Assembly: GCA_020832905.1 (NCBI GenBank)
Contig: JAJHRG010000001.1
Location: forward strand, 296,617-360,616
Source of the DNA: Thermoproteota archaeon
GTDB taxonomy: Archaea > Thermoproteota > Methanomethylicia > Methanomethylicales > Methanomethylicaceae
Reading direction: 5' to 3'
DNA: 64,000 bases
In this document: one piece after another, positions 1-64,000 of the stretch
How the letters are laid out: every line of letters begins with the position of its first letter
Numbering within the stretch: the first letter of the stretch is position 1
Position numbers and translations under genes: made by a program
The notes under the pieces: generated by a model
Told to the model about the DNA's origin: nothing
Seen by the model: the letters and a program-made list of their open reading frames with translations, nothing else
Database searches by the model: none

Positions 1-1
1 T

Positions 2-376
2 CCTGATGATGTGCTTTATGCTATATACAAAATGGCATCTGTAGCAGTTTTTCCTAGTCTATATGAACCATTTGGTATTGTTGCATTAGAAGCAATGGCT
101 TTAGGAACTCCAGTAATAGTTTCTGCAGTTGGTGGCTTAAATGAAATAGTAATTAATGAATATAATGGTATAAAAGTTACACCAGGATCAGCTTATGAAT
201 TAGCAAAAGCAATAGAAAAAATAATAGATAATCCATCATTAAGTAAGAGACTTATTGAAAATGCTAAGAATTTTGTAAAGAATTTTACATGGGAAAAAGC
301 TGCAGAAGAAACTATTAAACTATATGAAGAAGTTATGATAGAGTATAATGCTGGAAATTGGAAAACGAGGGTTTAA
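2..376 (+). CDS. Glycogen/starch synthase-like glycosyltransferase, C-terminal part
   Basis: The reading frame is open to the window's left edge, so only about the last 124 residues are present. The segment holds the nucleotide-sugar-binding end of a GT-B glycosyltransferase: a Glu-Pro-Phe-Gly motif followed by Glu about eight residues later (EPFGIVALEAMALGTPVI), then VGGLNEIV. This pattern is typical of GT4/GT5 enzymes, including archaeal glycogen synthases. A role in glycogen or alpha-glucan synthesis fits the ROK kinase next to it and the GH57 gene 9 kb away, but the acceptor cannot be told from this fragment. Its stop overlaps the Shine-Dalgarno region of the next gene. Confidence 0.85.
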   Translation, partial: PDDVLYAIYKMASVAVFPSLYEPFGIVALEAMALGTPVIVSAVGGLNEIVINEYNGIKVTPGSAYELAKAIEKIIDNPSLSKRLIENAKNFVKNFTWEKAAEETIKLYEEVMIEYNAGNWKTRV

Positions 377-378
377 AA

Positions 379-1320
379 TTGAATTATGTTATAGGAGTAG
401 ATTTAGGAGGAACATGGATAAGAATTGCAATTGCAAAAAATAATTTTAAAGACATAAGAGAATCCATCATAGAAAAGTATGTTTTTCCTACTAATCTTTT
501 AAATAATAATCCTATTGAGAAATTAGAAAGTATTATACGTGAAGTTTCTAAGGATAAAATTAATAATATATCTTGTATATGTATTGCAGCAGCTGGAAAA
601 TTAGATTTAAATAAATCTAAAATTGTTTTTTCTCCACATTCTTCTATTAGAAATTTATCACTTTCTATTCTTGAAGAAAATTTAAAGATACCAATAAAAC
701 TAATAAATGATGGTGTTGCTGGTGCATTAGCTGAATGGAAATTATGTATTAAAAATAATAATATAGTGTACATTGCTATAGGAACTGGTATAGGAGGAGG
801 TATTGTTGTAGATGGGCATTTGCTTATAGGAAAGGAAGGAAATGCTCATGAATTTGGTCATATGATAATTGATATAAATGGATTAATGGAATGTAAATGT
901 GGAGGAAGAGGACACTGGGAAGCTTATACCTCAGGAAGTGGACTACCAAATTTATGTAAGTTTTTATCAAAAAATTATAATGAAGAAACACCTTTATTAA
1001 AAAAAGTAATAAATAATAATTTTAATATAAAAGATATATTCGAATATACAAGAAAAGGAGATAAATTTGGAATGTATGTAATAAATGAAGTTACAAAAAT
1101 AAATGCTATGGCAATTGCTAATTTAGTTAATTTATATGATCCTAATGTAATTTCCATAGGAGGAGGAGTCGCACTTAAAAATCCTGATCTCATAATAGAT
1201 CCACTTAATGATTATGTTTCTAAATACTCCTTTAATACACCTCCTAAAATTATATCATCTTCATTAAAAGAGGAAACTTCTTTAATTGGTGCAATATTAT
1301 TTGCAATGGAGGAGTTATAA
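379..1320 (+). CDS. ROK family sugar kinase (ATP-dependent glucokinase-like)
   Basis: About 313 residues. The phosphate-binding motif DLGGTW lies at residues 8-13, the catalytic Asp in INDG near residue 111, GTGIGGG at 135-141, then HEFGH and the zinc motif CKCGGRGHWE near 172. The third Cys of the classical bacterial ROK zinc site is His here, as I recall for archaeal ROK glucokinases. The TTG start at 379 is chosen because GAGGG lies about 7 bases upstream; an earlier TTG at 358 would overlap the glycosyltransferase. Probable product is glucose 6-phosphate from glucose and ATP in the cytoplasm; other hexoses are possible. Confidence 0.85.
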   Translation: MNYVIGVDLGGTWIRIAIAKNNFKDIRESIIEKYVFPTNLLNNNPIEKLESIIREVSKDKINNISCICIAAAGKLDLNKSKIVFSPHSSIRNLSLSILEENLKIPIKLINDGVAGALAEWKLCIKNNNIVYIAIGTGIGGGIVVDGHLLIGKEGNAHEFGHMIIDINGLMECKCGGRGHWEAYTSGSGLPNLCKFLSKNYNEETPLLKKVINNNFNIKDIFEYTRKGDKFGMYVINEVTKINAMAIANLVNLYDPNVISIGGGVALKNPDLIIDPLNDYVSKYSFNTPPKIISSSLKEETSLIGAILFAMEEL

Positions 1321-2670
1321 TTGAGCTTAGGCTTTCCTGTACCTGAGGTAGTTTATCGTCCAAAAAGACCAAAGATTACTCTTGCTCTAATCTTTTCTAA
1401 TATCATTATTTATTTTATATCATCTATAGAAAATAGCTTCCTAAGTATTGGAGATTATTGGTTAAGTAATGGAGCTTTTGTTCCTTCTCTTTTATTTGAT
1501 TCTTCTCAATTATATAGGATTTTTACATCAATGTTTCTTCATGCAGATTTAGTTCATTTATTTTTCAATATGTACTTTCTCTATATATTTGGAAGAGCAG
1601 TTGAAGAAACCTTAGGAGGTAAAAGATTTTTTATTTTATATATTCTATCTGGAATAGCTGCTTCTATTTTTCATACAGCATTTTCTTTTCTTCAAGGACC
1701 AATGGGATATGTTATACCTGCTATAGGTGCCTCAGGTGCTATAAGTGGAGTATTAGGTGCATATTTAATCTTTTATCCTGGTACTTCATTATTAATGATA
1801 TTACCAATATTCTTCTTTCCCTTTATGTTTTGGATTAAAGCATCTTATTATATTCTATTTTGGTTTGCACTTCAAGTAATATATGGACTATCAAGGACTG
1901 GAGGAAGTGTTGCTTTCTTTGCACATGTAGGTGGATTTATAATGGGTATTGCATTACTTTCAATTATCACTAATAAGGAAAGAATAATGGAATTAAGGAT
2001 ATTCAAGAATTTATTTTCTTATATCAGATGGACTTATAGACCAAGAGGTTTAGGAAAAACTAGTAAAATTATTTTATCTTCTTTAATACTCCTAATTTTA
2101 TTTTCAAGTCTTTATATTTCAATATTTCCAGTAGATCAAGGTAAATTAAAAACTATTACAATTCAATATAAATGTAATTCACTTATATGTAACGATTATA
2201 TTGGTCTTATGCCAGATAATATAGAAAAGCAAATTTCAAATATTCCCTTAGATGAAACAAGAATACTGATCAATAGACTTTATGCTGCAAATTTATTATA
2301 TGGAAAAGATAAAATATCAATAAGTAATTTAACTTCAGAACTTCCTGTTAAAATTGTTATTGGTAAGTATTCTACTACAGTAAAAATTGAAACCACAATT
2401 GATTATTTTAATGGAATTTATGGAAATGATAGTTTTATATCATATGGCGAAGGAAGAATTACAACTTATAGTATAAATATATTTGTTTATGGAGATAATT
2501 ATCAAATAGAAAAAGGTGATAAATTAACTTACGATTTTGTTTTATCTGTAGAAACCTCAGATATTAGAAGTATTACACAATATACTGGATTACTATCTAC
2601 TTTGTTTACAATTGTATCTTTATTAGTTGTAAATTTAATGAATAGAAAACTAGCAATAGTAGGCGAATAA
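1321..2670 (+). CDS. Rhomboid family intramembrane serine protease with C-terminal extracytoplasmic domain
   Basis: 449 residues. The first ~215 residues are a rhomboid core: hydrophobic helices, HADLVHLFFN (residues 74-83), the nucleophile motif GASG (Ser138) and AHVGG (catalytic His202). After a helix near residue 250 comes a polar, probably outside domain (about 270-425), then a last membrane helix at 425-443. That extension is not part of the usual rhomboid fold and I do not recognise it. TTG start immediately after the kinase stop, with GGAGG a few bases before. It precedes a secreted protein and a small membrane protein on the same strand, so a role in cleaving surface proteins is possible but inferred. 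Confidence 0.85.
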   Translation: MSLGFPVPEVVYRPKRPKITLALIFSNIIIYFISSIENSFLSIGDYWLSNGAFVPSLLFDSSQLYRIFTSMFLHADLVHLFFNMYFLYIFGRAVEETLGGKRFFILYILSGIAASIFHTAFSFLQGPMGYVIPAIGASGAISGVLGAYLIFYPGTSLLMILPIFFFPFMFWIKASYYILFWFALQVIYGLSRTGGSVAFFAHVGGFIMGIALLSIITNKERIMELRIFKNLFSYIRWTYRPRGLGKTSKIILSSLILLILFSSLYISIFPVDQGKLKTITIQYKCNSLICNDYIGLMPDNIEKQISNIPLDETRILINRLYAANLLYGKDKISISNLTSELPVKIVIGKYSTTVKIETTIDYFNGIYGNDSFISYGEGRITTYSINIFVYGDNYQIEKGDKLTYDFVLSVETSDIRSITQYTGLLSTLFTIVSLLVVNLMNRKLAIVGE

Positions 2671-2711
2671 ATTTTTATAATTTATTTAATAAAATAAAGT
2701 GGGGATTAAAA

Positions 2712-3800
2712 ATTTCAAAAATATTAAAAATAATTAACATTACAATTTTTATATTTATTCTTATATTCTTTATTTCAATTATATCGATAGTATATATAGG
2801 ATTAACATTATCTCCAAGTATAGGAAGACCATACTATAATACAAATAATAATAATTTTGAATATTACATTCCAATTTCACTAAATAATAAAGGAATTTTT
2901 CCTATTGAAATATCAACAGTAGTCTATTTTTTAAATACATCAACAATAAATAATATTTCTATACCAGCTGGTTTCTCTGGTACAATTCCATTAAAATTAA
3001 GTATTAATTTTTCAAATATTAATATCTCAAATATCAATATAAATAGAACAGAAATACCAGTAGATGTATTACTAACTATTTATTTTAAACCAATATTAAA
3101 GCTCTCATTATTAACAAATTTTTCATTTAATTTGGGCTCTCCTTATGAGAATTTTAAACTCTATGAGCCAAAATACGAATCATATAATTATACTCATATA
3201 ATGATTACTATTCCTTTTTCCTTTGATAATAGATCTCCAATTAATATAACTGGTCCTTTTTCTATCTCAGTATTTTATGAAAAGGAAAAAATTGGATTTG
3301 GCGAGACTATTTTAAATGCAAGTCCATATAGCTCATATTATGGAAATTTGAATTTGTATATTAAATCTCCTTGGTTAGAAAATCCTGAACTTTTAATGTA
3401 TTCCTTCTCAAGAAACTATACATTAATTTTTTCTCCTCCTATAATTGGCAATATAGAAAGAGTAGAAACAATCAGTTGGAACCCTCCTATAGGTAATTTA
3501 AGTATTGGTCATCCATATTTTATGAATTATAATAATACCCACTCTAAAATTCTTATTCCAATATATTTTGAAAATAAAGGAATCATAAAAATAATTGGAA
3601 ATCTTAGTGGGAAAATATTAGATGTTAACAATAATACTATTGGAATAATAGATAGGACTCATATTGATGTTATTCCTAATCAAATATTTTTTACAAATAT
3701 GACAGGATATGTAGAAAATAAACCTTTAGATGTAATAAAGTTGTTAATTAAGTTTGAAACTCCCTATGGTATATTGGAGGTTATGAAGATTGTTAAGTAA
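2712..3800 (+). CDS. Membrane-anchored, sequon-rich extracytoplasmic protein without a canonical start codon
   Basis: The frame is open from about 2670 to 3800, but the first ATG/GTG/TTG in frame is a TTG at 3132, deep inside the protein. The 140 codons before it read like real protein: one N-terminal membrane helix (IFIFILIFFISIISI), then a beta-rich region with two similar halves (NNKGIFPIEI near the start, ENKGIIKII near the end). About fifteen Asn-X-Ser/Thr sequons suggest heavy surface N-glycosylation. Two explanations fit. Translation may start at ATT 2712 behind GGGGA, or one surplus A in the run 2708-2712 may have separated the gene from GTG 2699. Function unknown; the tandem halves resemble Ig-like/LEA14-type folds. 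Coordinates assume the ATT start. Confidence 0.6.
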   Translation: MSKILKIINITIFIFILIFFISIISIVYIGLTLSPSIGRPYYNTNNNNFEYYIPISLNNKGIFPIEISTVVYFLNTSTINNISIPAGFSGTIPLKLSINFSNINISNININRTEIPVDVLLTIYFKPILKLSLLTNFSFNLGSPYENFKLYEPKYESYNYTHIMITIPFSFDNRSPINITGPFSISVFYEKEKIGFGETILNASPYSSYYGNLNLYIKSPWLENPELLMYSFSRNYTLIFSPPIIGNIERVETISWNPPIGNLSIGHPYFMNYNNTHSKILIPIYFENKGIIKIIGNLSGKILDVNNNTIGIIDRTHIDVIPNQIFFTNMTGYVENKPLDVIKLLIKFETPYGILEVMKIVK

Positions 3801-4224
3801 ACTAAACATAATAAAAGGAATTTTCGCATTCATATTTGTATTCTTTTTATTTTGTTATTTACCATTAAATATACTCAATATAATAGAAAAAATCTTACCC
3901 AATTTGGCTTATTCCGAATTGTTATCACAATTATTATCTCAAATAATACATCCAAATGTTCCTATTTTTGGTTTCTTATTTGCTATTTTTGTTTTTCTAT
4001 CTACATTATCAAAGAATACAAAATACAATGGTATTTTTATCATGTTAGAAGGCATAACATCTACAATATTGATATATTATATATTTCAAGGAGGTTATAT
4101 AACTATAACAATCCACAATTACAAACTTATACTAGATTTAACAATTATAATGCTAATTTCTATAATTCCTTCAATTCTCACCTTTATAAAAGGACTCATA
4201 ATTACTATAAAGACTAAAAAATAA
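3790..4224 (+). CDS. Small multi-pass membrane protein of unknown function
   Basis: 144 residues with four hydrophobic stretches (about residues 8-30, 52-72, 80-98 and 110-140) and a basic C-terminus (IKGLIITIKTKK). No motif I recognise. It starts at TTG 3790, overlapping the end of the preceding surface-protein gene by 11 bases, with GGAGG at about 3775-3779, so the two are very likely cotranscribed and translationally coupled. It may be a membrane partner of the surface protein or of the rhomboid protease; this is inference from position only. Confidence 0.6.
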   Translation: MLSKLNIIKGIFAFIFVFFLFCYLPLNILNIIEKILPNLAYSELLSQLLSQIIHPNVPIFGFLFAIFVFLSTLSKNTKYNGIFIMLEGITSTILIYYIFQGGYITITIHNYKLILDLTIIMLISIIPSILTFIKGLIITIKTKK

Positions 4225-4304
4225 AAATTAGAATTTAAAATTATTGAATACCCGCTTCTCTTAATGTTTCTTCAGTTGGACATACACCTATTATATATTC
4301 TCCT

Positions 4305-5180
4305 TTAGTTCTTTTTAGACTCTATGTAAGGTTCTACATGAACTGTAACATTCCATCCATATAATCTCTTTAGTTCTTCTTCTACTTTAGATGCTATTTT
4401 ATGAGCATCACTTAAACTCATGTTAGGAGGTAATCTAATGTGTAATGTTATTTCTACATGTTCTTCATATTTATGAGCATGAATATGATGTACATCCGAA
4501 ATATCTTTAGATACTGATGAAATTACATTTTTTACTTCTGTTTCTACTTCAGATGGTAGTTTATAACCCATTATATCTTTTGAAGTATCAATTAATAGTT
4601 TAATAGCTATAAAGCCTATAAATGATGAAACACAAACGCCTAATAAGCTATCTAGCCACCAATAATAATTACTAAATATAATTCCTATACCTACTATTAT
4701 TGATGCTATAGCATCAGTTCTATGATGCCATGCATCTCCTATTAGTGCTTTAGAATTATATACAGTCCCAAGATTTAAAGACCATCTAGCAAGAATTTCC
4801 TTAATTATAGCTGATATAATTAAAATTGCTACTAGTGACCAATTGAATATCATCAATTCATGATTTAAATATTTTTTAATACTTTCAACTATTAGCTCAT
4901 AAGCAGTTATCAATAATAAAATTGCAATAATTATACTTCCTATACTCTCAACTCGACCATGTCCAAATGGATGTTCTTCATCAGCTGGCTTATAAGCAAT
5001 CCAGAAGCTAATTAATACTATAATTGAAGTTAGAGAATCAGATAATGTGTGTATCGATTCAGATATCATAGCTATGGAATTAAACATAATTCCTACTAGA
5101 TATTTAATTATGAAAAGAATAGTATTGATTAATATTGATACAATTCCTTCTTTATAACCAGCTATTTTTCTACTATTCAT
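4305..5180 (-). CDS. Cation diffusion facilitator (CDF) metal transporter
   Basis: 291 residues. Membrane helices fill the first ~200 residues, with metal-site motifs HTLSDS, HPFGHGRVES and AWHHRTDA, matching the HxxxD/HxxxD sites of CDF transporters. The C-terminal cytoplasmic domain has the usual ferredoxin-like pattern (HHIHAHKYEEHVEITLHIRLP). It probably exports Zn, Mn, Co or Fe in exchange for protons; the metal cannot be assigned. The stop falls just after an A5 run on the coding strand; one A fewer would extend the frame by about 22 codons to 4241, giving a protein-like tail that ends TLREAGIQ. That suggests a possible indel at the end. Confidence 0.9.
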   Translation of the reverse strand: MNSRKIAGYKEGIVSILINTILFIIKYLVGIMFNSIAMISESIHTLSDSLTSIIVLISFWIAYKPADEEHPFGHGRVESIGSIIIAILLLITAYELIVESIKKYLNHELMIFNWSLVAILIISAIIKEILARWSLNLGTVYNSKALIGDAWHHRTDAIASIIVGIGIIFSNYYWWLDSLLGVCVSSFIGFIAIKLLIDTSKDIMGYKLPSEVETEVKNVISSVSKDISDVHHIHAHKYEEHVEITLHIRLPPNMSLSDAHKIASKVEEELKRLYGWNVTVHVEPYIESKKN

Positions 5181-5240
5181 TATCTCATTTTTCTTAGATC
5201 ACTAAAAGATGTTATTAAAGATTACTTTTTCCATTTAAAA

Positions 5241-5298
5241 AGCTCAGCACTCAAGATCTATTTCATCTTTTAATCATTGGGACTTTCTCGTCATCGCT
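5241..5298 (-). ncRNA. Candidate C/D box guide sRNA
   Basis: On the minus strand a 58-base segment is closed by AGC/GCT. It contains GCGATGA (box C-like, 5291-5297), ATGA (possible D'), AGATGA (possible C') and CTGA (box D, 5244-5247), with spacers of about 13 and 15 bases where guides would sit. A TATA-like stretch (AATATAATT) lies roughly 10-20 bases upstream. Boxes C and D' deviate from the consensus and I cannot match the guides to rRNA, so this is a candidate only. Nop5 and fibrillarin, the proteins of such particles, are encoded at 59.6-61.5 kb. Confidence 0.4.
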
Positions 5299-5321
5299 AG
5301 AAATTATATTAAAATTAAAAC

Positions 5322-5759
5322 TTATTTATCTTTCTCAATAGTTGTTTCATTACTAGGTAAAAGACCTTTTTTCCTTAATCTTGAAATTGCAGATCTTACA
5401 CTACTTGGTTTTATATTTAATATTTTTGCTATTTCAGCAATTGTTATGTTGCTATTATTTGCTAAAATTCTAAGTATTTTATCTTCTAATGTTTCTTTAG
5501 ATGGTGGTGATAAAATATTTATATATAAAATAGATCCTCCCATTATTACTGTAGCTGGAGAACTCTTTCCTTCAGAATCTATGCAATCTTCTAAGAATAG
5601 ATCCATATTCTCTTCATCTATTTGAACTAATTTCCCTTTGATTACTCGACCATCTAATAGGTAGACTTCTACTTCACTTCTTATATATTTTTTTAATAGC
5701 CTAGAAATTCTATTCTCTTGTTGCAGATAAATCCCCAAATTCAGAATTCTAATTAGCAT
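5322..5759 (-). CDS. Sm-like (Lsm) domain fused to a winged-helix DNA-binding domain
   Basis: 145 residues. Residues ~20-85 have an Sm fold pattern: Sm1 with VYLLDGRVIKGKLVQID and the acidic DLFLEDC strand, and an Sm2-like VIMGGSILYINIL. Residues ~93-135 read as a helix-turn-helix (ITIAEIAKILNIKPSSVRSAISRLRKKG). Plain archaeal Lsm proteins are about 75-90 residues, so the helix-turn-helix is an addition. The Sm part could form a ring that binds U-rich RNA; the second part may bind DNA or RNA. The N-terminal ~18 residues before the Sm fold may be absent if translation starts later. A candidate C/D sRNA lies just downstream on the same strand. Confidence 0.7.
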   Translation of the reverse strand: MLIRILNLGIYLQQENRISRLLKKYIRSEVEVYLLDGRVIKGKLVQIDEENMDLFLEDCIDSEGKSSPATVIMGGSILYINILSPPSKETLEDKILRILANNSNITIAEIAKILNIKPSSVRSAISRLRKKGLLPSNETTIEKDK

Positions 5760-5801
5760 TATTTTAAATTTAACGCTCTATCATAATTTTAGTTATAAAA
5801 T

Positions 5802-5895
5802 TGGTGCGGCCGCCGGGATTTGAACCCGGGTCCTTAGCGTTCTGCAAATTATTTTTGGCAGGCTAATGTCCTAGACCAGGCTAGACTACGGCCGC
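5802..5895 (-). tRNA. tRNA-Gly (anticodon GCC) with a 16-base intron
   Basis: The acceptor stem GCGGCCG pairs with CGGCCGC, discriminator A, and CCA is encoded (5802-5804). The anticodon stem TTAGC/GCTAA encloses 23 bases instead of 7. A bulge-helix-bulge forms: CTGC pairs with GCAG, with bulges CAA and AAC and an inner AAA/TTT helix. Cutting inside both bulges removes 16 bases between positions 37 and 38 and leaves the loop CTGCCAC, anticodon GCC. Confidence 0.93.
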
Positions 5896-6110
5896 TCTCA
5901 TAAGAGATAAGAATTGAGGTGACTTAAAAATTTTTTATTAAAATTTTAATTAACTTTAAGTAATACGGGCTTTCACAAATGCCTTTAAATCATCCCAAAT
6001 GGTCATATTAACTCTGATCGATCATTGCCCATTATATAATAAATATAGAAGAAAAATAAAAGTTTAATTATAAAAGTTTATAAAATCGAAGTGTAAATTT
6101 AACATTTGAA

Positions 6111-6184
6111 GCCCGAGTAGCTCAGCCTGGGAGAGCGTCCGGCTGAAGACCGGAATGTCGCCGGTTCAAGTCCGGCCTCGGGCA
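6111..6184 (+). tRNA. tRNA-Phe (anticodon GAA)
   Basis: Complete cloverleaf: acceptor GCCCGAG/CTCGGGC, D arm GCTC/GAGC, anticodon stem TCCGG/CCGGA with loop CTGAAGA, T arm GCCGG/CCGGC, discriminator A. No intron and no encoded CCA. A TATA-like TTTATAAAA lies about 27 bases upstream (near 6080), a good archaeal promoter position. Confidence 0.95.
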
Positions 6185-6241
6185 TCATTTTCTTTTATTT
6201 TTCAAAAAACTAAATTACTTAAAATTTATTTAATGAATCTT

Positions 6242-6730
6242 ATGAGGGAAGTTAGCTTAAATAAAGCATATACTTTACTTTATCCAAGACAAACAGTTTT
6301 AATAGTTTCTACTAGTAAAGAGGGAAAATCAAATATTATGACTTTAAATTGGTCTTCACCTGTTTCTTTTAATCCTCCAATGTTATGTATAGCAGTAGGA
6401 AAGCAAAGATATTCTGCTGAACTTATTAAGGAGACTAAAGAATTTGTTGTAGCAATACCAAGTGATGAAATGGAAAAGGAAGTTTTATTTTGTGGAACAA
6501 CTTCAGGAAGAAATATTGATAAGTTTAAGGAGACAAAACTTACACCTATAAAAGCTAAATATGTAAGACCTCCTCTAATTAAGGAATGTATAGCAAATTT
6601 AGAATGTAAAGTTGTAGAAGAAATAGAAGTAGGTGATCATATTTTATTTATAGCAAGAATATTAGCTGTTTATGAAAGAGAAGGAAAAGTTTTAATAGAT
6701 TTAGTGAGGAAGAAAGTTTATTGGTATTAA
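6242..6730 (+). CDS. Flavin reductase-like (FMN-binding split barrel) protein
   Basis: About 162 residues of the flavin-reductase-like family: LYPRQTVLIVS near the N-terminus, then SNIMTLNWSSPVSFNPPMLCIAVG (the FMN/flavin-contacting strand and loop), a KEFVVAIP strand and EVGDHILFIARILAV near the C-terminus. Such proteins bind FMN and reduce flavins or metals with NAD(P)H; the substrate is not predictable. Start: ATG 6242 fits homologues (MREV-SLNKAY); ATG 6233 in the same frame is also possible and would be close to leaderless. The frame runs back into the tRNA-Phe, which is certainly not coding here. Confidence 0.85.
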   Translation: MREVSLNKAYTLLYPRQTVLIVSTSKEGKSNIMTLNWSSPVSFNPPMLCIAVGKQRYSAELIKETKEFVVAIPSDEMEKEVLFCGTTSGRNIDKFKETKLTPIKAKYVRPPLIKECIANLECKVVEEIEVGDHILFIARILAVYEREGKVLIDLVRKKVYWY

Positions 6731-6821
6731 AAAATCATCATTTTAAATATACTTATACTTTTTCAATTTTTTTTATAACTTATTATAACTTAGTTATATA
6801 AAAATATTTTAAGAAGTAATA

Positions 6822-8135
6822 ATGGATCATTATTCCATGAGAAATTTTACTGAAGTTCTAGATAATACGCCATGGATCAGTGAACATTGGAAATTATTTG
6901 GTTTGGTTTCTGCAAACTATCTTTTAGATGGGATTATGTTTTCTATTGCTCCACTTATGGCATATATTGTAGCTCAAGATATTGCTTTTATTGTATTAGC
7001 TGCTAATCTTATTTCTGAAATGCTTGGTGCTTTAATATTTGGATTATTAGCTGATAAATATGGAAGAAGACCTATTTTTGCTTTTGTTCTCTTATTAGAA
7101 GTTTTATCTTTAATTATTTTATATTTCACTTATAACAATTCAATAGCATTTCTTATATTAACATCAATAATGACCTTTGGTATTGGAGGAGAATTTGGAG
7201 CAGCATATGCAGCATTAGCAGAAATTATACCTAAAAATCATAGAGGAAAAGCAATAATGATTTCTTCAAACTTTTGGAATATAGGTGCTACTTTAATAGC
7301 TGCAATGTTTTTAATATATGCTATATATTCTTCAGATCCTGAAACTCAAATAAGACTTCTACTTTTATCTTCTCTATTTACTGCTGTAATTATAGGATTA
7401 ATGAGATTTGGTTTTCCAGAAAGTATAAGATGGCTAGTAATAAAAAATAGAAAAAATGAAGCAAAAAGTATTATTAAAAAATTTATAAAAGATGAAAATA
7501 TTCAGTATTCATTTGAACTTCCTCCAGATCAATCTATTTGCTTAAAAGATGCTTTTGAGAAATATCCCATAAGATTAATAATATTAGCAATAGTAACAGT
7601 GGCTCAATATGTAACTTATGGAATGTTAGCTTATTATGTTCCTTATGCTTCTGGATTTGCTTTTGGAATTAATGAAGCACCAAAAATAATATTTATAGCA
7701 AATCTTGGAGCTTCAATTGGTGCTTTCATATTACTACCAATTATAGATAAAGCAAGAAGATTATCACTATTTTTATCATTTTTAGGAGGATTTATAACTG
7801 CAATATTAGTTCTTCTATTTCATAATTTTGAAAATATTTTAATGTTTTACTCTTTTCTATTTATTAATCTAATGTTTTCAGAATGGGCTTGGGGATCAAT
7901 AAGTGTACTTCAAAGTGAATTATTTCCAACAGGTGTAAGATCATCAATTGTAGGTCTTCTTGTAAGCTTAACAGGAATATTTGGTGCTTTTATGGTATAT
8001 ATTGAACATATGTTAACAGCAACTCAATTTATTATTTGTGCTGGATTAATATGGCTACTTGGCTTAATAGCTTCATCATATTGGTATATTAAGGGTATAG
8101 AAAGTGCAAGAAAAAGTGTAGAAGAACTAACTTAA
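6822..8135 (+). CDS. Major facilitator superfamily transporter
   Basis: 437 residues, about twelve membrane helices. The MFS signature GLLADKYGRRPIF lies between helices 2 and 3, followed by GGEFGAAYAALAEIIPKNHRGKA, the pattern of the metabolite/proton and sugar-porter-like subfamilies. It is a proton-coupled symporter or exchanger of an unknown small organic solute. A long hydrophilic segment between helices 6 and 7 (residues ~205-245) is usual. Upstream TTATAACTTATTATAACTTAG is TATA-rich, and the gene ends four bases into the convergent GalT-like gene. Its place beside sugar genes makes a sugar or organic acid plausible but unproven. Confidence 0.85.
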   Translation: MDHYSMRNFTEVLDNTPWISEHWKLFGLVSANYLLDGIMFSIAPLMAYIVAQDIAFIVLAANLISEMLGALIFGLLADKYGRRPIFAFVLLLEVLSLIILYFTYNNSIAFLILTSIMTFGIGGEFGAAYAALAEIIPKNHRGKAIMISSNFWNIGATLIAAMFLIYAIYSSDPETQIRLLLLSSLFTAVIIGLMRFGFPESIRWLVIKNRKNEAKSIIKKFIKDENIQYSFELPPDQSICLKDAFEKYPIRLIILAIVTVAQYVTYGMLAYYVPYASGFAFGINEAPKIIFIANLGASIGAFILLPIIDKARRLSLFLSFLGGFITAILVLLFHNFENILMFYSFLFINLMFSEWAWGSISVLQSELFPTGVRSSIVGLLVSLTGIFGAFMVYIEHMLTATQFIICAGLIWLLGLIASSYWYIKGIESARKSVEELT

Positions 8136-9106
8136 AAGAATTTTTTAAAAAATTTTGAGTAAACTTCTGGGGGGACTTCAATTCCTATTTCTCCACTATA
8201 TATTTCTAAAAAAGCTCTATCTGATGGTAATCTTCTTGCTATTATTCTTACATTTAAATTAAACCATTCTACTTGATAAGGATATGAAAAAATTACCATA
8301 TTTAAAGCTCTTATTCCTAATTCCCATAATCCTTTTATTATTTTAGTAATTCCATTAGCCATTCCTCTTAATTCTTTATCATTTAGATCTATTATTGAAC
8401 TCTTATTACCAACTCCAATAACTTCATAATTTCCTATAGGTGCCCATGGAGTAATCCATGAAAATCCTTCAGTCTTTCCAATAAATCTTTCATTATCTTC
8501 TACTATTTCTTCCCAATAATTTCTTCCTTTCTTTTTCCAATAATATTTACATTTTTTAAAGATAAATCTCTCATTTTTTAATCCATTTTTTGATGATATT
8601 AATTGAAAATGAGGATGAAGAATTGAAGCTCCTGCTTCTTGTAAATGATTCCATCCAATAAAATGATATAAATATCCTAATTTTCTACTAATATTAAAAA
8701 ACTCTATTGAGCATTTTAATCCATCAAAAATTTCATCTTCATTAATCTCATTTATATTAATTTTATGTTCTTGAGTAAATACACAAACTCCATGTAGACT
8801 AGCTAATGGATACATATTTGGAAAGATGATTGCTCTTCCTATCTTTATTCTTCCTTCTTTAATAATTTCTTTTGGAAATTTTGGTGTAGCAATTTCTATA
8901 TTTTGTGGACAAAAAGGACAATAATCACTAATTCCTTTTTGTTTTGGTCTTTTTAATCTTTCCATATTAATTCTTGATATTACATTAGTAATTGGATCTT
9001 TTCTAATTTCTATTTTTTGAGAAATTTCTATTTCATTTTTTACTATTTTAGATAATTCAAGTAATTTCAAATTCTTCATGCTTATAAATAACTCTTTTAG
9101 CTTCAT
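8132..9106 (-). CDS. galT: Galactose-1-phosphate uridylyltransferase-like protein
   Basis: 324 residues. It carries DYCPFCPQN (the CxxC metal site of GalT), NMYPLASLHG, and GWNHLQEAGASILHPHFQLI, in which HPHFQ is the HxHxQ catalytic motif of the HIT/GalT superfamily with the uridylylated His. The usual reaction exchanges UMP between UDP-glucose and galactose 1-phosphate; in archaea the sugar phosphate may differ. The first ~35 residues before KIEIRKDPIT are longer than needed, and an internal ATG at 9079 is an alternative start. The gene overlaps the end of the GH57 gene by about 50 bases and is the last gene of a four-gene operon. Confidence 0.85.
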   Translation of the reverse strand: MKLKELFISMKNLKLLELSKIVKNEIEISQKIEIRKDPITNVISRINMERLKRPKQKGISDYCPFCPQNIEIATPKFPKEIIKEGRIKIGRAIIFPNMYPLASLHGVCVFTQEHKININEINEDEIFDGLKCSIEFFNISRKLGYLYHFIGWNHLQEAGASILHPHFQLISSKNGLKNERFIFKKCKYYWKKKGRNYWEEIVEDNERFIGKTEGFSWITPWAPIGNYEVIGVGNKSSIIDLNDKELRGMANGITKIIKGLWELGIRALNMVIFSYPYQVEWFNLNVRIIARRLPSDRAFLEIYSGEIGIEVPPEVYSKFFKKFF

Positions 9107-10550
9107 TTATTGTTTTTTCTAAAATTTTAATTAATTCTTCTCTACTTTTAGCATTTTTAACTTCTCTTGATAATTCTTTAAGTCCAAGAATATCATTAAT
9201 CCATTTACTAAAATCATTTCTTCTCATATGAAAACTTAAAACTTCATCATTTATTTCTTTTATAATGTTATAAAATTCTACTAAGTTTCTTGCTTTTATT
9301 CCTAATGGTTTTGCAAAACCAGAGTAAAAATGAAATGAATGAGTATCTGGTAGTTCTTCAAATAATATCTTATAATAAATAATTTTATCTCCCATTAAGT
9401 CATATAATTTATATTTTAAATCTGCTAATACCCATGTAAATGATATGAATGCTTCTATTGGACCATTAAAATGACTAAAGTATGAATGTACAGCTTTTGC
9501 ACCATTTTCTTTTGTACACATATAATGGAAATGATCACTTGTAGTAAGATATCTCCATGTTCTTAAGTATTCTCCACCTATGCTTTTTACTATAGGTTCT
9601 AAATATTTCAATACTTCAAAACAATATTTTTGCATTTCATTTCCGAGCCATGCTGATAAATCTCTTTCTACATCAGCCCATGATATTGTTTCTTTTACAT
9701 CAATTTCATCTAAAGGATGTAAATTAGAAATAATATCAGAAGGTATTGAAAATTTCATATTTTCTATATATCTTGGAAGTACTTTAATAAAATCATGAAT
9801 TCCACTTTCTGGCCAATAATGTTCACCAAAAGTCTCTATATCCATTGCTATAAATATAATATCTCCAGGAGTTAATGAAAGCCATTTTGCATATTTCTCT
9901 GCAGTTAATGGCCATTCATTCCAATTTCTAAGTGTAAATCTAAATCCTATATCATCTGATAGTCTATAGTTTCTCATTAATAATAATATATTTGAATCTT
10001 TTGCTTTGTATAGATAATTTGGAGATCTCCAACCTAAAATTCTATCTACTCCTTCAGTTAATATCATTTTAAATCCTAAATTTTCCATTATTTTTGCAAC
10101 CTTATTATCATATATGAATTCTGTATTTTCTACAACTATAGGCTCAACACCAAAGAGTTCTTTTATTATTCTTTTATGAAGCTTTATTTGTTCTATAAAT
10201 TCTTTTTCATTTATTAAATATGAAAGAGAATGATAATATGTTTCTGTTACAAGTTCACACGAATTTTCATCTATTAATTTTTTAATAATTTCAATAATCT
10301 TAGGTTCCCACCAGCTACATTGTTCTAAAAATATTCCAGATAATCCTAATGAGAATTTAAAATTATACTTTTTTGCATTTTCTAAAAAAATTTCAAGTAT
10401 AGGTATATAGCAATTTTTAGCTACTCTCTGAAAAATTTCTTTATTTAAATTATCATCAAAATAATCTAGTTCTTGAATATTTTCTTTTCCAAAAAACTTT
10501 TTAATTCTTCTTGGCTGATGAGCTTCAAAAAAGAATAAAATTCTTTTCAC
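9057..10550 (-). CDS. Glycoside hydrolase family 57 (alpha-amylase/glucanotransferase type)
   Basis: 497 residues with GH57 regions in order: HQP at residues 11-13, SLGLSGIFLEQ near 67, VENTEF around 144 (the Glu nucleophile position), MDIETFGEH near 236-244 (the Asp acid/base position) and YFSHFNGPIEAF further on. No signal peptide is visible, so it is probably cytoplasmic and acts on internal alpha-glucan such as glycogen. The start is GTG in a TAGTG overlap with the AOR stop, showing translational coupling. Hydrolase and 4-alpha-glucanotransferase activities cannot be separated by reading alone. Confidence 0.9.
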   Translation of the reverse strand: MKRILFFFEAHQPRRIKKFFGKENIQELDYFDDNLNKEIFQRVAKNCYIPILEIFLENAKKYNFKFSLGLSGIFLEQCSWWEPKIIEIIKKLIDENSCELVTETYYHSLSYLINEKEFIEQIKLHKRIIKELFGVEPIVVENTEFIYDNKVAKIMENLGFKMILTEGVDRILGWRSPNYLYKAKDSNILLLMRNYRLSDDIGFRFTLRNWNEWPLTAEKYAKWLSLTPGDIIFIAMDIETFGEHYWPESGIHDFIKVLPRYIENMKFSIPSDIISNLHPLDEIDVKETISWADVERDLSAWLGNEMQKYCFEVLKYLEPIVKSIGGEYLRTWRYLTTSDHFHYMCTKENGAKAVHSYFSHFNGPIEAFISFTWVLADLKYKLYDLMGDKIIYYKILFEELPDTHSFHFYSGFAKPLGIKARNLVEFYNIIKEINDEVLSFHMRRNDFSKWINDILGLKELSREVKNAKSREELIKILEKTINEAKRVIYKHEEFEIT

Positions 10551-12310
10551 TATTTTCCCTCTAATAACTTTTTGTATTCCATTATTCCTTCTCTTATATC
10601 TTCTTCTCTTAAAATTCCTTGAGGTGTAGGTGTTTCTAGTATTCTCTTAGGTATTCTTAATTTTTCAAAAGAAAATCCTTCTCTTACTTTGAATTTATAT
10701 TTCTCTCTTAAAATCTCAATACCTTTTTCTTTTAATTGTGATGGAGTAATATCTATTCCAATTACTGAAAAACATCTACTAATTACTTCTGGAGTATAAA
10801 CTTTTCTTGAGAAAAAGCAAACTACAAGACTTGATAATACTTGTCTCCAAGATTCTTCCTCAAATATCATTTTTGCAATTTCTTTTGGATTTGGTTTTTT
10901 TCCTTCAGCATTTAATTTTTGATCAATATCATATCCTGCATTATCTAAGTGACTATGTCTCATTCCAACTAAAAATCCAATATGTGTAGCTAATCCGCAA
11001 TGATATCCTGGCATTTCATTTCCTCCAAAGGATAAAGCAAAATCTTTTCCTCCATATTTTGAAGATGCATATTCTACACCTTTTGATAAAGCCTCATAAA
11101 ATTCTCCCTTCATTTCTACAATTCTATTAATAGCCTCTATATATGTTTCATAATCTCCCCATTTTAATAATAATCCATCAGTTTCCTTTGTAGTAATTAT
11201 TCCTTTTTCCATACATTCTGTTGCCCATGCAAGTATAACACCTGTACTTATTGCATCTAATCCTAATTCTTCAACTCTATCCATTATTTTTAAAAAACCT
11301 TCAGCACTTCTTATATCAAGCATACAACCTAATGCATAAATTGGTTCATAATCATATGGTATCATTTTTATTCTATAGAAATATGGTTCATTTTCATAAG
11401 GTATTCTTAATGTAGCTACATGAATACAACTTACAGGACAATGAGCACATGCAATTCTTCTTCCAAGAAACTTTTCTGCTAAAGCTTCACCAGATAATTC
11501 ATTTATTCCTTCAAATTTTGTTTTTTGAAGATTTCTTACTGGTAGTGATGAAATTAAATTTAATGAAGTAACATTCATTGATGTACCAATATCATGATAT
11601 TTTTTCATTGCTCCACTTTTTATGAAAGAATTATAAAGTTCATCATATATGTTTCTATAACCTCTAGGATCTTTTACTTTTAAACTATCTCTTCCTGATA
11701 TAATAATTGCTTTAAGTTTTTTAGAACCAAAGACAGCACCTAATCCAAGTCTTCCAAAAGTTCTAAAAGTTTCTGTTATTACACAAGCATAAGGAATCAT
11801 TTTTTCTCCAGCTCTACCTATTCTCATAATACTTCTTATTCCTGGAATTCCTTCTTTTTCTCTTAAAATTCTTCCTACAGCTGTTGTACTACTCATTCCC
11901 CATAATGTAGAAGCATCTCTAAATTTTACTCCATTTTCATCTATAACTAAATAAATTGGATAATCACTACTACCTTTTATTACAATAGCTCCATATCCTG
12001 CCATTCTTATAGCTAATCCACATCTCCCTCCTGCATGACTTTCTCCAAGATTTCCTGTTAATGGTGATTTGAAAAGTGCTACAGTTTTAGATGCAAGAGG
12101 ATAAATACCATTAAAATAACCTATAGCAAATATTATAGGATTTTCTCCTGATAATGGATCAATATTTTTTGGACATTCTTCACTTAATAGTTTTATTCCT
12201 ACACCTACTCCTCCAAGCCATTCTTTAAATAGTTCTGGTCTTTCCTTTATCCAATATCTTTTATTATCTAAATCAATATAGAGAATTTTAGAAAGAGAAG
12301 ATGCCTCCAT
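10550..12310 (-). CDS. Aldehyde ferredoxin oxidoreductase (tungsten/molybdopterin family)
   Basis: About 587 residues. Family features: N-terminal ILYIDLDN and EWLGGVGVG, SPLTGNLGESHAGGRCG (pterin-binding part), the Fe-S motif CAHCPVSC at about 288-295, GMRHSHLDNAGYD, and a further Cys in SSLVVCFFS. The enzyme oxidises aldehydes to acids, passing electrons to ferredoxin; the substrate is unknown. Start ATG 12310 is chosen because GGAGG lies 7 bases before it and it overlaps the ferredoxin stop as TGATG; the frame continues 12 codons upstream without need. The moa/mob genes at 26-28.5 kb could provide its pterin cofactor. Confidence 0.93.
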   Translation of the reverse strand: MEASSLSKILYIDLDNKRYWIKERPELFKEWLGGVGVGIKLLSEECPKNIDPLSGENPIIFAIGYFNGIYPLASKTVALFKSPLTGNLGESHAGGRCGLAIRMAGYGAIVIKGSSDYPIYLVIDENGVKFRDASTLWGMSSTTAVGRILREKEGIPGIRSIMRIGRAGEKMIPYACVITETFRTFGRLGLGAVFGSKKLKAIIISGRDSLKVKDPRGYRNIYDELYNSFIKSGAMKKYHDIGTSMNVTSLNLISSLPVRNLQKTKFEGINELSGEALAEKFLGRRIACAHCPVSCIHVATLRIPYENEPYFYRIKMIPYDYEPIYALGCMLDIRSAEGFLKIMDRVEELGLDAISTGVILAWATECMEKGIITTKETDGLLLKWGDYETYIEAINRIVEMKGEFYEALSKGVEYASSKYGGKDFALSFGGNEMPGYHCGLATHIGFLVGMRHSHLDNAGYDIDQKLNAEGKKPNPKEIAKMIFEEESWRQVLSSLVVCFFSRKVYTPEVISRCFSVIGIDITPSQLKEKGIEILREKYKFKVREGFSFEKLRIPKRILETPTPQGILREEDIREGIMEYKKLLEGK

Positions 12311-12717
12311 CATATTTCCTCCAATTTTATTACTCCATATGGACAATAATTAACACAATATCCACAATATGTACAAACTATAGGTTTATTTAATGACTTA
12401 TCCCAAAATATTGCTCCAATAAGACAATTTTTCATACAATTACCACATGCTATACATTTTTTATGATCAATTCTTACACCACCACCTTCTCTTTTACTTA
12501 TAGCACCAGTTGGACATACTTTTGCACATGGAGGATCTTTACATGCTCTACATACTCTTATAATAAATCCACGTTCAATTCCTCCTACTGATTGTACAAA
12601 TATTGCAGCTCTTGAAATTCCAGCCTCAGCAAATCTTCTATTACAAGCAAACATACATAGTTGACAACCAACACATAAATCAACATCAACTACTGATATT
12701 CTTTTGACCATTTTCAA
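12310..12717 (-). CDS. Multi-cluster 4Fe-4S ferredoxin partner of AOR
   Basis: 135 residues with four Cys-rich groups: CVGCQLCMFAC, CRACKDPPCAKVCP, CIACGNCMKNC and CTYCGYCVNYCP, enough for four 4Fe-4S clusters, in the HycB/DmsB-like arrangement. No membrane segment. It is the first gene of the ferredoxin-AOR-GH57-GalT operon and overlaps the AOR start, so it very probably takes electrons from that enzyme. The start could also be the MVKRI methionine two codons later. Confidence 0.92.
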   Translation of the reverse strand: MKMVKRISVVDVDLCVGCQLCMFACNRRFAEAGISRAAIFVQSVGGIERGFIIRVCRACKDPPCAKVCPTGAISKREGGGVRIDHKKCIACGNCMKNCLIGAIFWDKSLNKPIVCTYCGYCVNYCPYGVIKLEEI

Positions 12718-12864
12718 TCTAACTATATTATTAGTTTACTAGTGATATATAAGTACAAATTATCAATGATTTTTTATTAATTATTATGAATTTTACAGCT
12801 GAAAATCTTGTTTTTCAATACGAAATAGAGAAAAAACTTATAAGCTTTGTTTTAATTGCTTTTG

Positions 12865-13011
12865 ATGATGAATAAAATTAGAGTAATGGTTGTCTCTAAG
12901 CACTTGAATGTAGAGAAACAAATACTTAAACAAAATAGATGTGAGAGCTCTGGTACTTTGAATATCTCTCAAATTACAGATGTAAATTCAAATAGATGTG
13001 AAAAACAATGA
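12865..13011 (+). CDS. Possible leaderless small protein (48 residues)
   Basis: An open frame of 48 codons starts with two ATGs (12865, 12868), about 25 bases after a TATA-like AACTTATAAGC, the spacing expected for a leaderless archaeal gene. The peptide (MMNKIRVMVVSKHLNVEKQI...) has the piece NRCE twice and no recognised domain. It ends 51 bases before homoserine dehydrogenase; between them a 6-bp inverted repeat (TAAAGA/TCTTTA, about 13019-13038) precedes the Shine-Dalgarno. It could be a small gene, a leader peptide, or chance. The rest of the 345-base gap holds nothing else I recognise. Confidence 0.3.
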   Translation: MMNKIRVMVVSKHLNVEKQILKQNRCESSGTLNISQITDVNSNRCEKQ

Positions 13012-13062
13012 TTAGTCCTAAAGAAGCTTGCTCTTTAAGATGGAAGGAGGTTAGTATATATT

Positions 13063-14097
13063 ATGCATTTTGATATAGCTTTTATAGGATTTGGAACTGT
13101 AGGAAGAGGTATGGCTGAATTATTATTAGAGAAAAAATCTATTCTAGAAAAGCTTTATAATATTACATGGCGTGTAGTTGCTATATCTGATTTACGTTAT
13201 GGTTCTATTGTTAATGATAATGGAATTAATCTTAAAGAGGCATTAAGCTTAGTAGAATCGAATAAAGATTTTAAATTTTTAAATGGAAAAAAAGGACTTT
13301 CTTCAATTGAAGTAATAAAAGAATCTAATTCCAATCTTATAGTAGAAGTTACATGGACAAATCTAATAAATGGTGAGCCAGGTTATTCTCATATAAAAAC
13401 AGCTTTAAACTTAGGAAAAAATGTAATTACTACAAATAAAGGTCCTATTGCTCTTTATTATAAAGAATTAAAAGAATTAGCAAATAGAAAAAATGTTCAA
13501 TTAAGATATAAAGGAACTGTTATGAGTGGTACTCCTAGTTTTAATATTTTTGAAGGTCCTCTTGCTGGATGTAATGTAGAATCTATTAGAGGTATACTTA
13601 ATGGTACAACTAATTTTATACTTACTGAAATGGAGAAAGGTCTAGATTATGAGCAAGCATTAAAAGAAGCTCAGAAATTAGGTTATGCAGAAGCAGATCC
13701 AACAATGGATGTTGAAGGTTTAGATGCTGCAGCAAAATTAGTTATATTAATAAATACAATATTTGATATGGATATTAAATTAAGTGATGTAAAGAGAAAG
13801 GGAATTACTTCCATAAAAATTAGTGATGTAAGAGAAGCTCTTAATACAGGAAAGAGAATTAAGCTTATAGCAAAAGCTGAAAAAATTAATAATAAAATTT
13901 TAGCAGAGGTATCACCACAACTTATTCCTTTAAGTGATCCTTTAGCAAATATAATGGGCGTAATGAATGCTATAACCTTTAAAACTGATTGTTTAGGTGA
14001 TATAACTATAGTGGGACCTGGTGCTGGAAAAAGAGCTACAGGATATGCATTAATTTCAGACATGATAGCAATTTCAACTAAACTATCTAAAGATTAA
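13063..14097 (+). CDS. hom: Homoserine dehydrogenase
   Basis: 344 residues. The N-terminal Rossmann fold has GFGTVGRG; TTNKGPIALYY and YKGTVMSGTPSFN lie in the cofactor/substrate region; the signature GTTNFILTEMEKG and the YAEADPTMDVEGLDAAAKL segment follow. It reduces aspartate semialdehyde to homoserine for threonine and methionine synthesis. There is no aspartokinase or ACT domain, so this is the short single-function form. GGAGG lies at about 13046-13050, 12 bases before the ATG. No other aspartate-pathway genes are nearby. Confidence 0.95.
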   Translation: MHFDIAFIGFGTVGRGMAELLLEKKSILEKLYNITWRVVAISDLRYGSIVNDNGINLKEALSLVESNKDFKFLNGKKGLSSIEVIKESNSNLIVEVTWTNLINGEPGYSHIKTALNLGKNVITTNKGPIALYYKELKELANRKNVQLRYKGTVMSGTPSFNIFEGPLAGCNVESIRGILNGTTNFILTEMEKGLDYEQALKEAQKLGYAEADPTMDVEGLDAAAKLVILINTIFDMDIKLSDVKRKGITSIKISDVREALNTGKRIKLIAKAEKINNKILAEVSPQLIPLSDPLANIMGVMNAITFKTDCLGDITIVGPGAGKRATGYALISDMIAISTKLSKD

Positions 14098-14138
14098 GGA
14101 ATAAAAAATAAAAACCTCAAACTATTTAATGAAAAATA

Positions 14139-14214
14139 GGGCCGGTAGATCAGCTGGCAGATCGTCCGCCTTGCACGCGGAAGGTCGAGGGTTCAAATCC
14201 CTCCCGGTCCACCA
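14139..14214 (+). tRNA. tRNA-Ala (anticodon TGC)
   Basis: Cloverleaf with acceptor GGGCCGG/CCGGTCC, which gives the G3-U70 pair that identifies alanine tRNA; D arm GATC/GATC; anticodon stem TCCGC/GCGGA with loop CTTGCAC; T arm GAGGG/CCCTC; discriminator A and encoded CCA. No intron. Confidence 0.95.
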
Positions 14215-14457
14215 TTATTTTTCCTAAAGTTATTTGAATACTTCTAAGAATTAATTTATAGATTTATATCATAGTGTTTACTTTTTAGATTATTTCTCAC
14301 AACTAATTGTATTATTAAATAGAATTGGAATTAAAAGTAATTTTTCCCCTTCAAAAACTTCTAAACATATGAAAAACTTTTTCATTTTTCTAAATTAGAA
14401 CCTGAAGTTAATATCCCTTTAAATTATTATATAATTCCATATTTTAAGTTATTTTTC

Positions 14458-14489
14458 TGTTAACCTAACATTTATATGTAAGGTTAACA
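14458..14489 (+). promoter_or_regulatory. BirA-type biotin operator around the bioY TATA box
   Basis: Perfect 9-bp inverted repeat TGTTAACCT - 14 bases - AGGTTAACA. This fits the known biotin repressor consensus (TTGTnnACC, 14-16 bases, GGTnnACAA). The spacer contains TTTATATG (14470-14477), a TATA-like box about 25-30 bases before the bioY ATG, so repressor binding would cover the TATA element. Transcription of bioY would then be leaderless. Confidence 0.8.
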
Positions 14490-14500
14490 ATAAAAAATTT

Positions 14501-14995
14501 ATGTTTTCTGCAAGAATATTAGTAATTTCATCTATATTTGCAACTCTTACAGCAATAGGAGCATGGATTACTATTCCAATATCTCCTGTACCATTTACTC
14601 TTCAGACTTTCTTTGTTTATCTTTCTGTTTTATTATTGGGAAAATATGCTTTTTTAAGTCAAGCAATATATATACTAATGGGTCTTATTGGATTACCTGT
14701 ATTTGCTAAAGGTTTACCAGGCTATATTGCTATTCCTGGACCTACAGGAGGATATATAATTGGCTTCTTATTAGGAGCTTTATTTTCATCTCTATTTAAG
14801 AGAGATATTCTAAAAGTTTTCATATGTATGTTAATAATATTTGGATTAGGATGGTTATGGCTTTCTTACTGGATTGGATATTATAATGCTTTATTATTTG
14901 GTATTATACCTTTTCTTCCATGGGATATTTTAAAAGCTATATTAGCAATTATAATTGCAAGAAGATTAAAAGAGTATATTACTGATATATTATAA
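14501..14995 (+). CDS. bioY: BioY family biotin transporter (ECF S component)
   Basis: 164 residues, about six membrane helices. Family motifs are clear: WITIPISPVPFTLQTFFVYL near residues 22-41, LPVFAKGLPGYIAIPGPTGGYIIGF in the middle. BioY binds biotin at the membrane, alone or with an ECF ATPase module; no such module is in this window. The ATG lies about 25 bases after a TATA box with no Shine-Dalgarno, so the mRNA is probably leaderless. A BirA-type operator covers the promoter, so repression by biotin is expected. It ends overlapping the convergent V4R gene by 17 bases. Confidence 0.92.
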   Translation: MFSARILVISSIFATLTAIGAWITIPISPVPFTLQTFFVYLSVLLLGKYAFLSQAIYILMGLIGLPVFAKGLPGYIAIPGPTGGYIIGFLLGALFSSLFKRDILKVFICMLIIFGLGWLWLSYWIGYYNALLFGIIPFLPWDILKAILAIIIARRLKEYITDIL

Positions 14996-15758
14996 ACTTA
15001 CAAGCTTTATCTCCTTTAGCTATACAATTTTCTTCTTTACATTTAAATTCTGTACCAAATAATTCTGTAAATGTTCCTGCTAATACTCCTCTTACAAAAT
15101 TACTATATGGTCTATCCAATTGATTTTTTGCAATTTCACATTCAAAACAATCATATATTATAATTTCACTATAATTTGGTTGAAGTTTAATAATCTCTAT
15201 TATCCCAAATCCTGCCCATTGAAAGAATTTTCTACTAATTTCTTCATATATTCTTAATGGATTTATTAAACCTATTTTTTCAGCAATTTCTTTGTGTATT
15301 TTTGCAAATCCTTTTCCACATTCAAATCCTATATAGTATAGAACTGCTTCTCCTGCAGAACCAAATCTTTCTCTAATTCCTTTAAACGTTTGTATATATG
15401 CTGCATCTCTAAATAGTATAATTCTTGAGTTATCTGCCATTAAGGGAAATGATGTAGTATCTATTAAAATTCCTTTAGATTTTATAACTTCTAAAATATT
15501 AAATTCTTTTTCTATTTCTAATATGATTCTTTCAATTGGTATTGTAGATTCAGTAATATCAAGAAAAACTAATAATTTTAATGCATTATCCTTATCATAA
15601 GTAATTATAATATTAACTACTTTTATATTATATTTTGAAGTAATTGAAGTAAGTAATGAGCATAATTCTACAATATTATCTTTTTTCTTAATTAAAAGAC
15701 AAAGAAGTTCTCTATTAGGAGCAATTACATAACGTCCTATATCAAATGGATAAGGCAT
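14979..15758 (-). CDS. V4R-domain regulatory/sensor protein
   Basis: 259 residues. The N-terminal ~85 residues resemble an ACT-like ligand-binding fold (DNIVELCSLLTSITSKYNIKVVN). From ~115 the protein matches the V4R (4-vinyl reductase) domain: GSAGEAVLYYIGFECGKGFA, then YDCFECE, FVRGVLAGTFTELFG and C-K-E-E-N-C-I-A-K-G-D-x-A-C near the C-terminus, with Cys residues that usually bind metal. V4R proteins sense small hydrophobic or metal ligands and often regulate transcription or carry effector domains. No DNA-binding domain is seen. A single gene, convergent with bioY. Confidence 0.75.
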   Translation of the reverse strand: MPYPFDIGRYVIAPNRELLCLLIKKKDNIVELCSLLTSITSKYNIKVVNIIITYDKDNALKLLVFLDITESTIPIERIILEIEKEFNILEVIKSKGILIDTTSFPLMADNSRIILFRDAAYIQTFKGIRERFGSAGEAVLYYIGFECGKGFAKIHKEIAEKIGLINPLRIYEEISRKFFQWAGFGIIEIIKLQPNYSEIIIYDCFECEIAKNQLDRPYSNFVRGVLAGTFTELFGTEFKCKEENCIAKGDKACKFIIYQ

Positions 15759-15893
15759 ATTTTATCTAATTAAAAATTAAAATTCATACTTTTATTTTTT
15801 ATCTTAAACAGAAATACTAGTTTTATTAATAAATATAACATTTATATTGTAAATTAATTAATTAAATAATAAAATGATAATTTAATACTACTA

Positions 15894-15972
15894 TGGTGGG
15901 GCCGCCGGGATTTGAACCCGGGATCACAAGCGCCCCAGGCTTGCATCCTAGACCAAGCTAGACTACGGCCCC
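15894..15972 (-). tRNA. tRNA-Pro (anticodon GGG)
   Basis: Acceptor GGGGCCG/CGGCCCC, anticodon stem CAAGC/GCTTG with loop CTGGGGC, T arm CCGGG/CCCGG, discriminator A, encoded CCA at 15894-15896. No intron. Confidence 0.95.
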
Positions 15973-16054
15973 TACTAATTATTCAATAAATAATTAGGAG
16001 TTCTTTAATTTTTTACTTTTAGGAATAAATATTTCTTTTTTTATTAATTTTATC

Positions 16055-16528
16055 ATGAAAATTCTTACTGTATATTATTCTAGAACTGGAAATACAAGAG
16101 TGGTAGCTCAAAAAATTGCTGAAATAACAAAAAGTGATATTGAAGAAATTAAAGATACAAAAAATAGAAGTGGATTTTTTGGATTTTTAATTTCAGGTTA
16201 TGAAGCTGCAAGAAAGAAGACTACAAAAATAGCTGAATTAAAATATGATCCATTAAATTATGATATTGTAATAATAGGAACTCCTGTATGGGTAGGAAAA
16301 ATGTCTGTTCCCATAAGAACTTATATTCTAAATAATAAAGATAAATTTAATAAAGTTGCATTTTTTTGTACCTTTTCATTTTCTCCATCAAATATTTTCA
16401 AAGATATGGAAGAAGCATGTAATAAGAAACCAATAATTAAAGAAGCTTTTAGAGATTCTGAAATAAAATCAGGTAAATATATTGAAAAATTAAATAATTT
16501 TAAAATACTTATCTCAAATAATAGTTAA
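16055..16528 (+). CDS. Flavodoxin-family protein
   Basis: 157 residues. The N-terminal YYSRTGNTRVVAQKIAE is the FMN phosphate-binding loop of flavodoxins (T/S-x-T-G-N-T), and YDIVIIGTPVWVGKMSVPIRTYI is the second FMN-contacting segment. It probably carries electrons or acts as an FMN-dependent quinone reductase-like protein in the cytoplasm. A single gene between two tRNAs, with no partner evident. A TATA-like element is not clear in front of the ATG. Confidence 0.88.
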   Translation: MKILTVYYSRTGNTRVVAQKIAEITKSDIEEIKDTKNRSGFFGFLISGYEAARKKTTKIAELKYDPLNYDIVIIGTPVWVGKMSVPIRTYILNNKDKFNKVAFFCTFSFSPSNIFKDMEEACNKKPIIKEAFRDSEIKSGKYIEKLNNFKILISNNS

Positions 16529-16557
16529 ATACTAGAGTTTTTAGTAATTAGCTTAGT

Positions 16558-16647
16558 GCGGCCGTAGTCTAGCTTGGTCTAGGACGTCGGCCTTCCAAGA
16601 TAAATCGAAGAACGCCGAGGACCCGGGTTCAAATCCCGGCGGCCGCA
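16558..16647 (+). tRNA. tRNA-Gly (anticodon TCC) with a 15-base intron
   Basis: Acceptor GCGGCCG/CGGCCGC. The anticodon stem TCGGC/GCCGA encloses 22 bases. A bulge-helix-bulge is visible: CTTC pairs with GAAG, bulges CAA and AAC, inner GAT/ATC. Removing 15 bases between positions 37 and 38 gives loop CTTCCAC, anticodon TCC. CCA is not encoded (CTA follows). The body is nearly the same as the tRNA-Gly(GCC) at 5.8 kb. Confidence 0.93.
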
Positions 16648-16658
16648 CTACATAATTT

Positions 16659-17927
16659 TTAAAATCCTTTAAATGCTTTTAATCCTAAATATCTTGCTTT
16701 TGAATCTAATAATTCTTCAATTCTTAATAACTGATTATATTTTGATATTCTTTCTCCTCTTGCAGGAGCACCAGTTTTAATTTTTCCTCCTCCAAAAGCT
16801 ACTGCTAAATCAGCAATATAATTATCTTCTGTTTCTCCTGATCTATGACTTACTATAATTCCATAATTATTTTCTAATGCAAATTTTACTACATTTATTG
16901 TTTCCGTAAGTGTACCAATTTGATTTACTTTAATAATAATAGAATTTGCAGCTTTATTTTCTATTCCTTTTTTAAGACGATTTATATTAGTTACAAAAAT
17001 ATCATCTCCAACAATTTCAATTTTTGATTTTTTTGTTATTTCAGAGAATGAGTAGAAATCTTCTTCATGAAAGGGATCCTCTATTAGTATTATGGGATAT
17101 TTTGATATTAATTCTAAGTAATAATCTAAAAGTTCTTCAGATGATAAATTCCTTCCATCTATTACATATTCTTTTCCATTGTAGAAATTAGTAGCTGCGG
17201 CATCTAATGCTAAAAAGACTTCATTTGAATAACCTAATTCTCTTATTGAATTCTCAATAGCTTCTAATGCTTCTATTGTATTTGAAATTGGAGGAACAAA
17301 ACCACCTTCATCTCCTACATTTATTGCAAATACTCCATATTTATTTTTTAAATAATTTCTTAACTCCATGTAAATTTCACAACCAGCTCTTAAAGCTTCT
17401 TTAAAGGAATTAAATCTAGCTGGAACTATCATAAATTCTTGTATTGCTAATTTACTTCCTGCATGTTTTCCTCCATTAATAATATTCATTAAAGGAACTG
17501 GAAGTATATTAGCGTCTTTATTTAAGTACATGAATAATGGTAGTCCCATAGTATTAGCTGCAGCTTTTGCTACAGCTAATGATACTGCTAATATTGAATT
17601 TGCTCCAAGTTTACTCTTATTATTAGTTCCATCGATTTTTATCATAATTTCATCAATTTCTTTTTGATTTCTAGCATCCATTCCAATAATAGAAGGTCCT
17701 ATTACTTCATTTATATTCCTACATGATTTTAAAACACCCTTTCCTTTGAATCTTTTATTTCCATCTCTTAATTCAATAGCCTCATGAGTTCCAGTTGATG
17801 CACCTGATGGTACTGATGCTCTTCCAAAACTTTTTTCTGTATATACTTCAGCTTCTACAGTAGGATTTCCTCTTGAATCAATTATTTCTCTTCCATATAC
17901 TTTTTTTATTATGAATTCTTTTTCCAT
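16659..17927 (-). CDS. eno: Enolase
   Basis: 422 residues, full length. Features: [14 protein letters not shown] at the N-terminus, the mobile loop [10 protein letters not shown] near 41, the metal ligands in [21 protein letters not shown] and VGDDIFVTN, the catalytic lysine in [10 protein letters not shown] and the SHRSGETED signature. It converts 2-phosphoglycerate to phosphoenolpyruvate. It starts a few bases after the nicotinate phosphoribosyltransferase stop on the same strand, so the two are likely cotranscribed. Confidence 0.97.
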
Positions 17928-17931
17928 AATT

Positions 17932-19122
17932 TCACTCTAGTGAATAATATTCAAGTTGTTTTAATACATATTCTCTTATTTCTTTTGGTTTTTTAATTTC
18001 TTCAATTATCTTTCCTTTTTCTATATATTTCTTTAGCATTGGCATCATTTCTCCTCCACATAATGGACATTTATCAATACTTTGATTAAATAATGTTACC
18101 TTCCACTTATAGCAATTTTTACATCTCCATGCTTGTTTTCTTCCACTATACTTTCCTCTTTTTGCTATTGGTTTACCTTCTACTTCTACTATATCCATTG
18201 AGAAATCAATAGTTGGTGCATTAGAAACAAAAGTACCTACTCCAAATCCATCAACAGGACCATTGGCTAATTTTGCTACAATTTCATCATCAAGTCCACC
18301 AGAAACATATATTTTCACATGTTTATAACCACGAATATCTAATTCCCATCTTACTTCTTTTATAATTTCTAATAAATCTCCTTTTCTAGATCCTGGTGTA
18401 TCAAGTCTAATTCCATATAATTTATCTTTTAAATTTTCAGCTGCCATTATTGCTTCGTATTTTTCATCCCATAATGTATCAACTAATACAATTCTAGGAA
18501 TTGATGGATCAATAACTTCATCAAAAGCTTTCCAAGCAGAAATTTGATCTCCAAATATTAATATTAATGGATGAGGCATTGTTCCAACAGGTTTCTCTCC
18601 TATAATTTTAGCACCTAATATTCCTGAAACTCCGTCAAATCCTCCAATGTATGCTGCTCTATCAAGCATTGGTGAAATTCCAGGATGCATTCTTCTAATA
18701 CCAAATGCAAAAACTTCCTTATTTCCTGCAGCTTTTCTTACTCTTGCAGCTGCTGTTGCAACTCCTGATGCTTGACATAAAAATCCTAATGTTGCAGTTT
18801 CAATACTTATAAACTTAGTATACTTTCCTATGATTTCAACTAATGGAACTCTTACTCCTTCTATATCTTTATTTGTAAAAATAGTTCCTTCAGGTACTGA
18901 ATATACATCTACAGGAATATCTTCATATAGATATAAAAGTTCTTCAAGACCACAAAATACTGCCCATTTCCAATTTTTTGGTAACTTTCCTGCAGTAATT
19001 TCTGCAGTAACTTCTTTATCCATATTTTTCTTTTCAAGTACTTCTTTTGTTCTAATATAGTATATATCAGATGTTAAACCTGACTTTATTTCTTCATCAG
19101 TTGCAATATGAAAACGTTTCAT
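17932..19122 (-). CDS. pncB: Nicotinate phosphoribosyltransferase with C-terminal zinc ribbon
   Basis: About 396 residues. N-terminal [27 protein letters not shown]-like and VPEGTIF segments, the [20 protein letters not shown] helix, [21 protein letters not shown] and [19 protein letters not shown] match the archaeal NAPRTase group. A zinc ribbon (CKNCYKWK...CPLCGGE) sits at the C-terminus. It forms nicotinate mononucleotide for NAD salvage. ATG 19122 is preferred because GGTGA lies 5 bases before it; an ATG four codons upstream (19134) is possible. Expressed with enolase. Confidence 0.92.
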
Positions 19123-19199
19123 TAACTTCACCATTACTCACTTTAGTATCTTCTTGAAAATAATTACAAAAATTATTAAAAAGCTTTATAATAAAAATC

Positions 19200-21329
19200 T
19201 TATAGTTTACTTACTTGTTCTTTTATTAGCTTTACTGTTTCAGGACCAATATGAGGTATTTTCATTAATAAAGAAGGTGATGCTTTTTTCAAATCTTCTA
19301 TAGTTTTAAAACCTGCAGTATATAAAGCTCTTGCTCTTACTCTTCCTATTCCTTTTAATGTTACAAGAGGAATAAGCTCTTCTTTTACTCCATTTTCTAT
19401 TCTTATGTATAATTTCATTAATGGATCTATTACTTCATTATAATTAAATAATTTTGCAAGCTCATAAGATGAATAAATAAGCCATTTTGCATTTTCAATA
19501 AATGAATATATATCTCCTGGACCAACATCAAATTTTTCAATTATTTTATCTTCATGAACTTCTTCTATCCAATCATTAAGCATTAATGCAACTTTTATTT
19601 TTTCTAGAAATGATATATATTCAGGAGTATCTTCATATGGAATTTCAAATGGAATAGAATAACTTTGAATAAATTTTGTTAACATAGGTATATCTTTTTT
19701 CTTTACAGGAAGTCCTAACATATCTGGTGTATTGCATATTAATATTAAATAATCTAGTGCATTTGTATTAGAATTAAAATTTTTAAGATGATTTCTTATT
19801 ATTATTGCTGATAATGGATCAATATATAATTCTGAAACTCTTCTTCCAAATCTTGTAGCCATTAATTTTCCTTTTCTTTCTTCTACTAAGTTTTCTTTTA
19901 TTAACATTTTTAATACTTCTAATATTCTTCTTTTAAATGAATGTAATCCATATTGAAATGCAAAAAGTGTTCTACTAAAGAAATCAAATAATTCTTCTTC
20001 ATAATTTGCTAATTTTGTTGCTATTACTGCGAGTACATGAGATCTTAATGAAGAAGAATTTCCTAATCTTGACCAAATTCTTTCTGGCTCAGCAAGGATA
20101 TATTCTTCAAATAGAAAATCTCTTTCTCTTTCACTTTTTGCTAATAATATTGCTTCTCCCTCTTTATCATATTTTGGTCTTCCAGCTCTTCCTGCCATTT
20201 GTTTTTCTTCCATTACTGAAATATTTACACTACCTACTCCAGGCTCATATCTCTTATAATCATATATAATAACTCTTCTTGCAGGAAGATTAACACCAGC
20301 AGCAAGTGTAGGTGTTGCACATATACATTTTATTAAGGATGAACGAAAAGCTCTTTCTATTATTCTTCTATGTTCATATGTTAATCCTGCATGATGAAAT
20401 GCTACACCATATGATACTAATTTTGAAAGTATTTCAGATACTCTATTTCTTTCTCCTATTTTTAGTATTTCTGATGATAATTCTAATAATTTCTTTTCTT
20501 CATCTACCTTAAGAAATTTTCTTACTGGTTCAGAGAGCTTTTTTGCTAATGATACTGCAGAAGCTCTACTTCCAGTAAATATTAATACTTGTCCACCTGA
20601 TCTTATTGAATCAATTGTTAGAGAAATTATTGGATCGTCATAAATTTCATTGATTTTTACAATACTTCCATCTTTAAATATAATATTATCTTTAAAGAAA
20701 ACACCTTCTTTTAATGGAACAGGTCTCCAATTACTAGTAACTAAAACTGCTTTTAACCATTCTGCTATTTCATCAGCATTTCTTATTGTTGCACTTAATC
20801 CAATAATTTGACATTCTGGATTTAATATTCTTAAAGAAGTAAGAAGAGTTTCTAATGTTGGTCCTCTTGAACTATCTCCTAGTAAATGTATTTCATCTGC
20901 AATTACAAGAGATATTCTATCTATCCAACTTGGTCTATGTCTTATTATAGAATCTGCTTTTTCATTTGTTGCAATAATAATATCATAGTTTACTAAAAAT
21001 GGTTCTATATTATCAAAATCTCCAGTTGATATTGTAACTTTAATTCCTATTTTCTCAAGAATTTTAAATTCTTCATATTTTTCATTTGCTAATGCTTTTA
21101 ATGGTAATAAATATAATACTTTTCCTCTTTTTTCTAGTACATGCTTAATAGCACAAATCATAGCAATAAGTGTTTTTCCAGCAGCAGTTGGAACTGATAA
21201 TAATAAGTTTTTTCCTTCTAATACATTTGCTTTTATAGCTTCTTCTTGAGGTGGATAAAGCTCATTTATTCCCATTTCTAATAATATTTCCTTTGCTACA
21301 TTAGGTATTGGTAATTCAGTTATCTTAAT
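19200..21329 (-). CDS. hel308: Hel308-type superfamily 2 DNA helicase, apparently starting at AUU
   Basis: About 709 residues. Domains: Q-motif ELYPPQ, Walker A VPTAAGKT, Walker B/motif II ADEIHLLGD, GLSATIRN, motif VI QMAGRAGRP, a winged helix, ratchet domain and a C-terminal helix-hairpin-helix (LKGIGRVRARALY...IPHIGPETVK). Hel308 unwinds stalled forks 3' to 5'. The first ATG lies at 21275, but the 18 codons before it (KITELPIPNVAKEILLE) match the conserved N-terminus of the family. The only sensible start for them is ATT at 21329, 9 bases after GGAGG at the end of mcm. A stop codon lies one codon further upstream. Coupled to mcm. Confidence 0.9.
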   Translation of the reverse strand: MKITELPIPNVAKEILLEMGINELYPPQEEAIKANVLEGKNLLLSVPTAAGKTLIAMICAIKHVLEKRGKVLYLLPLKALANEKYEEFKILEKIGIKVTISTGDFDNIEPFLVNYDIIIATNEKADSIIRHRPSWIDRISLVIADEIHLLGDSSRGPTLETLLTSLRILNPECQIIGLSATIRNADEIAEWLKAVLVTSNWRPVPLKEGVFFKDNIIFKDGSIVKINEIYDDPIISLTIDSIRSGGQVLIFTGSRASAVSLAKKLSEPVRKFLKVDEEKKLLELSSEILKIGERNRVSEILSKLVSYGVAFHHAGLTYEHRRIIERAFRSSLIKCICATPTLAAGVNLPARRVIIYDYKRYEPGVGSVNISVMEEKQMAGRAGRPKYDKEGEAILLAKSERERDFLFEEYILAEPERIWSRLGNSSSLRSHVLAVIATKLANYEEELFDFFSRTLFAFQYGLHSFKRRILEVLKMLIKENLVEERKGKLMATRFGRRVSELYIDPLSAIIIRNHLKNFNSNTNALDYLILICNTPDMLGLPVKKKDIPMLTKFIQSYSIPFEIPYEDTPEYISFLEKIKVALMLNDWIEEVHEDKIIEKFDVGPGDIYSFIENAKWLIYSSYELAKLFNYNEVIDPLMKLYIRIENGVKEELIPLVTLKGIGRVRARALYTAGFKTIEDLKKASPSLLMKIPHIGPETVKLIKEQVSKL

Positions 21330-21342
21330 GAGTTAAAACCTC

Positions 21343-23400
21343 CTATGCTTTCTTTATATAACCAGGCTTTGCTTCATATATTATTCCTTCATTTATCCAT
21401 TTAATTAAAGCATTTTCAATAAAATTCCTTGAAAAACCTTCATTTTCAGCTCTAGATATAAATGCTTCTTTCTTTACTGGAGCCATATTATTCTCTTTCT
21501 CCATTGTTATTAATAAATCAAATAAAGCAGCTAATTTATCACTTATTGATTTTGGTCTTCCAACCATTATTGTATCTATATCAAGTTTTCCAGTAGTTCT
21601 ATCAATTCCTACTTGGAATAAGAATGATTTCATTAATTTTATTACAGGTTCTACATCTTCTTCTGTTACTTCTTTTTTTAATGCAAGTTTTGCTCTTGCT
21701 TCTGAAAGTCTAATTAATGATTCAAGTTGTCTTACAGTAATAGGAACTGGAGAATCGCTACCTTCTCCTTTCTTTCTCATTTCTAAAAAGAATTCCTGAA
21801 TTTTCTTAATTGCACCTTCAGTTAATACTGGTCTTATATTTTTTCTCACATAGTAAAAATACTTCTTTAAAAGATCTGGACTTATTGGTGGAGATTTTAC
21901 ACTTGAAGCTCCTTGATGAAGAGTTAGAATATGTTCACTCATTGCTCTATCTCTTGCTTCATCAGGTCTATCCATTAATGTAAATATTAAATCAAATCTT
22001 GAAATTATTGTAACTGGTAATTCTGAAAGATTTTCAGCTATAGAACGTTGTGGAACATATCTTCCAAATGTTGGATTTGCTGCTGCTAATATACTAGTTC
22101 TAGCATTTAGCTGAACAACAATTCCTGCTTTTGCTATACTTATTGTTTGTTGCTCCATAGCTTCATGTAATGCTACTCTATCTTCAGAACGCATTTTATC
22201 AATTTCATCTATACAAGCAAATCCCTTATCTGCTAATACCAATGCTCCTGCTTCAAGGAAAAATTCATGTGTTGTTTTATCTCTTACTACAGTAGCAGTT
22301 AATCCTGCAGCTGTAGAACCTTTTCCTGAAGTATAGATACCTCTTGGTGCAATTTTAGCTACATATTGAAGTAATTGTGATTTTGCAGTACCAGGATCTC
22401 CAACAAGTAATATATGAATATCTCCTCTAACTTTTACACCATCTGGCATTACTTTTGGTACTCCACCAGCTAATTGATATGCTATAGCTTCTTTAATTTC
22501 TTCATATCCATATATTGATGGTGCTATAGAAGCAAATATTTTTTGATATAGTAAAGGATCTTTAGAGAGTTCAATAATTGCTTTTTCATCTTCAGGTGTT
22601 ATTTCGATTTCTTCTAATCCTTTTTCAGAAATTTCTATATAATTAACATCAATATATGAAGAAAATGTTGCTATTTTACTTGCATCTTGTTTTGCTTTAA
22701 GTATTCCAATAACATATACTCTATCACCAGGTCTAATAGTATCAACAAGATCTTCTTGTAAAATACAATCTATAGATCTTGGAAGTCTACCAGGAGGTAG
22801 TTCTTCAGGTCTTTCTTGAAGTTGTATCATTTGCCAATCAACAAATGTAGACTCATCAGCTAATAACCTAAAGTTACCTCTTTTTTTACAATCTGGATTT
22901 GGACATTGAACTGGAGGTGTTAATACTATTCCAGTTTGTTCAACTTCAAATTTTTCTTTACATACTGGACATTGATATTTTGCAATTTTTACTAATTGCT
23001 TAGCAAATGAAGTTCTTGTTACTATACCTTCTACCATTACAAGTTTATTAATTAAAGAAGCTCTTAATGATCTTAATGGTGTAACTTCATCAAGTTTTCT
23101 AAATCTAGCTCTAAATTCTTTTACTTTTGCTGCATAATTCATATTAATTGTACGCATTACATCAGTTATAGCAAGATTAGCTTTTTGAATAACAACATTT
23201 GGATTTTCTTTTAATTCTTTTGCTAAATTAGCATCATAAGACATTAAATCTTCAAAATCTATTACTAATGATATTTTTCCTAGAGATGCCATTTGTGCTA
23301 TAGCATCTCTATATTTAAAATTTCCATTTCTATCTTGAAATGACTTAAAGAATTCTACAAATCTTTCTCTATAATCAATAGCTTCTTGAATTAACTCCAT
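21343..23400 (-). CDS. mcm: Replicative helicase MCM
   Basis: 685 residues. N-terminal domain with a zinc site (C144, C147, C166, C171), an OB fold and the DNA-binding hairpin; AAA+ core with Walker A GDPGTAKS (334-341), Walker B CIDEIDKM (about 397-404), sensor 1 AAANP and the arginine finger SRFDLIF; C-terminal winged helix. The hexamer unwinds DNA at the fork, 3' to 5'. The start ATG overlaps the gins23 stop (TAATG), and the stop lies beside the hel308 Shine-Dalgarno, so gins23-mcm-hel308 form one operon. Genes for its partners RFC and Orc1 are close by. Confidence 0.98.
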   Translation of the reverse strand: MELIQEAIDYRERFVEFFKSFQDRNGNFKYRDAIAQMASLGKISLVIDFEDLMSYDANLAKELKENPNVVIQKANLAITDVMRTINMNYAAKVKEFRARFRKLDEVTPLRSLRASLINKLVMVEGIVTRTSFAKQLVKIAKYQCPVCKEKFEVEQTGIVLTPPVQCPNPDCKKRGNFRLLADESTFVDWQMIQLQERPEELPPGRLPRSIDCILQEDLVDTIRPGDRVYVIGILKAKQDASKIATFSSYIDVNYIEISEKGLEEIEITPEDEKAIIELSKDPLLYQKIFASIAPSIYGYEEIKEAIAYQLAGGVPKVMPDGVKVRGDIHILLVGDPGTAKSQLLQYVAKIAPRGIYTSGKGSTAAGLTATVVRDKTTHEFFLEAGALVLADKGFACIDEIDKMRSEDRVALHEAMEQQTISIAKAGIVVQLNARTSILAAANPTFGRYVPQRSIAENLSELPVTIISRFDLIFTLMDRPDEARDRAMSEHILTLHQGASSVKSPPISPDLLKKYFYYVRKNIRPVLTEGAIKKIQEFFLEMRKKGEGSDSPVPITVRQLESLIRLSEARAKLALKKEVTEEDVEPVIKLMKSFLFQVGIDRTTGKLDIDTIMVGRPKSISDKLAALFDLLITMEKENNMAPVKKEAFISRAENEGFSRNFIENALIKWINEGIIYEAKPGYIKKA

Positions 23401-23963
23401 TATTCTACACCTTCTGTTAAAATTTTATTCCTCCATTCCTCAATTTCTGAATGTAATAATTGAAATAAAGCATTCTCTTCAGGTTCAAGCATATCAATTA
23501 TTGATTTTGATGGATATTTTTCAAAACATAAACGTAATATTTTTTGAAGTCTACAGTTTATTAAATCTAACGCTTTCATAAGAACTTGCTTTTGTTCATT
23601 TATTATTGTAGCTGTTGGATTTTTTCTTACACTTTCATTTAATCTTTTAATAAGTTCTCTTAATTTTGGATAAAACTTTTCAGGAAGTTTACAAAGTGTT
23701 TCTACTCTTTCTTCATTCCATGCTAATTTTATTATATCACTTGACTTTAATAAATCTTCATTTTTTATCTTTACATATCCTTCTTCTTCAAGTATTTTTG
23801 CTGCCCATCTTGGTATTTTTATTTCTTTTTCTTTAACTATTGAACCATAATCTTCTCCTTCTATAATAAGCTTTGGAATAGGTTTTTGGAATACAACTTC
23901 TATAAGATCCTCTTCATAAAGAAATTGATTATCTTTTATCTCTTCATAAGCTTTTTTAATCAT
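23400..23963 (-). CDS. gins23: GINS complex subunit, Gins23 type
   Basis: About 187 residues. The small beta domain is at the N-terminus (LIEVVFQKPIPKLIIEGEDYGSIVKEKEIKIPRWAAKILEEEGYVKI) and the helical domain follows, which is the Gins23 order, reversed in Gins51. Its place directly before mcm is the arrangement known from Sulfolobus. GINS bridges MCM and Cdc45/RecJ in the replicative complex. ATG 23963 is preferred, with GTGA before it; the frame is open further to a TTG at 24002. It diverges from rfcS. Confidence 0.85.
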   Translation of the reverse strand: MIKKAYEEIKDNQFLYEEDLIEVVFQKPIPKLIIEGEDYGSIVKEKEIKIPRWAAKILEEEGYVKIKNEDLLKSSDIIKLAWNEERVETLCKLPEKFYPKLRELIKRLNESVRKNPTATIINEQKQVLMKALDLINCRLQKILRLCFEKYPSKSIIDMLEPEENALFQLLHSEIEEWRNKILTEGVE

Positions 23964-24057
23964 TTTTCTCACATTACTTTTAACAAAACAGAAATATAAC
24001 AATTTAGATTGAAGATAGTTAAATACTTGTTTTATTTTATAGTATTAGGGGTATAAA

Positions 24058-25035
24058 ATGTCCTCAGCTAGATCAATTAAAGAAATAATGTGGACTGAAA
24101 AGTATAGACCAAAAACTCTTGATGAAATAGTAAATCAGGAAGAAGTTGTAGAAAGATTAAAGAGATTTGTTAAGGAAAGATCAATGCCTCACTGTCTTTT
24201 TGCAGGTCCACCTGGTACTGGAAAAACAACAGCAGCTATGGCATTAGCTATGGATTTATTTGGAAAGGATTTTCATAAGAATTATTTAGAGTTAAATGCA
24301 AGTGATGAAAGAGGAATTGATGTTATAAGAACTACAGTAAAAGAATTTGCAAGAACTATTAGTATGGGTGATGTACCTTTTAAGATATTAGTACTAGATG
24401 AAGCTGATAATATGACAGCAGATGCTCAACAAGCTTTAAGAAGAACAATGGAGATGTATACTTCAACATGTAGATTTATTCTTGCATGTAACTATTATAC
24501 AAAAATAATTGAGCCTATTCAATCAAGATGTGCACTCTTTAGATTTATGCCATTAAAACCTGAGGATATTAAGGCTAGAGTTAAGTACATATGTGATATG
24601 GAAGGTGTAGAAATAACACAAGATGGTATGGAAGCATTAATTTATATTGGAAATGGAGATTTAAGAAAAGTAATAAATACATTACAAGCTGCTGCAGCTT
24701 TAGGAAAAAAAGTTGATGAGCAAGCTGTATATAAAGTTTCAGGAAGAGTAAATCCTAAAGAATTAAGAGTTGTTTTAGAAAAAGCTTTAGCAGGAGATTT
24801 TAGAACTGCACAAAATGAATTAATTAAGCTTTTAATTGAATATGGACTTTCTGGTCTTGATATTATAAAACAACTACATAGAGAAGTAATAATGTTAGAT
24901 GTTGATGAAAAAACAAAATTAAAATTAGTAGAAATATTAGGAGAGACTGAATATAGAATTCTTGAAGGAGGAACTGATGATATACAATTAAATGCAATGA
25001 TTGCAAAAATTGCTTTAATAGGTGGAGGAAAGTAA
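24058..25035 (+). CDS. rfcS: Replication factor C small subunit
   Basis: 325 residues. EKYRPKTLDEIVNQEEVV, Walker A FAGPPGTGKTT near 45-55, Walker B LVLDEADNM (DEAD), sensor RFILACNY and the SRC motif (PIQSRCALFRF) are all present, then the C-terminal collar helices. Four copies with one large subunit load PCNA onto primed DNA. The stop lies inside the start region of rfcL, so the two are coupled. The GGGGT just before the ATG may serve as Shine-Dalgarno. Confidence 0.97.
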   Translation: MSSARSIKEIMWTEKYRPKTLDEIVNQEEVVERLKRFVKERSMPHCLFAGPPGTGKTTAAMALAMDLFGKDFHKNYLELNASDERGIDVIRTTVKEFARTISMGDVPFKILVLDEADNMTADAQQALRRTMEMYTSTCRFILACNYYTKIIEPIQSRCALFRFMPLKPEDIKARVKYICDMEGVEITQDGMEALIYIGNGDLRKVINTLQAAAALGKKVDEQAVYKVSGRVNPKELRVVLEKALAGDFRTAQNELIKLLIEYGLSGLDIIKQLHREVIMLDVDEKTKLKLVEILGETEYRILEGGTDDIQLNAMIAKIALIGGGK

Positions 25036-25039
25036 GCTA

Positions 25040-26188
25040 ATGGTACCTTGGACTGAAAGATTTAAACCAAATTCTTTACAAGAAATAGTAGGAAATTATA
25101 ATGCTGCATTAGAATTACTAGAGTGGATTAAGTCTTATTTATCTGGAAAAACTGATAAAAAAGCAGTATTACTTTATGGTCCACCTGGTACTGGAAAAAC
25201 ATTATCTGTTCACTTAATTGCTAAAACTCTTAATTTAGAGTTATTAGAAATGAATGCAAGTGATTTTAGAACTGAAGAAATAATAGAATCAATTGCTGGT
25301 GGAGCATCACTTCAGTCTTCTTTATTTGGAAAAAAAGGAAAAATTATTCTTTTTGATGAAGTTGATGGTATATCAGGAAGAGAAGATAAAGGTGGAATTG
25401 CTGCAATTAAAAAAATAATTGAAATTTCAAGATTTCCTGTTGTATTAATAGCAAATGATCCTTGGGATCCAAAACTTAAAGAACTAAGAGAATTATGTCA
25501 TATGATAAAATTCAATAGAATAAAAACACCAAGTATTGTTGCAAGACTTAAAAGAATAGCTCAATTAGCTGGTATAAATGCTGAAGAAGGAGCTTTGAGA
25601 AGAATAGCAGAAATAGCTAATGGAGATATGAGAGCTGCAATTAATGATTTTCAAATGCTTTCTGAAGGTAAAAAATATTTAAGAGAAAGTGATGTTGTAA
25701 AACTATATCCTAGAGCTCAGGAATTAGAAATTTTTGAAGTTTTAAAGGGAATTTTCTCAGCTAATACTATATTAAAAGCTAAAATTGCTGCTGAAAATTC
25801 AGCTGTAGATTTAGATCTACTAATGCAATGGTTAAATGAAAATATTCCTAATCAATATACAACACCTGAAGAAAGAGCAGAAGCATATGATTGGTTTTCT
25901 AAAGCTGATGTCTTTTTAAATAGAGCAAAAAGAAAACAAATGTGGGACTTAATGAGTTATGCAATAGAACTTGCAGTAGGAGGTGCTGCACTAGCAAAAA
26001 GAACTCCTTATAGATTTACAAAGTATTCATTTCCTAGAATAATTTCCTTATTAAGTCAAAATAAAGAAGAAAGAGAAAAGAAAAAAGCAGAATTAAAAGC
26101 ATTAGCAAAAGAACTTCATGTATCTACAAGAAAATTATTATCAGAATATCTTCCATATATTAAAATTATTTGTAATAAGGAGCTCTAA
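25040..26188 (+). CDS. rfcL: Replication factor C large subunit
   Basis: About 382 residues. MVPWTERFKPNSLQEIVGN, Walker A LLYGPPGTGKTL, Walker B ILFDEVDGI, and VLIANDPWDP mark the AAA+ core. The C-terminal part is shorter than in many archaeal large subunits, which often reach 400-500 residues, and I see no PCNA-binding box at the end (YLPYIKIICNKEL). ATG 25040 is chosen because family members begin MVPW and GGTGGAGG lies 12 bases upstream. Converges on moaA with a 23-base overlap. Confidence 0.95.
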   Translation: MVPWTERFKPNSLQEIVGNYNAALELLEWIKSYLSGKTDKKAVLLYGPPGTGKTLSVHLIAKTLNLELLEMNASDFRTEEIIESIAGGASLQSSLFGKKGKIILFDEVDGISGREDKGGIAAIKKIIEISRFPVVLIANDPWDPKLKELRELCHMIKFNRIKTPSIVARLKRIAQLAGINAEEGALRRIAEIANGDMRAAINDFQMLSEGKKYLRESDVVKLYPRAQELEIFEVLKGIFSANTILKAKIAAENSAVDLDLLMQWLNENIPNQYTTPEERAEAYDWFSKADVFLNRAKRKQMWDLMSYAIELAVGGAALAKRTPYRFTKYSFPRIISLLSQNKEEREKKKAELKALAKELHVSTRKLLSEYLPYIKIICNKEL

Positions 26189-27065
26189 GCATTACTGCTT
26201 TTATAAATAGCTTTTCTATTTCTTCATCAGAAGCTCCATTTCTCATTGGAGTAAGAATATCTACTAAATTATCATTTCTCATTAAACATGGTTTTATCTT
26301 TCCATCACTTGTTATTCTTATTCTAGAACATTTTTTACAAAAATTAGGATATGTAGGTCTTACAACTTCAATAGGAATTCCATTTACCACATATACTTTT
26401 CTATCATTCATATCCTCTCTTACTATTACTTCTTCAGCTAAATTTTCAAGTATTTTTTCAATAAATGATAAATCAATATAATGTTTTTCAAAGAAATCAT
26501 CATTTATATTTAATTTTTCTAATTCTATTAGCTGTAAACTACATCTTAGAGAAGAAGCAAAATTAATAAATTCATAAATTTCATTATCATTTATTCCTTT
26601 CATTATAACAGTATTTATTTTTACATTCATACCTTTTCTTATAGCACTATGAACTCCAGATATTACATCTAATAAATTTCCACCAGTTATATAAGAATAA
26701 ACATGAGGATTTAAACTTGGAATTGAAATATTTAATCTTCTTAAACCTGCTCTAAATAATTCATCTATTTTATTATTCAGTAAAGAACCATTGGTTGTAA
26801 TAGCAACATCTTCTAATCCTATATCAATAGTTTTCTTAATGATTTCTCCTATATCATCTCTTATAAGAGGTTCTCCTCCAGTAAATTTTACTCTTCTAAT
26901 ACCCATATTTTTAGCAATTTTTATTATTCTTATAATTTCTTCACATTTCATTTCTCTTGATGATTTTTCTTCACCTTCATGATGACAATACTTACAATTA
27001 AGATTACATCTTTGAGTAATACTAATTCGTAATCCAGTAATTTTCCTATTATAAGGATCTATCAT
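26166..27065 (-). CDS. moaA: GTP 3',8-cyclase MoaA
   Basis: 299 residues. The radical SAM motif RCNLNCKYCH lies near the N-terminus, with the SAM-site GGEPL after it. The C-terminal second 4Fe-4S motif CKKCSRIRITSDGKIKPCL binds GTP. Together with MoaC it makes cyclic pyranopterin monophosphate for the molybdenum/tungsten cofactor. It overlaps mobB by 17 bases. It is the last gene of the moaC-moaB-mobB-moaA run; the AOR at 10.5 kb is one user of the cofactor. Confidence 0.95.
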   Translation of the reverse strand: MIDPYNRKITGLRISITQRCNLNCKYCHHEGEEKSSREMKCEEIIRIIKIAKNMGIRRVKFTGGEPLIRDDIGEIIKKTIDIGLEDVAITTNGSLLNNKIDELFRAGLRRLNISIPSLNPHVYSYITGGNLLDVISGVHSAIRKGMNVKINTVIMKGINDNEIYEFINFASSLRCSLQLIELEKLNINDDFFEKHYIDLSFIEKILENLAEEVIVREDMNDRKVYVVNGIPIEVVRPTYPNFCKKCSRIRITSDGKIKPCLMRNDNLVDILTPMRNGASDEEIEKLFIKAVMLRAPYYK

Positions 27066-27549
27066 TCTTTATCCTCTCTATATATGAAATTATAAATTCT
27101 GAAATTATTTTTGGATCATTTTTAAGTATTGGAATATTAAGATTTTTTATTTCAATATCTGATATTATTCCAATTACATTTGGAATTTTTTCAATTTCTT
27201 TTATTTCATTTTGATTCTTTATTATCATAAGCTTAGGATATTTAGAATTTTTAAATCCTTCACATATTATTAAATCAGGTTTTATTTTATATAAAATCTT
27301 TATTACATCTTTTTTATTTGAAAAATACATTATTGCATTATTTTCAACTTTTGAAATAATAGCAGAAATAAAAGCTCCAGCTTTTCTATATCTCCAAGTA
27401 TCTTTTTCATAATCATTTACTACTTTATGAGAAGAATGTTTTATTACACATATTTTTAAGTTTTTAAGATTTTCTAAAATACCTTCTATTATTGTTGTTT
27501 TTCCATAATTTCTTTTAGGTGAAGAAATACATATTATTGGAATTTTCAT
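27049..27549 (-). CDS. mobB: Molybdopterin-guanine dinucleotide synthesis protein MobB
   Basis: 166 residues. The P-loop here is SSPKRNYGKTTIIEGIL, a GKT-type nucleotide-binding loop with an unusual insert compared with the usual GxxxxGKT. CVIKHSSHK and DTWRYRKAGA fit the MobB pattern that aids guanylation of molybdopterin, and LIICEGFK follows the Walker B strand. The start overlaps the moaB stop (shared base 27549). Acts in the cytoplasm as a GTP-binding adapter. Confidence 0.88.
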   Translation of the reverse strand: MKIPIICISSPKRNYGKTTIIEGILENLKNLKICVIKHSSHKVVNDYEKDTWRYRKAGAFISAIISKVENNAIMYFSNKKDVIKILYKIKPDLIICEGFKNSKYPKLMIIKNQNEIKEIEKIPNVIGIISDIEIKNLNIPILKNDPKIISEFIISYIERIKNDRSL

Positions 27550-28076
27550 TAATATTCACGCATCATTTTTATTAAATGTGGTGCTTCAGGTATTATTATC
27601 TTCTCTAATGCAAGTTTTATTGCTTTTGGTGATCCTGGTAAGATAAATATAAGCTTATTATTCTTAGTACCAGCAATTGCTCTTGATGCTATAGCTGAAG
27701 TTCCAATTTCACTATATGAAAGAAATCTAAATAATTCTCCAAATCCTGGTAATATTTTTTCAAATATTGGTAAAATTGCTTCTACACTTACATCTTTTTT
27801 ACTTATTCCTGTCCCCCCACTTACTATAATAACATCTATTTCTGGATTATTAATTAGAGATTCTACTTTTTCTCTTATTGTTTTTAAATCATTTGGAAGA
27901 TAAATCTTATCAATAACTTTATTTCCATTGCTAACTATTATATCTTCAGCAATTTTTCCACTTATATCTTCAAATTTTTCATTTCTTATAATTTTTGAAT
28001 AAATATTATCACTTGTTATTATTATTAAATAATTTAATTTCTTTGGTAAATTAACGTGATGATTCAAATTTACCAC
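27549..28076 (-). CDS. moaB: Molybdopterin adenylyltransferase, MoaB/MogA family
   Basis: 175 residues. VIIVSGGTGISKKDVSVEAI carries the GGTG and D motif of MoaB/MogA, and FILPGSPKAIKLALEKIIIPE is the conserved C-terminal substrate segment. It activates molybdopterin by adenylation before metal insertion. It overlaps both moaC (7 bases) and mobB (one base), within the cofactor operon. Confidence 0.92.
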   Translation of the reverse strand: MVNLNHHVNLPKKLNYLIIITSDNIYSKIIRNEKFEDISGKIAEDIIVSNGNKVIDKIYLPNDLKTIREKVESLINNPEIDVIIVSGGTGISKKDVSVEAILPIFEKILPGFGELFRFLSYSEIGTSAIASRAIAGTKNNKLIFILPGSPKAIKLALEKIIIPEAPHLIKMMREY

Positions 28077-28501
28077 TTACTTTTTTCAATTACTTTAATT
28101 TCTTTTATTAATGTATTAGGATATTGACCTTTTTCATCTTTTTCATATTTTTTTACCATATCCCATATTGTTAATAATGCAACAGAGACTCCTGTTAATG
28201 CTTCCATTTCTACACCTGTTTTTGCATTAGTTCTTACTACTGATAATACTTCTATTTCACTTTCTTTAATATTAAATTCTATTGATATGTACTCTATGGG
28301 AATTGGATGACATAATGGTATTATTTCTGATGTACGCTTAATAGCTTGAATTGCTGCTATTTTTGCTATTGTAATAACATCACCTTTTTCTATAGCATTT
28401 CTTTTTATTAATTCAATTGTTTCTTTTTTTAAAATAATTTTACCAATTGCTTTTGCTTCTCTCATTACTACTTCTTTATGACTAATATCTACCATACTCA
28501 T
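28070..28501 (-). CDS. moaC: Cyclic pyranopterin monophosphate synthase MoaC
   Basis: 143 residues. MVDISHKE at the start, AIQAIKRTSEIIPLCHPIPI (substrate pocket), KTGVEMEALTGVSVALLTIWDMVK (the signature with the active-site residues) are all present. It converts the MoaA product to cPMP. The start could be the MVDISHKE methionine at 28495, two codons after the one given. First gene of the cofactor run, just after the winged-helix gene on the same strand. Confidence 0.96.
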   Translation of the reverse strand: MSMVDISHKEVVMREAKAIGKIILKKETIELIKRNAIEKGDVITIAKIAAIQAIKRTSEIIPLCHPIPIEYISIEFNIKESEIEVLSVVRTNAKTGVEMEALTGVSVALLTIWDMVKKYEKDEKGQYPNTLIKEIKVIEKSKW

Positions 28502-28506
28502 TTTTA

Positions 28507-28767
28507 TTACCTCTTAAAAGAATTAAATAAATTCTTAATAGCTTGAGCTTTTGCATGATCTTTTCTTAATCTAAATATTCTTATTCTACCAAATCTTTTT
28601 TCTTCTACAATTCCCATTTCACAAAGTTTCTTCAAATGTGCACAAGTTGTAGCATGATTTAATCCAGTCTTCTTCGTTATAGCTGAAATATTTAATTCTT
28701 CTTTTTCAGCAAGAACTTTAAGTATTTTTACTCTTCCTTTTGATGAAAAAATTTCTTCTACTGACAT
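28507..28767 (-). CDS. Small winged-helix transcription regulator (ArsR-like)
   Basis: 86 residues. A winged helix-turn-helix fills the protein: RVKILKVLAEKEELNISAITKKTGLNHATTCAHLKKLCEMGIVEEKRFGRIRIFRLR. No metal-binding Cys pair is obvious. It begins in an overlap with the orc1 stop and precedes moaC, so it probably sits in the same transcript as the replication initiator. Its target is unknown; autoregulation of this transcript is a guess. Confidence 0.8.
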   Translation of the reverse strand: MSVEEIFSSKGRVKILKVLAEKEELNISAITKKTGLNHATTCAHLKKLCEMGIVEEKRFGRIRIFRLRKDHAKAQAIKNLFNSFKR

Positions 28768-29939
28768 TATTTTTCACTACTTAATATTGATTCTAATTTT
28801 TCAGCTGGTATTCCTGTAAGACTTATTATTGTAGTTCTCCCTTTAGTATTTACCACTTTAGCTTGAATAATACCAATATTTTTTAAATTTTGAACATATT
28901 CCCATAATTGAGTATGTTTTCTTGGTTCTATTTTCTTATTTTCACATATCATATTATAAACAGATTCAACTTCTCCCATACTTGTATATGTATTTTTACT
29001 TTTCTTTAGAATACTTGCTATTGAAAGTAATAATAATTTTTCATGTAATGATAATTCTAATATTATATTTATTGGGAAAGGAAAAACATCTGATTGTGCT
29101 TTCCTTACATGCTCAGGTAATATTTTATTAGATCCATCAGCATCTGCATATTTTCCTGCTCTCCAAAGTAATTCAAGTGCATATCTTGCATCACCTCTTG
29201 AAGCAGCTATTTCAGCAATCATATTTAAAACATCATCATCAATAACACCTTCCTTTAATGCTTCTTTACTTCTTAGTTTTATAATATCAAATAATTGATT
29301 TGAAGTATATGGATCAAATTTTACTATATTATGAAGTAATGTACTTTGAATTGATCTATCTATTTCATATAGTAAATTTAAATTTCTAGTAATTAGCATT
29401 ATACTTATTCTTTGCTTTCTATTAATATATTCATCAGCAATACGTGATAAAAAATAAAGTAGTGTTTCATTTTCTATTATAAAATCAATTTCATCTAAAG
29501 TTAATAAAATATATGAATTATTTTCTTCTAGATAATCCCATATTAAGTTAAAAAGTTCTTGAGCTGAAAGTCCTCTATTTGGAATACTTGGTATTAAGCT
29601 TTGAGCAATTTTTCTTATTATAAGAAAGAAAGTTCTATCTTTATAACAATTTATATGAACATATCTTAAGTTAATTTTTCTTTCTTTTGCAATATTCTCC
29701 ATAGTAATACCAAATCTTTTTGCTACAGCAGTTTTTCCAACTCCTATATCACCTACTAATATAGCTCTTTGTAAAGTAGATCCAGGAGAATCAATCATTA
29801 CTCTAAATAATCTAGTTAAAGCTCTTATTTGTTCTTCACGATGAACTAAATTTAATGGTACATAATCTGGAAAAAGAACAGCTTCATTTTTAAATACAGT
29901 TGGTTTTTCTAATTCTTTTATTATAATATCATATGTCAT
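28767..29939 (-). CDS. orc1: Orc1/Cdc6 replication initiator
   Basis: 390 residues. AAA+ core with Walker A VGDIGVGKTAVAKRF, Walker B LLTLDEIDFI, sensor 1 MLITRN, and a lid region GDARYALELLWRAGKYAD, followed by a C-terminal winged helix (MGEVESVYNMICENKK...LRNIGI-like). It binds origins and helps load MCM. Archaeal origins often lie beside this gene, but I find no clear origin-recognition box in the flanking gaps. Expressed with the winged-helix gene after it. Confidence 0.95.
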   Translation of the reverse strand: MTYDIIIKELEKPTVFKNEAVLFPDYVPLNLVHREEQIRALTRLFRVMIDSPGSTLQRAILVGDIGVGKTAVAKRFGITMENIAKERKINLRYVHINCYKDRTFFLIIRKIAQSLIPSIPNRGLSAQELFNLIWDYLEENNSYILLTLDEIDFIIENETLLYFLSRIADEYINRKQRISIMLITRNLNLLYEIDRSIQSTLLHNIVKFDPYTSNQLFDIIKLRSKEALKEGVIDDDVLNMIAEIAASRGDARYALELLWRAGKYADADGSNKILPEHVRKAQSDVFPFPINIILELSLHEKLLLLSIASILKKSKNTYTSMGEVESVYNMICENKKIEPRKHTQLWEYVQNLKNIGIIQAKVVNTKGRTTIISLTGIPAEKLESILSSEK

Positions 29940-29967
29940 ATCAATTATTAATTAGCTTTTAGAAAAT

Positions 29968-30492
29968 TTATGACTTTTGTATTTCAATATTACTTAGTGA
30001 GTTAGGCGAAAGTTTTTTTATTACTCTATTTGGTGAACCAAAAGTTATAGCAGTTTTATCTCCTATTATGTTTATAAATAATAAAAGTTCTGGATTTTTA
30101 TAATCAATTTTATAACCAAGTTCCTTTAGTTTTTCTCCTATCATTAATTTTAGTTCATAAGAAGATTCTATTGCTTTTCCTCTTTTACAACATTCAATTT
30201 TTATTCTTCCAGTTTTTCCTTTTACTAAATCAATTATAGCTTTTAATATTGATGAAATATTTGACTCAACTATAATATCTACTGGAATTACCTTATAAAC
30301 ATAAGCTGTAGGACATTCTTTAAGTATATTTACAATTTCATCTGAATTAATTTTAGATTTAAGTATTAATACTCCTTGAAATCCACTTTCTAAAACTTCA
30401 GCTTCATAATCTCTAGGAAGAATACAATCTAGAATTTCAATTTTTGCAGAAGCTTCTTTTTTATGAGGTACTGTAATTATTGCTAATCCCAT
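29968..30492 (-). CDS. THUMP-domain protein (TAN1-like)
   Basis: About 174 residues. The region LKECPTAYVYKVIPVDIIVESNISSILKAIIDLVKGK followed by RIKIECCKRGKAIESSYELKLMIGEKLKELGYKIDYKNPELLLFINIIGDKTAITF is a THUMP RNA-binding fold. No methyltransferase or other catalytic domain is attached, as in TAN1, which aids tRNA cytidine acetylation. ATG 30492 is given; a GTG two codons upstream is possible. Role in tRNA modification is inferred from the fold. Confidence 0.75.
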   Translation of the reverse strand: MGLAIITVPHKKEASAKIEILDCILPRDYEAEVLESGFQGVLILKSKINSDEIVNILKECPTAYVYKVIPVDIIVESNISSILKAIIDLVKGKTGRIKIECCKRGKAIESSYELKLMIGEKLKELGYKIDYKNPELLLFINIIGDKTAITFGSPNRVIKKLSPNSLSNIEIQKS

Positions 30493-30628
30493 AATCACTT
30501 TAAAATCATAATTATTTTTAAGTATTTTGTATAATAATAAAAGCTTTTTAATATTTTAACTAATAGTGAAAGTTTTTTGGAATGAGGAAAAAATTAGTTT
30601 TTAAAGTGAAAAAGAGTTAGAAATAATT

Positions 30629-31702
30629 ATGGAATCTAGTGTATATTTTCTTGATTTTAATAGAATAAGTAATACAATTAAAGCAATGGATAAATTATTA
30701 GAAAAATCTATTTCATATATAGAACCAGGTTCTAGTATTGCTATAAAAGTACATATTGGAGAAAGAGGAAATTTCACTTATATAAGACCTTTTTTTATAA
30801 GAAAAATTGTTGATTATTTAAAACAACAAAAAGCAAAGCCTTTTGTTACTGAAACTACAGTTCTTTATCCTACAGGATATAGAAGAAATGAAGAAGAAAT
30901 AATTGAAACTGCTAGGTATAATGGATTTACAGAAGAAGGTTTAGGATGTCCTATAGTTGTAGCTGATGGAAATGATGGAGAAGATGGTATTGAAGTTATT
31001 TCTGATTTTCCTAATTCTCCAATAAAAAGTATAAAAGTAGCAAGAAAAATAGCAGAAGCTAATGGAGTCATTATTGTAAGTCATGTAAAAGGACATGTAT
31101 TTTCTGGATTTGGTGGAGCAATTAAGAATCTTGCAATGGGATGTACAACAAGAAGTAGTAAAAAAATTCAACATGCAGCACATGGAATTGTATTTAATTA
31201 TGAAAAATGTAATAGTTGTGGAAAATGTATAGAAGCATGTGTATTTTCTGCAATAGAAATGATAGATAATAGACCAGTTAGAAATGAGAATAAGTGTATG
31301 TATTGTGGAAATTGTATTTTTTCATGTGAAAATAATGCAATAGATATATTTAAAGATGGAAAAGAAAGATTTCAAATTGCTTTAGCTTATGTTGCTGCAT
31401 GTGTATTAAAGATAATAAAACCATTAGTTTTTATAAACTTTTTAATGGATATAACTACTTTATGTGATTGTTGTGCACCTGCTGGTAATATTATTACTCA
31501 TCATATTGGAATATTAGCATCAAAAGATCCAGTAGCAATAGATGAAGCCTCTTTAGATTTAATAGATAATAGTCCTTTGCTTCCCGGTATTCCATATCCT
31601 GATCCATTAGGTAAATTAAATGGTACTGATAGTAGAATTCAAATAAAATATCTTGAAAAATTGGGAATGGGAACTAGAAAATACAGATTGATTTATATTT
31701 GA
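30629..31702 (+). CDS. DUF362 protein with an inserted 2[4Fe-4S] ferredoxin domain
   Basis: 357 residues. The N- and C-terminal parts match DUF362: PGSSIAIKVHIGERGNFTYIRP, VIIVSHVKGHVFSGFGGAIKNLAMGC, and VAIDEASLDLID near the end. Between them, about residues 190-235, are two ferredoxin motifs, CNSCGKCIEAC and CMYCGNCIFSC. The family is poorly understood and thought to be redox-linked. The ATG is preceded by AGTTAGAAATAATT without a clear Shine-Dalgarno. It stands alone, followed by the opposite-strand tRNA-His. Confidence 0.85.
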   Translation: MESSVYFLDFNRISNTIKAMDKLLEKSISYIEPGSSIAIKVHIGERGNFTYIRPFFIRKIVDYLKQQKAKPFVTETTVLYPTGYRRNEEEIIETARYNGFTEEGLGCPIVVADGNDGEDGIEVISDFPNSPIKSIKVARKIAEANGVIIVSHVKGHVFSGFGGAIKNLAMGCTTRSSKKIQHAAHGIVFNYEKCNSCGKCIEACVFSAIEMIDNRPVRNENKCMYCGNCIFSCENNAIDIFKDGKERFQIALAYVAACVLKIIKPLVFINFLMDITTLCDCCAPAGNIITHHIGILASKDPVAIDEASLDLIDNSPLLPGIPYPDPLGKLNGTDSRIQIKYLEKLGMGTRKYRLIYI

Positions 31703-31709
31703 GCTGGAG

Positions 31710-31799
31710 GGCCCGGAGCGGGAATCGAACCCGCGATCTGGGGCTCCACAGGCCCCCGGGATAACCACTACCCCTCGGGGGTATTACCTTACCCGGGCC
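31710..31799 (-). tRNA. tRNA-His (anticodon GTG) with a 16-base intron at position 9/10
   Basis: Anticodon stem GGGGC/GCCCC with loop CTGTGGA gives GTG. The encoded G-1 pairs with C73, the histidine identity mark; acceptor GCCCGGG/TCCGGGC; T arm GCGGG/CCCGC. Between acceptor and anticodon arms there are 16 surplus bases. They fold as bulge-helix-bulge: CGGG with CCCG, bulges TAA and AGG, inner GGT/ACC. Cutting gives TA|GGGTAGTGGTTATCCC, a normal D arm. CCA is not encoded. Flanking CTGGAG/CTCCAG can extend the acceptor stem. Confidence 0.9.
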
Positions 31800-31866
31800 A
31801 CCCCTCCAGCATGATGAAAATATAACTAATTGATTATATAAGCTTATTTCTCATGAATAGCTTTAT

Positions 31867-32465
31867 ATGAAAAAGAGTATTCTTTATTTAGGAATTATGG
31901 AATATCAAAGATTTTTAACTAAGAATTTTAAACCTTTTGATCCACTAGAATTAGCAAAAGAAACAGAAAAAATTGTAACAAGATGGAGTGATGAAGCTAA
32001 AGAGAGAAATATAGAGGTAATCAAAGTAGATCCTAAAAGTACATCTTCAAAATGTCCTATATGTGGTGATAAGCTAGTTGAGGACAGATACAGATTGCTG
32101 AGATGCAAGAAATGCAACTTCATAGGTGATAGAGATGTTATTGCAACAATAAATCTCTATTTTAAATACTCAAGATGTGGGGTCTATGGGGTGGTCCTGA
32201 ATGCCCCTAAGCCCGATGAAAACCGAGTGGAATGCAGGGGAATAAGAATGAGGCAATGACATCAAGTTATATGAATCCATGTAAGAGCTGAACCCCAAAA
32301 GAGGAAAGAGAAAATTTAATTCAAATGTTAGATGAAATTGATCCAGAAGCAAATTATTATAAAACTTTAGAAGAAGTAATAGATCCTTATTATACTACAA
32401 TAAAAAGATTAAGAGCATTTGAAGATGAAAAATTTGCAAAAATTCTCCTAAAGAAATTCTCATAA
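31867..32465 (+). pseudogene. Host gene interrupted by a TnpB/IS605-type relic
   Basis: The first ~39 codons (MEYQRFLTKNFKPFDPLELA... onward from 31897) and the last ~56 codons (32298-32465, ...NLIQMLDEIDPEANYYK... ending LLKKFS) have the AT-rich style of the chromosome. Between them lies the end of a TnpB gene. The N-terminal piece resembles the start of an archaeal radical SAM family that begins FDPLELA-x-x-TE-IV; that assignment is tentative. The central domain is missing, so an insertion followed by deletion is the simplest history. Confidence 0.6.
31985..32297 (+). mobile_element. IS605-type element relic: TnpB C-terminus and right end
   Basis: Only the C-terminal ~90 codons of TnpB remain: DEAKERNIEVIKVDPKSTS, the zinc ribbon C-P-I-C...C-K-K-C and GDRDVIATINLY with the last RuvC Asp. 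The frame runs to 32259, and the element seems to end with AGCTGAACCCCA at 32297. The last 92 bases recur at 51435-51526. The left end and catalytic N-terminal part are gone, so it cannot be active. Confidence 0.75.
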
Positions 32466-32507
32466 ACTTCATAGTTTTATTATATCTTATTATTTTTGAA
32501 AAATTGA

Positions 32508-32582
32508 TGCTCCGGCCGGGATTTGAACCCGGGTCACTGGCTCGAGAGGCCAGTATACTTGACCGGACTATACTACCGGAGC
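32508..32582 (-). tRNA. tRNA-Glu (anticodon CTC)
   Basis: Acceptor GCTCCGG/CCGGAGC, D arm GTAT/GTAT region, anticodon stem CTGGC/GCCAG with loop CTCTCGA, T arm CCGGG/CCCGG, discriminator A. No intron; CCA not encoded. Confidence 0.94.
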
Positions 32583-32643
32583 TAATATTATATAATCAGA
32601 TTCTCCTAAAATATTTTATATCTGAATTAAAAATAACATATTG

Positions 32644-34134
32644 ATGACAGAAGCAATTAGAGTTGAAGAAAGTAGAGTAAAAGTATTATATCCAATAGAA
32701 GAACCTTATGTATATGTAGTTATAAGTGAAGATCCAAATTCAGGTGAAATTATTTACAAAGTTATAGAACCAACATTAACTTCTGAAGATAAGATAATTT
32801 TAGAAAAGATAAAGAAAATATTTTTAGATGAATTAGATGTAGATTTAATGGAATTAAGTAAAGAAGAAGCTCATAAATTTTTAGAAAAAAGAATAAGAAA
32901 AATAGTAAAGGATTATAAAATTAAGATAGATGAAGGTCAATTAAATAAAATTTTATATTATTTGAAAAGAGATTTTTTAGGTTATGGTAAAATAGATGCA
33001 CTAATGAAGGATCATTATGTAGAAGATATTTCATGTGATGGTGTAAATGTACCTATTTACATTTGGCATAGAGAATATGAATCAATAAAAACAAATATTA
33101 TTTATGATAATGAAGAAGAGTTAAATAATTTTGTTGTAAGACTTGCATATCTTTGTGGAAAGCATATATCTGTTGCACAACCAATACTTGATGCATCTCT
33201 TCCAGATGGAAGTAGAGTAAATGCTACTTTTAGTACAGAAATTTCAAGAAGAGGTACAACTTTTACTATAAGAAAATTTAGATCAGATCCTATTACAATA
33301 ATTGATTTAATACAATTTGGTACAATTTCTGTAGAATTAGCAGCATATTTTTGGTTTGCTGTAGAGAATAAAGCATCAATATTAGTTGCAGGTGAAACAG
33401 CAGCTGGAAAAACTACTATGTTAAACTGTTTATCTATGTTCATAAGACCTGAATTAAAAATAATTACAATAGAGGAAACTCCTGAATTAAATCTTCCACA
33501 TGCTAACTGGATTCCCATGGTTACTAGAACAGGTTTTGGTATAAGTGCTTCTGAAATGAGATTATTTGATTTATTAAAAAATGCTATGAGACAAAGACCT
33601 GATTATATTATTGTTGGAGAAATAAGAGGAGCTGAAGCATATACATTATTTCAAGCATTAGCTACAGGTCATGGTGTACAAAGTACTATTCATGCTGAAT
33701 CTCCAGAAAAAGTTATTTCTAGACTTGAATCTCATCCAATGAATGTTCCAAAGTCAATGATTGAACTTCTTGATATTATTGTCGTTCAGGGAAGAGTAAA
33801 AATTGGTAATAGACCAGCAAGAAGAACATTATATGTTACAGAAATAAAAGGTTATAATCGTGAAAAAGATGAAATAGAATTACACTATTTTTCAAAATGG
33901 GATCCTACTACTGATAAACATGTTGTAGAAAAAGAAAGTATAGTATTAAAGAAAATAGCAGAAAGAAAAGGAATGACAATTGAAGATATAAGTACTAATC
34001 TAAGAAAAAAGACTATTATTCTTAATTGGATGTTAAAAAAAGGTATTAGACGCTATTCTGATATTGGAAGAATTCTAAGAGATTATTATGTTGATAGTGA
34101 AAGAGTTTTTGGACAAGCATTGGTGGAAAGCTAA
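32644..34134 (+). CDS. Type II/IV secretion (pilus/archaellum-type) ATPase
   Basis: About 496 residues. N-terminal domain with IDEGQLNKILYYLKRDFLGYGKIDALMKDHYVEDISCDG, then Walker A VAGETAAGKTTM (about residues 248-259), the Asp box, Walker B DYIIVGEIRGAEA and the His box TGHGVQSTIHAE. It matches the GspE/FlaI/TadA superfamily that powers assembly of type IV pili or archaella. A TTG precedes the ATG. It is followed at once by two TadC-like membrane proteins. No pilin or prepilin peptidase is seen nearby, so adhesion, archaellum or secretion cannot be told apart. Confidence 0.92.
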   Translation: MTEAIRVEESRVKVLYPIEEPYVYVVISEDPNSGEIIYKVIEPTLTSEDKIILEKIKKIFLDELDVDLMELSKEEAHKFLEKRIRKIVKDYKIKIDEGQLNKILYYLKRDFLGYGKIDALMKDHYVEDISCDGVNVPIYIWHREYESIKTNIIYDNEEELNNFVVRLAYLCGKHISVAQPILDASLPDGSRVNATFSTEISRRGTTFTIRKFRSDPITIIDLIQFGTISVELAAYFWFAVENKASILVAGETAAGKTTMLNCLSMFIRPELKIITIEETPELNLPHANWIPMVTRTGFGISASEMRLFDLLKNAMRQRPDYIIVGEIRGAEAYTLFQALATGHGVQSTIHAESPEKVISRLESHPMNVPKSMIELLDIIVVQGRVKIGNRPARRTLYVTEIKGYNREKDEIELHYFSKWDPTTDKHVVEKESIVLKKIAERKGMTIEDISTNLRKKTIILNWMLKKGIRRYSDIGRILRDYYVDSERVFGQALVES

Positions 34135-35012
34135 TGAAATTTTTTAAATTACCTAATTTATCATTTATTGCTTATAGAATTTTTGGAAGATTTGCTGATT
34201 TAATTATAGTTTATTTTGAGGATTTAGAAAGAGATATAAAAAGAGCTGGAATGAAAATTTCTCTTTATAGATATGTAAGCTTAATGTTTTTTCTTTGCTT
34301 AATTTCATTTTTTACTACTTTTATTATTTCACTACTAATACTTATTTCAAGAATGTATTTGTTTTATAGTATTATTGGATCAATAGGATTAGGAGTATTA
34401 GTTTCTGGAATAACATTTTGGATAATGTATTTACTACCAGGTATAATTGCTAATGAAAGAAAAAGAAAAATTGATGATACATTAGGTTTTGTAACTAATT
34501 ACATGGCAATTCTATCAACATCAGGTATTACTCCTGAAGCTATCTTTAAGAGTTTAGCTACAACTAATATAAACAAAGTAATAAAAGAAGAAATTAGTGA
34601 TATTGTAAGAAGAATGGAAATAGCAGGTGAAAGTTTTTATTCTGCAGTTAAAAGAAAAGCAGAAGAAACACCATCTAAATATTTTTCAGATTTATTAAAA
34701 GGAATACTAATGGTAAGTAGAACTGGAGGAAATTTAGAAAGATTCTTAAGATCTCAAGCAAGATATTTCATGAGAATTAAAAGAGCAATATTAAGAAAGG
34801 GATTAGATCAATTAGGTATTATTGCAGAAGTATATGTAACTGCAGGTATAGTGTTACCAATAGTAATGCTAATAATACTATCAGTAATGGCAATTCTTGG
34901 ATGGGCTGGAAATGTAGTAATTTGGTTATATCTTATCTCATTTGTATTAGTACCAATTATTTCAATAATAATAATAATTTTAATAGATACTATGATACCT
35001 AAAGGTGAATAA
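34134..35012 (+). CDS. TadB/TadC-like pilus assembly membrane protein (first half)
   Basis: 292 residues. Hydrophobic helices at ~50-70, 80-105 and two at the C-terminus (about 225-285) flank a cytoplasmic T2SSF domain (RKRKIDDTLGFVTNYMAILSTSGITPEAIFKSLA...LKGILMVSRTGGNLERFL). FlaJ/GspF proteins with two such domains are about 500 residues; here each domain has its own gene, as in Tad systems. It forms the membrane platform for the ATPase. Start overlaps the ATPase stop (TAATG). Confidence 0.85.
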   Translation: MKFFKLPNLSFIAYRIFGRFADLIIVYFEDLERDIKRAGMKISLYRYVSLMFFLCLISFFTTFIISLLILISRMYLFYSIIGSIGLGVLVSGITFWIMYLLPGIIANERKRKIDDTLGFVTNYMAILSTSGITPEAIFKSLATTNINKVIKEEISDIVRRMEIAGESFYSAVKRKAEETPSKYFSDLLKGILMVSRTGGNLERFLRSQARYFMRIKRAILRKGLDQLGIIAEVYVTAGIVLPIVMLIILSVMAILGWAGNVVIWLYLISFVLVPIISIIIIILIDTMIPKGE

Positions 35013-35844
35013 AATGCCATATGTAAAGAAAACTGAAAAATTAATTCTATATATTGTATCCATAGTGACTGGAATAATAATTGCAATAATAAGCTACTTT
35101 GTGTATTCAAGAGATGTAAGAATGGCTGATTACCTTATAGCTATTGCAATAATGATTACTTTATTTCCAGCTGGAACATTACATTATTTTGAATTTAGAT
35201 GGAAAAAAGCAATTGAGAGTAAAATACCAGATCTATTATATGATATTACTGAAGCTCAACTATCAGGTATGAGTTTTATTAGAGCTTTACAAACAGCAAC
35301 ATCTCATGATTATGGAATTGTATCAAAGGAATTAAGAAAAGTAGTAGCTCAAATAAGATTAGGATTAAGTTTAGAAGATGCTTTAAATAAATTTGCAGAA
35401 AGAACAGATTCAGAATTAGTAAGAAAAGTAAGTATAATAATTAGTGGAGTTAGTAAATATGGTGGTGATGTAACAAAAACAATAAGATCTTTAGCAGATT
35501 ACATAAAGTTATTATTAACATTAGATGAAGAGAGAAAAGCTTCAATGCGTATGTATCTTGGAATTGTTTATATTTCCTTCATAGTATTACTAGTAATCAT
35601 TGTTATTTTATTAAATCAATTCTTCTTTAATATTCTTAAGTTAGCAATAGGTACTACTTTGATTTTACCACAAATAGGTTATGAAGGATTTAGGAGAATA
35701 TTTTTCTATGCTACTATTGTTCAAGCAATTTGTTCTGGTTTAGTAACTGGAAAACTTGGAGAAGGTTCTATATTTGCAGGTTTAAAACATATAGTAATAA
35801 TGATGTTTCTTTCACTTATTGTATTTTCATTAATAGTATATTAA
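35005..35844 (+). CDS. TadB/TadC-like pilus assembly membrane protein (second half)
   Basis: 279 residues. Two N-terminal helices (about 10-32, 40-60), a T2SSF domain (KIPDLLYDITEAQLSGMSFIRALQTA...ISGVSKYGGDVTKTIRSLADY) and C-terminal helices (about 185-208, 250-278). Start overlaps the previous stop by 8 bases. The pair probably acts as a heterodimeric FlaJ/GspF-like platform. Confidence 0.85.
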   Translation: MNKMPYVKKTEKLILYIVSIVTGIIIAIISYFVYSRDVRMADYLIAIAIMITLFPAGTLHYFEFRWKKAIESKIPDLLYDITEAQLSGMSFIRALQTATSHDYGIVSKELRKVVAQIRLGLSLEDALNKFAERTDSELVRKVSIIISGVSKYGGDVTKTIRSLADYIKLLLTLDEERKASMRMYLGIVYISFIVLLVIIVILLNQFFFNILKLAIGTTLILPQIGYEGFRRIFFYATIVQAICSGLVTGKLGEGSIFAGLKHIVIMMFLSLIVFSLIVY

Positions 35845-35851
35845 CAATTTT

Positions 35852-36817
35852 TTATGTTATAATAGATCTTAATGAAGTAATTATTTCTGATATTGTTTTT
35901 CCTTCTAAAACATTTATACCATATGATTCTGCAATTTTTCTTGCACTATCAGTTAATGCTGGTATAGCAATTATGATTAACTTTTTTACATTAACATCTA
36001 ATGCCTTAACAAAACTACTAAGTATAACAGTCTCACCTATTATCTCATTACCTATTACTATATCTATAGCAATTATTTCTCCCTTCTCATTAATTCCTAA
36101 TATATCAAATTTATGAGTAGCTCCAGATTTTCCAATTAATGTTCCTGGATAATTTACTGAAAATTTCTTTTCTTTTAATTCTTCAATAATTGGTTTAATT
36201 ATTAAATGTTGTCTAAAAAATTCTTCAAGAGCTAATTTATTTATAATAATTTTTGATATAGAAGAAATTACTAAGCCATGAGCTGTAACTTCTTTTTTAC
36301 AAATTCTACATCGATACATAATTTTTGGTAAATCAGTTTGTCTATAACAAACAAGACATCTATACCATACTCCTACTATTCTATAATCTTTTCCTTCAGT
36401 TATTAACTTACTACCACAACTTGGACATACTAATGTACCATTTTGAGATTTAAACTTAGAAATTGGTCCTATTACTCCATCTCTTATATGTTCTATTAAT
36501 AATTCTTTATAAATTTGAGTAGAATTACAAAATGGACAATAGAAGTAAACTCTTATATGTTCACTATTACAATAAGGACATCTTAATATTTGATCATAAT
36601 ATTCAGCTTTTCCTAATCCTAATGAAATTAATTTACTTATTAATTCAAAAACATGATCACGTGAAATTCCAATATCTATTATATCACTATATATATGTCC
36701 ATAATTAGGATCATATTCTGGTATAAGAACATCTTTTTTTGTTTTTATTAAATACTCAAATAATTTTACAAGTCTTTCATCACTTAATATAGAAGCATAA
36801 TAAGACAATAATTTCAC
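35852..36817 (-). CDS. Multi zinc-ribbon protein with a restriction-endonuclease-like C-terminal domain
   Basis: 321 residues, not identified with certainty. An N-terminal winged-helix-like part (1-75) is followed by Cys pairs CPYC, CPFC, CPSC, CLVC and CRIC between ~80 and 175; the stretch CPFCNSTQIYKELLIEHIRDG resembles the TackOD1 output domain. The C-terminal ~105 residues (TLIGKSGATHKFDILGINEKGEIIAIDIVIGN) resemble a PD-(D/E)xK nuclease core, with HKFD and the I-A-I-D position; the usual E-x-K is not exact, so it may be inactive. It overlaps the Hef-like helicase gene by 4 bases, which suggests a joint role. Confidence 0.55.
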   Translation of the reverse strand: MKLLSYYASILSDERLVKLFEYLIKTKKDVLIPEYDPNYGHIYSDIIDIGISRDHVFELISKLISLGLGKAEYYDQILRCPYCNSEHIRVYFYCPFCNSTQIYKELLIEHIRDGVIGPISKFKSQNGTLVCPSCGSKLITEGKDYRIVGVWYRCLVCYRQTDLPKIMYRCRICKKEVTAHGLVISSISKIIINKLALEEFFRQHLIIKPIIEELKEKKFSVNYPGTLIGKSGATHKFDILGINEKGEIIAIDIVIGNEIIGETVILSSFVKALDVNVKKLIIIAIPALTDSARKIAESYGINVLEGKTISEIITSLRSIIT

Positions 36818-38376
36818 CTCATATAATGTGTAAGTCTCATTTGTCCTTTCTTCATAATATTAATTTCTTTTAATTCTTGTGTAAATCCATAAATTTTTTC
36901 AACTTTCTTCATTACTCCTAATAATTTTCTTTTTTCATGTGTTCTCTTACTTATAATTACATATGTTTTTGCAATTTCCTTTTTATTAGATTTTCTTAAA
37001 ACTCTTCCAAATCTTTGTATCCATTTTTTTGGATTACTTGGTGGATCAAGCCAAATTTCTAAATCAGCTGATGGAATATCTAAACCTTCTTCTCCAATAC
37101 TTGTTGTAACTAATATTTTTGCATATTCTTTAAAATGAAGTAAAGCAGATGCTTGTTGTTCTAAATTCATTCCCTCTTTTCCTATGAGTATTGCTACATT
37201 TTCAATACCATATTCTTTTTGTAACATAACTCCTAATTGTTTTGCTGCTTCTACAGATTCTACAAAAATTATTGCTTTTTCAAATTTTTCCATATTTAAA
37301 ATTTCTTTAGCTACTGAAAATTTATGATTAAATGATTTTTTTATTAATTCTTTATATTTTTCATAAATTTCTTTCAATTCTCTTATTTTCCATATGCTAT
37401 AATTAATAACACTACTAGCACCATTCTCTACTATTCTCATTTTCATCATTTTTAATGCTAAAAAAGCAATACATAATGGATGTTCTTTACAATGCTCTTT
37501 TAAATGCTCACTACCATATTCTTCTTTTATTTTATTACGATATTCTTTAATTATATCTTCTAATTGCTTATATATTAAAAGAAGATCTTCTGGAATATCT
37601 ACACTTACTAGTATAAGTGATCTTTTTGGAATAAATGATTTAATTTCTGGATCATCTATGGATAGAACTTCTATACTTTCAAATATTCTCTTTAATTCTT
37701 CTAATCTTTTTTGTGAATGAAGTTGTGGTGTTGCACTTAATGCAAGTATCTTACATCCATATGCTTTTCCTACAAATAGTATAGAATATCCATCAGTTTC
37801 TCCTATATAGCTATGACATTCATCAGCTATAATTATATCAAATGGAAATTTAAAAAAATCAAGAATTTCTTTTAAGTTTAAGTTATTAGATTTTGCAAAA
37901 TCTATTTCTTCTTCATATTCAGATAGAAAATCATTATAAAATGTTTGAGGAGTTGTAACTACACAACCTGCATTCCATACTTTTAATTTTTTTCTTTTTT
38001 CAGGTGATATATTTCCAGATATAAAGAATGCATTTTCAATATTCAACATTTTTCTTAAAAATAATGTTTGTTGAACACCAAGAGGAACAGAAGGTGTAAG
38101 AAATAATATTCTTTTAGGCTCATTAAAAGTTTCTCTTAAAAGAAAAGCTCCAGCAATATATGTTTTACCAAGACCTGTTGGTAATCCTATAATAAGAGCA
38201 GTATCCCTTATTCTATCTAGAATTCTTTTTTGAAATGGATATAAATCATAATTTAACTTTTTAACACTTATTTTTTGTTCTTCATATATAACTCTTTTTG
38301 GAATTAAACTTAATGCTAAATTTCTAATTGAATATGAACTTTTACTAATAAATTCTAAATAATCTTGCCAACTCAC
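36814..38376 (-). CDS. Hef-type superfamily 2 helicase (no nuclease domain)
   Basis: 520 residues. Walker A IGLPTGLGKTYIAG, motif II ADECHSY (DECH), LALSATPQLHSQ, and C-terminal motifs VTTSIGEEGLDIPSADLEIWLDPPSNPKKWIQRFGRVLRKS mark the helicase core of the Hef/FANCM/Mph1 group. Euryarchaeal Hef carries an XPF nuclease at the C-terminus; this protein stops after the helicase, as in TACK archaea. It probably processes stalled forks. The neighbouring zinc-ribbon/nuclease-like gene starts in an overlap with its stop. Confidence 0.85.
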   Translation of the reverse strand: MSWQDYLEFISKSSYSIRNLALSLIPKRVIYEEQKISVKKLNYDLYPFQKRILDRIRDTALIIGLPTGLGKTYIAGAFLLRETFNEPKRILFLTPSVPLGVQQTLFLRKMLNIENAFFISGNISPEKRKKLKVWNAGCVVTTPQTFYNDFLSEYEEEIDFAKSNNLNLKEILDFFKFPFDIIIADECHSYIGETDGYSILFVGKAYGCKILALSATPQLHSQKRLEELKRIFESIEVLSIDDPEIKSFIPKRSLILVSVDIPEDLLLIYKQLEDIIKEYRNKIKEEYGSEHLKEHCKEHPLCIAFLALKMMKMRIVENGASSVINYSIWKIRELKEIYEKYKELIKKSFNHKFSVAKEILNMEKFEKAIIFVESVEAAKQLGVMLQKEYGIENVAILIGKEGMNLEQQASALLHFKEYAKILVTTSIGEEGLDIPSADLEIWLDPPSNPKKWIQRFGRVLRKSNKKEIAKTYVIISKRTHEKRKLLGVMKKVEKIYGFTQELKEINIMKKGQMRLTHYMR

Positions 38377-38419
38377 AAATCTATAGTCTATAAATATATA
38401 ATATATATTTATTCTTTCT

Positions 38420-39154
38420 TTATTTTATTAAGCCTAATAATTTTAAAATTTCATTATAATTAGATTTTGTTTTTTTATATTCTCTTACTAATTCTCTTAA
38501 TTTTAAACTATCCCACTTCATGATTTTTTCTAATAATTCTGAATTACTAAAGAATAAGTAACCAATAATTGATGATAAATTACTACCTTTACTTTCAAGA
38601 CTTACTGTTTCAAAATCAATTATTACTGGTTTTTCTTCATTTTTTATTATTATATGCGTTTTTGGATTTGATAATTCCTTATGAAATATTCCTAATATAT
38701 CTAATTTATAACATTGTTCTAATAAGTCTTTTATGATCATACATACTTTTATAGGATTTTGTTCTTTTTTTAACCAATCAATTAAATATTCTCCTTCTAT
38801 ATATTCCATTACAATTACTTTATTTCTATAATCTATTAATCTAGGTCCTATTCCTTCTTTATTTACAATACTTAAAATTCTTCCTTCTCTTAATACTGAT
38901 TCTCTATTTGAATCTACTCTTAAAATTTTTAAAGCAACAATATTATTATCTTTTAATCCCTTTATAACTATACTAGTACAACCTTTTCCAATAACATTGA
39001 TTTTTCCTATATTTACCTTACCATTAGAAATTAATTCATTAATTCCCATTTCTCTTAATTCTTTTAGAACTTCATTATAGAACTCTTCCTTAAATACTGG
39101 ATATGATAATATTGTTTTTAATCTTTCATCATCTATTTTAATTATTTCAACCAT
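38420..39154 (-). CDS. Archaeal protein-kinase-like protein with atypical catalytic loop
   Basis: 244 residues. The fold is visible from GKINVIGKGCTSIVIKG (glycine-rich loop), VALKIL (ATP-binding Lys), VIVMEYIEGEYLIDWL (hinge) to PVIIDFETVS (metal-binding Asp in DFE). The catalytic loop reads GIFHKELSNPKTHIII, where the expected Asp of HxD is Glu, so activity is uncertain. Related to RIO/Bud32-like archaeal kinases. It overlaps the CCA enzyme by 13 bases, and a link to RNA metabolism is likely from this context. Confidence 0.7.
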   Translation of the reverse strand: MVEIIKIDDERLKTILSYPVFKEEFYNEVLKELREMGINELISNGKVNIGKINVIGKGCTSIVIKGLKDNNIVALKILRVDSNRESVLREGRILSIVNKEGIGPRLIDYRNKVIVMEYIEGEYLIDWLKKEQNPIKVCMIIKDLLEQCYKLDILGIFHKELSNPKTHIIIKNEEKPVIIDFETVSLESKGSNLSSIIGYLFFSNSELLEKIMKWDSLKLRELVREYKKTKSNYNEILKLLGLIK

Positions 39155-40518
39155 AAAGGTCTCTTCCTTATAAAACTAAAAACTTCATCTTCTATATCTT
39201 TACATTCTTTTAATATTTCTTCATCAATATAGACTTCAAATCCCTTATTTATTTCATTCATAATATCTTTACTTAATTTTAATTTCTTAATTTCATTTAT
39301 TAATAGATCTTTTATATCATCATATTTTCTTAATATTTCAACATAAATTCTATCATTTTTTATAAATGGTCCAGCTAATACTCTTTCATTATTAATATAT
39401 TTATCTAAGAATTTCTTTAAATCTTCATTATACCAAATTTTTGGTCCTTGATGAATTTTTCCTCTTCTTAATTTTCTTCTTTCTACTTCTATTAAAAATA
39501 TTATTTTATTCTCCTCATTACTCCATGCTTTATAATCTATTACTTCAAAATCATAATTTTCTATTAATTTTACAAATTTATTTAAGGTTTTTTTTATTTC
39601 ACCCCATAATATATCTGATGGAACTTTTGGACAACTTGTTTTTATCATTACTAATGATATTTCTCTTTTCTTCATTTCTTTTATAATATCATTTAAATTA
39701 ACATTTAATTTACTAGGAAAGAAAAATTCTATACTTGGTTTTTCTAAGAAGATTTTTGAAGCTATTATAAATGTAGAATATGATTGAAGAGAAACAGCAG
39801 CAGCTACATTCCTTCTCATATCAATAGGATCAATTACTATTAGTGGTGTATCAAAAATTTCTTCACATGAAATATCTTTATAGTAATTCATATAATCTAT
39901 TACTGTTTTTGGTTTCCATTTACTTGCATTTTCTATTACTCCTTTAAAATTTTTATAATATAATACAAGTAATTCACATAAATAACCAGAAAAACCTTCT
40001 ACTTTTAATTCAGCACCATAAACACCAATACCCTTCATAAATTGTTTTAATAATCTAACTTCATCTTTCATTTCTTCACTCATTTTACTTTTTATAAATT
40101 TTGTATGTAAAGGTGTTCTATCTACTGCAGTAAGTGGTCTTTCACCTTCTTTAATTTCAATTCCTGGAACTATATCTACTTCATATTCATCTATTTTCTT
40201 CTTTACATATGGATGTTCTGCATAAGCAATTTTCCAATTTTCTCCAGCACCATATTTTGCAATTTCAAGACCAATTTCTTTTGCTTTATTCTTATCAGTT
40301 CCATGAGGAAATAAAATAAATATATCAATATCTTTATCTGTAGAAATCCATGTATCTTTTGCAATAGATCCTTCTAATTCTACCTTAACATTAATTCCAA
40401 GAGATTTTGCTTTTTCTTCTATTCTACTTTTTATTTCTTCAAATATCTTCATTACTTTATTTTTTTCTTCATCTTTTGGTTTTATTCTTGATAATACTTC
40501 TTTTAATATTTCTTCCAT
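39142..40518 (-). CDS. cca: CCA-adding tRNA nucleotidyltransferase (class I, archaeal)
   Basis: 458 residues. The nucleotidyltransferase head has VELEGSIAKDTWISTDKDIDIFILFP with the DxD metal site; the archaeal CCA signature continues with YAEHPYVKKKIDEYEVDIVPG and RLLKQFMKGIGVYGAE. The C-terminal RNA-binding body ends in SFIRKRPLWLK. It adds or repairs the 3' CCA of tRNAs, needed here because only some tRNA genes in the window encode CCA. It overlaps thpR at one base and the kinase at 13. Confidence 0.96.
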   Translation of the reverse strand: MEEILKEVLSRIKPKDEEKNKVMKIFEEIKSRIEEKAKSLGINVKVELEGSIAKDTWISTDKDIDIFILFPHGTDKNKAKEIGLEIAKYGAGENWKIAYAEHPYVKKKIDEYEVDIVPGIEIKEGERPLTAVDRTPLHTKFIKSKMSEEMKDEVRLLKQFMKGIGVYGAELKVEGFSGYLCELLVLYYKNFKGVIENASKWKPKTVIDYMNYYKDISCEEIFDTPLIVIDPIDMRRNVAAAVSLQSYSTFIIASKIFLEKPSIEFFFPSKLNVNLNDIIKEMKKREISLVMIKTSCPKVPSDILWGEIKKTLNKFVKLIENYDFEVIDYKAWSNEENKIIFLIEVERRKLRRGKIHQGPKIWYNEDLKKFLDKYINNERVLAGPFIKNDRIYVEILRKYDDIKDLLINEIKKLKLSKDIMNEINKGFEVYIDEEILKECKDIEDEVFSFIRKRPLWLK

Positions 40519-41075
40519 TAATCAAAGAACACCTCTTTTAAATTATGATAAATAGGACCATGAGGTGTTAAAATGCTCTTTTTTAATACTATTTTATCTA
40601 TTATACACTTTCCAAAGAAATATCCTCTATACTCTTCAAAAATTTTCATTAATTTTTCTTTATTTCTAAAAGATTTTATTCTACCAATTGTTATATGTGG
40701 AACAAAATCTTCTTCTTTCTTAAATCCTAATGGTAAAAGCTTATTATCTAATTCCCTTTGTATTCTTATTATATTTTCTCTACCTTCTTTTACTCCTACC
40801 CATAAAACTCTTATATTCTTTTCATTTGGAAAAGCACCAATATCTTCTACACTTATTTCAAATTTTCTTTCTTTAATATTATCAAGTATATTAAAGATTT
40901 TTTCTAATAATCTTTTTTCAATATTTCCTAGAAATTTTAAAGTAATATGAAGATTTTCTCTTTCAACAAGCTTTATATCTATTTCATTTTTCTTAATTTC
41001 TTCTTCAATTTTCATAATTTCATCTTTTACATTTTCCCCTATTTCAAAAGCAATAAATGCTCTTATTACTTCCAT
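40518..41075 (-). CDS. thpR: RNA 2',3'-cyclic phosphodiesterase (2H family)
   Basis: 185 residues. Two HxT motifs, LHITLKFLG near residue 43 and PHITIGRIK near 130, with MEVIRAFIAFEI at the start, identify the LigT/ThpR 2H family. It opens 2',3'-cyclic phosphates or joins 2'-5' RNA ends. Its stop joins the cca start. The thpR-cca-kinase run is a plausible tRNA end-processing operon. It diverges from the UPF0200 gene. Confidence 0.93.
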   Translation of the reverse strand: MEVIRAFIAFEIGENVKDEIMKIEEEIKKNEIDIKLVERENLHITLKFLGNIEKRLLEKIFNILDNIKERKFEISVEDIGAFPNEKNIRVLWVGVKEGRENIIRIQRELDNKLLPLGFKKEEDFVPHITIGRIKSFRNKEKLMKIFEEYRGYFFGKCIIDKIVLKKSILTPHGPIYHNLKEVFFD

Positions 41076-41119
41076 ATAATCACCACATATATATTAGTGA
41101 AAATATTTTACTTTTCCAT

Positions 41120-41674
41120 ATGATTAAGTTTTTCTGTATTACTGGAATGCCAGGTGCAGGAAAATCAGTAGTAGCAGAAGCTGCAAAATCATTAGGCTTA
41201 AAGGTTATTGTTATGGGAGATATAATTAGAGAAGAAGCAAAAGCAAGAAATATAAAACAAACTCCAGAATCCTTAAGAGAACTTATGATCAAACTTCGTA
41301 ATGAAGAAGGACTAGATGTAATAGCTAAAAGATGCTTAAAGAAAATTTCAAATGAGAAAATTATTGTTATAGAAGGTGTGAGAAGTTTAGAAGAATTAGA
41401 ATATTTTAAGAAATTTGGATCTGTATGTTTAATAGCAGTTCACGCATCACCTAAAACTAGATTCAATAGACTTATTAAAAGAAATAGAGAAGATGATCCA
41501 AAGGATTTTAAAACTTTTGTAGAAAGAGATATGACAGAATTACGTATAGGTATAGGATCTGTTATTGCTTTAGCAGATAAAGTATTTGTAAATGAGGGTA
41601 CTATAGAAGAATTAATAGAAGCTGCAAAAGAATTTTTTAAGAGGGAAATAAATGAATGTAAAAGTAGTTGTTAA
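41120..41674 (+). CDS. UPF0200 nucleotide kinase-like protein
   Basis: 184 residues. P-loop FFCITGMPGAGKSVVAEAA at the N-terminus, GDIIREEAKARN, VIEGVRSLEELEYF and RFNRLIKRNREDDP (lid Arg residues) resemble dephospho-CoA/adenylate kinases; the archaeal family is UPF0200. The substrate is unknown. ATG 41120 sits close to the P-loop as in relatives; the frame also runs 21 codons upstream into the thpR region. Its end overlaps the UPF0201 start. Confidence 0.88.
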   Translation: MIKFFCITGMPGAGKSVVAEAAKSLGLKVIVMGDIIREEAKARNIKQTPESLRELMIKLRNEEGLDVIAKRCLKKISNEKIIVIEGVRSLEELEYFKKFGSVCLIAVHASPKTRFNRLIKRNREDDPKDFKTFVERDMTELRIGIGSVIALADKVFVNEGTIEELIEAAKEFFKREINECKSSC

Positions 41675-42122
41675 GGCAAAAATTAATCCAACTGAAGATG
41701 AATCTAAGGTATTAAAAGCAGTTATGAATTTAACTAATTCAGACAAATATACTAAAGAAAAAGAAGGTATATTTGAGTATATAGTTCAAGAAGGAGATAT
41801 TTCATTACTTACTAAATTAAGAGAAATTCTAAGAAGAGATAGAATTCTTGATGCTTCAAGAAAAATAATTATGAGTGGATTAGAAGGTTCTAGTATTACT
41901 TTTCATGTAAATAAACAAGTTGCTTATATGGGAAGAGTAAGCTTCTGTAAGCCTGAAAGAGAATCTCCATTAGGTCCAATAAGTTTTTATATATGGACTG
42001 ATGATCCAAAATCATTAATAGATTGGCTTGCTACAAAAACCATAGGTGGAATACCTGTTGATGAGTTATGCCCTTTGGAATCTCAACATTATGTACAATC
42101 GGCAAAACCTTCGAAAAAATAA
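41652..42122 (+). CDS. UPF0201 family protein
   Basis: 156 residues. MNVKVVVKAKINPTEDESKVLKAVMNL at the N-terminus and SSITFHVNKQVAYMGRVSFCKPERESPLGPISFYIWTDD match UPF0201, an archaeal family usually next to UPF0200. Function unknown; the fold is thought related to the L5-like family. It overlaps UPF0200 by 23 bases and the following gene by 55 bases. Confidence 0.9.
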   Translation: MNVKVVVKAKINPTEDESKVLKAVMNLTNSDKYTKEKEGIFEYIVQEGDISLLTKLREILRRDRILDASRKIIMSGLEGSSITFHVNKQVAYMGRVSFCKPERESPLGPISFYIWTDDPKSLIDWLATKTIGGIPVDELCPLESQHYVQSAKPSKK

Positions 42123-42838
42123 ATGAATTAATAACTACTGGAATTGATGTATTAGAAATAATGGATGATTGGAGAGATAGACTGACAAAGAAAAGAATTA
42201 ATTTACTTAACGATATAAGTAATTCTTTTGAAATAGAGTATACAGTACATTCTCCAATTCTTGATATTAATATTGCATCTTCTAATGATAGAATAAGAAA
42301 ATTAGCAATAAAAATTATTAAGAATTCAATGGAAAAAGCAGTAAATATTAATGCTAAGGTATATGTAATTCATCCTGGTTTAAAAACACCATTAGAAAAT
42401 TTTGTACCAAATATAAATAAAAATCTTAATATTTTATCATTAAAAGAAATATTAAATTATGGTGAAGAATTAGGAATTAAAGTAGCTATAGAGAATATGC
42501 CAGCAAGAACTCGTTGTTTTCTTCAAAATGTTAATGAATTTTTTGAATTAGAAGAAGAAGGAATTTCTCCATATATAGTATTAGATGTTGGACATGCAAA
42601 TACTGCATCACAACTTGAAATGTTCTTATCAAAACTTAATAATAAAATAATTCATGTACATCTTCATGATAATTATGGCATAGAAGATGAACATAGAGTA
42701 ATTGGTAATGGAAATATTAATTGGCAATTAGTAAAATCACATATTTCTTTTAATAAAATTTGTGGTATAGTTGAGAATAATACAATAGAAGAAGCAAAAA
42801 TTTCCTTTAAAAAAGCTCTTCAAATTTTTAAATCATAA
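42068..42838 (+). CDS. Xylose isomerase-like TIM-barrel protein (sugar phosphate isomerase/epimerase family)
   Basis: 256 residues. MPFGISTLCTIGKTFEKINEL, YTVHSPILDINIASS, VYVIHPGL, VAIENMP, YIVLDVGHAN and IIHVHLHDNYG are the strand-end motifs of AP endonuclease 2/xylose isomerase-like barrels, with His, Glu and Asp ligands for a divalent metal. Substrate unknown. Start ATG 42068 lies inside the previous gene, so the overlap is 55 bases; no later start would keep the first strand. It ends 19 bases into the convergent RNase Z. Confidence 0.82.
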   Translation: MPFGISTLCTIGKTFEKINELITTGIDVLEIMDDWRDRLTKKRINLLNDISNSFEIEYTVHSPILDINIASSNDRIRKLAIKIIKNSMEKAVNINAKVYVIHPGLKTPLENFVPNINKNLNILSLKEILNYGEELGIKVAIENMPARTRCFLQNVNEFFELEEEGISPYIVLDVGHANTASQLEMFLSKLNNKIIHVHLHDNYGIEDEHRVIGNGNINWQLVKSHISFNKICGIVENNTIEEAKISFKKALQIFKS

Positions 42839-43725
42839 CTTTTAAAATCTTCAGCAATTTCTACATTTTCAAAAATTCTTTTTGCTTCCTCTTCAAGAAT
42901 TTTTACATCTCTATATCTACTACTTATATGAGTTAATACTAATTTTTTAACATTAGCTAATTTTGCAATTCTTGCAGCATCTTCTGCTGTAGAATGTTTT
43001 TCTTCATAAGCTCTATTAGAAAGATCTGAAGCAAATGTTGCCTCATGTATTAGTAAATCAGCTCCTTTTGCTATTTCTACTATTTTTTCACAATATCTTG
43101 TATCACCACTATATACTATCTTAATTCCTGGTTTTGGTTCTCCTAGAACTTCTTCAGGTTTTATTATTCTACCATTTTCTAGTTTTATACTATGACCTGA
43201 TTTTAATAAACCCCATAATGGTCCTTCTGGTATTCCTAATTCTCTTGCTTTTTCTGGTAAGAATTTTCCAAGACTTGCTCCTATGGTTATGCTATATGCA
43301 ATATTTTCTATAGAATGATCAGCTAAAACTCCTATTACTTTAATTTTTTTATCAGAGAAAATTTCTCCTTCTGTAATTTCATTTACTATTATGTCAAAAC
43401 TTGGCTTACAAATATCAAAATTTTTATAAATAAATTCCTTTATTCCTTTAGGTCCATAGATTTCAAGTGGATGTACTCTATTAAGTAAATTCATACTTTG
43501 AAGCATTCCAGGTATTCCTAATATATGATCTCCATGTAAGTGTGTAATAAATATCTTCATTTTCTTACATAAACTATATCCTGCTATCATCATTTGTCTT
43601 TGTGTTCCTTCTCCACAATCTAATAATATTATCTCACCATCAACACTTATTAATATTGATGGAAGATTTCTTTCAGGTGTTGGTATTCCACCAGCTGAAC
43701 CTAGTATAACTACCTTAATATTCAT
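42820..43725 (-). CDS. rnz: Ribonuclease Z (tRNA 3' endonuclease)
   Basis: 301 residues. Metallo-beta-lactamase fold: LGSAGGIPTPERNLPS, LLDCGEGTQRQM, THLHGDHILGIPGML (HxHxDH), VYSGDTRYCEKIVEIAKGADLLIHEATF and VLTHISSRY. This is the tRNase Z pattern, including the PxKxN-like Pro-Thr-Pro start. It removes 3' trailers, needed for tRNAs here that lack encoded CCA. Start overlaps the trmG10 stop. Confidence 0.96.
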   Translation of the reverse strand: MNIKVVILGSAGGIPTPERNLPSILISVDGEIILLDCGEGTQRQMMIAGYSLCKKMKIFITHLHGDHILGIPGMLQSMNLLNRVHPLEIYGPKGIKEFIYKNFDICKPSFDIIVNEITEGEIFSDKKIKVIGVLADHSIENIAYSITIGASLGKFLPEKARELGIPEGPLWGLLKSGHSIKLENGRIIKPEEVLGEPKPGIKIVYSGDTRYCEKIVEIAKGADLLIHEATFASDLSNRAYEEKHSTAEDAARIAKLANVKKLVLTHISSRYRDVKILEEEAKRIFENVEIAEDFKSYDLKI

Positions 43726-44741
43726 AAATTCTCCACAACTATTATTGATCTTGTAAGAGATTTATGTACTTTCATTATGTGTACTTCATGAACTTTATAA
43801 CCTTTTTTTATAGCTTCTTCTTCAATCTTAACTTCTTGAGGAGAAGCAATACACATAAATCTATTTTTTCTTAAAACTTCTTTTACTTCTTCTAAGAAAT
43901 TTGAAATTATTTCTTTAACACTTCTTCCTTTTGTTGATGTTCCTCTACCATAAGGAGGATCTGTTGATATTCCATCAACTTTATTTATTGGTAATTTCCT
44001 TGCATCTGCTAATATTAAATTTGCTTCTAATCCATAATATTTTAAGTTTTTATAGGCTCCTTTTACCATTTCTAAATCAATATCTAATCCATATGCATCT
44101 AATCCCATTAGTTCTGCTTCTATTAAAAATCCACCTGTACCACAGAAAGGATCAAGAAATTTTTCACCTCTTTTTATTCTACATAAGTTTACAAATACTC
44201 TAGAAAGTTTAGCATCTAAAGCTCCTGGATGGAAAAATACTCTTTTTCTTGGTCTTCTTTCTATAAATTCCTTTTTACTAATTCTAAAATTACATTCATA
44301 TATGAAAATTCCTCCATTAGTTATTATTCCCCTTATCCAAATTTCTGGATTTTCTAAATTTACCTTAGAATTAGTATGTCTTTTTATTATTCCACCTAAT
44401 TTCTTCTCTATTTCTACTGATGAAAATTCCTTCCAATAATTCTTAACTCTTTTTACTCTTACACCAAAACTTTTTCCTTCTATAAAACTCCAATCTATCT
44501 TATCACATTGATTAATTAAATCACTAATATTAGGAATATGAGTTATTAATCTTCCTCCTTCTACTATATATGCTCCTCTTCTCTTTAGTACATCAAATAC
44601 TTCTTTTCCTCCATCTATTATCATTAATTGATCAAATCTATTTACTTCACTAAATGATATTTCTTCACCTTTTAAAATAGCATTTACTTCTGAGTAAGGA
44701 AGAGAAGGATGTTCTCCTGAAAGTAATATAGCTATTAACAT
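43722..44741 (-). CDS. trmG10: tRNA (guanine-10-N2) methyltransferase, THUMP type
   Basis: 339 residues. An N-terminal THUMP domain (about 60-160) is followed by RPRKRVFFHPGALDAKLSRVFVN, LDPFCGTGGFLIEAELMG (SAM-binding motif I) and STDPPYGRGTSTKG with DPPY, the N-methyltransferase motif IV. This matches archaeal Trm-G10/Trm11. It overlaps rnz and prs by 4 and 7 bases, so prs-trmG10-rnz is one operon. Confidence 0.93.
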   Translation of the reverse strand: MLIAILLSGEHPSLPYSEVNAILKGEEISFSEVNRFDQLMIIDGGKEVFDVLKRRGAYIVEGGRLITHIPNISDLINQCDKIDWSFIEGKSFGVRVKRVKNYWKEFSSVEIEKKLGGIIKRHTNSKVNLENPEIWIRGIITNGGIFIYECNFRISKKEFIERRPRKRVFFHPGALDAKLSRVFVNLCRIKRGEKFLDPFCGTGGFLIEAELMGLDAYGLDIDLEMVKGAYKNLKYYGLEANLILADARKLPINKVDGISTDPPYGRGTSTKGRSVKEIISNFLEEVKEVLRKNRFMCIASPQEVKIEEEAIKKGYKVHEVHIMKVHKSLTRSIIVVENL

Positions 44742-45601
44742 AATTCTCTTGCTATAAGAGGAGCAACTGTTATTTTACTAAATTCATTTTCTACAGTATC
44801 TGTAGCAATAATTTCATCAACACCTGCACTTTTAATTTTTTCTAAAGCATCTTTAACTAAAAGTGCATGAGTACATGTTGCAATTACTCTTCTTGCTCCT
44901 TTTTCCTTTACAATTTTTGCAGTAATTGCTATAGTCCCACCTGTACTTATTACATCATCTACTATAATTACATCTCTATTTTTGAAATCAATATCTACTT
45001 CTTCTATCTTTATAGCACCACTAATTCTATCTCTATATTTTTCAAAATATCCATATTCACATTTCATAATTTCTCCTAGTTTTTTTGCTCTTTCTAATGC
45101 ACCTTTATCTGGAGCTAGTACATATGGATTATTAAAATTAATATTCTTTAAATAATCTGCTATTACTTCTATAGCATTTAAATTTCTTGTTTTTATCTTA
45201 ATTGTATTTAAAGAATATTCTTTATGAATATCAACAGTAATAAATTCATCAGCTCCAATTTTTTCTATTAACTTAAGTATTGTATTTATACTTATAGCTT
45301 CTCCTTCTCTAAATCTTCTATCTTGTCTAGCATAAGCAATGTATGGAACTACAACCTTAATTTTCTTTGCACCAAGATCTTTTAAATTATCAATAAGTAA
45401 AAATAATTCAATAATTCTTTTATCTTGATTTGGATATGTTGTATTAACAATTACAACATCATCTTCTATATTATCTACAATTCGCACATAAGATTCACCA
45501 TCTGGAAATATCTTATACTCTACATTAGCAATTTTTGCATTAATAATTTGTGCTAATCTTTTACTTAAATTAATTGAAGCAACACCTGGTACTATAATCA
45601 T
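44735..45601 (-). CDS. prs: Ribose-phosphate pyrophosphokinase
   Basis: 288 residues. PDGESYVRI, YARQDRRFREGEAIS, FITVDIHKEYSL and VIVDDVISTGGTIAITAKI (PRPP loop) are diagnostic. It makes PRPP from ribose 5-phosphate for nucleotides and for the NAD salvage enzyme encoded at 18 kb. Slightly short, as is usual for archaeal forms. Confidence 0.97.
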   Translation of the reverse strand: MIIVPGVASINLSKRLAQIINAKIANVEYKIFPDGESYVRIVDNIEDDVVIVNTTYPNQDKRIIELFLLIDNLKDLGAKKIKVVVPYIAYARQDRRFREGEAISINTILKLIEKIGADEFITVDIHKEYSLNTIKIKTRNLNAIEVIADYLKNINFNNPYVLAPDKGALERAKKLGEIMKCEYGYFEKYRDRISGAIKIEEVDIDFKNRDVIIVDDVISTGGTIAITAKIVKEKGARRVIATCTHALLVKDALEKIKSAGVDEIIATDTVENEFSKITVAPLIARELC

Positions 45602-45667
45602 AAGATCACCATTTTAAAAATAAATACTTAATTGAGAAATAAATTTTAGGGATTAAATTTGGAGGCA

Positions 45668-46660
45668 ATGTTGTATAGTAAATTGAATTCTAATAAAGTA
45701 AAGTGTAATCTTTGTAATTTTAGATGTGTTATAGCTGATGGAAAAAGAGGTATTTGTGGTTTAAGAGAAAATAGAAATGGTATTTTGTATACTCTTGTAT
45801 ATGGAAAAGTAATTTCCTATGCTATAGATCCAATAGAAAAGAAACCTTTATTTCATTTCTATCCTGGTAGTACTACATTTTCTATTGCTACTATTGGTTG
45901 TAATTTTAGATGTATATTTTGTGATAATTGGACTATAAGTCAGGATAGAGAAGTAAAAGGTGAAGAATTGTTACCAGAAGAAATAGTATACATGGCAAAA
46001 AGATATGGATGTAAATGTATTAGTTATACATATACTGAACCAACAATATTTTTTGAATATGCTTATGATATAGCAAGACTTGCTCATAAAGAAGGAATAT
46101 TTAATACATTTGTAACTAATGGCTACATGACACCTGAAGCAATAGATTTAATTAATGGATATTTAGATGCTGCAACAGTAGATTTTAAAGGAAGTGGTGA
46201 TCCTGATTTTTATAAAAAATTCTGTAAAGTACCTGATGTGGAGCCTATTTTTCAATCTTTATTAGAAATGAAGAAAAAAGGAATTTTTATTGAAATAACT
46301 GATTTAATTGTAACCGGTGGAGGAGATTCAAAAGAAGCTTTTAAGAAATTTATTAAGAAAATAGTTGATATTCTTGGAGATTCTGTACCACTACATATAC
46401 TTAGATTCTTTCCAAGTTATATGTATTTAGATGTCACATCAACACCTATTAAATTATTGGAAGAACTTTACAATATAGCAAAGGATTATGGATTAAAATA
46501 TGTTTATTTAGGTAATGTTCCTGGTCATAAGTATGAGCATACTTACTGTCCTAATTGTAATAATATAGTAATAAAGAGAATTGGATTTGAGGTTATTGAT
46601 ATTAAGCTTAAGGGTAAGAATTGTATATATTGTAATAATGAGATAAACATAAGAATATAA
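45668..46660 (+). CDS. amrS: AmmeMemoRadiSam-type radical SAM enzyme (AmrS)
   Basis: About 330 residues. N-terminal Cys-rich CNLCNFRCVIADGKRGICG, HFYPGSTTFSIATIGCNFRCIFCDNW with the CxxxCxxC cluster motif, VTNGYMTPEAI, and a C-terminal zinc-like YCPNCNNIVIKR...NCIYCN. This is the AmrS family, related to pyruvate formate-lyase activase; its modification target is unknown. ATG 45668 follows GGAGG closely; TTG 45659 is an alternative. A second related gene follows 11 bases later. Confidence 0.88.
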   Translation: MLYSKLNSNKVKCNLCNFRCVIADGKRGICGLRENRNGILYTLVYGKVISYAIDPIEKKPLFHFYPGSTTFSIATIGCNFRCIFCDNWTISQDREVKGEELLPEEIVYMAKRYGCKCISYTYTEPTIFFEYAYDIARLAHKEGIFNTFVTNGYMTPEAIDLINGYLDAATVDFKGSGDPDFYKKFCKVPDVEPIFQSLLEMKKKGIFIEITDLIVTGGGDSKEAFKKFIKKIVDILGDSVPLHILRFFPSYMYLDVTSTPIKLLEELYNIAKDYGLKYVYLGNVPGHKYEHTYCPNCNNIVIKRIGFEVIDIKLKGKNCIYCNNEINIRI

Positions 46661-46671
46661 AGGTGATTATT

Positions 46672-47777
46672 ATGTGGTACTTCATTCGTCCAGATGCTGT
46701 ATCTGCATTAGAAGATCCAAAAGTAATAGAAGCTCTTCCTAGATATGTAGATGTTGTTAAAAATAAGAAATTAGCAAAATTTAGAATATGTAGATTAATT
46801 CCAGTAGAAATTTCAGGAGATGAATCAACAGAAGAACTTTGGAATATTCATAAAAAACTTATTAATGAATACATTAAACTTGAAAAAGAATTAGATGAAG
46901 GAAAACCTATACCTTTAGAAACTCCTAAATTTTCTCTTCTTCATCTTAAAGCTACTATAGCACAGAGAATAATGAGATCATGTATATTATGTGAACGTAG
47001 ATGTATGAAAAATAGGGAAAAAGGAGAACTTGGATATTGTAAAGTAGGAAAGGAAATGTTAGTATCATCGTATTTCGATCATATGGGGGAGGAACCTGAA
47101 ATTGTTCCCAGCTTTACGGTATACGACTTTTAGTCGGCCGAATTAGCCTGGGATGCAATTTCAGGTGCCTCCACTGTCAAAATTGGACTATAAGTCAACA
47201 ATTTGAAAAAGGAGAATACTATACAGAAAAGGAATTAGCATTACTGATAGATGATGCACGTAGAAGAGGATGTAGAAATCAGAATTGGGTTGGTGGAGAT
47301 CCTATACCTCATATACCATTTTGGCTAAGAGTTTTACTTTATGAAAAGGAAAATATGCCTGTTTTCTTTAATACTAATGGATATTTAACTATTGAAGCTA
47401 TGGAACTATTAAGAGGTGTTGTAGATATTTTCAAAATAGATTTTAAATATGGTAATAATAAATGTGCAGAAAGAATTTCTGATGTAAAAAATTATATGGA
47501 AGTAATTACAAGAAATTTAAAACTTGCAAAAGAATATGGAGAACTATTAATAAGAATTCTTGTTTTACCAAATCATTTAGATTGTTGCTTATCTAAGATA
47601 TTAGAATTTATATCAAAAGAACTTGGGAAAAATACAAGAGTTAATTTAATGGATCAGTATACTCCACATTGGAGAGCAAAAGAAGTACCAGAAATTACAA
47701 GACGATTAAATGCACATGAATGGAGAAGAGCTATTGAAATGGTAAAAACTTATGGTCTTACCAATGTTATATCATAA
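46672..47777 (+). pseudogene. Radical SAM protein related to AmrS, frameshifted
   Basis: The two halves fit one ~368-residue protein. The first (46672-47133) has MWYFIRPDAVSALEDPK and SCILCERRCMKNREKGELGYCK. The second, in another frame, has GRISLGCNFRCLHCQNW (the cluster motif), FFNTNGYLTIEAM and a complete C-terminus. The break is at T4 (47128-47131): one extra T would restore reading through the stop. The ~100 bases around the break use codons unlike the rest (CTG, AGG, CTC, CAC). Start ATG 46672 has GGTGA 5 bases before. Real pseudogene or assembly error cannot be decided here. Confidence 0.8.
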
Positions 47778-47778
47778 A

Positions 47779-47874
47779 ATGAAGGAATATGGAATTAGAA
47801 TTTCAATATATTCGCTTTCTTTATTAGCTCAAAGGTTTACAGGAAGCTTAGGAGAAAAAGCAATAATTTTATGA
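47779..47874 (+). CDS. Possible truncated 31-residue protein
   Basis: ATG directly after the radical SAM stop opens 31 codons (MKEYGIRISIYSLSLLAQRF...) ending AIIL. It reads like the N-terminus of a protein cut off next to the insertion-sequence cluster. No homologue recognised; it may be chance. Confidence 0.25.
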   Translation: MKEYGIRISIYSLSLLAQRFTGSLGEKAIIL

Positions 47875-47876
47875 AC

Positions 47877-48020
47877 CTAGTAGAAAGTATGACCACAATC
47901 CCTACAAATATATCTTCTCTTTTTCCCTTTCATCGTCGGTACAAATCCAAATCTATTCACTCTAGTAGAGCCACAATATTTGCATACTTTTTTCTCTTCT
48001 TTTACTTTCTTTATATAACT
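47877..48020 (-). pseudogene. Transposase zinc-finger remnant (IS1/InsA-like N-terminus)
   Basis: On the minus strand, about 45 codons read YIKKVKEEKKVCKYCGSTRV...RRYICRDCGHTFY and stop. The CxxC...CxxCGHTF pattern is the N-terminal zinc ribbon of several transposase families. No DDE domain follows, and upstream the frame runs into the hairpin of the TnpB element, so this is an older relic bordering it. Confidence 0.55.
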
Positions 48021-48045
48021 GAAAACCTCGCCTTTTAAGGCGGGG

Positions 48046-49295
48046 ATGGCAAAAAGGGTTTTTAAGTCTCCTCTCTCCCAAGAGTCTCGGGACGTTCCCT
48101 TGCAGAAGGACGTTCGGGTATGCGTGATCGGAAAGGTTTTCAAGCCTAACAAACGGAAGGTCTTAGCTCTGAACAAGACCCTCGACGAATACTTCAGGCT
48201 TGTGAAGTGGTACTTGAGCTTTAACTTCACATCGAAGACCTTCCTCCACAAGAACTGCTACGAAAAAGCCAAGGAGCTCTTCAACCTTAACACTGCCTTA
48301 ATCCAGACAGCGAGGGACAGGGCTGTCGAGATATTGAAGAGCTTCGAAAAGACCAAGAAAGAAGATAGCGTTCTAAGGCTTAAAAGGATATCCATACGCT
48401 TCGACAAGAGATGTTACAAGTTCTCCAAGACGATGAACGTCCTCACGCCGTACTGGCTGACGCTGAGCTTGAACAGGAAAGAGAGAGTAAGCCTACCGAT
48501 AGTCTTCGGGGAAAGGCAGAGGCAGAGGATCGAGGAGGCCCTCAGAGGGGAATGGCAGTTCACGATGGTCGAAATGGTCAAACGTGATGGACAGTGGTAC
48601 GCCCACTTCATCCTAGAGAAGACCGTTGAAGTCCCCGACGAGCCCGAGACCGTGATAGCGATAGACAGGGGCGAGCACAACCTAGCCGATGCAGTAGCGA
48701 TATCGAAGAGCAACCCCAATAAGCCCATGAAGGGGCAGTTCTGGAGGGGGCAGAGATCAAGAGGATAAGGGGGCTGTACAACCACATCAGGAGGAGGCTT
48801 CAGGAGAAGAAGCTACTGAAGAAGGTCAAGGAGCTCAAAGGAAAGGAGAGACGCAAGGTAAACCAGCAGTTGCACATCATAGCCAACCAGATAGTCGCCT
48901 ACGCTAAACAGTTCCCAAAGCCAGTAATAGTCATGGAGGATTTAATGGACATCAGAGGCAATTTCCACAAGTCCAAGGAATTGAACAGAAGGTTTCACTC
49001 TCTGCCGTTCAGAAAGCTTCAAACCTACATTGAATACAAGGCACTCCTCGAGGGAATAGATGTGGTGTACCTCGAAAAGAAGCTTGTCAAGAACACTTCG
49101 AGGACTTGCCACAGGTGCGGGCACGTTGCCCAAGTCAAAGGAAGAGAGTTCAGATGCCCAAGATGTGGGCTAATCTACAATAGGGATTTGAACGTATGTG
49201 TGAATATAGCCCATGCCTTAACGAGAGGCATGGGATGGGGGGCCGTGAGCCCCCCGAACCAGCAGATGAGGCTGGAGGCGCGAAGCCCCAGCTGA
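48046..49295 (+). pseudogene. tnpB: TnpB RNA-guided nuclease/transposon accessory protein, frameshifted
   Basis: Two frames make up one protein. Part one, to 48768, ends in VIAIDRGEHNLADAVAI (first RuvC Asp). Part two, from about 48750, has VIVMEDLMDIRGN (RuvC Glu), the zinc ribbon TCHRCGH...CPRCG and YNRDLNVCVNIAHAL (last Asp). All three catalytic acids are kept. The break is in a G5 run at 48746-48750; one more G joins the frames. The start may be ATG 48046 inside the left end or a later GTG near 48124, where the usual N-terminus begins. Codon use is GC-rich, unlike the host genes. Confidence 0.88.
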
Positions 49296-49325
49296 ACGCT
49301 GGAAGCCTCGCCCTTTAGGGCGGGG
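49210..49325 (+). ncRNA. Candidate omega RNA / structured right end of the TnpB element
   Basis: Five consecutive stem-loops: CCCATGCCT/AGGCATGGG (49210-49234), GGGGGG/CCCCCC (49237-49255), CCAGC/GCTGG (49259-49275), CCAGC/GCTGG (49288-49302) and CCTCGCCC/GGGCGGGG (49306-49325). TnpB guide RNAs are known to come from this part of the element, overlapping the end of the gene. The guide would be the host sequence after 49325. Confidence 0.55.
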
Positions 49326-49329
49326 CAGC

Positions 49330-50385
49330 TCACTTTCTAAAGAAAATTGGTCTTATAGAAAATATTATTACTAAAAATCCACAAACTAAAACTCCAAGTC
49401 CAGATACAAAAAGAAGAGGTATTAAACTTGCTTTTGGATTTATTATAATTGTACTTATCTCAATTACTATTTGTCTTATAAATAATAAAGCAACTAATAT
49501 TACAATTTCATGCCATATTTTTTGTGATTCCTCTAAGTACTTTACTATAAGTCTTCCTGTAAAGTATATTGCAATTCCTATAATAAATAAATCAATAATA
49601 TTTGATAATGCTAATCCTACAAATGATTGTAGATTTTCTAATGATGTTTCCATTAATGCTATATTTATTCCCCTATATATTGCAATTGATGAAATTATAA
49701 TGCCTATTATTGAAGTAATAAGTCTTATTGGTGATTCCTTCCATGCGTCTCTTATTATTTTATCAATATTAAATCCCTTTACTATTAAGATTATACTAAC
49801 TATAGTTCCTAAAGATATTGCTAAATAGTTTATTAAATTAAGAAAATATAATATTGTTATTGTAAAGAGAATTAATCCAGGTATTCCTAAGAAGGTTTTT
49901 GAATATTCAGGTTCAGTAAGTTTTTTTAAATATCTATAAAATAATACATAAGTTTCTTCTACACTTTTTTCTTGTTGAACAAAAACTCTCTTTACTGATA
50001 TAATTGGAACTTTAGATTGTATTATTGGTAGTGCTTGTTCATCAGTAACTCCATCACTTATAAATATTACTCCATCTGCTTTAAAATTTTTAAGAACTTC
50101 TTCTAATTCTGACAATATTTTTATATCAGATTTATATCCTCCCTCAGGTAAACCTGTTATAATTGCAACTTCACATTTATAATTTTCCTTAATTAATTCA
50201 TCATATACTTTTATTGCTTCAAATATAGAATTTACATCAGAATCTTCTGGATTTTTAAGAGCAAATGAAATTGCAACAGATAGAACTTTTTCTCTACCTA
50301 TGATTGGTGTAGAAAGTCCTAGTATTCTACCTATATCATTATCCTTATCTACATTTAGTACTAGTATATTTTTTTCCATTTTCAA
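49330..50385 (-). CDS. DUF373 membrane protein
   Basis: 351 residues. The first ~150 are soluble (ILVLNVDKDNDIGRILGLSTPIIGREKV, EVAIITGLPEGGYKSDIKILSELEEVL, GVIFISDGVTDEQALPII), matching DUF373. Seven or so membrane helices follow. Function unknown; the soluble part looks like a nucleotide- or ligand-binding alpha/beta fold. The stop lies 4 bases after the TnpB element, so the insertion missed the coding region. Confidence 0.85.
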   Translation of the reverse strand: MKMEKNILVLNVDKDNDIGRILGLSTPIIGREKVLSVAISFALKNPEDSDVNSIFEAIKVYDELIKENYKCEVAIITGLPEGGYKSDIKILSELEEVLKNFKADGVIFISDGVTDEQALPIIQSKVPIISVKRVFVQQEKSVEETYVLFYRYLKKLTEPEYSKTFLGIPGLILFTITILYFLNLINYLAISLGTIVSIILIVKGFNIDKIIRDAWKESPIRLITSIIGIIISSIAIYRGINIALMETSLENLQSFVGLALSNIIDLFIIGIAIYFTGRLIVKYLEESQKIWHEIVILVALLFIRQIVIEISTIIINPKASLIPLLFVSGLGVLVCGFLVIIFSIRPIFFRK

Positions 50386-50433
50386 TAGTAAATATGTTTA
50401 TAAACTTAAAACTATTGTGGAAAAATTTAAATA

Positions 50434-51294
50434 TTACTTTTCTATAGAGAGTAAAGCCATAAATTCATCAAATGTTAATTTTTCTCCATTTTTAATTTTC
50501 TCTTCAGCTATTTTTGCTAATTCCATTCTTTTTCTTAATATTTTCTTTGTTTCTTCTGCTATTACTTCAACTCTTTTTTCTAATATTTCTTCTTTAATTT
50601 TATTATACTTAAGATTATTTTCATGATATTCTTTCTTAAGATTACTTATTTCTGTTTTTAATAAAGATATTTTCTCCTTGATTTTTACTAATTCTGCTTT
50701 AATTGATTTTAAACTTTCAATAGACTTTATCATGGATTCATGATATTTTCTAGATTCTTGTGCTAAAGATAAAATTTCATTATGAATGTTATTTGCTTTT
50801 TCTTTTAATTCATTAAGAGATAATTCATATGAATTTATTTTTTCATTTATTTCTCTAATTTGTTTGTATATTAATAATTTTCTTTCTATTTCACTTCTTC
50901 TTTGAAGTAATCTTTTTTCTTCTTCAAGAGAAAGTGGATTTGTTTGTTGTTTCCAATCTATATATTTAATTTGATTTATTAGGTCCTCTTCTTCTTCTTT
51001 AACTAAAGAAGATAACTTCCTCTTTTCTAATCTTAATTCCTTTATTTTTCCTAATATCTCTTTACACTTATCATTAAGTTCTTTTCTTATTTTCTTCTTT
51101 TCAGCTATTTTTGTATTTATATCATTTCTTAAATTCTTGAAGTTTTCTATTTCCTTCTTTATTTCATTTACTTTTTCTTGTATTTCCTTCTTTTTTTCTT
51201 TAAGCTGATTTAATTCTGAATTTTTTTCTTTTATTTCTTCACTTAATGATTTTATTTTCTTAATTAGTAACGATATTTCTTCCATTAATATCAC
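50434..51294 (-). CDS. Long coiled-coil protein (COG1340-like)
   Basis: 286 residues, almost wholly helical and charged: heptad-like repeats of Leu/Ile with Glu and Lys from residue 5 to 260 (SEEIKEKNSELNQLKEKKKE). A break near 105-130 (YIDWKQQTNPLSLEEEKRLLQRRSEIERKL) is the conserved part of an archaeal coiled-coil family. The C-terminus (EKIKNGEKLTFDEFMALLS) is also typical. Structural or scaffold role is possible; no enzyme motif. Upstream of DUF373 on the same strand. Confidence 0.75.
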   Translation of the reverse strand: MILMEEISLLIKKIKSLSEEIKEKNSELNQLKEKKKEIQEKVNEIKKEIENFKNLRNDINTKIAEKKKIRKELNDKCKEILGKIKELRLEKRKLSSLVKEEEEDLINQIKYIDWKQQTNPLSLEEEKRLLQRRSEIERKLLIYKQIREINEKINSYELSLNELKEKANNIHNEILSLAQESRKYHESMIKSIESLKSIKAELVKIKEKISLLKTEISNLKKEYHENNLKYNKIKEEILEKRVEVIAEETKKILRKRMELAKIAEEKIKNGEKLTFDEFMALLSIEK

Positions 51295-51434
51295 TCTTGG
51301 TTGGAATTTTTGTCTTCAGGACAGAGAGCTGTTTTAATAAAAAGCTTAAAAGCTTATAAACATCTTGGTACAACTTACACATGAAGTTGAGTAGTATGAG
51401 CTTAGTAAGTAATGAGAACTTGTCTCCTTGATAC

Positions 51435-51526
51435 TGGGGTTCAGCTTTTATATAGGTTTGTATAACTTGATGTCATTGCCTCATTCTTATTCCCCTGTAT
51501 TCCACTCGGTTTTCATCGGGCTTAGG
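51435..51526 (-). repeat. Solo copy of the IS605-type right end (92 bp)
   Basis: In reverse complement these 92 bases match 32206-32297 with about seven differences, from CCTAAGCCCGATG to AGCTGAACCCCA. No TnpB coding region is left beside it. At 51703-51718, about 180 bases away, a perfect hairpin TTGCCAT/ATGGCAA could be the matching left end, which would make 51435 to ~51720 a miniature element. The rest of the gap 51295-51727 holds no gene I can support. Confidence 0.8.
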
Positions 51527-51702
51527 TAATAGAATATCAAGACGAGGTAAAACCACTACATGGTAAAAGAGTTCATGTAATAATTATAGCAAAAAATTAA
51601 CATTAAGTTATAAACTTAATATAAAATATATAAAATTAAAAACAGTAACCAAAGGCGATAGAGTCTAATCAATGATGGAAGACCATAGTAAGTACAGAAC
51701 TT

Positions 51703-51718
51703 TTGCCATTCATGGCAA
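51703..51718. repeat. Short perfect hairpin, possible left end of a miniature IS element
   Basis: TTGCCAT and ATGGCAA are separated by two bases just before the GPN GTPase stop. Its distance and orientation relative to the solo right end at 51435-51526 fit a palindrome-associated miniature element. It could also be a terminator-like hairpin of the GTPase gene. Confidence 0.35.
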
Positions 51719-51727
51719 GGTTGTTAG

Positions 51728-52483
51728 CTAAATGTCTATTCCACCAGTATGAATACGTTGAAGTTCTGCAAATAGTTCAGTCATACCTTGTCCTGTATAT
51801 GATGAGATTAATAGAAATTCTCCTAGTGTTCCAATCTCTAATAATATATCAAAAATTCTTTCAGAAAATTCTCCTTTTATATCTGCAATTTCTGATAAGA
51901 AACTTTCTTTAAGTGTTATTGGCTCTGTTATCCACTGTATTGCTCTCTTCATTACATCTTCAGATAAAAGATCTACTTTTGATATGCAATTTATTTGTGG
52001 TGCTTTAAATCTTGTTTGAACAGAATAAGCTAAAAGCATAACTGAAACAAAATCAGAAGGCCTATTTAAAAAAATTGAATCTGCAAGAAATATAATTGAA
52101 AAATTATTTTTCGAAAGAGTTGATGTAATAATCTTTCCAGAATCTCTATAAGCAAATAGCTCAAGTTGTCCTGGAGTATCAACTATGACATAATCTGGTT
52201 CAAATTTTTCAATTTCTTCTTTCATTTCTTCAATATAATTTACAGCAGTATCAACACATGCTATAAGAGCACCATTAGGACCAAGTTGATATTCCTCAAC
52301 AATTTTATCATAATCAATATAATCTCTTATATCAACTTCAGGATAGTAAGGAAGCCATTTTACTCCTGGATCTAAATTTACTGATATAGCATTAAGTTCA
52401 GCAGCTCTTAATGTATCTAAAAGAGATGAAGTAAGTGCAGACTTACCAGAACCAGCAGTTCCCAATATATACACAAAATTCAT
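51728..52483 (-). CDS. GPN-loop GTPase
   Basis: About 251 residues. P-loop LGTAGSGKSALTSSL, the dimer GPN motif QLGPNGALIAC, VIVDTPGQLELFAYR (switch) and CISKVDLL (base recognition) define the GPN family. Eukaryotic relatives help assemble RNA polymerases; the archaeal role is not settled. ATG 52483 gives the normal N-terminus MNFVYILGTAG; the frame runs 18 more codons upstream. Preceded on the same strand by a zinc-ribbon gene. Confidence 0.93.
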   Translation of the reverse strand: MNFVYILGTAGSGKSALTSSLLDTLRAAELNAISVNLDPGVKWLPYYPEVDIRDYIDYDKIVEEYQLGPNGALIACVDTAVNYIEEMKEEIEKFEPDYVIVDTPGQLELFAYRDSGKIITSTLSKNNFSIIFLADSIFLNRPSDFVSVMLLAYSVQTRFKAPQINCISKVDLLSEDVMKRAIQWITEPITLKESFLSEIADIKGEFSERIFDILLEIGTLGEFLLISSYTGQGMTELFAELQRIHTGGIDI

Positions 52484-52515
52484 AATAAAAACATAAAAAT
52501 GAAAAAGTAAAAATT

Positions 52516-52710
52516 TTACTTCTTTGCTGTCCACCACTTTATATATTCTTTTCTTATTTTTTCTTTCTCATTCTCATTTTCTACTTTATATTTAGCTTTT
52601 ATTTCATCTATTTCATCTCTTGTTAGAGATATACCACAACTTTTACAAACATATCTTCTAATAGATCGCTGATAAAACATTTCTCCACCGCATTCAGGAC
52701 ATACTAGCAT
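52516..52710 (-). CDS. Small zinc-ribbon protein
   Basis: About 64 residues. One zinc ribbon, MLVCPECGGEMFYQ...YVCKSCGISLTRDE, then a charged helical tail ending EYIKWWTAKK. ATG 52710 follows GTGAT at a suitable distance; that GTG could itself be a start three codons earlier. Its place upstream of the GPN GTPase suggests joint expression. Function unknown. Confidence 0.75.
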   Translation of the reverse strand: MLVCPECGGEMFYQRSIRRYVCKSCGISLTRDEIDEIKAKYKVENENEKEKIRKEYIKWWTAKK

Positions 52711-52769
52711 TTTTATCACAATTAAAAATTAATTTTTAGGTTAATAAATTATTCCTAAAAAGTATATGC

Positions 52770-53552
52770 TTATCTACCAAATCTTCTATGTCTTTTTTGA
52801 TATGTTCTAATTGCTCTTAAAAGATCTATTTTTCTTATTTCAGGCCAATAAACATCCATAAAGTATAATTCAGAATAAGCACTTTGCCAAAGTAAAAAAC
52901 CACTTAATCTTTCCTCACCGGAAGTTCTTATTATAAGATCAGGATCTTTATCTCCTTGTGTATATAAATACTTAGAAAAAATTTCTTCATTAATATCATT
53001 AATACTTAATTCTCCCTTTATTACAGCTTCAACAATTTTCTTAGTAGCATCTACAATCTCAGCTCTTCCTCCATAAGCTATTGCAATATAAAGTTTATTT
53101 TTTGAATAATCTTTTGTTTTTTCTTCAACTTTTTTAATTAAATCAATTAATTCTTTATCTAATACTTCTAATCTTCCTATTGCCTTTATTCTTACTTCAT
53201 ACTTACTTATTTCTGGACTTTCTAAAATTTCTTTAAAGCCTTTTTTTGCTAATTTAAATAAATGATCTAGTTCTTCTTTACTTCTATATAAGTTCTCAGT
53301 AGAAAGTACATAAATTGTTACAATGTTTATTCCTAATTCCCAACACCATTTTAATACTTCTTTTAATTTTTCATATCCATATTCATGACCTTTTTCTGGA
53401 GAGAATCCCATCTCTATTGCCCATCTTCTATTACCATCAAGTATTAGTCCTACATGTTCAGGCATTTTACCTTTTTTTACTTCATTTAATAATCTTTTTT
53501 CATAGTAATTATATATGTATTTTAGTATGAATGATTTTATCCAATTTATCAT
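52770..53552 (-). CDS. uppS: Cis-prenyltransferase (undecaprenyl/dolichyl diphosphate synthase family)
   Basis: About 260 residues. HVGLILDGNRRWAIEMGFSPEKGHEYGYEKL holds the catalytic Asp and Arg residues; TIYVLSTENLYRSKEELDHLF, YGGRAEIVDA, DPDLIIRTSGEERLSGFLLWQSAYSELYF and the end RRFGR complete the family. It makes the polyprenyl carrier for glycosylation, which would serve the sequon-rich surface protein at 2.7 kb. ATG 53552 has GGAG 6 bases before it. Confidence 0.95.
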   Translation of the reverse strand: MINWIKSFILKYIYNYYEKRLLNEVKKGKMPEHVGLILDGNRRWAIEMGFSPEKGHEYGYEKLKEVLKWCWELGINIVTIYVLSTENLYRSKEELDHLFKLAKKGFKEILESPEISKYEVRIKAIGRLEVLDKELIDLIKKVEEKTKDYSKNKLYIAIAYGGRAEIVDATKKIVEAVIKGELSINDINEEIFSKYLYTQGDKDPDLIIRTSGEERLSGFLLWQSAYSELYFMDVYWPEIRKIDLLRAIRTYQKRHRRFGR

Positions 53553-53565
53553 AATTCTCCTCTCT

Positions 53566-54618
53566 TTATAGTACGATTGGCATTTTTTCAAAATTAGTTA
53601 AATTTTTGTTACCATTTTCTGTTATTAATATCATATCTTCTATTCTTATACCTATAACTTTTGGTATGTAAACTCCTGGTTCTATGGTTATAACATTTCC
53701 ACATTTTAATTTCTTTTCTTGTTTTTTATTTATAAAGGGCTCCTCATGAACATTTATTCCAATTCCATGACCAAGTCCATGATTAAAATACTTTTCTAAT
53801 TTATACTCTTTTAAAACATTAATAGCAATTTCATTAAGTTCCTTTCCAGTAATTCCTGGTTTTGCATTTTTTATAGCTTCTTCTTGAGCATATTTAACAG
53901 CATAATAAATATCAATAACATTTTTACTAGGTTCTCCTATGAATACTGTTCTAGTCATATCTGAACAATAACCATTGTATCTTACTCCTATATCTATTAT
54001 TATTCCTTCATTTTTTTCAATAATTTTTCTTGTAGGTCTTCCATGTGGATAAATACATCTTATACCAGATAGTACTATACTATCAAAAGCATAAGATTCT
54101 GCACCATAAATTCTCATAAAGTATTCTATTTTTGCTACAATTTCTAATTCACTCATTCCTATTTTTATTTCCTTTAAACTTTCTTCAAGTGATTTTTCTG
54201 TAATTCTTTGAGATTCTTTAATTAATTTTATTTCATCTTCATCTTTTATTTCTCTCATTTCTTCAATGTAATTTCCTATAGGAATAAGTTCTAGATCTTT
54301 TTTTAACTCTTCATAAGTATAATATGAAATCTTCTTATTTTCAAATCCTACTTTTTTACCTAATTTCTTTATTTCTTCTATAAAATTTTCTGTTTTTATT
54401 ACATTTACATCTTCTACACTATCTATAATTTCTTGATAATTCATTTCATTTGTTATTATATACAAATTACCATCACGACTTAAGTAAAGAAATTTATTAC
54501 AATTTAATGGAGCACCTGTAAGATAGAATATATTTTCATTAGAAATAATTACTATTCCATCTATTTCTTTCTCTTCTATTAATTTCAATATTTTTTTCTG
54601 TCTATTTTTGTAATTCAT
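53566..54618 (-). CDS. pepQ: Xaa-Pro dipeptidase/aminopeptidase (M24B)
   Basis: 350 residues. N-terminal creatinase-like domain (1-120), then the pita-bread domain with metal ligands IIDIGVRYNGYCSDMTRTVF (two Asp), HGLGHGIGINVHEEP (His), ITIEPGVYIP (Glu) and IRIEDMILIT (Glu). It removes residues before proline in peptides using Co, Mn or Zn. The stop lies 14 bases before the uppS start on the same strand. Confidence 0.94.
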   Translation of the reverse strand: MNYKNRQKKILKLIEEKEIDGIVIISNENIFYLTGAPLNCNKFLYLSRDGNLYIITNEMNYQEIIDSVEDVNVIKTENFIEEIKKLGKKVGFENKKISYYTYEELKKDLELIPIGNYIEEMREIKDEDEIKLIKESQRITEKSLEESLKEIKIGMSELEIVAKIEYFMRIYGAESYAFDSIVLSGIRCIYPHGRPTRKIIEKNEGIIIDIGVRYNGYCSDMTRTVFIGEPSKNVIDIYYAVKYAQEEAIKNAKPGITGKELNEIAINVLKEYKLEKYFNHGLGHGIGINVHEEPFINKKQEKKLKCGNVITIEPGVYIPKVIGIRIEDMILITENGNKNLTNFEKMPIVL

Positions 54619-54671
54619 AAGTAAGAATTAAGAATATTGCTCTAAATAATATTACTATATTTGGTGATAAA

Positions 54672-55211
54672 ATGATTATTGTTGTTGGTACTTCAAATCC
54701 TGTTAAAGTAAAAGCAGTTGAGAATGTTTTTTCAAAATTGTTTAAAGTAACTGTTATAATGAGACCAGTTTCTATTAATATTCCATCTCAACCAATAGGA
54801 CTAGATACTGTAATAAGAGGAGCAATTGAAAGAGCAAAAAAAGCATTAGAATTAGAAGAAAAAGCAGATTTTGGTGTTGGTATAGAAGCTGGAATAATTC
54901 CAATACCTTATACCATAACTGGATATATGGATCAACAATTTGCTGCAATAGCTGATAGATCTGGAAAAGTTACTATTGGTGGAGGTCCTGCTTTTGAATA
55001 TCCTCCTTTTGTTATAAGAAGAGTAATAAATGAGAAATTAGAAATTAATACAATAATGGAGGAAATTACTAAAATACCTAAAATTGGACATAAGGAAGGA
55101 GCAATTGGTTTTCTATCTAAAGGTATTACAAATAGAACTCAAATTACTGAAATGGCTGTTCTAATGGCTCTTATACCTCGTCTTAATGAAGATTTATTTA
55201 ACAAATTCTAG
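54672..55211 (+). CDS. Inosine/xanthosine triphosphatase (YjjX/DUF84)
   Basis: 179 residues. GTSNPVKVKAVENVF, IPSQPIGLDTVIRGAIERAKKAL, GVGIEAGI, TGYMDQQFAAIADRSG and GHKEGAIGFLSKGITNRTQITEMAVLMAL fit the NTPase family that removes non-canonical purine nucleotides such as ITP and XTP. A GGTGATAAA stretch precedes the ATG. It overlaps hypE by 14 bases, tail to tail. Confidence 0.92.
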   Translation: MIIVVGTSNPVKVKAVENVFSKLFKVTVIMRPVSINIPSQPIGLDTVIRGAIERAKKALELEEKADFGVGIEAGIIPIPYTITGYMDQQFAAIADRSGKVTIGGGPAFEYPPFVIRRVINEKLEINTIMEEITKIPKIGHKEGAIGFLSKGITNRTQITEMAVLMALIPRLNEDLFNKF

Positions 55212-56214
55212 GAATAGGTTCTCCTAATGGAGGATTAATAATTCTTTTTCCTCCTATTATTGTCTTCATAATTACATATCCAGGCATATCTTTTTTTACA
55301 TATCCAATAATTCTTGCATCTTTTCCTTCTTCAGTTGATTTAATTGCTTTAAGTACATTTTCAGCATCTTCAGCTTTTACACCCATTACAATTCTTCCTT
55401 CACATGCAAGTTCTAAATAATCTATACCTAACATTTCACAAACTCCCTTTACTTCATCTCTTACTGGAATTTCCTCTTCTTCAATCCATATACTTACATT
55501 AGATTTCATTGCCATCTCATTTAAAGCCATAGCTAAACCTCCTCTTGTTGGATCTTTTGCAGCTGTAATTTCTCCTGCATCCATAGCTTTTTTCATTAAA
55601 TTCCATAATGGTGCAACATCAGATACTATATTTGTTTTAAAAGAAATTCCTTCTCTTAAAGAAATTACAACTATTCCATGATCTCCAATTGGACCAGTTA
55701 CAATTATTTTATCACCTTCTCTTAATCCAGAATCTAGTATTGGTCTTTTCTTATAAAGCATACCTATACCCATAGTTGATATAATAATTCCATCAAGTTT
55801 TCCTTTTGGCATTACTTTAAAATCTCCATGAATAAGAGAAATATCAAATTTTTCCATTATTTCATTCATAGAAATAAAAATCTTTTTTAAGTCTTCTATT
55901 TCAAATCCTTCTTCTACTACAACTGTATCCATTATAGCAATTGGTCTTGCTCCCATTACAGCTAAATCATTTATAGTTCCACAAATTGCAAGCTTTCCTA
56001 TATCTCCTCCAGGAAAGAATATTGGTGTAATAGTATATGCATCTCCAGTTACTACAATTTCCTCAGAATTTATAGGTATAGTAGCACCATCATCAAGTTC
56101 ATCTAATCCAACTCCTTTTCCTACTTTCTTATTCTTTATATTTTTTAGAATAACCTCTTTAATTAAATCATTCATTATTGTTCCGCCAGCACCATGACTA
56201 AGTTGTATCTTCAT
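55198..56214 (-). CDS. hypE: Hydrogenase maturation protein HypE
   Basis: 338 residues. [14 protein letters not shown] at the start, [53 protein letters not shown], and the C-terminal PRIC, whose Cys receives the carbamoyl group that becomes the cyanide ligand of NiFe hydrogenase. No other hyp gene is directly next to it, but hypA lies 450 bases away across rps8e. Confidence 0.96.
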
Positions 56215-56274
56215 GTTTTTCTCAATAAAAATTTTAAGAAAAAACTTATATTTCTATTCCTTTTTTCTTCAAGT

Positions 56275-56661
56275 ATGAGTTATTATCAAGGTAGAGATAC
56301 AAAGAAGCCTAGTGGTGGAAAATTACCATATAGTAGAAAAAAGAGAAAATATGAGCTTGGATCTCCTCCTACAGAAACATCCTTAGGAAAAGAAAGTGAA
56401 GTAAGAGAAAATGTTAGAACTTATGGTGGAAATAGAAAAGTAAGATTAAAGATTGCACTTTTTGCTAATGTAACTGATCCATCAACTAATACTACAAAAA
56501 AGTGTAAAATATTAAAAGTTAAAGATAATCCATGTAATGTAGATTATGCAAGAAGAGGTATAATAACTAAAGGAGCAATTATTGAAACAGAAATTGGAAC
56601 TGCTAGAATAACATCAAGACCAGGACAAGATGGAATTATTAATGCAATTCTTATTAAGTAA
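56275..56661 (+). CDS. rps8e: 30S ribosomal protein S8e
   Basis: 128 residues. [35 protein letters not shown] at the start and [20 protein letters not shown] at the end are diagnostic. ATG 56275 is chosen; the frame continues upstream into the hypE start region. TTATATTTC lies about 30 bases before the ATG, so the mRNA is probably leaderless or nearly so. Confidence 0.97.
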
Positions 56662-56665
56662 TTTA

Positions 56666-57022
56666 TTATCTTATTCCCTTAATCTTTTTAACTAATAATT
56701 CCTTTCCTTCTTCTAATTCAATATCTCCTTTACAGTATGGACATTTCATTTGAAGTTCCATAATTTCTTTAATATCTTTTTTAATTTTTCTCTTACAATT
56801 TTTACACAAAAAAGTAGGCTTAATCTTTCTTATATATAGTCTACTGTTTTCTAATATTGTTCCTTTACTTAAAATTTTAAAGCAAAATCTAAATTGTAAA
56901 GGATTAATATGTGTAAACTCTCCTATTTCAATATGTATAGAAGTTATTTTCTTTAATTTCATTTTCTTACTTACTTCTTCTATATAATTGATTACAGATA
57001 ATGCAAGAGAAAATTCATGCAT
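56666..57022 (-). CDS. hypA: Hydrogenase nickel incorporation protein HypA
   Basis: 118 residues. MHEFSLALSVINYIEE starts with the MHE nickel-binding motif; IHIEIGEFTHINPLQFRFCF and a zinc site CKNC...CPYC follow. It delivers nickel to NiFe hydrogenase. ATG 57022 is certain from the MHE motif although the frame is open further upstream through the opposite-strand SRP19 gene. Confidence 0.95.
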   Translation of the reverse strand: MHEFSLALSVINYIEEVSKKMKLKKITSIHIEIGEFTHINPLQFRFCFKILSKGTILENSRLYIRKIKPTFLCKNCKRKIKKDIKEIMELQMKCPYCKGDIELEEGKELLVKKIKGIR

Positions 57023-57059
57023 AATAAAATAATTAAATATGTACGTGTATATAAATAGT

Positions 57060-57347
57060 ATGGACAAAGATACAATTGTAATATGGCCTGTATATTTTGA
57101 TGCAAATAAATCTCGTAGAGAAGGAAGAAGAGTTCCAAAAAGACTTGCTATTAAGTCTCCTTCAGTTAATGATATATTTAATGCTTGTAATAAACTTGGC
57201 TTAGAAGCTAAAATAGAATATGATAAAGCTTTTCCAAGAATACCTTGGGAAAAATGTGGAAGAGTTATTATTAAAAAAACAACAAAGAAAAAGTCTAAAA
57301 TTATTTTAGAGATTAGTGAGATATTAAATAAATTACGTAGTAAATAG
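57060..57347 (+). CDS. srp19: Signal recognition particle protein SRP19
   Basis: About 95 residues. MDKDTIVIWPVYFDANKSRREGRRVPK, then SVNDIFNACNKLGLEAKIEYDKAFPRIPWEKCGRVII, matching archaeal SRP19. It binds 7S RNA and prepares it for SRP54. ATG 57060 preferred over an earlier start because the family begins here. It diverges from hypA with a 37-base gap. Confidence 0.96.
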   Translation: MDKDTIVIWPVYFDANKSRREGRRVPKRLAIKSPSVNDIFNACNKLGLEAKIEYDKAFPRIPWEKCGRVIIKKTTKKKSKIILEISEILNKLRSK

Positions 57348-57387
57348 TAGCAAAGAATATATTTTTGAGAAGTTAACATATTTACTA

Positions 57388-57660
57388 ATGGTGAGTTCTA
57401 AGAAAAATCAACTTCAAAAAATAGGAAAAATTATTAATATATCAAAAAGTAATTTAGTAACAATAAAATCAAATTCTCCTGTAAAACTTGGCTCTCGTAT
57501 ATTATTAAAAAATGGAAATTGTTTAGGAATAGTTGTAGATGTATTTGGTCCTATACATTCTCCTTATATTTCAGTTAAGCCAGAAAATATTAAGGATATT
57601 GTTATTGGTTCTGAAGTTTATATAATGAAAAAGAGAGGAAGAGAAGATGCAAAAACATAG
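57388..57660 (+). CDS. gar1: H/ACA ribonucleoprotein Gar1-like protein
   Basis: 90 residues. IGKIINISKSNLVTIKSNSPVKLGSRILLKNGNCLGIVVDVFGPIHSPYISVK is the Gar1 beta-barrel core. It works in H/ACA guide RNPs that make pseudouridine. It overlaps the tfb start by 14 bases; the gar1-tfb pair is known from many archaea. Confidence 0.93.
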   Translation: MVSSKKNQLQKIGKIINISKSNLVTIKSNSPVKLGSRILLKNGNCLGIVVDVFGPIHSPYISVKPENIKDIVIGSEVYIMKKRGREDAKT

Positions 57661-58573
57661 TAATTTAGATGAAATTGTTTGTCCTGAATGTAAATGTAAT
57701 ACATTAATAAAAGATGAAGCTAGAGCTGAAATTATATGTACTTCATGTGGTCTTGTAATAAATGAACGAATGCTTGATCTTGGTCCTGAGTGGCGTAATT
57801 TTAGTAATAATCAAGAAAATAAGCGATCAAGAGTTGGTGCACCATTAACATTAACAATTCATGATAAGGGTTTATCTACAATTATAGATTGGAGAAATAA
57901 GGATGGTCATGGAAATTCTTTAACATTAAAAAAGAAAATTCAAATTTATAGACTTAGAAAATGGCAACAAAGAACTAGGATTTCTTCTGCAAATGAAAGA
58001 AATCTCATTTTTGCATTATCAGAAATAGAAAGAATGATATCACAATTAGCTCTTCCAAGAAGTGTACAAGAAGCTTCTGCTCTTATTTATAGAAAAGCTG
58101 TAGAAAATCAATTAATACGTGGAAGATCCATAGAGAGTATAACTGGAGCAGTTTTATATATTGCATGTAGACAATGCAATATACCAGTAACATTAGATGA
58201 TATTTCAAAAGTTTGTAAGGCAAATAAAAAAGAAATTGCAAGAAATTATCGTTTTCTTTTGAATGAATTAATGCTTAAAGTTTCACCTATGGATCCTGTG
58301 AACTATATACCTCGTATAATAACAAAACTTAATTTAGATGGTCTTGTTCAGAAGATATCTATAGATATTGTTAAAGCAATGGAAAAAGCTAGACTTATAT
58401 CAGGTAAAGGTCCAATGGGAATTGCAGCTGCTGCAGTCTATATAACAAGTGTAATAATGGATAGAAAAAGAACACAAAGAGATATAGCAAATGTTGCAAA
58501 AGTAACAGAAGTTACTTTAAGACATAGGTATAAAGAAATTTTAGAAAAAATTGATTTAGAGATATTTTTATAG
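57647..58573 (+). CDS. tfb: Transcription initiation factor IIB
   Basis: 308 residues. N-terminal zinc ribbon CPECKC...CTSCG near residues 12-34, the B-finger region around GPEWRNF, and two cyclin repeats (FALSEIERMISQLALPRSVQEASALIYRKA, then KITKLNLDGLVQKI...GPMGIAAAAVYITS) with a recognition helix-turn-helix at the end. It recruits RNA polymerase to TATA/BRE promoters. Translationally coupled to gar1. Confidence 0.97.
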   Translation: MQKHSNLDEIVCPECKCNTLIKDEARAEIICTSCGLVINERMLDLGPEWRNFSNNQENKRSRVGAPLTLTIHDKGLSTIIDWRNKDGHGNSLTLKKKIQIYRLRKWQQRTRISSANERNLIFALSEIERMISQLALPRSVQEASALIYRKAVENQLIRGRSIESITGAVLYIACRQCNIPVTLDDISKVCKANKKEIARNYRFLLNELMLKVSPMDPVNYIPRIITKLNLDGLVQKISIDIVKAMEKARLISGKGPMGIAAAAVYITSVIMDRKRTQRDIANVAKVTEVTLRHRYKEILEKIDLEIFL

Positions 58574-58613
58574 ATCTTTATATATTTCTTATTCTTGAGA
58601 GTGCTAATTGTTA

Positions 58614-58985
58614 ATGGAGAATTTAAAAGAAAAATTACTATCAATATTGAAGAATTCAAATGGAGTAGAGCAAAGTAGCTTACCAAAGATACTTGGAGTA
58701 GATAGAAAAGCAATTTATAAGGTTTTACAAGAATTAGAAAGAGAAGGAATAATAAGAAGAGAACCTTTTAGTAGTGGAAATAAAAAAACCTACAAAATTT
58801 TTATCACAAAAAAAGAAGAATTAAAAATTGATATAAGTGATATAAGTTGGTCTCCTTGTGCAATATGTCCAGATATTGAGCGATGTGGAAGAGGTCAACC
58901 TATTTCTCCTGAAACTTGTATTAAACTTACTAATGCACTTAAAGCTGAATATATGAATTTAATTGGAGTGAAAACTAATGATTAA
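58614..58985 (+). CDS. TFE-beta / Rpc34-like winged-helix protein with an Fe-S motif
   Basis: 123 residues. A winged helix (LKEKLLSILKNSNGVEQSSLPKILGVDRKAIYKVLQELEREGIIRREPF) is followed by CAICPDIERCGRGQPISPETCIKL, the four-Cys pattern of the Fe-S cluster in archaeal TFE-beta/hRPC39 homologues. It acts with TFE-alpha in open-complex formation. The gene follows tfb directly. ATG 58614 given; a TTG two codons upstream is possible. Confidence 0.85.
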   Translation: MENLKEKLLSILKNSNGVEQSSLPKILGVDRKAIYKVLQELEREGIIRREPFSSGNKKTYKIFITKKEELKIDISDISWSPCAICPDIERCGRGQPISPETCIKLTNALKAEYMNLIGVKTND

Positions 58986-59577
58986 ATGTATTAGAGATAG
59001 TTATTATAAGGAAGCAAAAAGAAGAGGTTTAAGATCAAGAGCTGCATTTAAATTATTAGAAATATCAAGGAAATTTTCTATTATAAAGAAAGGTGATATT
59101 GTTTTAGATTTAGGAGCAGCACCAGGAGGATGGCTTCAAATAGCAAGAATGCTTACAGGAGAAAATGGAAAAGTAATAGGTGTGGATATTTCTCCAATAA
59201 AACCTCTTCCATATAGTAATGTTTTTATTATAAGAAAAGATGTAAGAGATCCTTCCTTAATAGATGATATAAGAAAAATATCTGGAGGAGAAGTAGATGT
59301 AATTCTTTCTGATTTAGCACCAAAGTTTTCTGGTTTTCATCATTTAGATCATTTTAGACAAATTTCACTTGTAAAATATACTATATCTATTGCAAATTCT
59401 CTTTTAAAAAAACATGGAAATATGGTAATTAAAATCATTATGGGATCAGAAGTTAATAAGCTAATTAAAGAAATAAGTAATAATTTTAATTATGTTAAAC
59501 TATATAAGCCAAAAGCATCAAGAAAACATAGTAGTGAAATTTATTTGATATGTAAGGAATGGAAAGAAAAATCATAA
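58978..59577 (+). CDS. rlmE: FtsJ/RlmE rRNA 2'-O-methyltransferase
   Basis: 199 residues. The K-D-K-E tetrad is visible: RAAFKLLEI (Lys), VILSDLAPKFSG (Asp), MVIKIIMG (Lys) and SSEIYLICK (Glu); motif I is LDLGAAPGGW. It methylates a ribose in large-subunit rRNA (U2552 in E. coli); the archaeal site is inferred. Overlaps the TFE-beta end by 8 bases. Confidence 0.94.
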   Translation: MIKCIRDSYYKEAKRRGLRSRAAFKLLEISRKFSIIKKGDIVLDLGAAPGGWLQIARMLTGENGKVIGVDISPIKPLPYSNVFIIRKDVRDPSLIDDIRKISGGEVDVILSDLAPKFSGFHHLDHFRQISLVKYTISIANSLLKKHGNMVIKIIMGSEVNKLIKEISNNFNYVKLYKPKASRKHSSEIYLICKEWKEKS

Positions 59578-59608
59578 TAGTAGAAATTTTTATGAAAATT
59601 AAATAGGT

Positions 59609-60781
59609 GTGAAAAATTTGAAATGCTACATTGTAGATTCATTTTCTGGATTTTTAGCATATAATGAAGATTTAAAAATATTGTTAGCAAAGCAATTTAA
59701 AGATGTTAGTGATGCAATTTCTCAATTATTAGAATTGGAAAGAACAGGGACATGTCCTCTACTTGAAGAACTTATAAATGAATTAATAAGTATGGGATGT
59801 AACTCTATTATACTTGAAGATGAAAAAGAAGCAAATGCTTTAAGATCAAAATTTAATATTCAAATAAGTGTAGTTTTTCCAAGTGCTGCTGGTAGATTTT
59901 TTAGATCTTCAATAGCTTATGAATTACAAAAAATTGGTATTGATCCTAATTTCATAAGTTCTATGCAAAAAGAAGTAAGTGAAGGTTTAGTAAGAGCAAA
60001 AATTCATTTAGCATTTGAAAAAAGAGATAAACTTGTAATTCAAGCAATATCAGCACTTGATGAAATTGATAAAATTACAAATATTCTTTCTTTAAGAATA
60101 AGAGAATGGTATGGACTTCATTTTCCAGAACTTAATGATTTAATTCAAGATCATAAAACATATTTAAAAATTGTAAGTGAAATTGGAGAAAGACATAATT
60201 TTAATATTGATAATATCAATAAAATAATTCATAGTGAAAGTAAATCAAAGAATATTTGTGATCTTGCAAATAAGTCAATTGGAGCTGAAATAGAAGATGT
60301 TGATTTAGAGGAAATTCAAAAATTAGCAAGAATTTGTCTTTCTCTTTATTCATACAGAGAGTATTTAGAAAAATATATAGATGAAACAATGAAGGAAATT
60401 GCACCTAATATAAGAGAATTAGTAGGTTCTAATCTTGGAGCACGTTTAATTGCTCAAGCAGGAGGATTAGAGGCACTAGCTAAGAAACCAGCTAGTACTA
60501 TTCAAGTACTTGGAGCAGAAAAAGCATTATTTAGAGCCTTAAGAACAGGATCAAAACCTCCAAAACATGGTGTAATATTTCAAAGTCCTTATATTCATTC
60601 TGCTCCAAAGTGGCAAAGAGGAAAAATTGCAAGAGCATTAGCAGCAAAACTATCTATTGCAGCAAGAGTTGATGCTTTTGGAGGTGCATTTATAGGTACT
60701 GAATTAAAGAAGAGCTTAGAAGAAAGAATAAATGAAATAAAAATTAAATATCCAAAACCACCTAAAAAGAAGCGAAAGTGA
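59609..60781 (+). CDS. nop5: Nop5/Nop56 C/D box RNP core protein
   Basis: 390 residues. N-terminal domain for fibrillarin contact, a long coiled coil (about 110-240) and the NOP domain with IAPNIRELVGSNLGARLIAQAGGLEALAKKPASTIQVLGAEKALFRALRTG, then PKHGVIFQSPYIHSAPKWQRGKIARALAAKL and a basic tail. It scaffolds C/D box sRNPs. Start TTG 59609 or close; fibrillarin follows 6 bases after the stop. Confidence 0.97.
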   Translation: MKNLKCYIVDSFSGFLAYNEDLKILLAKQFKDVSDAISQLLELERTGTCPLLEELINELISMGCNSIILEDEKEANALRSKFNIQISVVFPSAAGRFFRSSIAYELQKIGIDPNFISSMQKEVSEGLVRAKIHLAFEKRDKLVIQAISALDEIDKITNILSLRIREWYGLHFPELNDLIQDHKTYLKIVSEIGERHNFNIDNINKIIHSESKSKNICDLANKSIGAEIEDVDLEEIQKLARICLSLYSYREYLEKYIDETMKEIAPNIRELVGSNLGARLIAQAGGLEALAKKPASTIQVLGAEKALFRALRTGSKPPKHGVIFQSPYIHSAPKWQRGKIARALAAKLSIAARVDAFGGAFIGTELKKSLEERINEIKIKYPKPPKKKRK

Positions 60782-60787
60782 GTAAAT

Positions 60788-61474
60788 ATGGTTGTAGTAA
60801 GACCTCATCCTAAATTTTCTGGTGTCTATATAGTAGAAGATATTGAAGGGGAAAAATTAGCAACAAAAAATCTTGTTCCTGGATTTAGAGTTTATGGTGA
60901 GACTTTATATAGAGTTAATAGTGAAGAATATAGAGCTTGGGATTTATTTAGAAGTAAACTTGCAGCATCTATAGAGAAAGGTATAGTAGATGTACCAATT
61001 AGAGAAGGAAGTTATGTATTATATCTTGGAGCAGCAAGTGGAACAACTGCAAGTCATGTTTCTGATATTATTGGAGAAAAAGGAAAAGTTTTTTGTGTTG
61101 AATTTGCTCCAAGAGTAATAAAAGAATTAATTGAAGTTTCATCACGTCGTAAAAATATGATTCCTATACTTGGAGATGCAAGATTTCCTATGTCATATAG
61201 ATATCTTGTAGAAAATGTAGATGTAATATACTGTGATATAGCTCAACCAGATCAAGCTGAAATACTTTTAGAAAATGCTAAAATTTATTTAAATAAAAAA
61301 GGAAAAATAATGATTGCAATAAAAGCAAGAAGTATTGATGTAACAAAAGAACCTACTGAAATTTTCAAAAGAGAAATAGATGTTTTAGAAAAAGGAGGAA
61401 TAAAGATATTAGACATAAAAAGACTTGATCCTTTTGATAAAGATCATGCAATGATACTAGGAGAGTATACTTAA
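60788..61474 (+). CDS. flpA: Fibrillarin-like rRNA/tRNA 2'-O-methyltransferase
   Basis: 228 residues. YRAWDLFRSKLAASIEKGI, LYLGAASGTTASHVSDIIGEKGKVFCVEFAPRV (SAM site), PILGDARFPMSYRYLVENVDVIYCDIAQPDQAEIL and MIAIKARSIDVTKEP give full fibrillarin motifs with the K-D-K-H-type catalytic set. With Nop5 and L7Ae it methylates sites chosen by C/D sRNAs. Its stop overlaps the next start. Confidence 0.98.
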   Translation: MVVVRPHPKFSGVYIVEDIEGEKLATKNLVPGFRVYGETLYRVNSEEYRAWDLFRSKLAASIEKGIVDVPIREGSYVLYLGAASGTTASHVSDIIGEKGKVFCVEFAPRVIKELIEVSSRRKNMIPILGDARFPMSYRYLVENVDVIYCDIAQPDQAEILLENAKIYLNKKGKIMIAIKARSIDVTKEPTEIFKREIDVLEKGGIKILDIKRLDPFDKDHAMILGEYT

Positions 61475-61890
61475 TGGAGGAAAATGAAGAACGTTTAACA
61501 AAACTTTTTTGGGAATTAGAAATTAAAAAGCTAAATGAGAGTTTACCTAAGTTTAGAAAGCCTATTTCTTTATTATTAAGTGAAGAAGATCCACATTATA
61601 TAACTATAACTAATGAAAAAATTTCATTTAATAAGAAAGAAATTGAAGAATTTTCTTCTTTTGCTTCTAAAGATGAACTTAAATCAATATTTCTACCTAT
61701 AGTTATAGTAAAAGAATGGGAAAGTAAAAAAGGTACATATAAGATTTTAGGAAATAAATTAGAAATAAAATTAATTAATAAAATTCTTGAAAGACCTGAA
61801 GATGCTGAGTATATTTACTTACCAGAAATTATTGAACTTTTTAAAAGATTTCCTTCTCTATTTGTCTTAGGTTATAGATTTTCATTATAA
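61474..61890 (+). CDS. UPF0216 (DUF61) family protein
   Basis: 138 residues. LWELEIKKLNESLPKFRKPISLLLSEEDPHYITITNEKISFNKKEIEEF and IFLPIVIVKEWESKKGTYKILGNKLEIKLI fit UPF0216, an archaeal family without known function. It starts on the fibrillarin stop (TAATG), so it is made with nop5-flpA. A link to RNA modification is only contextual. Confidence 0.82.
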   Translation: MEENEERLTKLFWELEIKKLNESLPKFRKPISLLLSEEDPHYITITNEKISFNKKEIEEFSSFASKDELKSIFLPIVIVKEWESKKGTYKILGNKLEIKLINKILERPEDAEYIYLPEIIELFKRFPSLFVLGYRFSL

Positions 61891-61933
61891 GAATGAAAAT
61901 ATTTATTTATACTTCCTGCTTTTCTTTTTATAA

Positions 61934-62866
61934 TTGACGAAGATGTATCAAAAATTAGCCTCAGAAACAATTAATATACTAAATAAAGCAGGATTTAAAT
62001 CATATAAGGTAAAATCAAATTATTGTGTAGATATAGTAGCAATTAGAGATGATAAAAAACTAATGTTAAGATTAACTATAAATATAGATAATGAAAAAAG
62101 AGAAATAGCTGAAGAGTTAAAAACATTAGCATATACATTTTCAGCAGTACCAATTATAATTGGAGTTAAGTATCAAGGTGGAATGATTGAGAATGAAACT
62201 CTTCATGAAAGATTTAATGTTAATGCTATAAATCTAAGTACATTCAAAAATATTCTACTTCATGGAAAATATCCAGTAGCATATGCTAAAAGAGGTGGAT
62301 TATACTTTAAAGTAGATGGTCAAAAATTAAGAAAATTAAGAACAGAAAGAAAAATGTCTCTTGGAAATCTTGCAAGTAAATTAGGTGTAAGTAGAAAAGC
62401 TGTATACGAATATGAAAACTACAATATGGGTGCAACACTTAGAACTATACTAAAGATGATGGAGATTTTCAATGAAGATGTAACAATGAAAATTGATATA
62501 TTCAAATGTGATTATTATAAAGAAATGAAAGAAATACCTGATAAAAGTCCAACTGGTTATATAGCTAAACGTCTTCATAATAAGCTTAAAAAAATAGGAT
62601 GTAAAGCTATTGGTTTTAAATATGCTCCAATGGAAGTTCATGCAAAGGATTTAGAAATAAGTTTTCTTACAGATGAGGGACTAAATAAAGATGATTTAAG
62701 AATTAGAATTGAAGATGTTACTAATATTGGAAAGCTACTAAATATAACTCCAGTACTTGTTACAGAGTCTATAAGTGGTAAAGATCTTGATATTTATACT
62801 ATTCCTATAGATGTGATTGATAAAATTAAGAGTCTAGAAGACTTAAAGGAGTATATTGGTTCATAG
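61934..62866 (+). CDS. Archaeal Xre-type HTH regulator (COG1395-like)
   Basis: 310 residues. The N-terminal ~120 residues look like a nuclease-fold-related domain (YCVDIVAIRDDKKLMLRLTINID). A classical helix-turn-helix lies at about 132-165 (LRKLRTERKMSLGNLASKLGVSRKAVYEYENYNMGATL). The C-terminal ~120 residues repeat a similar alpha/beta pattern (FEYAPM-like, VHAKDLEISFLTDEG). Putative regulator; targets unknown. A small TATA-like AATATTTATTTATA precedes it. Ends at the convergent rnhB. Confidence 0.85.
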   Translation: MTKMYQKLASETINILNKAGFKSYKVKSNYCVDIVAIRDDKKLMLRLTINIDNEKREIAEELKTLAYTFSAVPIIIGVKYQGGMIENETLHERFNVNAINLSTFKNILLHGKYPVAYAKRGGLYFKVDGQKLRKLRTERKMSLGNLASKLGVSRKAVYEYENYNMGATLRTILKMMEIFNEDVTMKIDIFKCDYYKEMKEIPDKSPTGYIAKRLHNKLKKIGCKAIGFKYAPMEVHAKDLEISFLTDEGLNKDDLRIRIEDVTNIGKLLNITPVLVTESISGKDLDIYTIPIDVIDKIKSLEDLKEYIGS

Positions 62867-63490
62867 TTATTGATCATAATGAGATAACAAATTACTAAAT
62901 GTCTTCCAACTCTTTCTTATAATATTAGGAATTTGTTTCTTTTTAATAGATTTAATTATGAAGTTTATAGTTTTTTTATCAGAAGGATAACCTGATCCAA
63001 AATCTCCATAATTCTTCTTTAATTCCTCTATGATTCTATCTCTTGTTACTTTTGCTAATATAGAAGCTGCTGCAACTGTAGGGAAAATATCTTCAGCATG
63101 ATAAACTGAAATTATTTTTATGTTCTTTATCTTTTTATTAATTTTTTCAATAAAGCTTTTAGCATTATTTTGTGGACTTCCTATTTGTACAATATTTGGT
63201 CTTAATTTCTTTATAATATTGATTATTGCTTCTACTTCTATATCATTTAAAGTTTCATATTCCCTTTTTTTATCAATAACTTCAGCATTAATTACTTCAA
63301 TATGATATCCTTTTACAACTTTTATTATTTTCTCAAATAGTATTTCTCTTTTTCTTGGAGTTAATTTCTTTGAATCTTTTACTCCTATAGCTAATATATC
63401 TTTTACATCTTCAACTATAATACCTGCTACTACCATTGGACCTATAATAGAACCTCTTCCTGCTTCATCAATACCTGCTATAATACTCAT
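62867..63490 (-). CDS. rnhB: Ribonuclease HII
   Basis: 207 residues. GIDEAGRGSIIGPMVVAG holds the first catalytic Asp and Glu; GVKDSKKLTPRKRE, YHAEDIFPTVAAASILAKVTRDR and GDFGSGYPSDKKT complete the active site. It removes RNA from RNA-DNA hybrids and single ribonucleotides. It diverges from the THEP1 gene. Confidence 0.97.
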   Translation of the reverse strand: MSIIAGIDEAGRGSIIGPMVVAGIIVEDVKDILAIGVKDSKKLTPRKREILFEKIIKVVKGYHIEVINAEVIDKKREYETLNDIEVEAIINIIKKLRPNIVQIGSPQNNAKSFIEKINKKIKNIKIISVYHAEDIFPTVAAASILAKVTRDRIIEELKKNYGDFGSGYPSDKKTINFIIKSIKKKQIPNIIRKSWKTFSNLLSHYDQ

Positions 63491-63540
63491 AACAAGATAA
63501 ATTATTAAATAAAAATAATTTATATATTTCTAAGAAAATC

Positions 63541-64000
63541 TATGAAAAAAGCATTCATTACAGGTCGTCCTGGAGTAGGAAAATCTACTGTTTTAAGAGA
63601 AGTTATTACTATACTTAAGAATAAAGGATGGAAGATAGGTGGGATATTTTGTCCTGAAATACGTAAAGATGGAAGAAGAATAGGTTTTAATATTGTAGAT
63701 ATTTTTTCTAATACAAGTGGAATATTAGCATCTATTAATTTACATAATGGACCAAGAATTGGACGTTATTATGTTAATATTAATGATATTGAAAGAATTG
63801 CTATTCCTGCTATTAAGAAATCATTAGAAGAAGCAGATCTTACAGTAATTGATGAAATTGGTCCAATGGAATTATTATCTCATAAATTTCATGATTTAGT
63901 AATGGAAATTTTATTAGCTAATAAGTCTTTATTATGTGTAGTTCATAAATCATTAATAAAAGAATTTTCCTTAAAATTTCCAACTATTCCTATTTTTGAA
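63541..64000 (+). CDS. THEP1 family nucleoside-triphosphatase, N-terminal part
   Basis: About 153 codons, running off the right edge. P-loop FITGRPGVGKSTVLREV, KIGGIFCPEIRKDGRRIGFNIVDI and LTVIDEIGPMEL (Walker B) match THEP1 NTPases, with ~180 residues expected in full. Its biological role is unsettled. TTTATATATTTC lies about 25-30 bases before the ATG, so the transcript is probably leaderless. Confidence 0.93.

What the first reader, a model, noticed from the sequence alone, without database searches (positions are those of the whole stretch)
48026..49330. GC-rich TnpB element with five tandem hairpins at its right end
Catalytic acids are intact, and five strong stem-loops follow one another at 49210-49325, a clear omega-RNA-like structure. 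The last repeats the left-end hairpin. Composition differs sharply from the host, so it probably arrived recently from another genome. TnpB-only elements of this kind may act as homing nucleases.
Basis: seen in the sequence. Interest (0 to 1): 0.5.

Follow-up and report, generated by a model that had tools for sequence, protein, structure and literature searches.

The report
Decaying archaeal TnpB element with ωRNA
A small foreign DNA element in an uncultured archaeon carries a frameshifted RNA-guided nuclease gene (TnpB) next to a well-preserved guide-RNA structure that has clearly been under selection in many archaea; it is a known kind of element, but it led to the likely identity of HgcC, an archaeal RNA that has lacked a function since 2002.

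Summary
The window carries one IS200/IS605-type solo-TnpB element (about 48015-49333, 51% GC in a 27% GC host), and its right end is a real structured RNA. Across 49 archaeal right ends, all helices covary (347 double-sided changes against 121 in shuffles). This is the ωRNA architecture of TnpB.

The catalytic acids are present, but tnpB is split by a one-base frameshift that none of 21 relatives shares, so this copy is probably dead. "Recent arrival" must be qualified: a sister species has the same insertion with tnpB deleted, while two species of another genus in the family lack it.

Novelty: a decayed new member of a known kind. Two by-products matter more. Rfam family HgcC (RF00062), reported as having no resolved function, sits at tnpB 3′ ends and is very probably an ωRNA. 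The neighbouring radical-SAM gene (46663-47777) appears to contain a 20-nt bulge-helix-bulge intron, conserved in its archaeal family and spanning all three reading-frame offsets. An intronless relative matches the predicted spliced protein.

The parts
48010..48014 (+). putative target-adjacent motif TTTAT at the left junction
   Evidence: 23 of 27 left flanks of related elements end in TTAT (18 in TTTAT); boundary chosen by eye, so partly circular. TTTAT is the motif reported for solo tnpB in S. islandicus (PMC10640517).
48015..48045 (+). left end with subterminal hairpin 48026-48045
   Evidence: folds; same sequence class at other left ends
48046..48768 (+). tnpB, 5' part (240 codons, first RuvC acid in AIDRGEH), ended by the frameshift
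   Evidence: NCBIfam guided_TnpB profile positions 44-208
48741..48756 (+). frameshift zone; one base fewer than every readable relative
   Evidence: 21 relatives in frame here
48741..49295 (+). tnpB, 3' part (second and third RuvC acids VMEDL and NRDLN, C4 zinc ribbon), overlapping the omega-RNA
   Evidence: (PF07282 at 1.9e-18; guided_TnpB positions 227-388)
49207..49333 (+). omega-RNA scaffold: H1 49210-49218/49226-49234; H2 49238-49242/49251-49255; H3 49259-49263/49298-49302; H4 nested in H3 49271-49279/49285-49292; H5 49306-49313/49318-49325
   Evidence: fold z -6.4; covariation; covariance model 142 bits
49245..49250 (+). pseudoknot strand 1 (GTGAGC, loop of H2), pairs with 49328-49333 (GCTCAC)
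   Evidence: 96.5% of cells paired, 31 double-sided changes against 10.8 in shuffles
49328..49333 (+). pseudoknot strand 2 and right boundary of the element
   Evidence: conserved ...TCAC end in the aligned relatives with unrelated sequence after it
49334..49353 (+). putative guide: host sequence at the 3' end of the DUF373 gene
   Evidence: position inferred from ISDra2/SisTnpB (PMC10097598, PMC10640517); sequence after the boundary differs between relatives
47778..48009 (-). relic with a zinc-ribbon ORF (IS1/IS1595-like) between the radical-SAM gene and the left end; shared with G001, absent from G007 and G011

Best explanation
This is a decayed copy of an archaeal IS200/IS605-family solo-TnpB element. 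In intact relatives, TnpB would bind the structured RNA made from the 3' end of tnpB through the right end, use the roughly 20 nt after the element as guide, and cut sites that carry a TTTAT-like motif followed by the guide match. Such a site is the re-joined empty site, so cutting would help the element persist and be copied back (inferred from ISDra2 and SisTnpB, not shown here). The copy entered the genus from a higher-GC donor, landed between a radical-SAM gene and the DUF373 gene, and then lost function: a one-base frameshift in tnpB here, and deletion of tnpB in the sister species. The omega-RNA sequence has outlasted the protein. Shown: structure, covariation, pseudoknot, frameshift, empty locus in relatives. 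Inferred: past nuclease activity, the motif, the guide, present inactivity.
For: TnpB identity: guided_TnpB 108 bits and PF07282 at 1.9e-18; PDB matches to TnpB and Cas12f. omega-RNA: covariation in 49 right ends, covarying pseudoknot, weak match to sot0042, a recognised archaeal omega-RNA family (PMC12558985). Frameshift unique to this copy. G001 has the same junctions with tnpB deleted. Empty locus in G007 and G011. Foreign composition and phylogeny.
Against: The frameshift is one base in a metagenome assembly and could be a consensus error; reads were not available. A host-specific frameshift at this spot cannot be fully excluded. No expression data. A precise empty site was not recovered, because the zinc-ribbon relic lies between the left end and the host gene. 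The tree places the window copy without strong support.
Confidence: 0.85

Rival explanations
1. tnpB is intact in the living population; the frameshift is an assembly or consensus error, and the element is an active RNA-guided nuclease that maintains itself at this site.
For: One-base difference beside a run of five Gs; the rest of the coding sequence and the omega-RNA are well preserved; no other stop in either part.
Against: The sister genome has lost tnpB at the same site, so the locus is decaying in the genus. The only other apparent frameshift checked, in the radical-SAM gene, is biological rather than an error.
Confidence: 0.25
2. The omega-RNA is retained without its own TnpB because another TnpB acts on it in trans, or because it has a regulatory role; TnpB-less elements made of left end plus omega-RNA would be a functional class.
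For: TnpB-less elements with left end and omega-RNA occur in several archaea: L058, L059 and L060 and a group in G014 with left ends about 120-150 nt before the omega-RNA.
Against: Other TnpBs in this genome are only 26-31% identical. In G001 the omega-RNA is interrupted by about 210 nt, so it is not protected. Ordinary non-autonomous copies explain the rest.
Confidence: 0.1
3. The stems are only transposition palindromes or a terminator, not a guide RNA.
For: Left and right end hairpins resemble each other, as IS200/IS605 transposition needs.
Against: Five helices plus a pseudoknot covary with the compensations expected of RNA, within the coding region as well; similarity to known omega-RNAs.
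Confidence: 0.04

Closest known systems
IS200/IS605 solo-tnpB elements of Sulfolobus (SisTnpB; solo copies flanked by TTTAT; PMC10640517)
   Same: tnpB without tnpA, TTTAT at the left junction, conserved omega-RNA at the 3' end, variable sequence after the right end
   Different: tnpB frameshifted here; the omega-RNA gives only weak matches to existing RNA families
ISDra2 TnpB and omega-RNA (PMC10097598)
   Same: RuvC acids, zinc ribbon, omega-RNA overlapping the tnpB 3' end, pseudoknot
   Different: low protein similarity (PDB E about 6e-4); different host domain
sotRNAs of Halobacterium (RF02656, RF02657; PMC12558985)
   Same: position at the tnpB 3' end; pseudoknot between second hairpin loop and the 3' end, as found here
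   Different: 20.7 bits against a gathering score of 88
HgcC RNA (RF00062)
   Same: overlaps tnpB 3' ends on the same strand in this genome and in other Thermoproteota
   Different: the window omega-RNA itself scores 19.2 against a cut-off of 50

Membership tests
IS200/IS605 family, solo-TnpB group | TnpB with RuvC motifs and C4 zinc ribbon | tested here: met
   PF07282 and guided_TnpB; motifs
IS200/IS605 family, solo-TnpB group | one continuous tnpB reading frame (needed for an active member; decayed copies are still members by descent) | tested here: not met
   frameshift near 48750; relatives in frame
IS200/IS605 family, solo-TnpB group | subterminal hairpins at both ends, no tnpA inside the element | tested here: met
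   the one tnpA (Y1) match of the genome lies on another contig
IS200/IS605 family, solo-TnpB group | insertion 3' of a short fixed motif without target duplication | tested here: inconclusive
   TTAT in 23 of 27 left flanks with boundary chosen by eye; exact empty site not recovered
TnpB omega-RNA | covarying scaffold overlapping the tnpB 3' end, ending at the right end | tested here: met
TnpB omega-RNA | pseudoknot between a hairpin loop and the 3' end next to the guide | tested here: met
TnpB omega-RNA | expressed, bound by TnpB, guides cleavage | not testable with these tools
   no transcript or biochemical data
HgcC (RF00062) | score over the gathering cut-off (50 bits) | tested here: not met
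   19.2 bits for the window
sot0042 (RF02656) | score over the gathering cut-off (88 bits) | tested here: not met
   20.7 bits, E 0.0096

The most novel reading that the evidence does not exclude
The orphan archaeal RNA HgcC (RF00062), known since 2002 and reported as having no resolved function, is the omega-RNA of archaeal TnpB elements, so HgcC, the sotRNAs and the RNA in this window are branches of one guide-RNA superfamily.
Probability: 0.85. Interest if true: 0.5.

Novelty: new member of a known kind. Interest (0 to 1): 0.36.

Why it matters
The element itself shows how TnpB insertions decay: the protein goes first and the guide-RNA module persists, here in two sister species in two different ways. 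The 49-member alignment gives a clean covariance model for a broad archaeal ωRNA family found in Archaeoglobi, Thermoproteota, Bathyarchaeota and Asgard lineages. If HgcC is an ωRNA, a 24-year-old orphan RNA gets a function, and past HgcC expression data (Pyrococcus, Thermococcus) become evidence of ωRNA expression. The neighbouring intron adds a candidate to the very short list of spliced protein-coding genes in archaea.

Tried and rejected
Programmed frameshift in tnpB: rejected as unlikely, because all 21 readable relatives are in frame and there is no classical slippery heptamer. A second active copy in the genome: none; the nearest other TnpBs are 26-31% identical. Foreign 210-nt insert in the G001 ωRNA as a known element: its ends recur elsewhere in G001 only, identity not resolved. 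Reading the radical-SAM split as an assembly error: rejected. R1 model matches to HgcC loci are mostly weak and sometimes on the opposite strand, so family unity rests on position and shared sot0042 matches, not on R1. A loose TnpB motif scan near HgcC hits found 8 of 28 loci (3 on the same strand, 5 on the opposite one) against 0.13% of random positions.

Full report
What is there. The window lies in a 1.16-Mb archaeal genome. Its sister genome G001 shares the contig of locus L061, Candidatus Methanomethylicota archaeon WYZ-LMO11. Between the end of a radical-SAM gene (stop at 47777) and the end of a DUF373 gene (49330-50385, minus strand) sits foreign DNA: a short relic with a zinc-ribbon ORF (47778-48009, minus strand) and then the TnpB element (about 48015-49333).

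Protein. Two reading frames together cover the TnpB profile: frame 1 covers positions 44-208 and the second part 227-388 of 389. PF07282 matches the second part at 1.9e-18, and solved TnpB and Cas12f structures match by sequence. The three RuvC acids are present, but the gene changes frame near 48750, where it is one base shorter than in 21 readable relatives. Without reads I cannot exclude an assembly error, but decay is the likelier reading because the sister species has lost tnpB from the same insertion.

RNA. The right end folds with z = -6.4. I aligned 49 right ends from archaeal genomes found by protein search. For the structure H1, H2, H3 with H4 nested, H5 and a pseudoknot, 90.5% of cells are paired (72.9% in shuffles). 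Double-sided changes number 347 (121 in shuffles), and sliding the partner by 1-3 columns destroys the signal. The pseudoknot alone: 96.5% paired, 31 double-sided changes against 10.8; for example GTGAGC/GCTCAC here, GTGAAT/ATTCAC in Lokiarchaeota, GTGATAC/GTATCAC in L013. The shuffles do not remove relatedness, but the slid controls do, and changes occur in several lineages. The pseudoknot links the loop of the second hairpin to the 3′ end next to the guide, which is the arrangement described for haloarchaeal ωRNAs (PMC12558985); a pseudoknot is likewise reported for ISDra2 (PMC10097598). The covariance model finds only this copy in the window, at 142 bits; the window sequence was one of the 49 used to build it.

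Ends and motif. Left flanks of 27 related elements end in TTAT in 23 cases and TTTAT in 18; flanks further out vary. I placed the boundary by eye, so this is suggestive. It agrees with the TTTAT reported for solo tnpB in S. islandicus (PMC10640517). The right end is ...GCTCAC in this copy, followed by unrelated sequence in the relatives.

History. Two species of another genus in the family (G007, G011) have the two host genes nearly abutting, without relic or element. G001 has the same left and right junctions, but its left end is joined directly to the ωRNA, tnpB is gone, and about 210 nt interrupts the ωRNA. The parsimonious history is one insertion in the common ancestor of G000 and G001, then decay along two paths. 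The GC at third codon positions of tnpB (67-72%) against 8-14% in neighbouring genes, and nearest relatives in Archaeoglobales and Methanodesulfokora, support transfer from another archaeon; the tree is poorly resolved.

TnpB-less relatives. L058, L059 and L060 and a set in G014 have a left end shortly before the ωRNA with tnpB deleted, so loss of the protein with the RNA module kept is recurrent. I read these as non-autonomous copies.

By-product 1, HgcC. Rfam lists HgcC as a gene family without a clan. A 2017 paper calls its function unresolved (PMC5732400), and a 2014 paper noted three T. kodakarensis HgcC RNAs inside transposase genes (PMC4247193). In this genome HgcC matches sit at the 3′ ends of two other tnpB genes. 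In 300 Thermoproteota genomes, both hits over the cut-off (L134, L146) overlap the 3′ end of a tnpB zinc-ribbon ORF. Of 38 ORFs lying at HgcC hits in this and other archaeal genomes, 15 match the TnpB model. Five further hits lie antisense to a tnpB 3′ end. Three loci match HgcC and sot0042 at the same place. No paper in the searched library mentions both HgcC and TnpB; subscription journals are mostly missing there.

By-product 2, an intron. The radical-SAM gene at 46663-47777 looks split, but the break is a conserved structure. RNA 47095-47165 folds at z = -7.1 with a 4-bp helix between loops inside a long outer stem, resembling a bulge-helix-bulge. In 11 genomes the stretch between the fixed codons (F)TV and SLGC is 23, 25, 26 or 27 nt, so the frame offset takes all three values while both flanking proteins are conserved. 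A fixed frameshift cannot do this; an intron can. Removing 20 nt here (47123-47142) gives VPSFTVF-SLGCNFRC, and the intronless relative G045 reads VPSFTVF-TIGCNLRC at the same length. Confirmed splicing of archaeal protein-coding genes was limited to cbf5 as of 2009 (PMC2738675); I found no paper linking such an intron to a radical-SAM gene.

Verdict. The finding is real, its RNA claim is strengthened, and its protein claim is corrected. As an object it is a decayed member of a known kind.

Noticed in passing
window 46663-47777 (+), intron predicted at 47123-47142: Radical-SAM (glycyl-radical activating type) gene with a predicted 20-nt bulge-helix-bulge intron, conserved in at least 11 genomes of the same family with lengths 20, 22, 23 and 24 nt giving all three frame offsets; intronless relative G045 matches the predicted spliced protein.
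   Followed up: partly
G000:C15:14707-14816, G000:C16:179432-179559, L134, L146 and others: Rfam HgcC (RF00062) matches lie at the 3' ends of tnpB genes; HgcC is very probably an omega-RNA.
   Followed up: partly
L058, L059, L060; G014 loci L178, L180, L183-L186, L188: Miniature elements that keep the left end and the omega-RNA but lack tnpB; several copies in G014 share an altered right end after the fourth helix.
   Followed up: partly
L061 3058-3276 (G001:C17:184-402): About 210 nt of GC-rich DNA inserted inside the omega-RNA of the sister species; its ends recur elsewhere in G001, identity not resolved.
   Followed up: partly
window 48026-48045 against L061 2988-3007: The left-end hairpins of the two sister species differ at three of six apical positions with a compensatory T-A to G-C pair change (TTTTAA against GTTCAC), more than the flanks differ.
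   Followed up: no
window 47778-48009 (-); L003 1286-1430: Fragment of an IS1/IS1595-like zinc-ribbon ORF; a second diverged copy in the genome lies on contig C8, with a single TnpB-type hairpin about 70 nt downstream.
   Followed up: partly
G000:C15:15306-16785 (-): A tnpA (Y1 transposase) match next to an open but distant tnpB: the only candidate autonomous IS200/IS605 element seen in this genome.
   Followed up: no
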